Shown one piece after another: positions 1 to 40,893 of a stretch of DNA of 40,893 nucleotides (its first letter is position 1; each line of letters opens with the position of its first letter). The stretch comes from Alphaproteobacteria bacterium (GTDB taxonomy: Bacteria > Pseudomonadota > Alphaproteobacteria > UBA7985 > JAUIBT01): the NCBI GenBank assembly GCA_030428565.1, contig JAUIDR010000028.1:1-40893 (forward strand). Reading direction: 5' to 3'. The notes below the pieces were generated by a model that saw only the letters and a list, made by a program, of their open reading frames with translations, ran no database searches and was not told the DNA's origin. The position numbers and the translations under genes are program-made.

Positions 1-77
1 AGCATCTTCGAGAGAACCGCTGCCTTGCGTTCTGGTGAGTAAGCCAATTTGTCATCCTGTTCTGCCCGCCTCATCAT
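1..77 (-). CDS. Possible transposase OrfA N-terminus (partial, runs off the left edge)
   Basis: Two adjacent ATG codons at 75-77 and 72-74 open a leftward reading frame that stays open to the edge of the window (about 25 residues). The visible protein contains the stretch LAYSPERKAAVLSKM, which resembles the start of small helix-turn-helix transposase subunits of IS3-type elements. This is a resemblance from memory, not a search. The frame lies directly beyond the point where the neighbouring caspase-like gene loses its coding sense, which fits an insertion sequence that broke that gene. A chance open frame is still possible because only 77 bases are visible. Confidence 0.3.
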   Translation of the reverse strand, partial: MMRRAEQDDKLAYSPERKAAVLSKM

Positions 78-94
78 ACACTTTTTTTAAAAAG

Positions 95-589
95 CTAGGC
101 GACAACTTCCCTGACAGAGGGGGGGGCGAGGAATGTTCGATCACTTGGCAGCTGGGACTTGGCACGTTCAAGAGCCTGAATGATATCGGACTGCTTGAAC
201 AAAGTTGCTGAAATGCTTGGAATGCCGTCTTTGGGAAGAAGACTGCTGTCGCCAGAGGAATTCGGTAGGCCATGGCTTGAAACATAGACGAGCACATTGG
301 ACTGAAGACGCCTTGCTTCTCTATCAATCAAGCCCCCTTCACTGAAAACCTGAAGGTAATCTGTCAAGGTCGCGTCTCTTAGTACATGAACTTGCTGATC
401 TGGCACGCCCAGTCCATCACGAGCATATGAGGCCATTGCATCAAGATCGTTATTCACAAAATCTAGTGACGGGGCATTGTCATAGTCAGAGCTACCAATG
501 AGCACGACCAGCGTGTTTTGCCAGCTACTAGCTTTAGCGCCTACAACGCTTAACGCTAACAGCAACGTGATAGTCATAACTCTAAACAT
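95..589 (-). pseudogene. Secreted caspase-like (peptidase C14/metacaspase) protein, truncated before its catalytic cysteine
   Basis: The 164-residue product begins with a signal peptide (about residues 1-20). It continues as a caspase p20 fold: the first strand LVVLIGSSDYDNAP near residue 27, an NDLDAM segment near 47, and the catalytic-histidine strand VYVSSHG with His106-Gly107. Family members next have a strand ending in a D-x-C-x-S-G cysteine motif. Here the frame reaches RTFLA, then an 8-base C run (119-126 on the plus strand) and a stop, and no cysteine motif appears in any frame. It is therefore probably inactive. It lies 45 bp downstream of the 635-2464 gene on the same strand, so the two probably formed an operon. 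Insertion of a mobile element is the likely cause of truncation. A sequencing slip in the C run would shift the frame but would not restore the cysteine. Confidence 0.7.
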
Positions 590-634
590 AAAAATTTACT
601 CCAAACATGCAGCATCGCGACAACGATGCTAGCG

Positions 635-2464
635 TCACTTGCAATAGCTCACGTCCCTAGAACCTACCCGCTCAACTTTTTCCGACAAAACGAAAATATC
701 ATGAAAATTGAAAAATATCTCAATTTCAAAATTTAAGTCATAACCGAACACCTTGCAGCCATTTGCGATGGTCTGACTGACGGAAAAATATAATATGCCT
801 CTATCATCATCTTGATCTTCGAGCTTTATAGAAGTTGGATTACGGTAGAGAATATCCCATCCTGCATCGCCAGGCTTCATTTTCAATCGAATGACATCGT
901 TAACTGGCAAAAAATTATCTAAATAAAATACCTGCGAATTTGGCTTGTAAAGTTTTCGAAAATTGTCAGCTGTTCTGTCAAATTGTTGCAATTCTGGGTC
1001 GGGATTCTGTCGCCAATTTGACAGTAAATAGCGTTGTGAAACAAATTTGTCGAGGCGGAAAAATTTCAACTTGTCAAAATCATCGTATAACTCTCTAGGA
1101 ATGGATTCGGTGTTATTGTTAACTGCCGAGACCCAACTGTCGCCCGGATTAGCAATACAATTAGGCACCACATCTCCATACCTATTTACCAGATCTTCAT
1201 ATTCTTTATCGGTTTCAAAGAGAGCGAGTTCTCTGCGTTTTTCATGACAAATCGATAGTGCATCAAACACCGAAACTCTCGTAGGGATAATCTCGGAATT
1301 ATTCATAAGCTCTAATTCTAAGCGCAATCTCGGAATGTTATCAGCGTATATAGCACTTCCTTGGAACAAATAGATTTTTGGATCTCGTGCCCATCCATTG
1401 TAACATTCCAGCATGTAGAAATCTCCATAATAAGCATACGTCGTTGCTGGCAAACAACTCATTTTTCCCGCAATGGTATGAAAGTCGTCAACACCCAAGA
1501 CAACTCCTATATCGGATAAGTTAACAAACTTGGAGGAATTCACCTCTTCCCTTACTATGCTCGTTTTCCAACGCTCATCTTCATCTAAGTATTCTAGCCA
1601 CCAATTTTTGTAACTGATGAATCCGCTACCATCTACTGTGTAGGATAAGTACCCTCCGTGGAAAAATATATCGTACACATTGACCATGGCATTAGATTTA
1701 TGCCTATTTAAAGTCCCTCTAATTTTTTTTAGTTCTTCATCTAATAATTGATAGGCTATGCTTATCGGAATGAATTTTGCCGCAGCAATCGGATCTGTCG
1801 CGACTGAGAGATAGCGTCTTGCCTGATCAATGTTGTCAATTTTTGTTATCGCATCGTCAATCTTTAAATTAGTGTTGGATATATTTTGATTTGTGATGTT
1901 TACATCTCCCGCTCCAGAATTGCTCACGTCACCTTGTATGATTATACCTTTGTTTTGAGTGGCAGGATCGCTTTCCGTTTTCTGATCGGCAAACAATATC
2001 GATCGCTTTAGACATGCCTGGTCCAAACTTCCACTCTGTCGATCAATCGTCCATGCTTGTATCTCCAGCATATCGGATCCCTCCAGATTGCTAAAATCGG
2101 CATGGATATAGAGGCCTGGTTCGTTTACCGCCTTTAATGAGGTCTTAATCATGTCCACGTATTGACCAGAGCTACCTTGATCCAGTTTGGCTATCAAACC
2201 CAAGCCAGAGACATCAAAGAACGATTGGTCAGGAAACACTTCTTGGATACCTGACAAGACATCCTTCTCAACCTGGTAGCTTGTTCGCGACTTGGGCCCT
2301 TTTCTGAAATAGAAGAGCTTCTTGGCCTCTGTGGCGTTGCAAGATCGGTCTGTTCGGATTGCGTTCAGCGCAGAAAACAGCTCCGTCTGATCTATACTTT
2401 GTGCATAGCTAACGTTGCTCCCCATCCAGAGAATGACGCTGATCAATGCCGTGAGAAATTTCAT
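635..2464 (-). CDS. Secreted protein of unknown function, upstream partner of the caspase-like gene
   Basis: I chose the ATG at 2464 because it starts a clear signal peptide (MKFLTALISVILWMG followed by SNVSYAQ), giving 609 residues. A longer frame reaches 2527 without added signal character. Residues about 20-165 form a cysteine-containing N-terminal domain that I do not recognise. A low-complexity linker follows (IIIQGDVSNSGAGDVNI, then many Asn residues), a style seen before effector modules in bacterial signalling proteins. Near the C-terminal third, a segment with ALSICHEKRRELALFET and later SWVSAVNN faintly recalls a C-type-lectin-like fold; this is a weak resemblance. Base composition is clearly more AT-rich than the backbone. 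The caspase-like gene follows 45 bp downstream. Function is unknown. Confidence 0.75.
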   Translation of the reverse strand: MKFLTALISVILWMGSNVSYAQSIDQTELFSALNAIRTDRSCNATEAKKLFYFRKGPKSRTSYQVEKDVLSGIQEVFPDQSFFDVSGLGLIAKLDQGSSGQYVDMIKTSLKAVNEPGLYIHADFSNLEGSDMLEIQAWTIDRQSGSLDQACLKRSILFADQKTESDPATQNKGIIIQGDVSNSGAGDVNITNQNISNTNLKIDDAITKIDNIDQARRYLSVATDPIAAAKFIPISIAYQLLDEELKKIRGTLNRHKSNAMVNVYDIFFHGGYLSYTVDGSGFISYKNWWLEYLDEDERWKTSIVREEVNSSKFVNLSDIGVVLGVDDFHTIAGKMSCLPATTYAYYGDFYMLECYNGWARDPKIYLFQGSAIYADNIPRLRLELELMNNSEIIPTRVSVFDALSICHEKRRELALFETDKEYEDLVNRYGDVVPNCIANPGDSWVSAVNNNTESIPRELYDDFDKLKFFRLDKFVSQRYLLSNWRQNPDPELQQFDRTADNFRKLYKPNSQVFYLDNFLPVNDVIRLKMKPGDAGWDILYRNPTSIKLEDQDDDRGILYFSVSQTIANGCKVFGYDLNFEIEIFFNFHDIFVLSEKVERVGSRDVSYCK

Positions 2465-3020
2465 GCTGAGGTCTGCTTGTCGGTACGAGACACGAGTTAG
2501 ACTGCCATGTTTTTGTGTTGGTTCCAAGCCCCAGGCGGATTAACAAGCAGTTATGGAAGTCATCAGTGGACAGTGCTACTCATAGACGTTGGCATGCTGT
2601 ACTGGTGGCGGCCTGTCACAAGCCAATAAATGTGTTGGTTTGGTTGCGAATGTTTTGCGACGCCCATCAAGATGGCCGTAAGGGCTCTGTGGCATTTGAG
2701 CCTGCATTTTGGCCCTCTTTGCCGCTTGTACGATGCCCTCTCCGAGTCCCTCAGGAAATCAAGGAGGGGATTTTGGCTAAAGCCGTTGGTTTTCCTGCTG
2801 TCAACGGAAACAACGCCCTGATCGGACTCCATAGCGCCCTCAGCAGCACATCTGGCTGTAGGGGGGCATCATTCAAGTTCGGGCATGGCTTGACCTGCGT
2901 CTGACTAACCGCCTTGAGTTTTTGTGTTGCTCAACAACGCTCAAAGGCGCTTTGCACCCGTCTTAGTTCCATGGACAAAGCCTGCTCTCGTCGCTTTGCT
3001 ACCCCGCTTACCGTTTTTGG
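2465..3020. other. No confident gene
   Basis: Short frames exist on both strands (for example 2515-2904 plus and 2563-2832 minus), but none has a convincing ribosome binding site, domain or codon pattern. The stretch may hold degraded gene remnants at the end of the AlpA operon. Confidence 0.4.
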
Positions 3021-3263
3021 CTATAGGGTCCGTCTTGGAACAGCATGTCCTCCAAGCTGGCCTTTCAAATGGTCCCATGCTCTGATCAGTCGGCCCGTTG
3101 CGATGTGGTTGGCCAATCCCGTTGCCAGAAACGATTTATCTGTGCTGTTCGGGCCAAAGAGGGCTGATATCTCTTGTAAAGCACCAAAGCCCCCTAACGC
3201 GACCATATGGTTGAGACTTAAACTATTGATTTCAATTGCTTTATTGAGATTAAGTATCCTCAT
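3021..3263 (-). CDS. Small hypothetical protein coupled to the AlpA-like gene
   Basis: This 80-residue frame starts inside the stop of the AlpA-like gene (ATGA overlap at 3260-3263), which suggests translational coupling. The product has a hydrophobic N-terminal half with the segment MVALGGFGALQEISALFG and a basic end. I do not recognise a family. In many islands the gene after alpA is a small accessory or replication-related protein, but nothing here shows that. The overlap is the main support, and the C-terminal end could be truncated because the region beyond it shows no coding sense. Confidence 0.45.
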   Translation of the reverse strand: MRILNLNKAIEINSLSLNHMVALGGFGALQEISALFGPNSTDKSFLATGLANHIATGRLIRAWDHLKGQLGGHAVPRRTL

Positions 3264-3460
3264 GCATCGACCTCATTCTTGGATGCACTGACACGGTTCA
3301 AGATCCATTGGTCAATGTCAGCTGCATACCAGCCAATTGCACGAGCACCAAGCTGAACGCTCCTGGGAAACGATTTATCGGCCATTTTGTTATAGATCGT
3401 CGAACGAGAAAGGCCTGTACGTTCTTTGACAATTGGTAAGCGAATGATTTTGTGTTCCAT
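3260..3460 (-). CDS. AlpA-family phage/island transcriptional regulator
   Basis: This 66-residue protein has the compact winged-helix/MerR-like layout of AlpA regulators. IIRLPIVKERTGLSRSTIYNKMADKSFPRSVQLGARAIGWYAADIDQWI contains the helix-turn-helix (about residues 9-30), the FP-x-S-V-x-LG wing and the closing W-x-x-x-D-I-x-x-W signature, split here by Ala-Ala. A strong ribosome binding site (GAAGGGAG, 7 bases before ATG) supports the start at 3460. AlpA proteins activate excision or integration functions in P4-like elements. The gene is transcribed away from the polymerase-like gene, with a 488-bp AT-rich control region between them. It marks this segment as a mobile element. Confidence 0.9.
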   Translation of the reverse strand: MEHKIIRLPIVKERTGLSRSTIYNKMADKSFPRSVQLGARAIGWYAADIDQWILNRVSASKNEVDA

Positions 3461-3948
3461 GGATTAACTCCCTTCAAAAGTTTCTAAATGAGGCTTCCAG
3501 ATGCGTGGAAGCGTTGATGTCGATAAAGGTAAGGCATGAACAAAACGGTTAATAGACCCATTCTTGAAAAACCTTGGAGCGGTTTCCTTTAAGCGATTAA
3601 TCGCGCCCTAAGTCATTGATTTACAGAGAAACGTTGAAAAAAATTAAAATAAAATGCGGGATTTTCCCTCAAAAATCGCTTGGAAAACCATCGATACGAG
3701 CTTGATATTTTTATTTCTATTTTTGCCTTGTGTGTTCGATGTCTTGGCATTCCAAGATGGAGCTCTGATAATGGCCGCCAACATTAACCGTGTCTCCAGC
3801 AAATCTTATCCACATGTCACAAGACCATTACCCGATTCGCTACCTAAAATTAGTAGTGATAAATTTCCCAGTAATGGTATATAGATATCCTATATTAAGA
3901 GAATTAATTATGATAAATTAAATATGTGCATTTATAAGGAATTAATTA
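3461..3948. promoter_or_regulatory. Divergent control region between the AlpA-like and polymerase-like genes
   Basis: This 488-bp AT-rich stretch separates two divergent genes. It must carry the promoters of both, and it could also hold an origin or excision sites, although I see no iteron array. An open frame at 3654-3884 (plus) with one hydrophobic segment could be a small gene but lacks a good ribosome binding site. A ribosome binding site (AAGGA, 3936-3940) lies 8 bases before the ATG at 3949. Confidence 0.4.
3879..3895. promoter_or_regulatory. Inverted repeat before the polymerase-like gene
   Basis: ATATAG (3879-3884) and CTATAT (3890-3895) are perfect 6-bp arms around a 5-bp spacer, 54 bp before the start codon. 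The right arm runs into TATATT, a plausible -10 box, so this could be an operator over the promoter. Its regulator is unknown; the divergent AlpA-like protein is a natural candidate (inferred). Confidence 0.35.
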
Positions 3949-5373
3949 ATGAAAGAAATTCAAGATCCGCACCATTCGATTAAATTTAATACAAACATCT
4001 GGTCTGAAGCCGCCACGGTAAATCAGCTCGTTGAAGAAATTTGGAGCAATGTCATTGGTAACTTTGCTGACAGGTTCGTTCATGTTGGGCAACGGCAACC
4101 AAACACCTCCAGCAAAGACCAATTGAAAGTTATTTTGCTCAACCTAGTTTATGCATATCAAATTGACCCAAACATATGTGTTGGAGTTGGTTTGCGTAAC
4201 TCGGATTACTCGCCCTCTTGCAGATACAACGTTCTTGATTTATCAATCAAGTTGATTGAGCTGGTTCATGCGTTACGCGACCTAGGTTATCTTGACTGGC
4301 ATGATCATGTCTTTATCGAAATGAACTCGAAAGAAAACCAACGCACTCGCATTAGGGCATCTGATAGGCTTTTGGATGTGTTTAAGAAATATCCATTGGG
4401 TTTGGAGGAAATTGGTCTCGCCTACAAGCAGGAATGCATTGAGCTGAGAACCAAGATTTATGAAAGCGCCCTGGGTGTTAACTTGAAATCCAAACCAATC
4501 ACATATGAGGATACAGAACATACTAGAGCAATGCGAAAGGTCGTTGTAGCCTATAATGAGCTACTGAACGCCAATTTCATTGATGTCTCGATCTATCCCG
4601 ATCAGAAATACGGCCACAGTCTGCCCAATGGCCAGGTCATTAACATACCAATCGTTCAGGGGCAGCACTTCGTTAGGCGTATCTTCTCAAGAGGCAGCTT
4701 TGATTTTGGTGGGCGTTTCTATGGGGGCTTCTGGCAGCAAATACCAAAGGAAGACAGACCCTTCATTCGCATCAATGGTGAAGAAACCGTTGAGTTGGAT
4801 TTCAACGCTCTTCATCCACGATTGCTAGCTGCTGAGAAGGGCCTGACCATTGAGGGTGACCCCTACGATCTTGGAGTTGATCTGTTGCCAGAGCATCTGA
4901 TGTATCTGCAACGAAAGTATGTGAAGAAACTTCTGTTGGTCGCCATTAATGCCAAGAACCGTAACGAGGCCTATCATGCCTTGTTGCAATCTTTGCCAGA
5001 GGAGCTCTCAACCCACTACTCCAAGGACATGCTGAGGGAAGGCTTGAAAGCGATACGGCAACGACACCCTTTTATGGCCGAAACCTTGTGCTCTGATGCT
5101 GGTATCCGCTTGATGAAAACCGACTCAGACATCGTTGAACATGTCCTGAAGCATTTTATAGCCCTGGAAACCCCTGTGCTGCCCGTACACGACAGTTTCA
5201 TCGTACAGGCAAGCAAGGGGGCAATATTAGAGTATGCCATGGGAGAGGCTTCTAAGGCCGTTACAGGGGTGGAGTTGCCGTTTGAGCAAGCGCCAAAGGA
5301 AACAGGGTGGAGAAGTTGCCACCAAAAGCAATGTATGGCATATGATCCTACAAGTTGTGGGGAATTCGTATAG
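3949..5373 (+). CDS. Mobile-element protein with family-A polymerase-like palm motifs
   Basis: This 474-residue protein carries three motifs in the order and spacing of the single-subunit polymerase superfamily (family A DNA polymerases and T7-like RNA polymerases). The motif-A-like segment is VELDFNALHPRLL with Asp284. The motif-B-like helix is KKLLLVAINAKN (about 326-337), rich in Lys and ending in Asn. The motif-C-like segment is LPVHDSFIV with His414-Asp415. A GGRFYGGFWQ segment near 254 recalls the RGR-x-Y element before motif A in phage RNA polymerases. The first 200 residues match nothing I know, and no 3'-5' exonuclease motifs are visible. The start has a good ribosome binding site. 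It is probably the replication or primer-making protein of the island (inferred). Its 3' part is duplicated at 6892-7040. Confidence 0.65.
   Translation: MKEIQDPHHSIKFNTNIWSEAATVNQLVEEIWSNVIGNFADRFVHVGQRQPNTSSKDQLKVILLNLVYAYQIDPNICVGVGLRNSDYSPSCRYNVLDLSIKLIELVHALRDLGYLDWHDHVFIEMNSKENQRTRIRASDRLLDVFKKYPLGLEEIGLAYKQECIELRTKIYESALGVNLKSKPITYEDTEHTRAMRKVVVAYNELLNANFIDVSIYPDQKYGHSLPNGQVINIPIVQGQHFVRRIFSRGSFDFGGRFYGGFWQQIPKEDRPFIRINGEETVELDFNALHPRLLAAEKGLTIEGDPYDLGVDLLPEHLMYLQRKYVKKLLLVAINAKNRNEAYHALLQSLPEELSTHYSKDMLREGLKAIRQRHPFMAETLCSDAGIRLMKTDSDIVEHVLKHFIALETPVLPVHDSFIVQASKGAILEYAMGEASKAVTGVELPFEQAPKETGWRSCHQKQCMAYDPTSCGEFV
5125..5274 (+). repeat. Left copy of the 150-bp duplication (within the polymerase-like gene)
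   Basis: This stretch encodes the SDIVEHVLKHFIALE and VHDSFIV region of the polymerase-like gene. It recurs at 6892-7040. The first 80 bases differ at one position by eye; the rest is more diverged but clearly collinear. The two copies bracket the 5381-6884 gene pair. Confidence 0.9.
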
Positions 5374-5380
5374 CACTGCC

Positions 5381-6172
5381 ATGGATTTTTACATAGATCG
5401 ATCAATCCTAGCCAAACTTAGCAAAGGGTCGTTCTATTACCCCGCATGCGGACAAGACACCGAAGAGCCTATAAAGCTGTTTGGGCACCTTGTTTCAGAA
5501 TTTTGGTTTTGTGATCTTTGCTACGATCAACACTTAGACCTTCCGCCAGTGTTCCCTCAAAGCACGCACAAGATCATACGATCAGATAGATATGGAGAGG
5601 TCGGCGCTCAACTGCGATGGGTTCCTTTCCAATTCACTTGTGCTTGGGGACGTAGCCACTGGGCCCCTTACAGATACCTGGAGCCAAGCTATCTAAGTGA
5701 GGTGTATTTAGGCCCTGACGGCAACACTACCTCGGTGGTAAGGAGGCGAGGCTTTGGACAGTTGGCAATTGAAAAAGATTTCCACGATGATTCAATCAGC
5801 ATCTTCATGCACAGAGGCGATTCTATTGGGGAAGGTGGTTCAGGCATGTGGCTAATCGACAACCGAGAAGCTAGATATGAGCCAATATCGAACATATTCG
5901 AAAAGTTAGAATCGAAATTGACAGAAAATGCCCTTATTATTTCAGACGGTTCAAACACCCGTGTCAAATTTTTGAATCAATATAACTGGCAAGGCATTTC
6001 GGGGAGGCAAGCATACAAATCTCTAAAAAACAAAAGATATGAATTTGGAAATAGAATTTGGCGTTGTATTGGGTGGCTAAGCCGCAGGTATGGGCCAACA
6101 CTGGTTTGGAATGTTGTTAGAAAGGAAAAAGGCGAATATGCTGGATCACGTTACAGTCACGAAATTTGTTAG
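5381..6172 (+). CDS. Unknown protein, first gene of a two-gene cargo
   Basis: I place the start at ATG 5381, 8 bp after the stop of the polymerase-like gene. A longer frame from 5234 would overlap that gene's conserved end. The 263-residue product has no signal peptide or membrane segment. Visible marks are FYYPACGQD near residue 18, FWFCDLCYDQ at 41-50, a run of aromatic residues (CAWGRSHWAPYRYLEP), HRGDSIGEGGSGMW and ISDGSNTRVKF. The FYYPACGQD opening resembles a group of uncharacterised bacterial proteins, but I cannot name a family. The next gene overlaps its end by 35 bp, so they are probably co-expressed. Their position in a swapped-in cargo slot makes an accessory role such as defence plausible, but nothing in the sequence proves it. 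Confidence 0.7.
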   Translation: MDFYIDRSILAKLSKGSFYYPACGQDTEEPIKLFGHLVSEFWFCDLCYDQHLDLPPVFPQSTHKIIRSDRYGEVGAQLRWVPFQFTCAWGRSHWAPYRYLEPSYLSEVYLGPDGNTTSVVRRRGFGQLAIEKDFHDDSISIFMHRGDSIGEGGSGMWLIDNREARYEPISNIFEKLESKLTENALIISDGSNTRVKFLNQYNWQGISGRQAYKSLKNKRYEFGNRIWRCIGWLSRRYGPTLVWNVVRKEKGEYAGSRYSHEIC

Positions 6173-6884
6173 CTTCTTGAAAAAGAATTTTGTAGTGGAC
6201 AAAAGTCCAAGTGAATTGAAGGCGAGCTATAGATGGGCCATAAGCGATAAAGCAAAGAATCAGCTTCAAGAATTATTGTCTGGAAGTTGCTCTAAAACTT
6301 CGATCGATGAATTTAATGATTTTTGTGAAAAACACATGTGGTATGATGCAAATGTAAAACTAAGAAAATTATTTTCAGAATATTTCTCTGCTAATGAAAT
6401 GGATCTGCCTGTCGCGAAATGGATTGCACAAGCTTGGGGAAGAATAAATGGAAACCACGAGCAAAGATTGTCAGAGTATCTTAAAAGGTACTTTTCAACC
6501 AACAGCGATGTGGATTATCCGCAACAAGGTATAGCAACATATTCCAAATTGCTTGCCTTTCGGCACCCTGATAAATTCGCAATTTTTGATGCTCGTGTGG
6601 CAGCTTCGATCAACGCAATTCTGATTATGACGGATGGAGACAGAAAACCAGACAGAATTTTTCCGCTATTGCCTACGCAAAATGGGCAAGTACGAAACTT
6701 TAACACTCAATTACAACAAATGCAAATTCCGCCGATTGATGATTTTTATCAAGCATATTTGAATTTGCTTAAGCAGGCGGCAGAGGTTTTAGATACAGAA
6801 AATGGCTTGGCTCTTTTAGACGTGGAGATGTTGTTGTTTGGCAATGCAGAGCGGCTAGTAGAGGAAGCCAAATTAGCCATTTAA
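6138..6884 (+). CDS. OGG-like (HhH-GPD-type) unknown protein, second cargo gene
   Basis: The ATG at 6138 follows an AAAGGA-containing ribosome binding site and gives 248 residues; it overlaps the previous gene by 35 bp. The central stretch YSKLLAFRHP (135-144) followed by FAIFDARVAASINA (147-160) resembles the core of uncharacterised bacterial proteins annotated as 8-oxoguanine-glycosylase-like. In that group a 'pd-x-f-x-I-y-D-x-R-V' signature marks a helical DNA-binding fold. I see no clear catalytic lysine, so enzyme activity is doubtful. The rest is charged and helical. With the 5381-6172 gene it forms a tight pair bracketed by the duplicated polymerase fragment. DNA sensing or processing is a reasonable guess, but the family match is from memory only. 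Confidence 0.7.
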   Translation: MLDHVTVTKFVSFLKKNFVVDKSPSELKASYRWAISDKAKNQLQELLSGSCSKTSIDEFNDFCEKHMWYDANVKLRKLFSEYFSANEMDLPVAKWIAQAWGRINGNHEQRLSEYLKRYFSTNSDVDYPQQGIATYSKLLAFRHPDKFAIFDARVAASINAILIMTDGDRKPDRIFPLLPTQNGQVRNFNTQLQQMQIPPIDDFYQAYLNLLKQAAEVLDTENGLALLDVEMLLFGNAERLVEEAKLAI

Positions 6885-6891
6885 CCAAGAA

Positions 6892-7040
6892 TCAGACATC
6901 GTTGAACATGTCCTGAAGCATTTTATAGCCCTGGAAACCCCTGTGCTGCTCGTACACGACAGTTTTATCTTACAGGCACATGGGGCCTAATGTTAAAAGA
7001 CGCCATGATAGAGGCTTCAAAGGCCGTTACAGGGGTGAAG
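6892..7040 (+). pseudogene. Right copy of the duplication: fragment of a polymerase-like gene
   Basis: Beginning 8 bases after the stop of the second cargo gene, this 149-bp fragment repeats 5125-5274. It still encodes SDIVEHVLKHFIALE and VLLVHDSFILQA in frame, then stops (TAA), so it has no start and no complete domain. It is either the displaced end of the original gene or the relic of a second related element. Confidence 0.85.
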
Positions 7041-7253
7041 CAATCTAACACCAGCAAAAACTGAAATAACCGTTTGCATAAGTGTAACAATACAGGATCG
7101 GCCGCGAGAAATTGCACTAGCAAGCAATGAGTGGTATGTTTTCGATTGACGGAACCTTTGTGTGTGCCGCCATTAAAACTCAGGTAGTTAGGAGTCAAAA
7201 CCGTGCACCACTCAGAGTGAGTTATCAAAATTGCCTTAATTGCTTTCGCTTTT

Positions 7254-7634
7254 TTGGCATTGTTTACGAAGCCAATCTTTGCTGATTCGTGGCGTGCGGT
7301 GCTGGAAGACAACATTACGAAATTTTCCGAATGGGGGAAGCAAAAAGAGAAGTCGTTAGAGATGGGGATCTACGGAAGGTCAAAGTTTCTGGTAGATCAA
7401 GAAACGGGCTTGACATCGGAACCTGTATCAAATGCGCATTATGATATACGCGAGTTAATGCTGCCAAGAGATTCTCAAAATTCATTAAAAGTATTCAGTA
7501 AATCTAACAAAGCGTGGAGCACACATTTCCTAACAGTGGCAACTTGGCAAGAGTCCAGCTTAAAACCATTCGTCCTATTGACAGATGGTCTCGTCTATGA
7601 GGGCATGTGCCTGTTTAAGCAATTAGCTCGTTAA
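7254..7634 (+). CDS. Small secreted protein with an unclear start
   Basis: The coding frame ends at 7634 and yields 126 residues from a TTG at 7254. The frame is open further upstream to 7221, right after a TGA, and that extension reads VIKIALIAFAFLALF, a typical signal peptide followed by FADSW. The true start therefore seems to lie at 7221, where the codon is GTT, or at the neighbouring ATC. No ATG or GTG is available. Either a rare start codon is used or the start has mutated and the gene is silent. The mature part has no family I recognise. It faces the small secreted protein gene at 7727-8074, which lies convergently. Confidence 0.5.
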   Translation: MALFTKPIFADSWRAVLEDNITKFSEWGKQKEKSLEMGIYGRSKFLVDQETGLTSEPVSNAHYDIRELMLPRDSQNSLKVFSKSNKAWSTHFLTVATWQESSLKPFVLLTDGLVYEGMCLFKQLAR

Positions 7635-7726
7635 GGCGAAGCAATATATTTGACATAAAAATGCGAATGCACCTTGCTACAACGCAATCGAAAAAAGGTA
7701 AGTGAAAATTGTACAACGTTCGTAAA

Positions 7727-8074
7727 TCAATATGACGAACGTGGTCCCATTGAAGTAGGTTCACACCTAAAATTTTGACCCGAATACTTTAAATTTGCCC
7801 AATTTGCTATGTCTTGGCACGCGGAGAAGGTGTTGCCCCCAAAGCCGAATATAAATCCGATAGGGTCAGTTTGATTTAGTCCGAAAGTGGATTTTGTGAG
7901 GGTCACGGGTTGGCCTCCGATGTAATAATTTTCGTTATCGAACCCCAAAAAAATAGTAGTATCTGAATTGCGATAATAGTAAAATTGCAGTTTTTTATCA
8001 GCTAGTGCATATCCTACCAACCCGAAAAAAAAGGCTGTTAATCCAACACAGAGTGGCAATATTATCCTACACAT
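7727..8074 (-). CDS. Small secreted hypothetical protein
   Basis: The 115-residue product starts with a signal peptide or membrane anchor (IILPLCVGLTAFFFGLVGYA, about residues 4-23). It continues with a beta-rich part (KKLQFYYYRNSD, FLGFDNENYYIGG) and two cysteines in the mature region. The ribosome binding site AAAGGAGC is 10 bases before ATG. I do not recognise a family. The gene lies downstream of the H-NS-like gene on the same strand with a short gap, so the two may share a transcript. Confidence 0.6.
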   Translation of the reverse strand: MCRIILPLCVGLTAFFFGLVGYALADKKLQFYYYRNSDTTIFLGFDNENYYIGGQPVTLTKSTFGLNQTDPIGFIFGFGGNTFSACQDIANWANLKYSGQNFRCEPTSMGPRSSY

Positions 8075-8098
8075 TGCTAACTTTGCTCCTTTGAAAAC

Positions 8099-8479
8099 TT
8101 ATTGCAGGGCACTTATCAACAGTTCATCTCTTTTGGCAACGTGCTCAGGGTTTGTTTTGTCAAAATTATCTGTGCCAATATACGCTAACACCCATTTTGG
8201 CGTCATTCCCTGGCCCGACCATTTGATATCAGGATCTGTTGGGTGCTGGTATTTTGGTTGCACTTTTTTCCGAGTCTTGACCGCCTTCTCGCCTGATCCA
8301 TTTCCACCAAGTTTTGCAAGGATATCGGAAATTTCGATACCGTTCTTTTCAGCCAGTTCACGTACTTGAGCAACGACATCGATCAAGGCTTGTTCGCGTT
8401 GTTGATCAATTAACTCTTGCGTCTTTGTTTGTAAAGCCAAAAGCTCTGCATATGACATTTTTTCTAAAGCAGCTGACAT
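8099..8479 (-). CDS. H-NS/HvrA-family nucleoid protein
   Basis: I chose ATG 8479 (ribosome binding site GGAGAG); the frame extends 21 bases further without support. The 126-residue protein has an N-terminal coiled-coil oligomerisation part (MSYAELLALQTKTQELID and onward, about 8-55). A linker rich in Gly and Lys follows. The C-terminal DNA-binding domain is KYQHPTDPDIKWSGQGMTPKWV (about 76-97), where W-S-G-x-G-x-x-P-x-W is the H-NS signature; the usual Arg of the AT-hook-like loop is replaced by Met-Thr. Such proteins bind AT-rich foreign DNA and silence it. On an AT-rich island it may silence the island itself or adjust the host's own silencer (inferred). Confidence 0.9.
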   Translation of the reverse strand: MSAALEKMSYAELLALQTKTQELIDQQREQALIDVVAQVRELAEKNGIEISDILAKLGGNGSGEKAVKTRKKVQPKYQHPTDPDIKWSGQGMTPKWVLAYIGTDNFDKTNPEHVAKRDELLISALQ

Positions 8480-8629
8480 AAACTCTCCATGGATGATCAA
8501 TGGCCATATAAGTCTTTTTGAGGGAGGCAGTCAATCATTGACTAACAAGCTAACTGAAAGTGTTGCTTCTAAGGCCAGCAGCAGAATTGCATAAGTACTA
8601 GAGTTACTGGCTGCAATACGAGGAAACCT

Positions 8630-8872
8630 ATGAAAATTAAGTCGTTTAAACAATTTTTGGCTGAACACAATAGCACGTTAGATGGCAATGATGAAAACTC
8701 ATTAAACCAACGCCTTAAACGTATTGATCAAGAGATGCTAGCTTTGAAGCCCAGGCCTGAGGGTGCATTTAATTCGAAGCAAAAAGCCAACGCAAAGGCC
8801 AGGCGATCGTCCCTCTTATCAAAATTAGGTCAGATCCACTATCGTTATAAGAACAAAGACCATCAAGAATAG
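8630..8872 (+). CDS. Small basic hypothetical protein
   Basis: This 80-residue protein starts after a good ribosome binding site (GAGG about 9 bases before ATG). It is highly charged, with a helical N-terminus (MKIKSFKQFLAEHN), a possible coiled coil (NQRLKRIDQEMLALK) and a basic C-terminal half (KQKANAKARRSSLLSK). The composition suggests nucleic-acid or structural binding, but no family is recognisable. It stands alone between two minus-strand genes. Confidence 0.6.
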   Translation: MKIKSFKQFLAEHNSTLDGNDENSLNQRLKRIDQEMLALKPRPEGAFNSKQKANAKARRSSLLSKLGQIHYRYKNKDHQE

Positions 8873-8895
8873 ACGGCGGACAATTTGATAGACCA

Positions 8896-9273
8896 CTACC
8901 AGTCTTCGGCAAGGAAACGTCCTGAAGACCAACCTCGTACAGTCCATCCGTAACGGTCAGTCCACTCCACATAGTGCCAAATGGCTCTGCGGTAATTCAT
9001 GAGCTGGTCCATGGTCATGCAACGGCTTTGACGTGTACATCCGCAAAGCCCTGGGTATTGCTCTCCAAGATTTCTGACGCCTCTTGCATTCGGCGGCATC
9101 TCCCCAACAATCTTGTATTTTGTACCAGGGCCAGAGCGAATGTTGAGCGTATCCCAGGAGGAAACACCTACTACGCGAAAATAGTCAGGCCCATCGGCAC
9201 ATGCCCAGGTCGCACTGCTCGGTAGAAACACGGTCAAAATCAACGCAATCAACAATCGAGCCATTAGCTTCAT
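8896..9273 (-). CDS. Secreted SH3b-domain protein
   Basis: The 125-residue product has a signal peptide (MARLLIALILTVFLPSSATW, about residues 4-23). It is followed by one bacterial SH3 domain: DTLNIRSGPGTKYKIVGEMPPNA is the classic LNIRSGPG first strand and loop, and the domain ends with WTDRYGWTVRGWSSGRFLA. Four cysteines in the middle (C-x-D, CGC, RC) probably form disulfides in the periplasm. SH3b domains usually bind peptidoglycan or proteins at the cell envelope. The start may be the ATG at 9273 or the one at 9264; neither has a strong ribosome binding site. It lies just downstream of the unknown gene at 9316-10191. Confidence 0.75.
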   Translation of the reverse strand: MKLMARLLIALILTVFLPSSATWACADGPDYFRVVGVSSWDTLNIRSGPGTKYKIVGEMPPNARGVRNLGEQYPGLCGCTRQSRCMTMDQLMNYRRAIWHYVEWTDRYGWTVRGWSSGRFLAEDW

Positions 9274-9315
9274 CCTGTTTCGTACGATAGAAGCTTATCC
9301 CTAACCCGTCTTGAG

Positions 9316-10191
9316 TCAAGATTCAGTTCGTTTGGGAGGTCTGCCTGGGGTAGAAAGCGAAGGTTGTTGCGTGGTCACCTGATCCCATACCGATTTCCAA
9401 TCTTTTCCTCTGTCGGCCATTCTTGGGGCAAAGAGTCGGCGGTATTCTTTGTTGCTGCGTTTGATGCCTGTCGATTTGAAATCTTCCAGAATGGCGGTGA
9501 TCGCTGTTTCAACGGTTGTCTTTTGATCAACGACACGCTCCAGCAGCTTGTCATGGAGACGCTTTTCAATGAAGATGTGGCGGTGGTAAAAATCTCCGTA
9601 AGTTTGGCGAATTGTGCTTGGGAGCGTTTGATCGCCGATTAGGCTGTTCGAAGTCGGTTGGTGTTTGGCAGCCAAGGTGCCCGTACCAAGACGACCATCA
9701 AAGACATCGAGGTGCAGGCTGTCATCAGGGGTCACGATGGGACTCCGTTCGTAGTGCCTCCATGGATCTAAAAACTCAGGCAGGTAAGCGGGCTGTTTTA
9801 GATTTCGATCCTTTTGCCAACACGGAACGAAGCTAAGCTTCTCGGAAATCCTGTGAACCAAATCGCCGCCATGGAGGATACCACCTCTTAGGATTTCTTT
9901 GTGAAGTGGCTTCAGCTCGCCAGCTATGGATTCAACCGACATAACTGGAAAAGTCCCAAGGTTGTTCGGCATTCCCAACCCGAGCCACACGTATAGGCTG
10001 GTGAGCGTCCGCAAATCCTTCTCTATCAGAGCGTCTTGAGCGTCGGCTTTGTGATCCTTTGGTAAACTGCTTAAGGAGAGCCCAAGCGCCTCGTACCGAT
10101 CCTTAATGGCAAGGTAGACGGCTGTTGTGTGATCTTGAAGGCGAATGTGATTGTCGTGTTGGAGCATAATGCGTCTGATAGTCGATGACAC
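9316..10191 (-). CDS. Unknown protein at the tRNA-Arg end of the island
   Basis: The 291-residue frame starts with GTG 10191; ATG 10167 is an alternative. It has no signal peptide and no membrane segment. Helical segments dominate, including LIEKDLRTLTSLYVWLGLG, DKLLERVVDQKTTVETAI and a basic Pro-rich tail (STPGRPPKRTES). I searched by eye for the R...H-x-x-R...Y triad of tyrosine integrases and for serine-recombinase motifs and found none. Its place, 176 bp from the 3' end of tRNA-Arg, is where an island integrase usually sits, so either the integrase is elsewhere or lost, or this gene has another role at the element's end. Function is unknown. Confidence 0.7.
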   Translation of the reverse strand: MSSTIRRIMLQHDNHIRLQDHTTAVYLAIKDRYEALGLSLSSLPKDHKADAQDALIEKDLRTLTSLYVWLGLGMPNNLGTFPVMSVESIAGELKPLHKEILRGGILHGGDLVHRISEKLSFVPCWQKDRNLKQPAYLPEFLDPWRHYERSPIVTPDDSLHLDVFDGRLGTGTLAAKHQPTSNSLIGDQTLPSTIRQTYGDFYHRHIFIEKRLHDKLLERVVDQKTTVETAITAILEDFKSTGIKRSNKEYRRLFAPRMADRGKDWKSVWDQVTTQQPSLSTPGRPPKRTES

Positions 10192-10291
10192 TTCTGCTAT
10201 AAAGCAACATGGATCGTCGTGTTTGCCAACCCCATCGTTTCATAGTCTGATCCAAAACCATCTAGCAACGTCTCAGGAGGGCTTTAACCAA

Positions 10292-10314
10292 TATGTCTCT
10301 AGTTATGTCTCTAG
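10292..10314. repeat. Short tandem repeat at the island end
   Basis: The 11-12 base unit TATGTCTCTAGT occurs twice back to back (10292-10303 and 10304-10314), 54 bp from the tRNA-Arg 3' end. It could be a recombinase arm site or part of the attachment region, but this is only positional evidence. Confidence 0.5.
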
Positions 10315-10367
10315 CATTTGCGGCTAAAACATAAAATATTGATTATAAAGCACAAAATGGTTATGTA

Positions 10368-10444
10368 TGGTGTCCCCGACAGGAGTCGAACCTGTGGCCT
10401 ACCGCTTAGGAGGCGGTCGCTCTATCCTACTGAGCTACGGGGAC
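10368..10444 (-). tRNA. tRNA-Arg (anticodon CCT)
   Basis: A complete 77-base cloverleaf is readable on the minus strand. It has a 7-bp acceptor stem (GTCCCCG with CGGGGAC), D arm, anticodon stem ACCGC/GCGGT around the loop CTCCTAA (anticodon CCT), TTCGA T loop, and an encoded CCA end. tRNA-Arg genes are frequent integration sites. The AT-rich island abuts its 3' end. Confidence 0.95.
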
Positions 10445-10693
10445 GCTGGCCTCGGTGTGCCTGCGCCCCTGTTTAGGCGAGGCTCGCGGCAAAATCTAGC
10501 CCCAAGCTTGGGTGGTGTTAGTCCGCCGTGCGCCAGCTCGCGGGCACGGTAGATGGCTGAGGCATAGTAACCAGCCGCCCAGGTAGCCGAGGCATTGCAG
10601 TTAACCACGCAGGTAGCCGTGGTTCCCGATACTCTAAGAGCATACTCTAGGAGCCCCGGGTATCCTAGGAGCCCCGGGGATCTGGGGAGCCCA
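10445..10693. repeat. Intergenic stretch with GC-rich direct repeats
   Basis: CTAGGAGCCCCGGG is repeated at 10647-10660 and 10665-10678, and a looser pair of about 33-base units (each ending in AGGTAGCC) lies at about 10555-10620. No gene is visible. It sits past the stop of the aminotransferase gene and may act in transcript ending. Confidence 0.5.
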
Positions 10694-12067
10694 TCAGGTG
10701 GCGGGCAGGGATTGGCGGATCGCCAGCTCCAGCTTATCGACGACTTCTGGGATTTGCGCCTCGGTCATGATAAAGGGCGGGGCCAGCAGGACATGATCGC
10801 CGTTCTTGCCGTCGCGGGTGCCCGACATGGGGTAGCAGACTAGCCCCGCATCCAGCGCGGCGCGCTTGATTTTGCCCGCTAGACCCAGAGCGGGATCGAA
10901 GGGCTGCTTGGTGGTGCGGTCGGCCACCAGCTCGATCCCGCGGAACAGGCCGCGGCCGCGGATATCGCCGACGTTGGGGTGCTGGCCCAGGGCTTGCTTC
11001 AGCGCCGCGTCCAGCTTGTCGCCCAGGGCGCTAACGCCTGCCACTAGGCCCCGATCCAACAGTGCACGCACAACGGCTAGCCCAGCGGCGGTGGCCACGG
11101 GGTGGGCCAAATAGGTGTGGCCGTGCTGGAAGAAGCCCGAGCCCGCCTCGATAGTCTCGTAGATGGTCTTGCTGCAAAGCATGGCGCCGATGGGCTGATA
11201 GCCGGCACCCAAGCCTTTGGCGATACACAGAATATCGGGTTCGATGCCGTCGGCTTCACAGGCAAACAAGTGGCCAGTACGTCCCATGCCGCACATGACT
11301 TCATCCAAAATCAGCAGCACGCCGTATCGGTCACAGATCTCGCGCACGCGCTGGTAGTAGCCCGGGACGGCGGGCACCGCACCCAGTGTGGCTCCGACGA
11401 CGGGTTCGGCGATGAAGGCCATGACGCTATCGGGACCCAAGCGCAGAATTTCGTCCTCCAGCTCCTGAGCGACGCGTTGGCCGTAGTCGTGTAAGGTCTC
11501 GCCTTCCTGGCGCTCGGCGTATTCATAGCAAGGCGCGATGTGGCTGACTTCGATCAACAGGGGCGCAAACTGCGCGCGCCGCCATGCGTTGCCGCCCGCC
11601 GACAGAGCGCCCAGCGTGTTGCCGTGGTAGGATTGACGACGCGCGATCAGGTGGCGACGCTGGGGCTCGCCGCGCTCCAGGTGATACTGTCGCGCCAGTT
11701 TGATCGCCGCTTCGGTGGCCTCCGAGCCGCCCGAGACAAAATAAACACGGTCGATATCACCCGGCGCATTGGCGGCTAGCAGATGAGCCAGTTCTTCAGC
11801 GGGTTCGGAGGTGAAAAAGCCGGTGTGGGCGAAGGCAAGCTGGGCAACTTGATCCTGCACGGCTTTGATGACTTCGGCGTCGCTGTGGCCAAGGCAGGAG
11901 ACCGCAGCACCCCCCGAGCCATCAAAATAGCGCTTGCCGTTGGCGTCGATCAGATAACAGCCGTCGCCGCCGACCGCCATCGGGGTCTGCGCTTTGGTGT
12001 GGCGCGGGAAGACGTGCGACCGACCGGCGTAGGGATTGGGTGATGTATGGGGAGCGGCTTGAGCCAT
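10694..12067 (-). CDS. Class III (omega) aminotransferase, PLP-dependent
   Basis: ATG 12067 gives 457 residues, typical for the family; the longer frame to 12145 overlaps the upstream gene without support. The fold-type-I class III signature is complete. It has the FVSGGSEATEAAIKLAR cofactor-phosphate region, the SYHGNTLGALS segment, LILDEVMCGMGRTG with the cofactor-binding Asp, and IAKGLGAGYQPIGA with the Schiff-base lysine. The enzyme moves an amino group from an amine or omega-amino acid to a keto acid in the cytoplasm; the substrate cannot be read from sequence. It is last in a leftward operon with a BKACE enzyme and a DMGDH-like flavoenzyme, which suggests that an amine made by the others is deaminated here (inferred). 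Confidence 0.93.
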   Translation of the reverse strand: MAQAAPHTSPNPYAGRSHVFPRHTKAQTPMAVGGDGCYLIDANGKRYFDGSGGAAVSCLGHSDAEVIKAVQDQVAQLAFAHTGFFTSEPAEELAHLLAANAPGDIDRVYFVSGGSEATEAAIKLARQYHLERGEPQRRHLIARRQSYHGNTLGALSAGGNAWRRAQFAPLLIEVSHIAPCYEYAERQEGETLHDYGQRVAQELEDEILRLGPDSVMAFIAEPVVGATLGAVPAVPGYYQRVREICDRYGVLLILDEVMCGMGRTGHLFACEADGIEPDILCIAKGLGAGYQPIGAMLCSKTIYETIEAGSGFFQHGHTYLAHPVATAAGLAVVRALLDRGLVAGVSALGDKLDAALKQALGQHPNVGDIRGRGLFRGIELVADRTTKQPFDPALGLAGKIKRAALDAGLVCYPMSGTRDGKNGDHVLLAPPFIMTEAQIPEVVDKLELAIRQSLPAT

Positions 12068-12078
12068 GGGATGTGTCC

Positions 12079-12951
12079 TTAGTCTCGGGACGGTGAAGAG
12101 GGGGCGGTTGCGCCTGCTGGTACAGCATTGGTCTGACTTGGCCACAAGTTTGCTGCCTGGCCGCGCTGAATCAGCCGCGCGACAGAGGCCGCATTATCGG
12201 CCCAGAGCCCGCCGTTTGGGTCATGAATGTTGTTTTCAAAGCCAATGCGCGCGCCGCCGCCTTGCGCCCATGCGGCCAGCAGGCAGTCGATTTCTTGCGG
12301 GCCGAAGGCACAGATGCTCCAGTTCCAACGGTAGGAGGCGGACGAGGCGGCCGCATCGGGCTGCAAACCCTGGCCCGCGATGGCTTGCAAGAAGGAGGAG
12401 AGGTCTTGCGGGCAGCCATGGCGAGCCGGGGTGTATTGTCCCAAGACAAAAATGACATCGTTTTGCAGCGGGCCGATCAGACCCTGGGCGCTCCAGGTCT
12501 CCAGTTGGGCCAGGCAGTCTTGGGTATAAAGAATGTGTTGAACACGCGTGCCAACCTCGCGGCACAGGGCATAGACGCGCGTTGCTAGCTCAGGTTCGCG
12601 CGCCATTTCGCGCACTGAGATGCTGGCGGCCGCTGGGCGCAGCGCTTCCAAGCAAGCGAACTGGTCGGCAACGCCAAAGATGCCCGCGCTCTCGGTGGTG
12701 ATTTGGATGGCAAGGCCCGGCACAGCTTCGTTCACGGCCGCGATGGCCTCGCGATAGCGGCCCGCGTCCAGGCTGTGGCCTTGCTGCTCGTCGCGCACGT
12801 GCAGATGCAAGCTATCGGCGCCCGCAGCAAAGGCGGCCTTGGCGGTGGTGGCCAGCTCGCTCGGTGTGACCGGCAAGGCCGGGTGGTCGGCCTTGGTCCG
12901 TCTGGCGCCGTTGGGGGCCAGCATCAGCGGTGGGCGGCGTAGGGGCATCAC
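12079..12951 (-). CDS. Beta-keto acid cleavage enzyme (BKACE, DUF849 family)
   Basis: This 290-residue TIM-barrel-type protein carries the BKACE marks. They are an NGARRTKADHPALP opening, AGADSLHLHVRDEQQG with the zinc-binding His-x-His, QITTES, and IGFENNIHDPNG near the end. The founding member, 3-keto-5-aminohexanoate cleavage enzyme, splits a beta-keto acid using acetyl-CoA and a divalent metal, and other members act on dehydrocarnitine and related acids. Its start overlaps the end of the DMGDH-like gene, so translation is coupled. The C-terminal tail is Ala/Pro-rich. It should work between the flavoenzyme and the aminotransferase in one catabolic route; the keto acid is unknown. Confidence 0.9.
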   Translation of the reverse strand: MMPLRRPPLMLAPNGARRTKADHPALPVTPSELATTAKAAFAAGADSLHLHVRDEQQGHSLDAGRYREAIAAVNEAVPGLAIQITTESAGIFGVADQFACLEALRPAAASISVREMAREPELATRVYALCREVGTRVQHILYTQDCLAQLETWSAQGLIGPLQNDVIFVLGQYTPARHGCPQDLSSFLQAIAGQGLQPDAAASSASYRWNWSICAFGPQEIDCLLAAWAQGGGARIGFENNIHDPNGGLWADNAASVARLIQRGQAANLWPSQTNAVPAGATAPSSPSRD

Positions 12952-15383
12952 AGCAGCGCTCCCTTCATCCGCTCGCCCTTGGGATCGTAGGCGGGCGCCA
13001 ATTGCAGCCGCGCGCCATAGCGTCGCCCGGTCACATCGACCTCAACCGCCAGGCCTGCGGGCTCTAGGGCCTCTAGCGCGGGCGTGGAGACGTGTGCTAG
13101 GGCAAGCGGGCGCTGGATGCGGTATCCAAAGGCAGCCGAACTGGTGGTGCCGATGATCTTTCCGTCCAGCAAGACCGGTTCGTGGCCCAGGGGCGTCGCG
13201 CTCTGATCGTCGAAAATCAGAGTGACCAGGCTACGGCGCGCGGTCTTACGGCGCTCGACCAAGGCCGCAGCGCCCAGGAAGTCTTTCTTCTTGGAGGTCA
13301 GGCCATCCATCCCGGTCTCGATTGGACTAACATCTGCGTCCAGCTCGTGGCCCATGGCGGCAAAGCCTTTTTCAATGCGCATGGCGGTCTGCGCGTAGAG
13401 GCCCGCGGGTTGCGCCCCTGCTTGGGTCAGGGCGTCATAGATGGCGGCCGCGTTTTCCCAGCGGCAGGTGATCTCAAACCCGGCTTCGCCGACGTAAGAC
13501 ATGCGCACCGCGCGCAGGTGTTTGCCCGCGATATGGGCCGGGCCGACTTTGAAATACCCCAATTCGCACAGCTCTGAGGCGCCGCAAGCGGCCAGAATAC
13601 GCCCCGCATCCGGGCCCATGAGGCCCAAGACCGCGTAGGCTTCGGTGCTGTCGGTCAAGCTCACGTCGAATCCGTTTTGATGGCGTTGCAACCAGGCTAG
13701 ATCGCGCTTGATAGCAGCGGTCCCGACAAACAAACGATAGTGCTGGTCTGCGATGCGCTGAGCCGTGATGTCGCTCTCGTAGCCGCCGCGCTCGTTGAGC
13801 AGAGCGGTATAGATGGCCGAACCGGCGGGTTTATCCATGTTTGCCGAACACACCCACTGCAAAAAGCGCTCAGCATCTGGGCCTTCGACTTCGATCTTGC
13901 CAAAGCAGGAGGCATCGAAAATGGCGGCGCTCTGGTGGGCGGCGGCCACTTCACGTCCAACCTGCTCAAACCAATCTGGGCGTCCAAAGCGCAATTCGGG
14001 TTGACCGCTATGACCCACTTGTTCCTTGGCAAAATACAGAGGCCTCTCCCAGCCGTAGAATTGACCAAAGGCGGCTCCTGCCGCCTCGTAGGCGTTGTGG
14101 AGCGCCAACTTGCGCAGTCCGCGCGCGGTCTTGAGTTGGCGGCCTGGGTAAGTGATTTCGTAGTGCGTGCCCAAAATCTCTGGCGCGCGAGCCATCAGGT
14201 GGTCGAGCGAATTAAAGATCGGTGCGAAACGCTTGGCATCGGCTTCGCTGAGATCATAGGCGGTGTGGCCGTGCACGATGCAGTGCGCCAGGTTCATGCC
14301 TGCACCGCCGCCAGAGGCAAGGCCAACCGAATTCATACCGCAGCCTAAGAACAGGCCGCGGGTCTCGGCGGCCTCGCCCAGCATGAACATGCCGTCGGGC
14401 GTAAAGCTCTCAGGCCCGTTTAGCAGCATCTTGACCTCGGCCTGCTCAAGGGCGGGCAGGCGATGCAGCGCGTTCATCATCATGGGCTCGAAGTGGTCCC
14501 AGTCTTCGGGCAGGAGGCCAAATTGAAAATCTTCGCCTAGGCTTCCGGGTGCGATCGGTTTGCCCATGGGCTCAAAGCAGCCAACCAAGAGGCCGCCGCT
14601 ATCATCGCGGATGTAAAGGTGGCTGTCGTGATCGCTGAGCGAGGGCACATTGCCGGTAATGCCCGCGATGGGCTTGGTGAGCAGATAGAAGTGTTCGCAG
14701 GCTAGAAGGGGCACCTCTGCACCCGCCATAGCGCCCGCTTCGCGCGACCAAAGACCGGTGCAGAGCGCGATGGCATCGCAGCGGATCGTCCCTTTTGCGG
14801 TCTCTACGCCGACGACGCGCCCGCCCTGGGTCAGGATACCCGTAACGCCTGTATCCTCAAAGATGCGTGCGCCCTTGGCCTTGGCGCTCTTGACCAGCGC
14901 AGCGCAGACATCGCTGGGTGAAACGCGCCCATCATCAGGCGACCAGACCGCGCCAATGACATCATCGGCGTTCATCAGCGGCCAGCGTTCTTTGGCCTCG
15001 CCGGGACTGATGGCCTCTGCGCGCACGCCATAGGCTTTGGCTAAGGCTTCTTGGCGCAACACGTGATCGAGGCGACCTGGATTGGTGGCGATCGACAATG
15101 AGCCCTTTTGTATCCAGCCAACCGCCTGGCCGGTCTCGCGCTCCAGCTGGGCATAGAGATCGACCGAATATTGGATCATGCGGGTCAGGTTCTGCGAACT
15201 ACGCAGCGCGCGCACTTGGGCCGCTGAATGCCAGGTTGTGCCCGAGGTCAGCTTGTTGCGCTCGAGCAGGACGGCATCGCTGACGCCCATCTGTGCCAGG
15301 TGGTAGAGCGTCGAACAGCCCATGATACCGCCGCCGATGATGACGACCGAGGCATGAGCGGGAAGCGATGGCGTTGCAGTCAT
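12948..15383 (-). CDS. FAD-dependent dimethylglycine/sarcosine dehydrogenase-like protein (DAO + GcvT)
   Basis: The 811-residue protein has the N-terminal DAO domain with the dinucleotide fold VVIIGGGIMG (Gly17, Gly19, Gly22). SGTTWHSAAQ follows with His52, the position that binds FAD covalently in dimethylglycine and sarcosine dehydrogenases. A linker domain follows, then a GcvT-like folate-binding half (from about residue 430; GYESDITAQRI, YVGEAGFEITCRWENA, EKGFAAMGHELDADVSP, KKDFLGAAAL). Such enzymes oxidatively remove N-methyl groups and hand the one-carbon unit to tetrahydrofolate. Length and domain order match the family. It is first in the leftward operon and divergent from the RpiR regulator. 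Whether the substrate is dimethylglycine or another N-methyl amine is open. Confidence 0.93.
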   Translation of the reverse strand: MTATPSLPAHASVVIIGGGIMGCSTLYHLAQMGVSDAVLLERNKLTSGTTWHSAAQVRALRSSQNLTRMIQYSVDLYAQLERETGQAVGWIQKGSLSIATNPGRLDHVLRQEALAKAYGVRAEAISPGEAKERWPLMNADDVIGAVWSPDDGRVSPSDVCAALVKSAKAKGARIFEDTGVTGILTQGGRVVGVETAKGTIRCDAIALCTGLWSREAGAMAGAEVPLLACEHFYLLTKPIAGITGNVPSLSDHDSHLYIRDDSGGLLVGCFEPMGKPIAPGSLGEDFQFGLLPEDWDHFEPMMMNALHRLPALEQAEVKMLLNGPESFTPDGMFMLGEAAETRGLFLGCGMNSVGLASGGGAGMNLAHCIVHGHTAYDLSEADAKRFAPIFNSLDHLMARAPEILGTHYEITYPGRQLKTARGLRKLALHNAYEAAGAAFGQFYGWERPLYFAKEQVGHSGQPELRFGRPDWFEQVGREVAAAHQSAAIFDASCFGKIEVEGPDAERFLQWVCSANMDKPAGSAIYTALLNERGGYESDITAQRIADQHYRLFVGTAAIKRDLAWLQRHQNGFDVSLTDSTEAYAVLGLMGPDAGRILAACGASELCELGYFKVGPAHIAGKHLRAVRMSYVGEAGFEITCRWENAAAIYDALTQAGAQPAGLYAQTAMRIEKGFAAMGHELDADVSPIETGMDGLTSKKKDFLGAAALVERRKTARRSLVTLIFDDQSATPLGHEPVLLDGKIIGTTSSAAFGYRIQRPLALAHVSTPALEALEPAGLAVEVDVTGRRYGARLQLAPAYDPKGERMKGALL

Positions 15384-15415
15384 AAGAAGGAAAACTGAAA
15401 GCGATTACAGAATGT

Positions 15416-15430
15416 CATTGCGAGGCAATG
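15416..15430. promoter_or_regulatory. Palindrome 1 in the divergent promoter region
   Basis: CATTGC (15416-15421) and GCAATG (15425-15430) are perfect 6-bp arms around GAG. It lies 33 bp before the DMGDH-like start. It shares the core CAATG with the next palindrome, so both may bind the same protein. Confidence 0.45.
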
Positions 15431-15442
15431 GATAACTGGGTG

Positions 15443-15461
15443 GGTCAATGGACGATTGACC
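15443..15461. promoter_or_regulatory. Palindrome 2, candidate RpiR operator
   Basis: GGTCAAT and ATTGACC form perfect 7-bp arms around a 5-bp spacer in the space between the DMGDH-like gene and the RpiR gene. Operators of this regulator family are often imperfect palindromes of this size in such divergent spaces (family knowledge). The assignment is inferred. Confidence 0.5.
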
Positions 15462-15509
15462 TGCCGAAAATGATGGATGAAAAACAAGAATAGTCAAATG
15501 ATCAAAAAT

Positions 15510-15539
15510 ATAACAATCGTTATTGACGGGCGCGCGCCC
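15510..15539. promoter_or_regulatory. Palindromes 3 and 4 just before the RpiR gene
   Basis: ATAAC and GTTAT (15510-15514, 15519-15523) frame AATC, and GGGCGCGCGCCC (15528-15539) is a perfect 12-bp palindrome 19 bp before ATG 15559. The first may be an operator for self-control. The second may be an mRNA hairpin or simply GC-rich sequence. Confidence 0.35.
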
Positions 15540-15558
15540 ATCAGCCTAGCATTTGCGC

Positions 15559-16443
15559 ATGGATCCAACGCTCAAGACCAAGACAATTGACGCTCTGAAG
15601 CGCGAAGCGGGCCAGATGGCGCCACGCCTCAAGCTGGTCGCAAAGTATATTGTCGATCATCCGCTCGATTTTGGTCTCGATTCGATCCGCGAGACCGCGC
15701 GCAAGTGCGGAGTCTCGACCTATACCCTGGTGCGCCTGGCCGAGCAGATGGGCTTTACCGGCTATGAAGAGCTGCGCGAACCTTTTCGCCATGCGCTGGT
15801 CTCCTCGACCCACATGGCCGAACGCCCGGCCTGGGTCGACTCGCTGCGGAGCGCTGGCTCGTTGGGGCGGGTGCAGGCCGCAGCATCGCTCAATTCTATG
15901 GCCATTGTTCAGCGCAGCCTAGAGCGGCTATCGCCGGAGCACCTTGAACGTGCGGTCTCGCTCATGCTCGATGCGCGCAATGTCTACTTAACGGCGGTGC
16001 GATCGACCTACGCCCTTGCTTATTATCTGCATTATGTGGGCTGCATGGCCTTGCCCAGCATGCAATTGATCCCGCGGCACATGAACTCGGCTATCGATGA
16101 TATGTCCGATGCTGACGCGCAAGATGTGCTAGTGGCGCTGACGTTCACGCCCTATTCGCGCGAGGTCATTGAGGCCTGCAAATTCGCGCAGCGGCGCGGG
16201 ACAAAGATTATTCTGGTCTCTGATTTCGATGTCATTTCCAGCGAATTCCAGCCCGAAGTGGCGCTGATTGCTTCGGTCATTTCGACCCATCACTTTGGCT
16301 GTTACGCGGGGGTGATGGCCGTGCTGGACGCGGTTTTGGCGGGTCTCGTCGAAAAGGGCGGGGCCTGTGCTCGCGAACGGATCGAACGCTACGAGACCCT
16401 GCGCCGAGAGAACAACGCCTACTGGGTCTCGAAAAAAACATAA
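15559..16443 (+). CDS. MurR/RpiR-family transcriptional regulator (HTH + SIS)
   Basis: ATG 15559 gives 294 residues; a TTG two codons upstream is less likely. The N-terminal HTH_6 domain covers about residues 1-75, with the helix-turn-helix in SIRETARKCGVSTYTLVRLAEQMGF. The C-terminal SIS domain (about 115-260) begins LERAVSLMLDARNVYLTAV and contains VLVALTFTPYSREVIEACKFA. SIS domains usually sense phosphosugars, but members of this family near amine or amino-acid catabolism are common. It lies between the leftward catabolic operon and the rightward TRAP transporter genes and probably controls both from the palindromes in the 175-bp divergent space (inferred). Confidence 0.9.
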   Translation: MDPTLKTKTIDALKREAGQMAPRLKLVAKYIVDHPLDFGLDSIRETARKCGVSTYTLVRLAEQMGFTGYEELREPFRHALVSSTHMAERPAWVDSLRSAGSLGRVQAAASLNSMAIVQRSLERLSPEHLERAVSLMLDARNVYLTAVRSTYALAYYLHYVGCMALPSMQLIPRHMNSAIDDMSDADAQDVLVALTFTPYSREVIEACKFAQRRGTKIILVSDFDVISSEFQPEVALIASVISTHHFGCYAGVMAVLDAVLAGLVEKGGACARERIERYETLRRENNAYWVSKKT

Positions 16444-16473
16444 GTTTTTTGGTGACAGAAAAAAAAACTTTAG

Positions 16474-16492
16474 CGACCTTAGGGTCGTGTTT
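16474..16492 (+). terminator. Weak hairpin between the RpiR and binding-protein genes
   Basis: CGACC (16474-16478) and GGTCG (16483-16487) pair around TTAG and are followed by a short T-rich stretch. It may partly separate regulator expression from the transporter; the stem is short. Confidence 0.3.
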
Positions 16493-16539
16493 TCAGGGCG
16501 CACTCGCACCCGAGGCACCCAAAACTAAGGGAGAAGCAT

Positions 16540-17511
16540 GTGAATATCAAAACATCTCTAATTGGCCTGGCCGCTGCGTCTGTTGTGAGCTTGGGCTCTG
16601 CTGCTTTTGCAGCCGATCAATTCGTGACCATTGGTACCGGCGGCGTGACCGGCGTTTACTACCCCACTGGCGGCGCGATCTGCCGTCTGATGAACAAAGG
16701 CCGTAAAGAACACGGCATCCGTTGTTCTGTGGAATCGACCGGTGGTTCTGTCTACAACACCCGCACCATCCGCGGCGGTGAGCTGGACTTCGGCGTTGTT
16801 CAGTCTGACGTTCAGGCTGCAGCCATTTCTGGCACTGGCAAGTTCGCTGACGATGGTGCCTTCGAAGGCCTGCGCGCCATCTTCTCAGTCCACCCTGAGC
16901 CGCTGCACGTCATGGTGCGCGCGGATGCGGGCATCAACTCTGTGGCTGACTTTGCTGGTAAGCGCGTCAACATCGGCAACCCCGGTTCTGGTACCCGCGT
17001 TTTGGCTGAAGTGCTGATGGATGCGGCTGGCGTATCACCCGACGATTTCGCTCTGGCTGCCGAGCTGAAGTCATCTGAGCAGTCTGCGGCTCTGTGTGAC
17101 GGCAAGCTGGATGCAGCGATCTGGGCGGCGGGTCTACCGAACGGTTCGTCTATGGAAGCCACCTCTACTTGTGACATCAAGCTGTTGGACCTGACCACTT
17201 CGGGCACCGATATGGTTCTGGCGTCTAACCCTGCCTACGCAGCAGCCACCATCCCTGGCGGCATGTACCCGGGCAACGCTGATGACGTAGCAAGCTGGGG
17301 CCCCAAGGCGACCTTCGTGACCTCAACCAATACGTCTGAAGAAGTGGTGTACCAGCTGGTGAAGTCAGTCTTCGAAAACTTCGACGACTTCAAAAAGTTG
17401 CACCCGGCCTTCTCTCGTCTGGTTGAAGCAGAAATGATCAAAGACGGTCTGTCTGCTCCGTTGCACGACGGCGCGGTTCGTTACTACAAGGAACGCGGCT
17501 GGATTATGTAA
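16540..17511 (+). CDS. TAXI-family TRAP transporter solute-binding protein
   Basis: The GTG start at 16540 follows a strong ribosome binding site (AAGGGAG); the nearby ATG at 16538 runs directly into TGA, which decides the start. The 323-residue protein has a signal peptide (about 1-24, ending SAAFA). The mature TAXI domain follows: FVTIGTGGVTGVYYPTGGAICRLMN, then GGELDFGVVQSD, VNIGNPGSGTR and the GDGKLDAAIWAAG-like region. It catches a small acid in the periplasm and delivers it to the fused permease encoded 414 bp downstream. The separate hairpin terminator after it suggests more binding protein than permease is made, as is usual for such systems. Codon usage is visibly biased, consistent with high expression. 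Confidence 0.95.
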   Translation: MNIKTSLIGLAAASVVSLGSAAFAADQFVTIGTGGVTGVYYPTGGAICRLMNKGRKEHGIRCSVESTGGSVYNTRTIRGGELDFGVVQSDVQAAAISGTGKFADDGAFEGLRAIFSVHPEPLHVMVRADAGINSVADFAGKRVNIGNPGSGTRVLAEVLMDAAGVSPDDFALAAELKSSEQSAALCDGKLDAAIWAAGLPNGSSMEATSTCDIKLLDLTTSGTDMVLASNPAYAAATIPGGMYPGNADDVASWGPKATFVTSTNTSEEVVYQLVKSVFENFDDFKKLHPAFSRLVEAEMIKDGLSAPLHDGAVRYYKERGWIM

Positions 17512-17526
17512 TCTAGCTTACAAAGG

Positions 17527-17556
17527 TGGCCGCTCCAGATCGGGGCGGCCATTTTT
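17527..17556 (+). terminator. Rho-independent terminator after the binding-protein gene
   Basis: TGGCCGCTCC (17527-17536) pairs with GGGGCGGCCA (17542-17551) with one G-T pair, and TTTTT follows. It lies 15 bp after the stop and should reduce read-through into the permease gene. Confidence 0.85.
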
Positions 17557-17607
17557 GATTCTAGCGATTCGGTTCTGTCTAGCCGTTGGCTGCCGGAGCC
17601 ATGATCG

Positions 17608-17655
17608 CCGGTGCTTGGAGTTGCCGGTCCTTGGAGTTGCCGGTCCTTGGAGTTG
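17608..17655. repeat. Tandem repeat, 16-bp unit, three copies
   Basis: The unit CCGGTSCTTGGAGTTG occurs three times in direct succession (17608-17623, 17624-17639, 17640-17655) with one substitution. It lies in the untranslated gap between the transporter genes. Confidence 0.9.
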
Positions 17656-17728
17656 CTATCCTTCGGATCTAGTCCTTCGCTTCCAAGCCGTAGGGTCTTG
17701 CCGGCAGCCAGAACTGCCTGAAAATCGG

Positions 17729-17794
17729 GCCCGCATGCAAGCCAGGCCCGCATGTAAGCCAGGCCCGCATGTAAGCCAGGCCCGCATGTAAGCC
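17729..17794. repeat. Tandem repeat, 17-bp unit, nearly four copies
   Basis: The unit GCCCGCATGYAAGCCAG starts at 17729, 17746, 17763 and 17780 (last copy partial), with a single variable base. Its period is unlike that of the 16-bp array 75 bp upstream, so the two arose separately. Confidence 0.95.
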
Positions 17795-17925
17795 CGCGCT
17801 GAAGACCGCCGCTGGGCTTTTGGAGTTTAGCCTTTGAGCAAACCACAGAAACCAGCTATAAATAACCGGTGCAAAATTAATAAAATCAAAAGCATAACAA
17901 TAACAGGACAGTCAGGAGAGGCAGC

Positions 17926-20538
17926 ATGAGCGACAAAGCCGAAGCGCTGGAGAACCCAGAGGACTTGATCGCAGAATCGGACACCGGAGCGCGGGTGCCA
18001 AAGGGCGCCATCTCGGCGAGTGTGCTCTGGGTCGTGCCCTTGATCTGGTCGTTGTTTCAGCTCTGGATCGCGTCGCCGCTGCCCTTTGAATGGGGCATTT
18101 TCGTCTGGAACGATACCCAGACCCGCGCCATCCACCTGGCTTTTGCGGTCTTCCTGGCTTTCACCGCTTATCCGACTTTGAAGTCCAGTCCGCGCCACTA
18201 TATCCCGATACAAGACTGGGCGATGGCGCTGATCGCAGCAGGGGCAGCGGCCTATATCTGGATCTTCTATGCTGGCGTCGCCTCACGCGCGGGTGCGCCC
18301 AACACGACCGACGTGGCGGTTGCTGCTGTGGGTATCGTCTTGCTGTTAGAAGCCGCGCGCCGCTCGCTGGGTTTCCCGCTGATGGCGGTGGCGCTGTTCT
18401 TCTTGGCCTACGTCTTTTTCGGCGCTTGGGATGGCTTGCCCGATATGATCCGCTGGAAGGGTGCCTCGCTGGAAAAGGCCATGAGCCATATGTGGCTGAC
18501 CACCGAAGGCGTGTTCGGTGTGGCGCTGGGCGTTTCGTCGGGCTTCGTATTTCTCTTCGTCCTATTTGGCGCGCTGCTCAATCAGGCGGGCGCGGGCAAC
18601 TACTTCGTTCAAATCGCCTTTTCATTGCTGGGCCATATGCGCGGCGGACCGGCCAAGGCCGCGGTGGTCTCCTCGGCCATGACGGGCCTGATTTCGGGCT
18701 CTTCCATTGCCAACGTGGTTACAACAGGCACCTTTACTATTCCCTTGATGAAGCGCGTTGGCTTTGCGCCTGAAAAGGCGGGCGCGGTCGAGGTCTCCTC
18801 TTCGGTCAACGGGGTCTTGACCCCGCCGGTCATGGGTGCCGTGGCCTTCTTGATGACCGAATATGTCGGCATTTCCTATGTCGAGGTGGTGAAGACCGCC
18901 ATCGTTCCGGCGCTGATCTCCTATATCGCGCTGGTCTATATCGTGCACTTGGAAGCGCTGAAGCACGACATGCGCGGCCTGGAAAAGCCCGAGCCAATGG
19001 CCCCCGCTAAGGTCCGCCTCATCCGAACCGGCATCACCATTTCTTCGCTGCTGATCTTATCATACGCGGTCTATTGGTTGATCCAAGGCTTCAAGGTCTG
19101 GTTCGGCGATGCCTCGGGTATGCCGATCTTGGCCTTCCTTTTCGGCTCTTACGTCTTCTTGGTCTTTTTGTCGGCGCGTAAGCCTGAATTGGAAATGGAC
19201 GACCCCAATCAGCCGGTGGTCAAGCTGCCACGTTTTTCTGACGTAGCAGGCACCGGTCTGCACTACGTCGTGCCGATTATCGTTCTGATCTGGTTCTTGA
19301 TTGTTGAGTGGAAGTCGCCCGCTTTCTCGGCTTTTTGGGCGACCTGTTTCCTAATCGTCGTGCTGGTGACGCAAAAGCCGCTCAAAGCCATTTTTCGTGG
19401 CCAGGCGCTGGGCTTCTTTTTGGCGGTGCGCGAGGGCATCGCTGACTTGGCCGACGGTCTGATCACTGGGGCTCGCAATATGATCGGCCTGGCGGCGGCC
19501 ATGGGCGTAGCGGGCATCATTGTCGGCGCGGTGACACTGACGGGCATCGGTCAGGTCATGGCGGAGTTCGTCGAGTTCCTTTCGGGTGGCAACCTGTTGG
19601 CCATGCTGTTCTTCGTCGCGCTGATCTCGATCATTCTGGGCATGGGCCTGCCGACGACCGCCAACTACATCGTCGTATCATCGCTGATGGCGGGCGTGGT
19701 CGTGGAGCTGGGCGCGCAAGCCGGGCTGATCGTACCGCTGGTGGCCGTCCACATGTTCGTGTTCTACTATGGCATCATGGCGGACGTGACGCCGCCGGTG
19801 GGGCTGGCCTCCTTTGCGGCGGCGGCCATATCGGGCGCTGATCCGCTCAAGACCGGCGTCACGGCTTTCTTCTATTCCCTGCGCACGGCGTTGCTGCCAT
19901 TCTTGTTCATCTTCAACACCGACTTGTTGTTGATTGATGTCGGGCCGGTCAAAGCCATATTCGTGTTCTTCATAGCCCTGGCGGCCATGTTGGTCTTTGC
20001 GGCCGGGACCATGGGCTATTTTATCGCCCGCAATCGGATATGGGAGAGCCTGGCACTGGTCTTGATCGCGCTACTATTGTTCCGTCCGGGGCTGGTGCTG
20101 GACTATGTACAGCCACCCTTCGAACAGGTGGCACCGGCGCAAGTCTTCGACGTGGCGCAGGGCGCCCAGAGCGGCGACAGCCTACGCATCAAGCTGGAAG
20201 GCGAGAATATAGACGGTGATTTTGTCTCCTCCACCTTCGTGTTGCCGTTGGGCGATAAAGGCCCAGAAGGCTTCGAGCGCCTCGCCAATTCTGCGGGCCT
20301 GGAGTTGATCGAAAGTGAGGGCAAAATTATCGTGGACTCGCTGAAATTCGGAGGCCCAGCCGAGCAAGCAGGGGTCGATTTTGATTGGCAAGTGACCGCG
20401 ATTGAGCGGCCCGCCGAGCGCATGCCCAAGGAAGTCATCTACATTCCGGCCTTGGCTTTGTTGCTGTTGATTATCTATGTGCAGCGCCGACGCTTGCCCC
20501 AGCAAGCTCCGGCAGGAGCCCGAAAGGAGGCCGCATGA
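17926..20538 (+). CDS. TRAP transporter permease, fused 4TM/12TM (DctQM-type) with C-terminal DUF3394-like domain
   Basis: The 870-residue membrane protein joins the small and large TRAP permease subunits, the usual arrangement for TAXI systems. Hydrophobic segments begin at about residue 27 (SVLWVVPLIWSLFQLWIA). The large-subunit part contains the conserved GLISGSSIANVVTTGTFTIPLMK and EVSSSVNGVLTPPVMGA loops, and the second half-repeat GMGLPTTANYIVVSS with MADVTPPVGLASFAAAAIS. The last 150 residues form a soluble, DUF3394-like part with a final membrane helix (VIYIPALALLLLIIYV). It imports the ligand of the upstream binding protein, driven by a sodium or proton gradient. Its stop overlaps the start of the stress-protein gene (ATGA). 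Confidence 0.95.
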   Translation: MSDKAEALENPEDLIAESDTGARVPKGAISASVLWVVPLIWSLFQLWIASPLPFEWGIFVWNDTQTRAIHLAFAVFLAFTAYPTLKSSPRHYIPIQDWAMALIAAGAAAYIWIFYAGVASRAGAPNTTDVAVAAVGIVLLLEAARRSLGFPLMAVALFFLAYVFFGAWDGLPDMIRWKGASLEKAMSHMWLTTEGVFGVALGVSSGFVFLFVLFGALLNQAGAGNYFVQIAFSLLGHMRGGPAKAAVVSSAMTGLISGSSIANVVTTGTFTIPLMKRVGFAPEKAGAVEVSSSVNGVLTPPVMGAVAFLMTEYVGISYVEVVKTAIVPALISYIALVYIVHLEALKHDMRGLEKPEPMAPAKVRLIRTGITISSLLILSYAVYWLIQGFKVWFGDASGMPILAFLFGSYVFLVFLSARKPELEMDDPNQPVVKLPRFSDVAGTGLHYVVPIIVLIWFLIVEWKSPAFSAFWATCFLIVVLVTQKPLKAIFRGQALGFFLAVREGIADLADGLITGARNMIGLAAAMGVAGIIVGAVTLTGIGQVMAEFVEFLSGGNLLAMLFFVALISIILGMGLPTTANYIVVSSLMAGVVVELGAQAGLIVPLVAVHMFVFYYGIMADVTPPVGLASFAAAAISGADPLKTGVTAFFYSLRTALLPFLFIFNTDLLLIDVGPVKAIFVFFIALAAMLVFAAGTMGYFIARNRIWESLALVLIALLLFRPGLVLDYVQPPFEQVAPAQVFDVAQGAQSGDSLRIKLEGENIDGDFVSSTFVLPLGDKGPEGFERLANSAGLELIESEGKIIVDSLKFGGPAEQAGVDFDWQVTAIERPAERMPKEVIYIPALALLLLIIYVQRRRLPQQAPAGARKEAA

Positions 20539-20969
20539 GTCAGCCCGTTCTTGTCGCCATTGACTTGGCACACCCCGAGCACAGCGACGCAATCCTTAAG
20601 CGAGCAGCGGCCATTGCCGCTTTGGACAGCGCGCCCTTGGCGGTCATGTCCGTGGTGCCCGATTTCGGCATGAGCATCATCGGTAGCTACTTTAAAGAAG
20701 GCTCCCACGATGAGGCGATTGAGCACGCGCGCCAGGCCTTGCATGGCCTGGTCGAGGCGGCCTTGGACAAACCGCAGGGCGTTCAACACGTCATCTGCCA
20801 AGGCACAGCCTACGAGCAGATATTGGCGACGGCTGCCAAGTTGCAGGCGCGCTTGATCGTGATGGGCGCACACCGTCCCGAATTCGGTGACTTCCTGTTG
20901 GGCCCCAACACGGCGCGGGTGGTGCGTCACGCCAAGACCTCGGTCATGGTGCTGCGCGACGGGCTCTAG
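20535..20969 (+). CDS. Universal stress protein (UspA family), coupled to the TRAP permease
   Basis: The 144-residue protein has the UspA fold. VLVAIDLAHPEHSDAILKRAA opens it, and the C-terminal nucleotide-binding signature is VMGAHRPEFGDFLLGPNTARVVRHAKTSVMVLR, matching G-x2-G-x9-G of ATP-binding members approximately. Its ATG lies in the stop of the permease (ATGA). A UspA encoded directly after a TRAP permease is a recurrent arrangement (TeaD-like), where the protein binds ATP and tunes the transporter. That role is inferred here from position. Confidence 0.92.
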   Translation: MSQPVLVAIDLAHPEHSDAILKRAAAIAALDSAPLAVMSVVPDFGMSIIGSYFKEGSHDEAIEHARQALHGLVEAALDKPQGVQHVICQGTAYEQILATAAKLQARLIVMGAHRPEFGDFLLGPNTARVVRHAKTSVMVLRDGL

Positions 20970-21226
20970 GGGGGGGGGCTCTAGGCGGCGCTAGGCTGAT
21001 TTTTTTGGGACTCTCTCTGGAGCTGTCTGGCGGTCGAGATCTGACGCACGCTGCGCTTCGACGGACCGCCGGGCCTTGCCTTTGCGCCGATCACCGGTTG
21101 AACAAGGGGGCATTTGCTGGCAAAGCTAGGCGCTAGCGGCTCGGGCGCGCGGCCTCGTCAAACGATGGCAGGTGCCGCCTGATCGCTGCGCCTGTTATCA
21201 AGCCACTTTGCCGGAGCTCTTCGCCT

Positions 21227-22168
21227 GTGTCCTTTCCTTCTCTTTTGACCCTTGCTCACGCCACGTCAGCGGCGGCTATTGCTGCCCAGCCCTTCGTTGG
21301 GCGGATGGACAAGAACGGGGCGGACGGTGCCTGTGTCGATGCGCTGCGTGCGGTGCTCGGCCCGGCGGATTTCCGCGGCCGTGTCGTCATCGGCGAGGGT
21401 GAAAAGGACGACGCACCCGCGCTCTACAACGGTGAGACCCTGGGCAGCGGTACGGGCGAAGCGCTGGACATCGCCGTCGATCCCCTGGAAGGCACGACAT
21501 TTTGCGCCAAAGCGCTGCCCAATGCTTTTTCGGTGATCGCCTTGGCCGAGCCGGGCACCATGTTCGAACCTGGGCCCGCCTTCTATATGGACAAGTTGGT
21601 CGTCGGCCCGCAAGCGCGCGGCGCCCTCGATCCCGACGCCCCCATGGCCGACCGCTTGCAGGCTCTGGCCAGGGCCAAGGGCAAGGCGGTGAGCGAGCTG
21701 TTGGTCTATATTCTGGAGCGGCCACGCAATCAGGCCATGATCGACGATATCTTGAAAGCAGGTGCCCGGGTCAGCCTGAACTCCGGTGGCGACGTTTTGG
21801 GCGCCACACAGGCGCTTTTGGATGGCCAGGACGTCGATGCCCTGATGGGGATTGGTGGCACGCCAGAGGGCGTTATTTCGGCGGTAGCGGCCAAAGCACT
21901 GGGCGGGGATTGCTTTGCACGCTTAGCGCCGCAGCTTGACGACGAGACTCGAGCGGTGGCCGAAGCTGGTATGGATTGTCAGCGTTGGATGGGCCTGGAT
22001 GAGCTGGTAGGCGGCCGCCAAGTGCAGTTTTGCCTCACGGGTCTGACGGACGGTCTAATTTTGCAAGCGCCCCTGCGTGATTCCCAAGTTTGGGTGACGG
22101 ATTCCTTGCTGATTGAAGGCCCGTCAGGCCAGCTTCACCGCTTGCAGACAGAAATCCCAATTTCTTAG
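21227..22168 (+). CDS. glpX: Class II fructose-1,6-bisphosphatase
   Basis: The 313-residue protein matches the GlpX family: RVVIGEGEKDDAPALYNGE near the N-terminus, the metal-binding DPLEGTTFCAKALPNA (variant of the DP-x-D/E-GT motif), MDKLVVGP, the SGGDVLGA segment and a GIGGTPEGVISAVA loop. It hydrolyses fructose-1,6-bisphosphate in gluconeogenesis, or also sedoheptulose bisphosphate in some alphaproteobacteria. The start is GTG 21227, with GGAG 10 bases upstream; no ATG fits the conserved start. It stands alone before tRNA-Asp. The upstream 257-bp gap shows no gene. Confidence 0.95.
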   Translation: MSFPSLLTLAHATSAAAIAAQPFVGRMDKNGADGACVDALRAVLGPADFRGRVVIGEGEKDDAPALYNGETLGSGTGEALDIAVDPLEGTTFCAKALPNAFSVIALAEPGTMFEPGPAFYMDKLVVGPQARGALDPDAPMADRLQALARAKGKAVSELLVYILERPRNQAMIDDILKAGARVSLNSGGDVLGATQALLDGQDVDALMGIGGTPEGVISAVAAKALGGDCFARLAPQLDDETRAVAEAGMDCQRWMGLDELVGGRQVQFCLTGLTDGLILQAPLRDSQVWVTDSLLIEGPSGQLHRLQTEIPIS

Positions 22169-22189
22169 GAAATTTTGCAAATTTTTGCG

Positions 22190-22218
22190 TTGACTCAAAC
22201 CGGTTAGAGGGCTACACA
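22190..22218 (+). promoter_or_regulatory. Promoter of tRNA-Asp
   Basis: TTGACT (22190-22195) and TACACA (22213-22218) have the ideal 17-bp spacing and end 18 bp before the tRNA. The -10 box is weak, but position and -35 box are good. Confidence 0.6.
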
Positions 22219-22235
22219 CCCGTTCACCGAAATGC

Positions 22236-22312
22236 GCGGGTGTAGCTCAGTTGGTTAGAGTGTCGGCCTGTCACGCCGAAGGTCGCGGGTTCGAGCCCCG
22301 TCACTCGCGCCA
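22236..22312 (+). tRNA. tRNA-Asp (anticodon GTC)
   Basis: A complete 77-base cloverleaf with acceptor stem GCGGGTG/CACTCGC (one G-T pair), anticodon loop CTGTCAC (anticodon GTC), TTCGA T loop and encoded CCA. The flanks show no island. Confidence 0.96.
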
Positions 22313-22330
22313 TTTCGGTTTATAAAAATT

Positions 22331-22353
22331 CCCGCCGCTGTGCGGGTTTTTTT
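22331..22353 (+). terminator. Rho-independent terminator after tRNA-Asp
   Basis: CCCGC and GCGGG pair around CGCTGT and are followed by seven T, 19 bp after the tRNA end. Confidence 0.85.
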
Positions 22354-22729
22354 GTGCCCTATTGGTTCCTTCTGAAGGCCGCTGATTTCGGCCAGATCGG
22401 TCGGGCGAAAGCGCGGGCCACTGCCTCACGCCGGTGAGCTTTTGACGGCATCTTCCTGATCTCAGGCTCAGATCCTTATCCCAACATGGCAGGTCAAAGC
22501 CCAAGCGCTTTTTTGGCCTTGGAAATGTTAATCTTCGCCACCGCCCCTGAACCTTGCGTGCCCCAAGACGTTACACCGGCGGGTTGTTGCGAAAAGGACA
22601 CAGTTGCGCACAAATGCAACTCAACTTTAGGTTTTGGTGTTGCAACCTAGGCGGGAAAATGGTCAAGGTAGGGCAAGACACATACCGCGGGCCGAGCTGC
22701 CCGCCAATACTGGCATCTTAGGAGGCCCC
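22354..22729. other. Leader region of the porin-like gene
   Basis: No gene is visible in these 376 bases. The right half should carry the porin promoter; a perfect AGGAGG ribosome binding site lies at 22720-22725. A possible leader RNA cannot be judged by eye. Confidence 0.4.
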
Positions 22730-23704
22730 ATGACCAAGAGTTCATTTTCGACCCTCAATCGCGCGGCGCTGTTGGGCAGCGCTCTGGCTGGTAGCCTTGC
22801 GCTCGCTGCGAGCAGCGCCTTTGCCCAAGATCTGACCATCAGCGGCTTTATGGAATTCGAAGCCCACTATGGTGAAAATTACGATCTGGAAGATTCAGAA
22901 GTCGATAGCCTGGACTTCGCAACCGACGGCCGTCTGAACTTCGACTATTCCAACGCCACCAAGTCGGGCCTGGCTTGGGGCATGCACCTGGAGCTGGATC
23001 TGCAGGGCTCTGACGACGCCGGCATCCAATTGCCTGGCGATGTCGTCGACGGCGACGCGGTTGAGTTCAACGATGGCTATGTCTTCGTCAACTCTGCCCT
23101 GGGCAATATCAAGATGGGTGATACCGGCGATGCAGCGGGTACCAGCAATCAACTGAACGTGCCAATCTTGCCGCTGGGGGCGATCGAGCGCGACCATTTC
23201 AGCGTGCTGGAAGCCGAGCAGGTCTTCTATGCCAACTCATTTTACGGCGTCGATTTTGAAGCCTCGGTTGACGACGATTCCAACTGGTCTGTGGGTGTCT
23301 CCTACGCCGCCCCCATGGGCCCGGTGATGGTTGCCTTGGGTCTGACCGCACAAGATCAAGCTCTAGCAGGATCGCTGGGGGCAAGCATTGGCGGCCTGAG
23401 CGCGGGGGTCAACTACGCGATGGAAGAGTTCGGCGCCAGCAGCGAATACATTGCTGCGGGTATCGGTTATGACATGGGTGCGCTGCACTTGGGCCTGGGC
23501 GTCGAGACCGAAATCGCTCACATGATGGTCGTCGGTGAGACCTATACCAGCAACGTTTTTGCTGGCGCCACTTACGAGTTGGCGGACGGCCTGACCTTGG
23601 GGGCCGCCATCGGCAGCTTGGACAATGACTCGGTCTGGAACTGGAACGGTGCCAACACCGCGCGTGAAATCTCTGCCATCACCTCGGTCAAGGTGGAGTT
23701 CTAA
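22730..23704 (+). CDS. Outer-membrane porin-like protein
   Basis: ATG 22730 follows AGGAGG and gives 324 residues with a signal peptide (LLGSALAGSLALAASSAFAQ, about 15-34). The mature part is an acidic beta-barrel like general bacterial porins of alphaproteobacteria. It has a first strand LTISGFMEFEAHYG, repeated alternating polar/hydrophobic strands, glycine-rich turns, and a final strand ending in ITSVKVEF with the C-terminal Phe needed for outer-membrane assembly. It would form a diffusion channel for small solutes. It is a single-gene unit with a good terminator 277 bp downstream. Confidence 0.88.
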   Translation: MTKSSFSTLNRAALLGSALAGSLALAASSAFAQDLTISGFMEFEAHYGENYDLEDSEVDSLDFATDGRLNFDYSNATKSGLAWGMHLELDLQGSDDAGIQLPGDVVDGDAVEFNDGYVFVNSALGNIKMGDTGDAAGTSNQLNVPILPLGAIERDHFSVLEAEQVFYANSFYGVDFEASVDDDSNWSVGVSYAAPMGPVMVALGLTAQDQALAGSLGASIGGLSAGVNYAMEEFGASSEYIAAGIGYDMGALHLGLGVETEIAHMMVVGETYTSNVFAGATYELADGLTLGAAIGSLDNDSVWNWNGANTAREISAITSVKVEF

Positions 23705-23980
23705 GGCTCTGGTGCAATATCCGGGGCACTCGGATGGTCGCGCCAGGACGTCTTAGGGCGGATCGGCGCTGACAGCCAAAACGAAGAGCGCAGGGAAAAC
23801 CAAGTGCGCGGACGTAAAGGCAGGCCAGCCGAACGCGCTCTAGAACTTGCGAGCGGCCAAAAACAAGCAACAAGCTAGCCGCTGCAGCCTGCGGTCTCTA
23901 GGGGGACCGCAGCGCACACATACAAGCCGCTAAGCCGGGTCGAGCCGGGCTGAGCTGGTGAGGGATCTGAAATGAACAAG

Positions 23981-24013
23981 AGGAGGGGCGCCTAAGGGGC
24001 CTCTCCTTTTTTT
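23981..24013 (+). terminator. Rho-independent terminator
   Basis: A 9-bp stem (AGGAGGGGC with GCCTCTCCT, allowing one G-T pair) is followed by seven T. It is probably the end of the porin transcript, leaving a 3' untranslated part of about 277 bases. Confidence 0.8.
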
Positions 24014-24253
24014 GTGTCCGCGTTTGGTCCAGGGGCTGGCGGCTTGTGCGTCGCGCGCTGACCTGCCAAGATGAACCGAGCGTGCCGTCGCTAGCGCCGC
24101 ATCGCGCCCAGGGCCCGGCTTACCTTTTGGTATGAGTGCTTGCCTTGGCATCGCGCGCCTTTGGGGGTGGGGTAAAAGTCATGCGAGCAAGCGCCATCGC
24201 TTGTTAGGGGCTTGGCCCTGTGTGTCTGCTTCGCCAGCACGGGGGAATTTGGC

Positions 24254-24293
24254 GCCTGATGCGGGATGCCTGATGCGGGATGCCTGATGCGGG
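24254..24293. repeat. Tandem repeat, 14-bp unit, three copies
   Basis: The unit GCCTGATGCGGGAT occurs at 24254, 24268 and 24282; the last copy breaks at its end. No gene overlaps it. Confidence 0.9.
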
Positions 24294-24428
24294 GCGCTGC
24301 AATTGCGGCGTTCGGGCCCGCGATATCTGTCAACGCCTACTCGCTTGGTAGCGGCACGCCAGCAGGCCGCCAGACCCGGTGGTCTATGACGGTTTTGAGA
24401 CCACCACTTTGGGAAACGGGAGACAAAA

Positions 24429-24821
24429 ATGTCCTTTACGCAGAGCCAACTAGACGACCTTGCCGAGCGCTACACGAATGCCTGGAACTCTAAAAAGCCA
24501 GAAAATGTAGCGGACTTTCACGCGCCAACCAGCAGCATTGTGATAAATCGCGGCGAGCCGTCGGTCGGTCACGCAGGGATCACCGCCATGGCGGCAGGGT
24601 TTCATGCAGAGGTGCCGGACTTGCAGCTCAGCTGCGATGGTATAAGGGGCGCGGGGCTGCACGTGATCTACCTCTGGACCTTTACTGGACACCATGCAGA
24701 AACGGGTAACGCGCTGAACGTAAAGGGCTGGGAAGAATGGGAGCTCAATGAGGCGATGAAAGTTACCGCCTCTTTGGGCTGGTTTGATGGCGAAGAATAC
24801 GAACGCCAAATTCTCGGTTAG
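24429..24821 (+). CDS. SnoaL-like (NTF2-fold) protein
   Basis: The 130-residue protein has the pattern of SnoaL/NTF2-like proteins. The first helix is LDDLAERYTNAWNSKKPENVADFHAP, followed by GEPSVGHAGITAMAAGFHAEVPDLQLS, and later YLWTFTGHHAETGNALNVKGWEEWEL and SLGWFDGEEYERQI. Members act as small cyclases, hydrolases or binding proteins; the catalytic residues differ and the substrate cannot be told. It stands alone, and its start follows a GGGAGAC ribosome binding site. It converges on coaD with the 56-bp repeat array between them. Confidence 0.85.
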   Translation: MSFTQSQLDDLAERYTNAWNSKKPENVADFHAPTSSIVINRGEPSVGHAGITAMAAGFHAEVPDLQLSCDGIRGAGLHVIYLWTFTGHHAETGNALNVKGWEEWELNEAMKVTASLGWFDGEEYERQILG

Positions 24822-24981
24822 TTACAGACGGTTCGCCCGGCTTGCGGCGGTCGAGATTTGCTTGAGGGCTGTTTGCAAGGCCGTGCCGCTTCCCAAGGGG
24901 CTGCTTTGAGATCCTAGGCCTGTCTTCCCGACGCTATCGAGCGCTGCAGTGGTCGCGGCGGCGCGGCGCTAACAAAATTCC

Positions 24982-25137
24982 CGCAAAGCAACCGTCGGCC
25001 CGCTGCCGCAGGCCTCGGGTTTTGCTTTAGTGTTTAACGCAAAGCCACCGTTGGCGCGCTGCCGCAGGCCTCGGGTTTTGCTTGAGTGTTTACGCAAAGC
25101 CACCGTCGGCCCGCTGCCGCAGGCCTCGGGTTTTGCG
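24982..25137. repeat. Tandem repeat, 55-56-bp unit, three copies
   Basis: Three near-identical units start at 24982, 25038 and 25093 (each opening CGCAAAGC and containing GCTGCCGCAGGCCTCGGG). The last ends against the coaD stop codon. Each unit can fold because GCAAAGCC near its start pairs with GGGTTTTGC near its end, so it may act as a bidirectional terminator between convergent genes. Confidence 0.95.
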
Positions 25138-25647
25138 TTAGAACCGAATGACTTCCTGGGTCTTATAGACCTCACGCAGCGCCTGATTGATGTCCGGGCT
25201 CACGAAGCCCGAAACGTCGCCGCCCAGTTTGGCAATCTCTTTGACCAAGCGGCTGGCGATAAAATGCTGCCCCTCTGAGGCGGTCAAAAACACCGTCTCG
25301 ACCGCCGGGTTAATGCGCGCGTTCATGCTGGCCATCTGGAATTCGTATTCATAGTCCGATACCGCACGGATGCCGCGCAAAATGGCGGTGCCCTTATGTT
25401 CGACCACGAAGGCCATCAACAGGTTGCTGAAGGGCTCTGCCGAGACATCCAGGCCTTTGGCGCGCAGTTTGGCGAGCTCGCGGTCAACCTGTGCGACCCG
25501 TTCTTCTAGGCTGAATAGGGGCTGCTTGTCCGGGTTATAGGCCACCCCGACAATCAGGCGATCAAACAGGCGCGCGCCGCGCTGGATGATGTCCATATGC
25601 CCAAGCGTGATTGGGTCGAAAGTACCGGGGTATATTCCAGTTCTCAT
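25138..25647 (-). CDS. coaD: Phosphopantetheine adenylyltransferase
   Basis: The 169-residue protein has the full CoaD pattern. GIYPGTFDPITLGHMDII contains the T-x-G-H nucleotidyl-transfer motif (Thr14, Gly16, His17). It is followed by a VGVAYNPDKQPLFSLEERV segment, AILRGIRAVSDYEYEFQMA and TASEGQHFIASRLVKEIA. It joins phosphopantetheine and ATP to make dephospho-CoA, the fourth step of CoA synthesis. Length is normal. It is a single leftward gene converging with the SnoaL-like gene; the upstream 183 bp separate it from tadA. Confidence 0.97.
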   Translation of the reverse strand: MRTGIYPGTFDPITLGHMDIIQRGARLFDRLIVGVAYNPDKQPLFSLEERVAQVDRELAKLRAKGLDVSAEPFSNLLMAFVVEHKGTAILRGIRAVSDYEYEFQMASMNARINPAVETVFLTASEGQHFIASRLVKEIAKLGGDVSGFVSPDINQALREVYKTQEVIRF

Positions 25648-25830
25648 AAGGCTCTAGCCTTGTTGGCAGCGCCAAGATGTCAGCACCTTGGCGACGTTCG
25701 TGTCCTGTGCAGGCTTTGATGCGACGGTTGCGGCGCTCTCCAGATTTTTACCCGAGGGGCGTGCCACCAGCAGGCTTGCTTGCTCCCCATTGTGCCGTCA
25801 GTTGAACCCGCGTCAAGGCTCGCGATGGGC

Positions 25831-26379
25831 TTAGGGGCGTCGCGCGGCAAAAAAGTCCGTCAACAGGGCGGCGCACTCCTTTTCCAGAACACCGGAGATG
25901 ACCTGAGGGCGGAAGTGGCTCTGAGGGTGGTCAAAGACGCGCGGCCCGTGGTCGACCCCGCCCGATTTCGGGTCATAGGCGCCATAGATCAATTGAGATA
26001 AGCGCGCTTGCGACAACAGCCCAGCGCACATGGGGCAAGGCTCTAAGGTGACGAACAAGCGCGCACCCGGGGGCAGCCACTTTTGGCCCAAGCGCTGGCA
26101 GGCTTGCTCGACCGCTAACAGCTCGGCGTGCGCGCTGGGGCGCTGGTCGCGCTCAACGCGATTGTGGGCGCGGGCCAAGACCTGGCCGTCCAGGCTGAGC
26201 ACCGCGCCTACCGGGACTTCACCGGCTGCTGCTGCTGCCTCGGCTTCAGCAAGGGCTAGGCGCATGCCCGCTTCAAGGCCGGCGGCTAGCGGCCAGGGTT
26301 GCGCTGGGGCGCCAGGGTGGTCGCTATCTGGTCTCATGCTTTGCCCCATGCTTTCTGGCCCCACATTTCCTCGACCCAT
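25831..26379 (-). CDS. tadA: tRNA-specific adenosine deaminase
   Basis: The 182-residue protein carries the zinc deaminase site: SAHAELLAV with His84 and Glu86, and LEPCPMCAG with Cys115 and Cys118. It deaminates A34 to inosine in the tRNA-Arg(ACG) wobble position. Residues 1-35 are a non-conserved extension. ATG 26379 has AGGA just upstream; internal ATGs at 26349 and 26337 are alternatives. It lies 15 bp after the ion-channel gene on the same strand, so the two are probably transcribed together. Confidence 0.93.
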   Translation of the reverse strand: MGRGNVGPESMGQSMRPDSDHPGAPAQPWPLAAGLEAGMRLALAEAEAAAAAGEVPVGAVLSLDGQVLARAHNRVERDQRPSAHAELLAVEQACQRLGQKWLPPGARLFVTLEPCPMCAGLLSQARLSQLIYGAYDPKSGGVDHGPRVFDHPQSHFRPQVISGVLEKECAALLTDFFAARRP

Positions 26380-26394
26380 TTTTCCTGGCCCTGA

Positions 26395-27486
26395 TCAGTT
26401 TTCGCCACGAGGGGGCTCCTCTGTGGCTGGGGCGGTTCGCTCTTGGTTGGCCGCGTCCTGCGCTGCCTGGCCGTTTTGCTGACCGCTATCCAGCGCACTC
26501 GCTGGCGGCATCTTGCCCAGGCCATTGGCGTCGAGCAAGGCGGCGTGCTGTTGGCTCAGGGTCTCTAACAGCGCCTGCATTTGCTCGATTTGTTGGCTCA
26601 AGCGGTCAATCTTTTCCCCCTCGTCTTCTTGGCTGTAATCTTCGGGGTGCAGCATGTGATCCATGCTCTCGGCTCTGTCCATCGCGTTGACCAGAATACC
26701 GATGAACAGATTGAGCACCGCAAAGCCAGAAATTACGACAAAAACAATGAAGAAGATAGGCGAGGTGGTGTGTCCCATAGCCATGAGGCCGCGAATCACG
26801 TCGGCCCAGCCGTCCATAATCATGAGTTGGAATAGGGTCAAAAAGGTCTGGCCGAGCGAACCAAATTTGTCGGGCATGGCCTCAGCATAGAGCCGCGTGG
26901 CCATGACGCCGAAGACATAGAAAAACAGCATCAGCAGACCGATGACCGTCGTCATTGACGGCACCGCAGAGACCAGAGCTTGGACCACAACCCGCAGGCT
27001 GGGCACCGCTGAAATGAGGCGGAGAACCCGCAGCACGCGCAGGGCGCGCAAGATCGAGGTGCTGGAAGATGGCACGAAGGCCAAACCAACGATGGCCAAA
27101 TCAAATAAGTTCCAGCCATTGGTGAAGAATCGCAGGCGGTAGACCAGCAATTTTAGCGTCAATTCCACGACAAAGATCCAAAGAGCCCAATGATCGACGA
27201 TCCTAAGAAAGCTGCCGATTTGTGCGTTGACCCTGGGGATGGTCTCTAGGCCCAGCGCCGCTGCGTTGAGCAAGATGATGCCGAGAATAAAACGCCCAAA
27301 CCAGCGATGTTCGATAAAGCGATAGAGCCAACCGGTCCAGCCCTTGGGGATCTCGGCGGGCCTGCTTTGTTGTGCCGCTCGTGCCAGCTTTTGCCGCTTG
27401 GCGTCTTTGGGATCGCTCAGCCCGGCTTGTTGGTCGCGTGTCTTCTTGAGCGCAGCTTGCGCGGTGATTTGATGAATGGCTGCCAT
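26395..27486 (-). CDS. Voltage-gated cation channel of the bacterial NaV type (ion transporter)
   Basis: I chose ATG 27486, the first start that fits the family; the frame extends upstream through Arg-rich, non-conserved sequence. The 363-residue protein has six membrane segments. S1 is near 65, and S4 is SILRALRVLRVLRLISAV (145-160) with arginines every third position. The pore loop TLFQLMIMDGWADV carries Asp225-Gly226-Trp227 where known sodium channels have Glu-Ser-Trp. S6 is near 243-270. A coiled coil follows (about 290-315), as in tetrameric relatives, then an Ala/Gln-rich tail. It should be a homotetrameric plasma-membrane channel; its ion choice is uncertain because of the Asp filter. 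Confidence 0.9.
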   Translation of the reverse strand: MAAIHQITAQAALKKTRDQQAGLSDPKDAKRQKLARAAQQSRPAEIPKGWTGWLYRFIEHRWFGRFILGIILLNAAALGLETIPRVNAQIGSFLRIVDHWALWIFVVELTLKLLVYRLRFFTNGWNLFDLAIVGLAFVPSSSTSILRALRVLRVLRLISAVPSLRVVVQALVSAVPSMTTVIGLLMLFFYVFGVMATRLYAEAMPDKFGSLGQTFLTLFQLMIMDGWADVIRGLMAMGHTTSPIFFIVFVVISGFAVLNLFIGILVNAMDRAESMDHMLHPEDYSQEDEGEKIDRLSQQIEQMQALLETLSQQHAALLDANGLGKMPPASALDSGQQNGQAAQDAANQERTAPATEEPPRGEN

Positions 27487-28538
27487 AATGTCCTTAAAAT
27501 ACAGAAGAAAAGAAGCTTGGAAAGCCGGTCCTGTTTTTCCCGCCAGTGCGTCGCGACGGGCTTGTCGCCTGGTTCGCGCTCTGCTTCGTCGGGCGGCACA
27601 ATTTACGCGCCTGCAACCGGGACATCGGCCCTCGGCCATCGCCCGAAGCAAATCCCAAAAGGTCGCCCCAGAAACCAACCCCAGAAACCAACCCCAGAAT
27701 CCAGCGCCAGAGCCAGAAGCTAACGCCAGAACTCATCGCGCTAGGTCCGTCGTTAGCGGCTGCGTTCCAGAGTCTGCGTCCCAGGGGCTACATCCAGGCC
27801 CGAAGGCCTGCCTCTATTGCTGGAAGCGCGAAGCAACGGGGAGCGCCCATCGGCGTCCCAGCCGTGCGTGATAGATATAGAACCGACACAAGATTTTGCC
27901 GACTGTCGCGACACCTTAATTTGCGCCAATGCGCCGACCTCTTGATTGAGAGGGAAAATTTGCGGCCGACTGCTGGCAGGCCCCGGGCCTCGGTTACGCC
28001 CGGATGAAGCGCGCGGGACCGAGGCGATGACATGCCATAGTGGTGCAAAATCTTGATCTATTGCATTTGGGTGCGCTTGTGATCACTTTCAAGTGATGAT
28101 TGCTAAAAATTCACGCTTTGACGGGGCGACTGCCCAGAATTTGCGCCTGCCGATTGCAAAAATCGCAGGTAACAAAATCACTAAACAGCTGAATAGTCGC
28201 GAATTAGTTGGTATTAACTGAAATATAAGCAAACTTGACTTTTAGAGTGCCTGTGCGACGCCTCAGGGCAACCAGCAAGAGCGATCAAGCAATGCAAGAT
28301 CAAACCAGGGGCAGGCGGCTAGCCTCGCTGGGGCCAAAAAGATTGGAGCAAAAGCAAGAAATCAGCACCAGTTGAGCGGCGGCGAATGCCGACAACAGCT
28401 GCGCTTGGGCGTTGCGGCCATCGAGTAGGGAGTCCAACGCCAGGCACCCGTCAAATCGGCTGCCGAAATCGTCCGCCAAATTCGCTGCTGTATTCGCCTG
28501 CCGTATTCACTGGGCGTATTCACTGGCCCGTGACGGCG
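27487..28538. other. Long intergenic region, no confident gene
   Basis: About 1050 bases between the channel gene and ispB. The first part has a CCCCAGAAACCAA-rich direct repeat (about 27660-27710), the middle is GC-rich, and 28030-28250 is AT-rich with a palindrome at 28082. Open frames overlap in several registers and show no family. Confidence 0.5.
28082..28097. promoter_or_regulatory. Palindrome in an AT-rich intergenic pocket
   Basis: ATCACTT and AAGTGAT are perfect 7-bp arms around TC. No gene start lies within 400 bp on either side, so its role is unclear. Confidence 0.3.
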
Positions 28539-29555
28539 CTAGTATCCGCGTTGAACACAGAAGTCGGCAACATCCACCATGGCTTGACGCAGATCGCAAT
28601 CCGGGAACAGCGCCAGGTCGTCTTTGGCCATATTGACGTAGTGCTGGGCGCGCTCAAGGGTGGCAGCGATGGTGCCGTGGCGTTGCATGATCTCCATGGC
28701 CTGTTCCAGGTCGCCGTCTTGTTGTTCGCCGCGTGCAATCACACGCTCCCAGAACGCGCGCTCGCTCTCATCCCCGCGCCGGTAGGCCAGCAACAGCGGC
28801 AGCGTCACCTTGCCTTCGCGGAAGTCATCCCCGATGGTTTTGCCCAGCTCGGCTTGGCGCGCGGCGTAATCCAGCGCGTCATCGACCAGTTGGAAGGCGA
28901 TGCCCAAGTTCATACCATAGGAGCGCAGGGCGGCTTGGCGCGCGGCCGGTTTATCGGCGACGACCGCGCCCACCTCACAGGCCGCGGCAAACAAGGCAGC
29001 GGTCTTGGCGGCAATGACCTGCAAATAGTCTTGTTCGTTGATACCCAAATCGCTGATGACAGACAGCTGATGCACCTCGCCCTCTGCGATGGTGGCCGAG
29101 GCAGCCGATAGGATGCGCAACACCTCAAGCGAACCGTCGCTGACCATCAATTCGAACGAGCGCGAAAACAAGAAATCGCCGACCAAAACGCTGGCCTGAT
29201 TGCCCCAGACCTCGTTGGCAGAAGCCTCGCCGCGGCGCATGGCGCTCTCATCGACCACATCGTCGTGCAGCAAGGTCGCGGTGTGGATGAATTCGACACA
29301 GGCCGCCAGGCCCATGTGGCGCTCGCCCTCATAGTCGCACAAACGCGCCGCCGCTAACGTCAGCACGGGGCGCAGGCGCTTGCCGCCCGCATTGACCAAG
29401 TAGCCCGCAAGCTCTGGGATCAGCGGCACATGGCTTTGCATGCGCTCAAAAATGAGCTGGTTGGTCTGGGCAAGATCGTCTTTGACCAGCGTCAACAGGC
29501 GGTCCATGGCCGAAGCGGCCTGCTCCTTAGCTTTCAAGGCGACTACATTGCTCAC
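28539..29555 (-). CDS. ispB: Polyprenyl (octaprenyl-type) diphosphate synthase
   Basis: The start is GTG 29555, with AAGGAAAG 7 bases upstream; the frame extends 45 codons further without homology. The 338-residue protein has both Asp-rich motifs of trans-prenyl synthases: LLHDDVVDES (about 96-105) and FQLVDDALDY. It also has GGKRLRP, the GDFLFSRSFELM segment and KTAALFAAACE. It extends isoprenoid chains for the ubiquinone side chain; chain length cannot be fixed by eye, and decaprenyl is common in alphaproteobacteria. It is divergent from the TrmN6-like methyltransferase gene, a neighbourhood kept in many alphaproteobacteria. Confidence 0.93.
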   Translation of the reverse strand: MSNVVALKAKEQAASAMDRLLTLVKDDLAQTNQLIFERMQSHVPLIPELAGYLVNAGGKRLRPVLTLAAARLCDYEGERHMGLAACVEFIHTATLLHDDVVDESAMRRGEASANEVWGNQASVLVGDFLFSRSFELMVSDGSLEVLRILSAASATIAEGEVHQLSVISDLGINEQDYLQVIAAKTAALFAAACEVGAVVADKPAARQAALRSYGMNLGIAFQLVDDALDYAARQAELGKTIGDDFREGKVTLPLLLAYRRGDESERAFWERVIARGEQQDGDLEQAMEIMQRHGTIAATLERAQHYVNMAKDDLALFPDCDLRQAMVDVADFCVQRGY

Positions 29556-29889
29556 CGGTGGCTTTCCTTTTATCGTCTTTTTGCGGGCCCGCGCCGCGAT
29601 GGCTTGGGCTGCCGTTGAGTTCAAGTTTGGCTCGAACCCCTGTCCCCATGGCGTCGGCGGAGCGCCTCTTGCGCCCCACAGCGACCACAAACCCAGGTCT
29701 TAACCCGAAAGCTGGCTCTCCGCCAGAGGATCAAGGCTTGCGCCTGTGGACAGCTGCTTGGGACGGCGTCGCGCTTGCGGTCCAATCTCACAAAGTGGTT
29801 AAGTCAACCTAGCCTGGCTTGCCAAGCAAGTGCCAAACAAGACTTTAGTGAACCACTGCGGCAAATTCGCAGCCCAAAGCGAGCCTCTC
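29556..29889. other. Divergent space between ispB and the methyltransferase gene
   Basis: This 334-base region holds the promoters of both genes. No further gene or clear operator is seen. Confidence 0.4.
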
Positions 29890-30822
29890 ATGCCTCGACC
29901 GACACCAGCGACCAGCGATCTTACCACCAAGACCGCCTCCGACGGCCCTGAAAGACCAGTCAAAGACGGACTAGTCGAGGGCGGACCCATTGCAAAGGGA
30001 GACGGCGCAACCGACACAAGCGGGCAGCGCTCATCCGAAAAAACGCCCGTGACAAGTACGGTTAGCCGCGATGCGTTTTGGGGCAGCCAGATTATGCTGA
30101 GCCAGCCACAGCGCGGCTTCCGCGCGGGTACGGCGTCGGTCTTGCTGGCCGCTTGGTTGCCAGTGAATACCAAGGGTCGTTTGATTGACCTAGGCGCGGG
30201 GGTCGGCACGCTCGGACTCTTGGCGGCGTCCCGCTTGCCTGGGCTTCAGGTGCATGGCTTTGAGCGCGTGCCAGAGATCGCCGCGCTTGCTCGTCAGAAC
30301 GCCCATGACCTTGGCCTGAGCCAGCGCGTTACGGTCACCGCGCTGGACGTCTTCGATGCATCAGCGCTTGAAGCCGCCCTTGAAGGAAAGCCAGGGCAAG
30401 CTCTGGTCTGCAATCCGCCCTTTACCGGCCAGGCACAAGGGCGGCGGGCGGTCGATGCCTATCGTGCCAGTGCCCACCAGCGCGCCCAAGCATTGCAGGA
30501 TTGGTTCGCAGTGGCCAAGACCTGCCTGGTTGCCGGTGGCTGGTCCTATTGGGTGCTGCCCGCCAGCCAAGTGCAAGACGCATTGCAGGCCGCCAGCCGG
30601 TGTGATTTTGGCGCTGCCAAGATTTTGCCCGTCCAGTCGTTTGCCGAGCGTCCCGCGCGCCTGGTCTTGCTGGCGTTGCGCAAAAATCGGCGCGGCGATA
30701 GCCAAATTTTGCCGCCCCTGGTGCTGTATGATGGCCCCGGACAGCAGAGCGCGCAGGCTTGTGCTATACTTAGACAAGGGCGCGGCATTTGGGAGGTTTT
30801 CCCGGCCCTATCGCCGACCTAG
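29890..30822 (+). CDS. TrmN6-like methyltransferase (tRNA1(Val) adenine-N6 type)
   Basis: ATG 29890 gives 310 residues; the frame opens 20 codons earlier. The first 60 residues are a low-complexity, non-conserved extension. The Rossmann domain then starts with LSQPQRGFRAGTASVLLAAWLP, the typical TrmN6 opening. Motif I is LIDLGAGVGTLGLLAASR, and the catalytic motif IV is LVCNPPFTGQAQG (NPPF). NPPF marks N6-adenine methylation; the best-known member modifies A37 of tRNA1(Val). The DUF2244 gene follows after 10 bp and is probably co-transcribed. Confidence 0.88.
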   Translation: MPRPTPATSDLTTKTASDGPERPVKDGLVEGGPIAKGDGATDTSGQRSSEKTPVTSTVSRDAFWGSQIMLSQPQRGFRAGTASVLLAAWLPVNTKGRLIDLGAGVGTLGLLAASRLPGLQVHGFERVPEIAALARQNAHDLGLSQRVTVTALDVFDASALEAALEGKPGQALVCNPPFTGQAQGRRAVDAYRASAHQRAQALQDWFAVAKTCLVAGGWSYWVLPASQVQDALQAASRCDFGAAKILPVQSFAERPARLVLLALRKNRRGDSQILPPLVLYDGPGQQSAQACAILRQGRGIWEVFPALSPT

Positions 30823-30832
30823 GTTAGCAGCC

Positions 30833-31384
30833 ATGGACACACACACATTTGCAGGCAAGGGCGGCGCAGCGGCGCTAGCGCGGCCCGCTGGACAGGCTCA
30901 TCCCTGCTTTTTCAGCGCCACCATCACCCCGCATCGCAGCCTCAGTCTGCGTGGATTTCACCGGCTGATCTTGTGTTTGGCGCTGGCTTTTACGGCACTG
31001 TCGGGCCTGTTCTTTGCGCTTGGCGCCTGGCCGATCGTTGGTTTTATGGGGCTGGAATGGCTCGGCCTCTATTGGGCTTTTAAGGTCTCATACCGCCAAG
31101 CCGAGGCGCGGGAAATCGTCGAAGTGTGGCGCGATGAGACCCGTTTGACCCGGGTCAGTCCCAAGGGCGAAGCCGACGCCCTGAGCCTGAAGACGGCTTG
31201 GGTACAGGTCATCAATGAAGAGAGCAAGTACGATCCCAGGCCGCTGTTTTTACGTTCCCATGGCCGTAGTCACCCCTTTGCCGCCGAGCTGTCGGCGGGC
31301 GAGCGCAAGGGATTGGCGCGGGCCTTGAGGCAAGGGCTCCAGCGGGCGCGGCGCGCCAGCCCCGCCGGTGAGGGGTGGGCCTAG
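30833..31384 (+). CDS. DUF2244 membrane protein
   Basis: The start is ATG 30833 inside a longer open frame; the product has 183 residues. CFFSATITPHRSLSLRGFHRLI begins the DUF2244 domain. Two membrane helices follow (about 45-65 and 67-82; LILCLALAFTALSGLFFAL, WPIVGFMGLEWLGLYWAF). A cytoplasmic part follows with EVWRDETRLTRVSPKG and LFLRSHGRSHPFAAELSAGERKGLARAL. The function of this domain is unknown; it is common in alphaproteobacteria. It is 10 bp downstream of the methyltransferase gene. Confidence 0.9.
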   Translation: MDTHTFAGKGGAAALARPAGQAHPCFFSATITPHRSLSLRGFHRLILCLALAFTALSGLFFALGAWPIVGFMGLEWLGLYWAFKVSYRQAEAREIVEVWRDETRLTRVSPKGEADALSLKTAWVQVINEESKYDPRPLFLRSHGRSHPFAAELSAGERKGLARALRQGLQRARRASPAGEGWA

Positions 31385-31611
31385 AGCGTCGGGCGCTGGT
31401 GTCGCAACAGCCGATCCGCTCTAGCTGACTGATTTCTAACGCAAGTCCATGCTCACTCGTTGGCGGCTTGCGCTAAAGCGCACACCGGAATGCTCATAGC
31501 TGAATGTTGACGCTGGCCAGCCTCAAGCCGCCTAAAAGCTTGGGCTGAATTTGGGGGTGAACGAGCGGAGACCAGCGCTCGCGGGGGAAACGCGATAGCG
31601 CGAGGCGGGTT

Positions 31612-32628
31612 CTAAGGCCTGCCTCCCAAGGGTAGCATCCAAACATTGGCTTCAACCGGATCGCAGTGATCCGGCAGGTTGGCCGCAAGGCCGGTGATGC
31701 CCAGCCGTGGTTGCTGCGATAAGGCGGCGGCGGGTTGATCGTGCAACCAAAGCATAAGCTGGCGAAGCGCTGTCGCGTGGGAAATTGCCAACTCTTGCGG
31801 GCTCCAGCGCGCGTCCATTTGTAGCCAAGCCTCGTAGCGCGCGAGGCCAAAATCAAAGCCAAAGCCCAGGTCGAGCGGTGGGCCTGCCAGCCCGCGCAGG
31901 CTCTGCAAGCCCGGCCCGGCTGCTGGTTGGCTGCGGTAAAGCGGTGTCGGGGCGTCCTGAAGGCTGTGCAAAGCCGAATTCAGGGCCTCGTCTGCCAGGC
32001 TCCAATAGCAAAGATCGCAAGGCGATGCGCCTTGGCGTCGATAAAAATCGCGGGCGGCCGGGTTGTGAACTGAGATCGCCACGTAGGCGCGCTTTGCGCC
32101 TTTGGCGGCGGCCAATTTACCGATCAAATCAAGCGCGCGAGACCCATAGCCAAGCTGACGCTGATCTTGTCGAACGATGAGCGAATTGACAAACAGAGCG
32201 GGCGCGGCGGGGGCGTCGATCAGACCGGGTGTGTCACTGGAACCCTGTGCAAGAGGGTCTGGGACTAAAAAACCGGACACCAGCCCCAACAGTGCGTCGC
32301 TGCCGGGCTTCTTGGTCACAAGCGGGCCGGTGGGCGCTGAATGCAGGGGCCTAATCTTATCTTGGTGCTGGGTAGAGGCGCCGGGCGGCATCTGTCTATC
32401 GGTCGGTGCTGGGCTGAGGCCCAAATGCCAATGACCCGCCGGTGCTGCCGCTAAATATGAGAGCAAGGCGGCATGGCCCGGGTGCGTGTCCGCAAAGTCG
32501 GGCGGCAGGGCGGCATCCTCGTGTTGGGCCAAGCGCGCGAGCAGAGCCACAGCCGCAGGGGCGGTCGCTGGTTTGATGCGCACGACCTGACAGGCGGCGG
32601 TTTTCCCGCCGTCAAATTCGATCCGCAA
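31612..32628 (-). CDS. GNAT-family N-acetyltransferase
   Basis: This 338-residue protein has a GNAT core: a strand PALFVNSLIVRQDQRQLGYGSRALDLIGKLA containing the acetyl-CoA binding Q/R-x-x-G-x-G/A segment (RQLGYG), and AYVAISVHNPAARDFYRRQGA as motif B. An insertion rich in Pro/Gln separates the first part (about 75-115). The C-terminal 130 residues match nothing I know. The substrate cannot be told. It is a single gene, convergent with the DUF2244 gene and divergent from tRNA-Leu. Confidence 0.85.
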   Translation of the reverse strand: MRIEFDGGKTAACQVVRIKPATAPAAVALLARLAQHEDAALPPDFADTHPGHAALLSYLAAAPAGHWHLGLSPAPTDRQMPPGASTQHQDKIRPLHSAPTGPLVTKKPGSDALLGLVSGFLVPDPLAQGSSDTPGLIDAPAAPALFVNSLIVRQDQRQLGYGSRALDLIGKLAAAKGAKRAYVAISVHNPAARDFYRRQGASPCDLCYWSLADEALNSALHSLQDAPTPLYRSQPAAGPGLQSLRGLAGPPLDLGFGFDFGLARYEAWLQMDARWSPQELAISHATALRQLMLWLHDQPAAALSQQPRLGITGLAANLPDHCDPVEANVWMLPLGGRP

Positions 32629-32754
32629 GCGGGCCTCCTGACATTCGGCCTTCCTTCCGTTTGGGACAGGGCTAACAGTGGCAATTTTCTCGCTTTAATC
32701 AAGAGTTTTGGCTTGCGTGTGCGCCCGTCTTGGTCCATACGACTTGTCCGCAAA

Positions 32755-32840
32755 GCCCCAGTGGCGGAATCGGTAGACGCGGTAGATTCAAAATCTGCTT
32801 TCCTCTGGAAGTGCCCGTTCGAGTCGGGCCTGGGGCACCA
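32755..32840 (+). tRNA. tRNA-Leu (anticodon CAA)
   Basis: An 86-base class II tRNA with acceptor stem GCCCCAG/CTGGGGC, anticodon loop TTCAAAA (anticodon CAA), a long variable arm, TTCGA T loop and encoded CCA. The phage integrase gene ends 67 bp beyond it, so its 3' end is the likely attachment core of the element to the right. Confidence 0.95.
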
Positions 32841-32882
32841 CACGGCTTTTTTGGTCGTTTAAGTCTTTGATAAAACAAGACA

Positions 32883-32922
32883 AAAATCAAGGTGCGGGCG
32901 ACGAAAATTAAGGTGCGGGCGA
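32883..32922. repeat. Direct repeat between tRNA-Leu and the integrase gene
   Basis: A 19-base unit (AAAATYAAGGTGCGGGCGA) occurs at 32883-32901 and 32904-32922 with one substitution, overlapping the integrase stop. Its place in the attachment region suggests integrase arm sites. Confidence 0.85.
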
Positions 32923-33942
32923 ACCGTCCCCTGATGTTTCGCTCCATCCACGTAAAGATAGGCGACGCCGATTGGCCGTTTTTGTGTAGAGCGATGCCAT
33001 CCGCCCACCGTTCCAGCCAAACATTGCTTCCAGCTCCGCGACCGTCGCGCCCGCCTCAGCGGCGCGGGTCGCAGCAATCTTGCGTAGGCCGTGCGCAGAC
33101 TTTTGAACGCCGGCATCTCTGCAAGCATTTCGGAACGCGTTTCCGAACGCTTCTTTTGTCATTGGCCTGCCACTCGCCCCGACAATGAAGTGGAGGTCAC
33201 CCGTTGGGCCTGCGTCTATCGTCCTCTGAAGCGTTGATAGAATTGGAATTGTCACCTCCGTCCCGGTCTTGTCAGTCTTGATTGTAGCTATGCCGTTGCG
33301 AACGTGCTGGCGGCCAAGGCGAGCAGCGTCCCCGCGACGAAGTCCGGTGTACAGAAGCACGTCCAGCCAAACCCGCTCCTTGGTTCCGAGAGGCCAATGC
33401 GCTTCATATTTAAGAAGTTCCTCTTCCGTCCAGGCGGGAAAGCCAGATGATTTTGGTGTCTTTAGCCGGGCTACGTTTGCGGTCGGGTCACTTTCCACGA
33501 GGTCCGACTCAATCGCCCATTGGAAAAGCCCGCGCATCGCCTTGATAAAATTACCCGCCTGGGATGGCGTATCTTTCCTGCGGTCTCGGCCTTCGACGAT
33601 GTGCTTTCGGGTGATTGCTTTGAACGGCTCTTTCCCCGCGCCGTCGATGACGTGCTTGAAAATGTTATCGCGCTGCTTGCGTGTCGCCGCAGACAGGGCC
33701 GTGTACGTGGCAGAGGTTCTGTATTGGCGGATAAGCCATTCTAGTGAGCGGGAGTCTACCGGGGCGGCCTTCGCTGGCTTCTTCGCCCCCCATTTCAACG
33801 CCCGCATGTAGGCTTCATCGAAGGCCTTGTCGTAGAGGTCCGGCAGGCGGATGCGCTTGCCGTGTTTGCGGCGGAAGTAGTAGCGGACCTGCCCGTGGCG
33901 GCTCCGCTCCTTGGAGACGTAGGGTGGGATATTCTTGGGCAT
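32908..33942 (-). CDS. int: Tyrosine-type site-specific integrase of the phage-like element
   Basis: I chose ATG 33942, which begins MPKNIPPYVSKERSRHG as related integrases do; ATG 33972 or the TTG at 33978 would overlap the upstream gene. The 344-residue protein has an N-terminal arm-binding part, a core-binding SAM-like domain (about 65-160), and the catalytic domain. The catalytic domain shows Arg in LLYTGLRRGDAARL, His-x-x-Arg in HGLRKIAATR, and Tyr in MASLYTKTAN. The gene's end faces tRNA-Leu, the classic arrangement for insertion into that tRNA. It is last in the long leftward operon. Confidence 0.94.
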   Translation of the reverse strand: MPKNIPPYVSKERSRHGQVRYYFRRKHGKRIRLPDLYDKAFDEAYMRALKWGAKKPAKAAPVDSRSLEWLIRQYRTSATYTALSAATRKQRDNIFKHVIDGAGKEPFKAITRKHIVEGRDRRKDTPSQAGNFIKAMRGLFQWAIESDLVESDPTANVARLKTPKSSGFPAWTEEELLKYEAHWPLGTKERVWLDVLLYTGLRRGDAARLGRQHVRNGIATIKTDKTGTEVTIPILSTLQRTIDAGPTGDLHFIVGASGRPMTKEAFGNAFRNACRDAGVQKSAHGLRKIAATRAAEAGATVAELEAMFGWNGGRMASLYTKTANRRRLSLRGWSETSGDGSPAP

Positions 33943-33949
33943 AGCCTCA

Positions 33950-34162
33950 TCAGAGGCGAATTTCTCGTTCATTGTCAACGCTGTATGCCTGGTCGTCTAG
34001 GTCGTCTTGGTGTTCTGAGGACTGCTCTGGGGAGGAGCTGGGAACGATCCTGATCCGCCCGTCAGGTTCGATCACGACTTCCTTGTCGCCGCCGGTCTGA
34101 TCGATGGCGCGCAGGGCGCGCGCCACGTCAGCCTGGGTAAAGCGGGCGGGGGTGCGGCTCAT
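33950..34162 (-). CDS. Small hypothetical protein before the integrase gene
   Basis: This 70-residue protein starts in an ATGA overlap with the preceding gene. Residues 8-35 (FTQADVARALRAIDQTGGDKEVVIEPDGRIRIVP) resemble small phage proteins encoded next to integrases: a helix then a beta hairpin. The tail is acidic. It could be an excisionase-like or accessory factor, but no DNA-binding motif is clear. Confidence 0.7.
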   Translation of the reverse strand: MSRTPARFTQADVARALRAIDQTGGDKEVVIEPDGRIRIVPSSSPEQSSEHQDDLDDQAYSVDNEREIRL

Positions 34163-34425
34163 CTCTCTAGCCTGGCGATGGCAAGGTCGAGGGCCTTCAT
34201 GGCGGCCTGTCGGCCATGTTGATGCTCGTAGGAGCCTACGGTTCCGAGCCTGTAGCTATCTCCCCACATTGCCTTCTTGAGATCAATGTAGGCGCGGCCG
34301 TAGCCATTGGGCGCCAGAGGGACACCGTTCTGTTCGCAGGCCTCTGGGAGCGCCCTTGAGAGCGTTGCACGGGCGTTTGCCTGCATGATTGCTCTTGCTT
34401 CTTTGAGGATTTGCAGAGGGGTCAT
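34159..34425 (-). CDS. Small phage protein of unknown function
   Basis: ATG 34425 overlaps the stop of the methyltransferase gene (ATGA) and gives 88 residues. The protein is helical (MTPLQILKEARAIMQANARAT), then has GYGRAYIDLKKAMWGDSY and a closing helix KALDLAIARLER. No family is recognisable. Overlaps on both sides show that it belongs to the element's coupled operon. Confidence 0.7.
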   Translation of the reverse strand: MTPLQILKEARAIMQANARATLSRALPEACEQNGVPLAPNGYGRAYIDLKKAMWGDSYRLGTVGSYEHQHGRQAAMKALDLAIARLER

Positions 34426-35006
34426 ATGCTTGCCTTTCCGAAAAATATGGGGCGACCCGCTGCGACGGGCCGGAATTTGTACCAGCAGACGTCCTTGGTG
34501 CTTTGGGCGTTGCTGCCCGCGATCCACTTGACCCGTCCGACAGAGACAATGCGCTCGCAGTAGGGGCCAAACTCGGCCCAGAGGTCGCCGGTATGGGCAA
34601 AGCCTGCATCGATGAGCAGCCAGGTGGTGCGCTTGGCATTGAACACAAACTCGCGGATCATGCAGGGCAGAGGGCTGCGCGCCGGGTCGCTGTAGTGCCC
34701 TTTGAGGCGCGTCCACGGCGGGTTGGTGATGATGGGCGTATGGCCTGGGCCGATCGGGTGGCCTGAGAGGACATCGGCTTGCTCGATCCCAGGCCCGCGT
34801 GGGTTGATATCGCAGGCATAGACGCAAGAATGGCCCGCCGCGCCTAGGGAGCGGATCAGGGCGCCATCGCCTGCGCATGGCTCTATGTAGTCCGTGTGCG
34901 GCGCTAGGTGGGGTAGGAGCGGCTGCACAGCTGCCTCTGGGGTCGCATAGAAGTCATGCGGCCTGCGTGCGAACACCCGGCTGGTCTTGGTGGCGATTTG
35001 GTTCAT
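34422..35006 (-). CDS. Phage N6-adenine methyltransferase-like protein
   Basis: ATG 35006 has AAGGA 8 bases upstream and gives 194 residues; the open frame extends upstream without support. HDFYATPEAAVQPLLPHL opens it. Motif I is YIEPCAGDGALIRSLG (about 40-55), an acidic CDINPRG strand follows, and motif IV is ITNPPW. NPPW is the catalytic motif of amino-methyltransferases acting on adenine. The protein is short and lacks a target-recognition domain, as is common for phage orphan enzymes that may protect phage DNA from restriction. No restriction enzyme is encoded beside it. Confidence 0.85.
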   Translation of the reverse strand: MNQIATKTSRVFARRPHDFYATPEAAVQPLLPHLAPHTDYIEPCAGDGALIRSLGAAGHSCVYACDINPRGPGIEQADVLSGHPIGPGHTPIITNPPWTRLKGHYSDPARSPLPCMIREFVFNAKRTTWLLIDAGFAHTGDLWAEFGPYCERIVSVGRVKWIAGSNAQSTKDVCWYKFRPVAAGRPIFFGKASI

Positions 35007-35229
35007 GATCTGCGTCCTTGTCGTGAGGTCCGTGCAAGCGGACATTGGGTGTGTTCTGGCCGCACGTATCATTTTGCCTCCGGGGTTGGCTGTATTGTCC
35101 GACGTTTGAACCACAAGCAGCCACTCTCAGGGCCTACACGCAAGTTGGCGGGCATGGTCCTGCCACACCTGCCCTTCCATTCATTTATTGTCGGCCGCTG
35201 GTAGTATGTGCAGTATTCACATCTTGGTT

Positions 35230-35748
35230 TCATCGCGGGTATCCCAGTCCCATAGACATCAGTCGAATTTTCATGTCGAACAGCGTGACGCCAAATATCT
35301 CTGCAAGATCATCGACAACTTCATCCGAATTATCATTGCTGCTTTTCTTGCGAAGCTCTGAGTATAGTATCCTTCGCGGTATGATAATTGCGTACGCAAG
35401 CCCAGTGGCTTCCGCGTTTAGGTCCTCAGGAATTTGTGCCATTTGCAGGACATTTAGTGCTAGGCCGTCGCTGGAGGCATCAATGTAAGATTGGTGGAGT
35501 AAGAAATGGGACATCGCCTTCGCCAGGGTAAACCTCTGGCGCTCTCGCGAGTCTCCTCGCTGTATGCGGATTTTATAGCCGTCGCTTGTGCGCTCAATTT
35601 GTCCACTGAGATTAGACGGGAGCGTACAAATTTTGACCTTGATACCGAGTTCGCGCGCGATAGACCCGAGGCGCACTTTGGTAGAATTGGAGTACGTCTC
35701 CAAAATCTTTTTGTGCGGGTTGGCCTCTCTGAAATATTCACTGGTCAT
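35230..35748 (-). CDS. ImmA/IrrE-like protein with a lost metal site
   Basis: ATG 35748 overlaps the stop of the upstream gene (ATGA) and gives 172 residues. The family pattern is recognisable: a strand pair, QRFTLAKAMSHFLLHQSY where ImmA/IrrE peptidases have F-T-L-A-H-E-x-x-H, then DLNAEATGLAYAIIIPRRIL, which matches the E-x-x-A-x-x-F-A-x-x-L-L-M-P helix, and a C-terminal LAEIFGVTLFDMKIRLMSMG. In the HExxH motif the first His is Lys and the catalytic Glu is Ala; only the last His remains. Active ImmA proteins cut the phage repressor. This one should not cut and might bind or compete instead (inferred). Confidence 0.8.
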   Translation of the reverse strand: MTSEYFREANPHKKILETYSNSTKVRLGSIARELGIKVKICTLPSNLSGQIERTSDGYKIRIQRGDSRERQRFTLAKAMSHFLLHQSYIDASSDGLALNVLQMAQIPEDLNAEATGLAYAIIIPRRILYSELRKKSSNDNSDEVVDDLAEIFGVTLFDMKIRLMSMGLGYPR

Positions 35749-36065
35749 AAGGCCACATCCCGGTGTTGTGCCGAGATTTGGCCCACCAGATGCCCCTGTT
35801 GGCTGTCTGGATTTGCATGCGCGCCCTCTTGGCGCGTCGCGTACAGATGCCACATCACCAGGCACCACATAACAACGATGCAAGCGAACAATATGTAGAA
35901 AGCCATTCCCACGAAAGCCTGCCTTCGCTTGCGTCGTTCCATGGCCTCAGGGCCGTTCGGGCAATACTCACATTGCTGGATTTTGAGCCAAGGGAGCAAC
36001 GTTCGGCGGCACCCTCTGTGTGGATCTGGATCATAGGCTGGGCAGCCGTAGGGTTTCTTGCTCAT
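35745..36065 (-). CDS. Small membrane protein with a cysteine-rich cytoplasmic part
   Basis: This 106-residue protein has four cysteines (Cys8, Cys19, Cys33, Cys36; the last pair is C-x-x-C) that could bind zinc. One membrane helix follows (about 50-70; AFYILFACIVVMWCLVMW), then a polar tail. Start and stop overlap the neighbouring genes (ATGA on both sides), so it is coupled to the 47-residue membrane protein and to the ImmA-like gene. No family is recognised. Confidence 0.75.
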   Translation of the reverse strand: MSKKPYGCPAYDPDPHRGCRRTLLPWLKIQQCEYCPNGPEAMERRKRRQAFVGMAFYILFACIVVMWCLVMWHLYATRQEGAHANPDSQQGHLVGQISAQHRDVAL

Positions 36066-36205
36066 TGCATCACCTCCCAGAAGGTGTAGGCCGCAAGAAA
36101 GATAAATCCGCCCGTCGACATGGCGGCCAAAACGCCGAGCGCGAAGGCAAATGCGCCTAGGAAGATGGCGGTTGCGGATTGTAAAAGCTCAACAATGTAA
36201 GGCAT
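36062..36205 (-). CDS. 47-residue membrane protein
   Basis: A short gene with an excellent ribosome binding site (GGGAGGAAAGC before ATG 36205). It encodes an almost entirely hydrophobic protein: MPYIVELLQSATAIFLGAF, then a second hydrophobic part ending in FIFLAAYTFWEVMQ, probably two membrane helices. Its stop overlaps the next start (ATGA). Small phage membrane proteins of this size act as superinfection-exclusion or lysis factors, but nothing specific is visible. Confidence 0.75.
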   Translation of the reverse strand: MPYIVELLQSATAIFLGAFAFALGVLAAMSTGGFIFLAAYTFWEVMQ

Positions 36206-36244
36206 GCTTTCCTCCCGAAGGGGTGGTAGGTATCTGCTTTGAAG

Positions 36245-36278
36245 AAGGCCCTCGCCCTAACAGGCGGGGGCCTTTTTT
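36245..36278 (+). terminator. Strong hairpin with T-run on the plus strand
   Basis: AAGGCCCTCGCC pairs with GGCGGGGGCCTT (12 bp with one G-T pair) around CTAACA, followed by six T on the plus strand. All neighbouring genes are on the minus strand, where the hairpin is followed by CTTCTTC only. It may end an antisense transcript, or weakly end the minus-strand one. Confidence 0.6.
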
Positions 36279-36287
36279 GTGTTTGGG

Positions 36288-37391
36288 CTAGGCAGTCTCG
36301 CGGCCGTTCGCCCAGCCATCGTTCCAGGCATCAAAGAGCTGCTGGCTGTCACGATAAGCAGGCGGGCAGGCCTCGCGCTTCATGCCGTTGTCGCGGGCCT
36401 TCTGGCCTTCGTCAAAGGCCGCCTGGACCTGCTCGGGCGTTGTGCCCGGTTCGGCATCGGGATCCGGCAGGGGCTCTTCCTGCGGCTCCTCTTTGGCCGC
36501 CTGTGCCTCGGTCTCGGCCTTGGGGGCCGGTTCCTCTTTGGCGGCCTTGGCCTTGCCTTCTTCGGCGATGGCGCCCAGCTTGGCGTTGGTGCCGACCGCC
36601 GCCTGGGCAGGCTTCGCGCCTGCCGGGGCGGGGAACAGGGCCTCGACCGTCTGCACCCCGTCCTTCAGGGCCGTGTACCAGGCCAGCATGGTCGGCATGT
36701 CGTCCAGGCTGATATCCAGCACGCCCTCGATCCCAAGCGCACCGCAGATCATATCCGGGGTTACGCCGAAAGCGCCCAGGGCCTTGAGCGCGCCGTCACG
36801 GCGCTCGGTCAGGGTCTTGGCGTCGCCTTTGATAACCTGTAGGGCCGCATTGTAGGCGGGCATCCATAGGGCCTGCGGGACCGCGCGAAACACAGCGTTG
36901 CGCTTGGCGATCGAGCAGGCAGCGTTGCCTGCGACCAAGATCATGTCGTCCTTGAACAGCCGGCCATTACGGTCCTTGATCGAGCGGCGGATGACCTCTT
37001 TGGTGCGCGCGTTGGTTTCCAGATCGACGAAGACGGCCTCGGCCTCAACGAAGCCCTCAAAGCGGTCAACATGCACGACGCGCGAGGCCACCATGCAGTT
37101 GCCAAACTCGGCGACAACGATCTCGGCCAAGCGGATCGACGGGCCGGTCAGGCTCTTGCCGCCACGGGGCAGGGCATAGTTGCATTCATAGGCCGCCTCT
37201 GGGCTCCAGGTGGCCAGCTCAACGACGCCCGTGGCAACCCGGCTGCGGTTGCGTGGGAAGGCCTTTGCGGTTGCGATTTGCTGGTCGATCTCTGCCCGGT
37301 TGATTTCCTGGACAAAGGAGATCGGCGCATCGCCGCCGTTGTGGACCACGGCTTCGCTGCCTTGGCTGGCTGGGGTGAGTTGCTGGTTCAT
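36288..37391 (-). CDS. Phage recombination-module protein, candidate single-strand annealing protein
   Basis: The 367-residue protein starts after a GAGGAGG ribosome binding site; its ATG overlaps the preceding stop. The conserved-looking core (about 30-250) has helices and strands such as EINRAEIDQQIATAKAFPR, LTGPSIRLAEIVVAEFGN and AGNAACSIAKRNAVFRAVP. The remainder is an Ala/Glu/Lys/Pro-rich linker and a short C-terminal helix (AYRDSQQLFDAWNDGWANG). I know related uncharacterised phage proteins with the G-P-S-I-R-L-A-E element encoded near exonucleases. Because a YqaJ-type exonuclease lies in the same operon, a role as the matching annealing protein is likely but unproven. Confidence 0.65.
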   Translation of the reverse strand: MNQQLTPASQGSEAVVHNGGDAPISFVQEINRAEIDQQIATAKAFPRNRSRVATGVVELATWSPEAAYECNYALPRGGKSLTGPSIRLAEIVVAEFGNCMVASRVVHVDRFEGFVEAEAVFVDLETNARTKEVIRRSIKDRNGRLFKDDMILVAGNAACSIAKRNAVFRAVPQALWMPAYNAALQVIKGDAKTLTERRDGALKALGAFGVTPDMICGALGIEGVLDISLDDMPTMLAWYTALKDGVQTVEALFPAPAGAKPAQAAVGTNAKLGAIAEEGKAKAAKEEPAPKAETEAQAAKEEPQEEPLPDPDAEPGTTPEQVQAAFDEGQKARDNGMKREACPPAYRDSQQLFDAWNDGWANGRETA

Positions 37392-37720
37392 GCGGCCTCC
37401 TCATGTTGGTCTGTTTCGGGTGCGGGCAGGTGTTCGGCGATCTCGGCCGGAACGGATCCCGCTACGGTGGTGAAGCTAAGGACGGTGCCGGTCGCGTTCA
37501 GGGTGTCGCTGATCTGCTTGATGCGCTGCGATACCCGCACGACGTGCTCGGGGTCGGTCATGTCTGTCGCGATGGCGTGGCGCACCAGCGTGCGCCCACC
37601 TTCAATCCGCAGGGGCTCGCCTGGGAAGGCGGCCTTTGCCATGGCTGCGGCGATCTTAGGATCAGGGCTCCAAGAGGCGCTGATCTTGATGGCTTGGACG
37701 GTCTTGCGGGGCGTGGTCAT
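37388..37720 (-). CDS. Hypothetical phage protein
   Basis: This 110-residue protein overlaps the next start (ATGA) and begins 3 bp after the HU-like gene. It contains ASWSPDPKIAAAMAKAAF and DPEHVVRVSQRIKQISDTL, a mixed alpha/beta composition, and an acidic tail. No family is recognised; it is part of the recombination operon by position. Confidence 0.65.
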   Translation of the reverse strand: MTTPRKTVQAIKISASWSPDPKIAAAMAKAAFPGEPLRIEGGRTLVRHAIATDMTDPEHVVRVSQRIKQISDTLNATGTVLSFTTVAGSVPAEIAEHLPAPETDQHEEAA

Positions 37721-37723
37721 GGA

Positions 37724-37930
37724 TTAGAGGTTCCCCTTCAGCGCTGGCGACGGTTTGAAGGTCAGGCGCTTGCCTGCCGGGATCATGAGCGGCTCGCCGG
37801 TGGCGGGATTGCGACCCTGGCGCTCGGGGGTATCGCGTACGGTGAAAGTGCCGAGGTCGCGGACGACCACCTTGCCTTCAAGCTTGATGGCTTCGATCAG
37901 CTCTCCGATCGTGTTCTTGTGCGTAAGCAT
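37724..37930 (-). CDS. Short HU/IHF-like DNA-binding protein
   Basis: ATG 37930 (AGGAAA ribosome binding site) gives 68 residues, shorter than the usual 90. The HU beta-arm region is clear: VVVRDLGTFTVRDTPERQGRNPATGEPLMIPAGKRLTFKPSPALKG, with the GRNPATGE arm tip that intercalates DNA. The N-terminal helical dimerisation part is only about 20 residues (TIGELIEAIKLEG), so most of the two-helix base is missing. It could bend phage DNA during recombination or replication. The short N-terminus seems genuine because the start has a ribosome binding site and upstream sequence lacks HU character. Confidence 0.85.
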   Translation of the reverse strand: MLTHKNTIGELIEAIKLEGKVVVRDLGTFTVRDTPERQGRNPATGEPLMIPAGKRLTFKPSPALKGNL

Positions 37931-38051
37931 GAGTTTGGTTTCCTGTTCTGGATGGGAATGGGTGCGCGCCAGGTGGCAGCGATGACAAATGCCACCGGCG
38001 CGCGGACCGCCGCTGGGGAGGAAGATCAGCGGCGGCCATCGGGGAAGGCTA

Positions 38052-38813
38052 TTAGCGGCGTGCTGTGGCGACCACGTCCTCGAAGACCTCCACACCCGGA
38101 AGGCTGGTGGCGCCCTTCTGGATGCGGACCATCGAGCGGATGGCCTTTTCAACAGAGGCCTGGTCGATGAAGTTGCCCAGAGCCCCCATGGTGGCGGTCA
38201 GGGCGTGGTAGTCGGTGATGCGAAACTGCCAGACGGTCTTGGCGCTGGAGGTGACACCGCCTGCCCGTGTGCGCGCCATGTCACCGGCCTTGGCGGTGGC
38301 CGCCTTCTCGGCAGCCTCGGCCTGGGCAGCGGCGGCTTCCGCGCGGCCTTCGGCTTTGGCGGCGGCGTTGGCACTGCGGGCGGCCTCTGCCTTGGCGCGT
38401 TCGGCTTCGGCCTTAGCTCTGGCCTCTTGGGCCTCGCGTTCGCGGCGGGCGCGCTCCTCGGCCACCTTGCGGCGGGCGTGGTCGTCTGCTGCGCGTTGCA
38501 AGGGGCCGGTTGCCGTGGCTAGGCGGGCGTCTAGGCCCTTGAAGTGATCGTTGATGCCCTTCTGGGCGCTGCGCAGGGGCTCGCCTTCGTCCAGGCGAAT
38601 GCGGTCGATGCGCTTGGACAGATCGCGCAGATCGGCCATGCAGACCATGATTTGTTCTTGATCCTCAGCGGTCTTGATCTGGCGGGGCAGCTTGGAGGCG
38701 CGCTCCTCGGCGGCCTCGACCTTTGCGGACAGGTCGGCAAAGTCGGTCTCAAGGACGATGGGCAAGGGGGCCTTGTTGGCTCCAAAGATCTGTTCGACGA
38801 TTGGGTTGCGCAT
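38052..38813 (-). CDS. Phage coiled-coil protein
   Basis: This 253-residue protein starts after GGAG (9 bases before ATG 38813). The N-terminal part (LSAKVEAAEERASKLP) leads to a long charged coiled coil (about 110-175, rich in Ala, Glu, Arg and Lys). It is followed by a folded end: TVWQFRITDYHALTATMGALGNFIDQ and SVEKAIRSMVRIQKG, ending in LPGVEVFEDVVATAR. Proteins with this order, including the closing 'LPGVEVFED', are common in phage recombination operons. They may be structural or DNA-binding; the role is unknown. It lies between the exonuclease and the HU-like gene. Confidence 0.75.
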   Translation of the reverse strand: MRNPIVEQIFGANKAPLPIVLETDFADLSAKVEAAEERASKLPRQIKTAEDQEQIMVCMADLRDLSKRIDRIRLDEGEPLRSAQKGINDHFKGLDARLATATGPLQRAADDHARRKVAEERARREREAQEARAKAEAERAKAEAARSANAAAKAEGRAEAAAAQAEAAEKAATAKAGDMARTRAGGVTSSAKTVWQFRITDYHALTATMGALGNFIDQASVEKAIRSMVRIQKGATSLPGVEVFEDVVATARR

Positions 38814-38846
38814 GGATGGGTCTCCGTTTGATTTAGGGAATGGGGA

Positions 38847-39773
38847 TCAGCCGCGCGGATAGCGCAGGCTGCGGTATGTCTTGGCGGCGACCTGGTAGGA
38901 TTTGCGGTGGCTTTCCTTCCAGGTGATCTTGCGGCCTTCGGCCAGGTGGGCGATGCTGGCGGTGCCCAGGCGGGCCTTGACCTCGGCGTCAATCTCCTCA
39001 ACACGCTCGGCGATGGCTTTGGCCTCGGCTTTCAGCTCGGCGCGCTCGGCCACCAGGATCGGCATGCGGTTATCCTGGGTCAGGTCGAGCTCGTTTTCGG
39101 GATCCGCGCGGCCATACATGCTGTCGATCAGCGGCCCGTCGTTTGCGTAGTCCCACTCGGGCGGATCGCGCCGCGCCACGCTGCCCCAAAACTCTGCCAC
39201 GCGGGCCTTGATGGCGGCCATCAGGCCGTCTTGCAGTGGGATATCAATCAGGTGCAGGTCGATGCCGTGGCTGACCGTCATGGCCGCTACGGCGGCCCAG
39301 GAGGCTCCGGTCAGGTAGGCTTCAACGCTGGCCTGCAGGGCGATCCAGAGCGGCACCTCGATCTGGCCGTCATCATCCTGCCATTTCTGTTTGAAGATGA
39401 AGGGCTCGACGCTCTTGATCTGGACGACGCCCCGGCCTTTGCCGGGCGCGTCCACCAGCAGATCGGGCGTGCCGCCCAGCCGAGCCTCTGTGTCTCGGTA
39501 GTAGGTGTCGTCGGCTGCGTTGTGGTGCAGCAGCCAATCCGGGCGCTGCTCGGCTATGAGCTGGACGGCCACGGGCTCCAGCAGGCGGCCGCGCTGCATG
39601 GCAGGGGTCTCTTGGAGCAGGCGTTCGCTGTGGTTGGCCTTGGCCTCCCACAGCGCCCGGCGGGTGATGAAGGGGCTGGCGTCAAACAGGGCGCCGACCA
39701 CCGAGGCGGTGACGTCCTGGCTGCGCAGAGCAAACCAGGCCGCCTTGTCCTTTGGCGTGTGGATGGTGATCAT
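38847..39773 (-). CDS. YqaJ-type viral recombinase exonuclease
   Basis: ATG 39773, which overlaps the previous stop (ATGA), gives 308 residues; the longer frame is not coding. WFALRSQDVTASVVGALFDASPF is the classic YqaJ opening (Arg and Ser/Ala positions for DNA ends). It is followed by MQRGRLLEPVAVQLI with the first acidic residue, LGGTPDLLVDAPGKGRGVVQIKSV with the D...Q-x-K nuclease core (PD-(D/E)xK), and PLWIALQASVEAYLTGASWAAVAAM. The C-terminus has a coiled coil (about 225-265). It degrades one DNA strand for phage recombination and pairs with the candidate annealing protein downstream. Confidence 0.92.
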   Translation of the reverse strand: MITIHTPKDKAAWFALRSQDVTASVVGALFDASPFITRRALWEAKANHSERLLQETPAMQRGRLLEPVAVQLIAEQRPDWLLHHNAADDTYYRDTEARLGGTPDLLVDAPGKGRGVVQIKSVEPFIFKQKWQDDDGQIEVPLWIALQASVEAYLTGASWAAVAAMTVSHGIDLHLIDIPLQDGLMAAIKARVAEFWGSVARRDPPEWDYANDGPLIDSMYGRADPENELDLTQDNRMPILVAERAELKAEAKAIAERVEEIDAEVKARLGTASIAHLAEGRKITWKESHRKSYQVAAKTYRSLRYPRG

Positions 39774-39982
39774 GCGGCCATCGCCTGGCCACGGATGCGG
39801 CGCTGTTCGATGGCGGCCCAGATGCGCTCTCTGGCATCGTCTGAGCAGCGCAGGTAGTAGCTGCAGGGATGATCGGCAAAGGCAACCCAGGCGGCATCGT
39901 TCATCCAGGGCAGCTCGCCGCGATCGAGGCTGTAGAGCACAGCCAGGTGATTGCGCAGAGGCAGGGAAGTGTCGCGGTTCAT
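39770..39982 (-). CDS. Small phage protein upstream of the exonuclease gene
   Basis: This 70-residue protein overlaps its neighbours at both ends (ATGA). It contains YLRCSDDARERIWAAIEQRR and several Trp and Tyr residues (LPWMNDAAWVAFADHPCSYY). No family is recognised. Coupling with the exonuclease suggests a helper of the recombination module. Confidence 0.65.
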   Translation of the reverse strand: MNRDTSLPLRNHLAVLYSLDRGELPWMNDAAWVAFADHPCSYYLRCSDDARERIWAAIEQRRIRGQAMAA

Positions 39983-40524
39983 GGCAGCAGTACCTCGGCG
40001 TCCAGAAGCTGGCAGCCGGTATTGGCCAGAGCGATGCCGACAAGGGCGTGCAGGTGGCTCTCGCAGGGGGCGATGCCGTCGTTGCTGTCGATCTCAAGCA
40101 TCATCAGGGCGTCGGCGATGGGGCAGGTATCCAGGGCCTTGAGCGCCAGGCGGCGTGCCGAGGTGATGCAGCGGTTGCGGCTAGAATGCCCGCGCCAGAT
40201 CGCGCGGAGCTGGCCGGTGAGCGTCTTGTTGAGCTCGGGCGTCATGCTGCTGTGCTTGATGGCGTGAATAGCCTCGCGGATGATCTGGCTGAGCACCTGG
40301 CTGCGGTCGCAGTCCTGGGCTGCCATGTGCTGGTAGTCGGCCAGTTGCAGCAAGAAGAGGCGCGCGAAGGCGCGGGCCACCGGAAGCTTGGCGGGCGCGG
40401 CAAAGGGCAGGGCGCGGATCAGGGCGGCGGGGCTGTTGCGGTAGACGGTGGCGAGCGTTGTGGTCGGCGTTGGCTTGGCCGGAAAATTGACCTGGACGGC
40501 TGCCATGCCGGATTGAATGAACAT
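39979..40524 (-). CDS. Hypothetical phage protein, first gene of the early operon
   Basis: ATG 40524 gives 181 residues; the frame extends upstream to 40632 without support, and ATG 40506 is an alternative. It is helical with LPVARAFARLFLLQLADYQHMAAQDCDRS, SQIIREAIHAIKHSS and ARRLALKALDTCPIADALMML. No family is known. It is the first minus-strand gene after the 40525-40877 control region, so it is probably an early gene. Confidence 0.6.
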   Translation of the reverse strand: MFIQSGMAAVQVNFPAKPTPTTTLATVYRNSPAALIRALPFAAPAKLPVARAFARLFLLQLADYQHMAAQDCDRSQVLSQIIREAIHAIKHSSMTPELNKTLTGQLRAIWRGHSSRNRCITSARRLALKALDTCPIADALMMLEIDSNDGIAPCESHLHALVGIALANTGCQLLDAEVLLP

Positions 40525-40877
40525 GCTGAAATCCCCAAAAAGGTGCCCCGACCGAGGCCGGGGTGAGGTTAGGCAAACAAGGGCTGTCCGCTTGGGACGC
40601 CCTAGTCGTAGAACATAAATATACCGGAACACAATCTAAAAATAGAACATACAAGATAAAAAAATGCCCCGCTTGTCTTATGGATTTGGCGGGCTTCCGA
40701 GGGATTGGAAGCCACTGCACGCCACGCCATTTATGGCGAGCAGTGGCGGCGGTTGGATCGTGAAACGCTGGGTCTATTGCAGGACCGTTCTCGAGTTTGA
40801 TCGACCGCCGTCTTCCCCTTGGGCCTGAACGGATACGCGTGTTACTGCACGCATGACAAGCATAGGACGTGGAGAAG
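40525..40877. promoter_or_regulatory. Control region upstream of the early operon
   Basis: This space lies before the leftward operon and a possible rightward gene at 40878. It contains an inverted repeat at 40837-40852. A short plus-strand frame (40563-40763) has no support. This may be the element's genetic switch, but repressor genes would lie beyond the edge. Confidence 0.4.
40837..40852. promoter_or_regulatory. Inverted repeat, candidate operator
   Basis: GCGTG (40837-40841) and CACGC (40848-40852) are perfect arms around TTACTG, 25 bp before a possible gene start at 40878. The size suits a phage repressor half-site pair. Confidence 0.4.
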
Positions 40878-40893
40878 ATGACAGAGCATACCA
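40878..40893 (+). CDS. Possible gene start at the right edge (partial)
   Basis: ATG 40878 follows GGAG (40871-40874) and opens MTEHT before the window ends. Only five residues are visible, so the call rests on the ribosome binding site and the operator-like repeat upstream. Confidence 0.25.

Follow-up and report, generated by a model that had tools for sequence, protein, structure and literature searches.

The window analysed here, a stretch of 40,893 nt, is the start of a contig from an alphaproteobacterial metagenome-assembled genome (MAG), and its left ~10.4 kb has a G+C content of 38–48% vs 61% beyond. In this left part a polymerase-like gene is followed by a pair of overlapping genes, which we call the cargo, by a second copy of the polymerase-like gene's own 3′ part and, further on, by a convergent H-NS-like gene and a tRNA gene. 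The features referred to in the text are the following:

3260–3460 (-), AlpA-like regulator, 66 aa, intact; nearly identical to an AlpA-like ORF of the congener G001
3949–5373 (+), family-A-polymerase-like gene (PHROG 4756), so named from its PHROG match, predicted fold and invariant residues; the conserved core gene preceding the slot
5122–5274 (+), first repeat copy, the 3′ end of the conserved part of the polymerase gene, with motif C (VHDSF)
5275–5373 (+), C-terminal tail of the polymerase gene, specific to this allele; neither the G001 tail nor that of the relic is related to it
5277–8114 (no strand), variable slot, with no homology to the collinear position of G001 except in the relic
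5381–6172 (+), cargo gene 1, 263 aa, with no family match
6138–6884 (+), cargo gene 2, 248 aa, weakly OGG-like (PF21790, under the curated cutoff)
6889–7064 (+), putative relic of another polymerase allele's 3′ end, homologous over 6889–7040 and frameshifted, with its own tail and an in-frame stop at 7062–7064
7065–8098 (no strand), rest of the slot behind the relic, with ORFs 7254–7634 (+) and 7727–8074 (-) of no confident family
8099–8500 (-), H-NS-like gene (PF00816, E 7.7e-9), the convergent core gene closing the slot; its last codons differ in G001
10368–10444 (-), tRNA-Arg(CCT), the attachment gene of the island; G001 homology stops at its outer edge

Island setting

The same island was found at the same tRNA in a congener (G001, also an alphaproteobacterial MAG; JAUIBT010000014.1, locus L006), where the tRNA-Arg gene lies at 18615–18691 and the 17-nt 3′ end of the tRNA is repeated at L006 1335–1351, beside an integrase-like ORF (1490–2761). 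As this tRNA 3′ end recurs at the far end beside the integrase-like ORF, the G001 island is complete, with a length of about 17 kb; our window shows the tRNA end of the island only, since the contig starts at base 1. With the repeat and the integrase seen in G001, the region is a tRNA-Arg(CCT)-targeted integrative island, with a core made up of the integrase (seen in G001), the AlpA-like regulator, the polymerase-like gene and the H-NS-like gene.

Several other features of these islands were observed. Adjoining the AlpA-like gene is an ORF (3021–3263, -) that, as we read its sequence, resembles the N-terminus of an AAA/RepA-type ATPase and is apparently truncated; it is likely a broken replication gene. 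Nearer the contig start lies a gene (635–2527, -) whose ~600-aa product is predicted to be secreted and is conserved in its N-terminal half but variable in its C-terminal half; the gene has relatives, all on the (-) strand, in the G001 island (L006 2779–4614, 4890–6644 and 6919–8739) and at another G001 locus (L118 5291–7171). The three copies in the G001 island are in tandem, with caspase-like gene fragments between them, and this region appears to be a further site within the island at which modules are exchanged. Positions 1–126 of the window, where the window's caspase-like ORF breaks, recur at 98–100% at the ends of other contigs of the same genome (C74, C40, C47 and C79) and also near a contig end in G001 (C39); they probably stem from the edge of an IS or from a k-mer end shared in the assembly. 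Lastly, L118 (G001:C36:104000-111395) and L107 9578–9722 (G001:C29) seem to be the ends of a second related island in G001, the middle of which is unassembled; these ends are 87–92% and 99% identical to the window, closer than the G001 tRNA-Arg island is.

The polymerase-like gene

The product of the 3949–5373 gene matched PHROG 4756 (E 1.3e-49), a family without known function, and had no above-cutoff match in Pfam, NCBIfam or PADLOC. Its AlphaFold model (mean pLDDT 78) resembles the palm of family A DNA polymerases and mitochondrial RNA polymerases (Foldseek E 5e-6), and was aligned with a family A polymerase over 248 residues (VIA-align Z 14.1, rmsd 4.2). Residues D284 (motif A), K326 (motif B) and H414-D415-S416 (motif C) were invariant in 14 and in 28 sequences. 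By its predicted palm fold and catalytic residues (Asp in motifs A and C, Lys in motif B) the protein would thus be a polymerase of the family A / T7-RNAP superfamily. Its conserved domain ends near residue 442. Proteins of this kind are encoded in 27 of the 385 genomes of the class; a search of viral contigs identified no close relatives, only distant ones.

The repeat and the two genes that it brackets

The original prediction described a 150-bp segment (5125–5274) that returns at 6892–7040, almost identical over its first 80 bases, with exactly two overlapping genes in between. The repeat is present, with its true starts at 5122 and 6889: the 3′ part of the polymerase-like gene (5122–5274) recurs at 6889–7040 in the same orientation, 1.77 kb away. 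A repeat search within the window returned it as two blocks, one of 90 nt at 96% identity (5122–5211 / 6889–6978) and one of 52 nt at 83% (5223–5274 / 6989–7040), and a global alignment, which supplies the exact identity that had been called for, gave 136 identical of 151 aligned columns plus 3 gap nt. The first 80 nt of the copies are 96% identical, and the two genes between them are as foreseen, overlapping by 35 nt and occupying the whole interval; copy 2 starts 4 nt past the stop of cargo gene 2. In the whole 3.5 Mb genome a DNA search located the repeat in these two places only (E 1.7e-49 for copy 2), and in a protein search copy 2 was the sole other genome match to the polymerase-like protein (E 2.2e-10); the match is far beyond chance. 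The 18-mer AAGGCCGTTACAGGGGTG at the repeat end occurs 2 times in the window vs 0.01 expected.

Cargo gene 1 begins 7 nt behind the polymerase stop, and the cargo is probably co-transcribed with the polymerase gene. One distant homologue of cargo gene 1 (34% identity) was found, in genome G655, with neighbours that we read as including an AAA-type ATPase and an NYN-like ORF; a single-sequence structure of the cargo gene 1 product had a pLDDT of 35 and was set aside. As an HhH-GPD / OGG-like glycosylase, the product of cargo gene 2 scored 21.2 bits against PF21790, under the curated cutoff of 27. Two of its residues, K137 and D151, do not vary among five relatives and may correspond to the Lys/Asp pair of a glycosylase. 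No PADLOC model for known anti-phage defence matched the three genes (3949–5370, 5381–6169 and 6138–6881), and searches of phages and viral contigs found no cargo homologues. DNA glycosylases are known as antiphage enzymes, e.g., Brig1 (PMC11078745) and Brig3, the latter described as weakly homologous to uracil DNA glycosylases (PMC13160076). That the cargo is a DNA-repair-like or defence pair, with an HhH-GPD/OGG-like gene 2, is only a guess on our part.

A variable slot behind the polymerase-like gene

Comparison with the G001 island gave two collinear blocks, window 1866–5276 with L006 8144–11599 (77% DNA identity) and window 8115–10444 with L006 16362–18691 (86%). Between them, window 5277–8114 and L006 11600–16361 had no DNA match but the relic, and a translated comparison of the slot contents also returned nothing; the G001 slot holds a 1455-aa secreted autotransporter-like ORF (a name taken from its sequence rather than from a search of families). 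The slot contents are thus wholly different between the two congeners while both flanks are collinear. The slot extends from the end of the polymerase conserved domain, on its left, to the 3′ end of the convergent H-NS-like gene, and accessory genes look to have been exchanged between these two gene ends; the rest of the slot behind the relic (7065–8098) is probably older cargo. The prediction that this position is a hotspot accordingly agrees with its only close comparison, that with the one relative G001 (n=1 pair), in which unrelated cargo lies at exactly the same point.

The hotspot prediction was also borne out by flank turnover in an independent clade. The polymerase proteins of genomes G311, G414, G407 and G417 are 81–91% identical and their genes match as DNA (that of G417 is cut by a contig end), whereas the neighbouring DNA does not match: between G311 and the other three, homology is lost some 90 nt upstream of the start codon on one side and inside the last codons on the other, and G414, G407 and G417 share about 170 nt more downstream before they diverge. 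The polymerase stop of G311 is also where an accessory gene starts, whose homologue in the island of another genome, G392, lies about 2.7 kb further along. Because the flanks differ and the homologue of the G311 cargo is displaced in G392, cargo appears to have been shuffled behind the polymerase gene in this lineage too. The G392 island (L138 4993–18279) is complete and compact, lying between two tRNA-Gly copies with an integrase, a polymerase-like gene and several predicted secreted-protein genes, and may be a minimal form of the island class.

Two further observations were made. In G414 a 111-nt inverted repeat (92%; L135 6135–6245 / 9900–10010) brackets a solitary polymerase gene and two ordinary-looking genes. 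At four loci (L135 7794–7961, L136 4409–4576, L137 and L139) a small membrane-protein-like ORF overlaps the polymerase stop (ATGA) and has dispersed copies in the same islands; these copies could serve as recombination homology for cargo exchange.

We also considered candidates for a second case of a repeat like that in the window and rejected both: the direct repeat seen in G338 (L045) was read as an IS insertion, given the adjacent transposase-like ORF with its 29-nt inverted ends, and the duplicated polymerase of G115 is a whole-gene copy. In addition, no clean trailing duplicate of the polymerase 3′ end was present in 22 class-level flanking regions, or in G001. Relics of the gene do occur elsewhere, and as these include 3′ relics without a matching local parent (G404, G447 and G441), a 5′ relic (G392:C9) and a decayed whole gene (G417:C12), other routes of decay exist for this gene and relics alone are not specific.

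The relic as the probable end of another allele

Within 6889–7040 motif C is the sole polymerase motif present. The homology of all three copies (the intact gene, the relic and G001) ends at the same GGGGTG point, beyond which their tails are unrelated; the relic continues past it for eight codons in frame to its own stop (7062–7064), despite the frameshift upstream. A three-way alignment showed the repeat to be a mosaic. In columns 1–90 there were 12 differences in G001 only vs 4 in a single window copy only, and in columns 91–153 these counts were 6 vs 15 (Fisher p 0.008 between the two parts). The two window copies differ from each other at 4/90 positions in the first part vs 17/63 in the last (p 9e-5), while the change between the intact gene and G001 (13/90 vs 13/63) is not significant (p 0.38). 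Over the last 63 nt the three copies are about equally distant, with six changes found only in the intact gene, at which the relic equals G001. This supports, without proving, a recent common history of the two window copies in the first ~90 nt only, with the copies beyond that point as different as those of separate species; the pattern is one of 153 columns, and rate variation could explain part of it, constraint being weaker over the last 63 nt.

The expectation that copy 2 would be a duplicate of copy 1 therefore does not hold in its simple form. Given the mosaic pattern, the shared homology end and the relic's own tail and stop, none of which a local copy predicts, our preferred reading of the relic is that it is a frameshifted 3′ end from a different polymerase allele, which was displaced on the arrival of new cargo behind the polymerase gene. 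The mosaic, the tail and the stop likewise favour the idea that a piece of the old end was left behind; trailing fragments, which the prediction foresaw behind some homologues, are not regular companions of the gene, as none attributable to such a process was seen in the 22 class-level loci.

Origin of the arrangement

We consider it probable that the region is a cargo slot of the tRNA-Arg-targeted island in which recombination at the polymerase gene end left a displaced allele end as a relic. DNA of a related island, comprising the two-gene cargo and the 3′ end of a polymerase gene complete with its tail, would have entered and recombined within the ~90-nt near-identical stretch, and its far end would have been joined just upstream of the resident 3′ end, at 6888/6889, probably illegitimately; the resident end, pushed 1.8 kb downstream, would have decayed since. 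Inside the cargo we found no recombinase or site to account for the right-hand join. A transposon origin of the cargo was rejected, as no inverted repeats bound 5275–6888, and so was an integron-like or site-specific signature, since the 18-nt block found where homology ends is confined to gene ends and absent at the right edge of the slot.

A deletion fusing two tandem islands is an alternative step that would give the same result, and it can be taken as an explanation by itself: with two islands in tandem at the tRNA, a deletion would have brought the cargo end of one up against the polymerase 3′ end of the next, so that the slot holds cargo A, relic B and cargo B with no insertion at all. 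Such a fusion would account for the presence of two alleles, for a relic that starts abruptly behind the cargo gene 2 stop and for the leftover DNA at 7065–8098, and the second related island end in G001 (C36) indicates that islands of this type coexist in one genome; however, nothing of a second tRNA 3′ end is seen in the 6885–8114 interval, and the fusion alone leaves the restriction of near-identity to the first 90 nt unexplained, making it an unlikely origin.

Rather unlikely, too, is a simple local duplication, in which 152 nt from the 3′ end of the gene itself were copied to 6889, e.g., by slippage or illegitimate recombination, and decayed afterwards, the position of the cargo being incidental. 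The shared orientation, the 1.77 kb spacing and the close match of the first 80 nt are what it would produce, and the relic-only changes are distributed over codon positions as in a pseudogene. Over their last 63 nt, nevertheless, the copies resemble each other no more than they resemble the sister species, the duplication would need to end exactly at the limit of G001 homology, and the relic has a tail and an in-frame stop of its own.

Phages integrate into icd or tRNA genes and restore the gene end with their own copy. Integration of a small element in this manner, with 5122–5274 and 6889–7040 as attachment sites, fits the restored gene end, the displaced original end, the sharp left edge and the 18-nt block, invariant in all three copies, but we regard it as very improbable, as the 1.6 kb between the copies encode no recombinase and the slot runs past the relic to 8114, where G001 has different DNA and no second site.

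Relation to known systems

Cargo exchange at the polymerase gene end, as we favour it, has a parallel in the orphan cdiA-CT/cdiI and rhs-CT modules, where a new 3′ module is joined to a conserved gene and the old end is displaced downstream (PMC4927057). Here also a 3′ fragment homologous to the upstream gene, apparently from another allele (on a small alignment), is kept behind the present module. Unlike in those systems, the gene encodes no toxin but is a polymerase-like core gene, what is exchanged is the cargo downstream together with a tail of ~33 codons and not a toxic domain with immunity, and no functional module was identified in the relic. The slot likewise resembles the hotspots of P4-like satellites and P2, which carry unrelated small gene sets, some antiviral, at a fixed site between core genes of an integrative element (PMC9122126); it differs in belonging to an alphaproteobacterial tRNA-Arg island in which psu or cos features were not seen, in lying between polymerase-like and H-NS-like genes, and in that no known defence family was matched. 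A small chromosomal island with an integrase, AlpA and a nucleic-acid polymerase as its core also recalls the PICMI satellite (int, alpA and prim (DUF3987/DUF5906), downstream of fis; PMC10803314). In our island, however, the polymerase is family-A-like (PHROG 4756) and not DUF3987/DUF5906, the site is tRNA-Arg and not fis, and the island bears no signs of phage packaging. The case belongs to the broad kind of a variable slot in an integrative island, and is not CDI, P4 or PICMI.

For now the case is valuable chiefly as a clean and checkable instance of cargo being exchanged at the end of a gene, and does not establish a new principle. More speculatively, and with considerable doubt, we suggest that the 3′ end of the PHROG 4756 polymerase gene could be a general docking point for accessory genes, and that small tRNA-targeted islands with an integrase and a polymerase would form a large class not yet described, in which short allelic homology at the gene end serves to swap cargo into the polymerase operon. 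If this were true, it would point to this uncharacterised family-A-like polymerase as a core gene of such islands, and the end of its gene would mark where to seek accessory genes in alphaproteobacterial islands, with relic ends as the record of past swaps.
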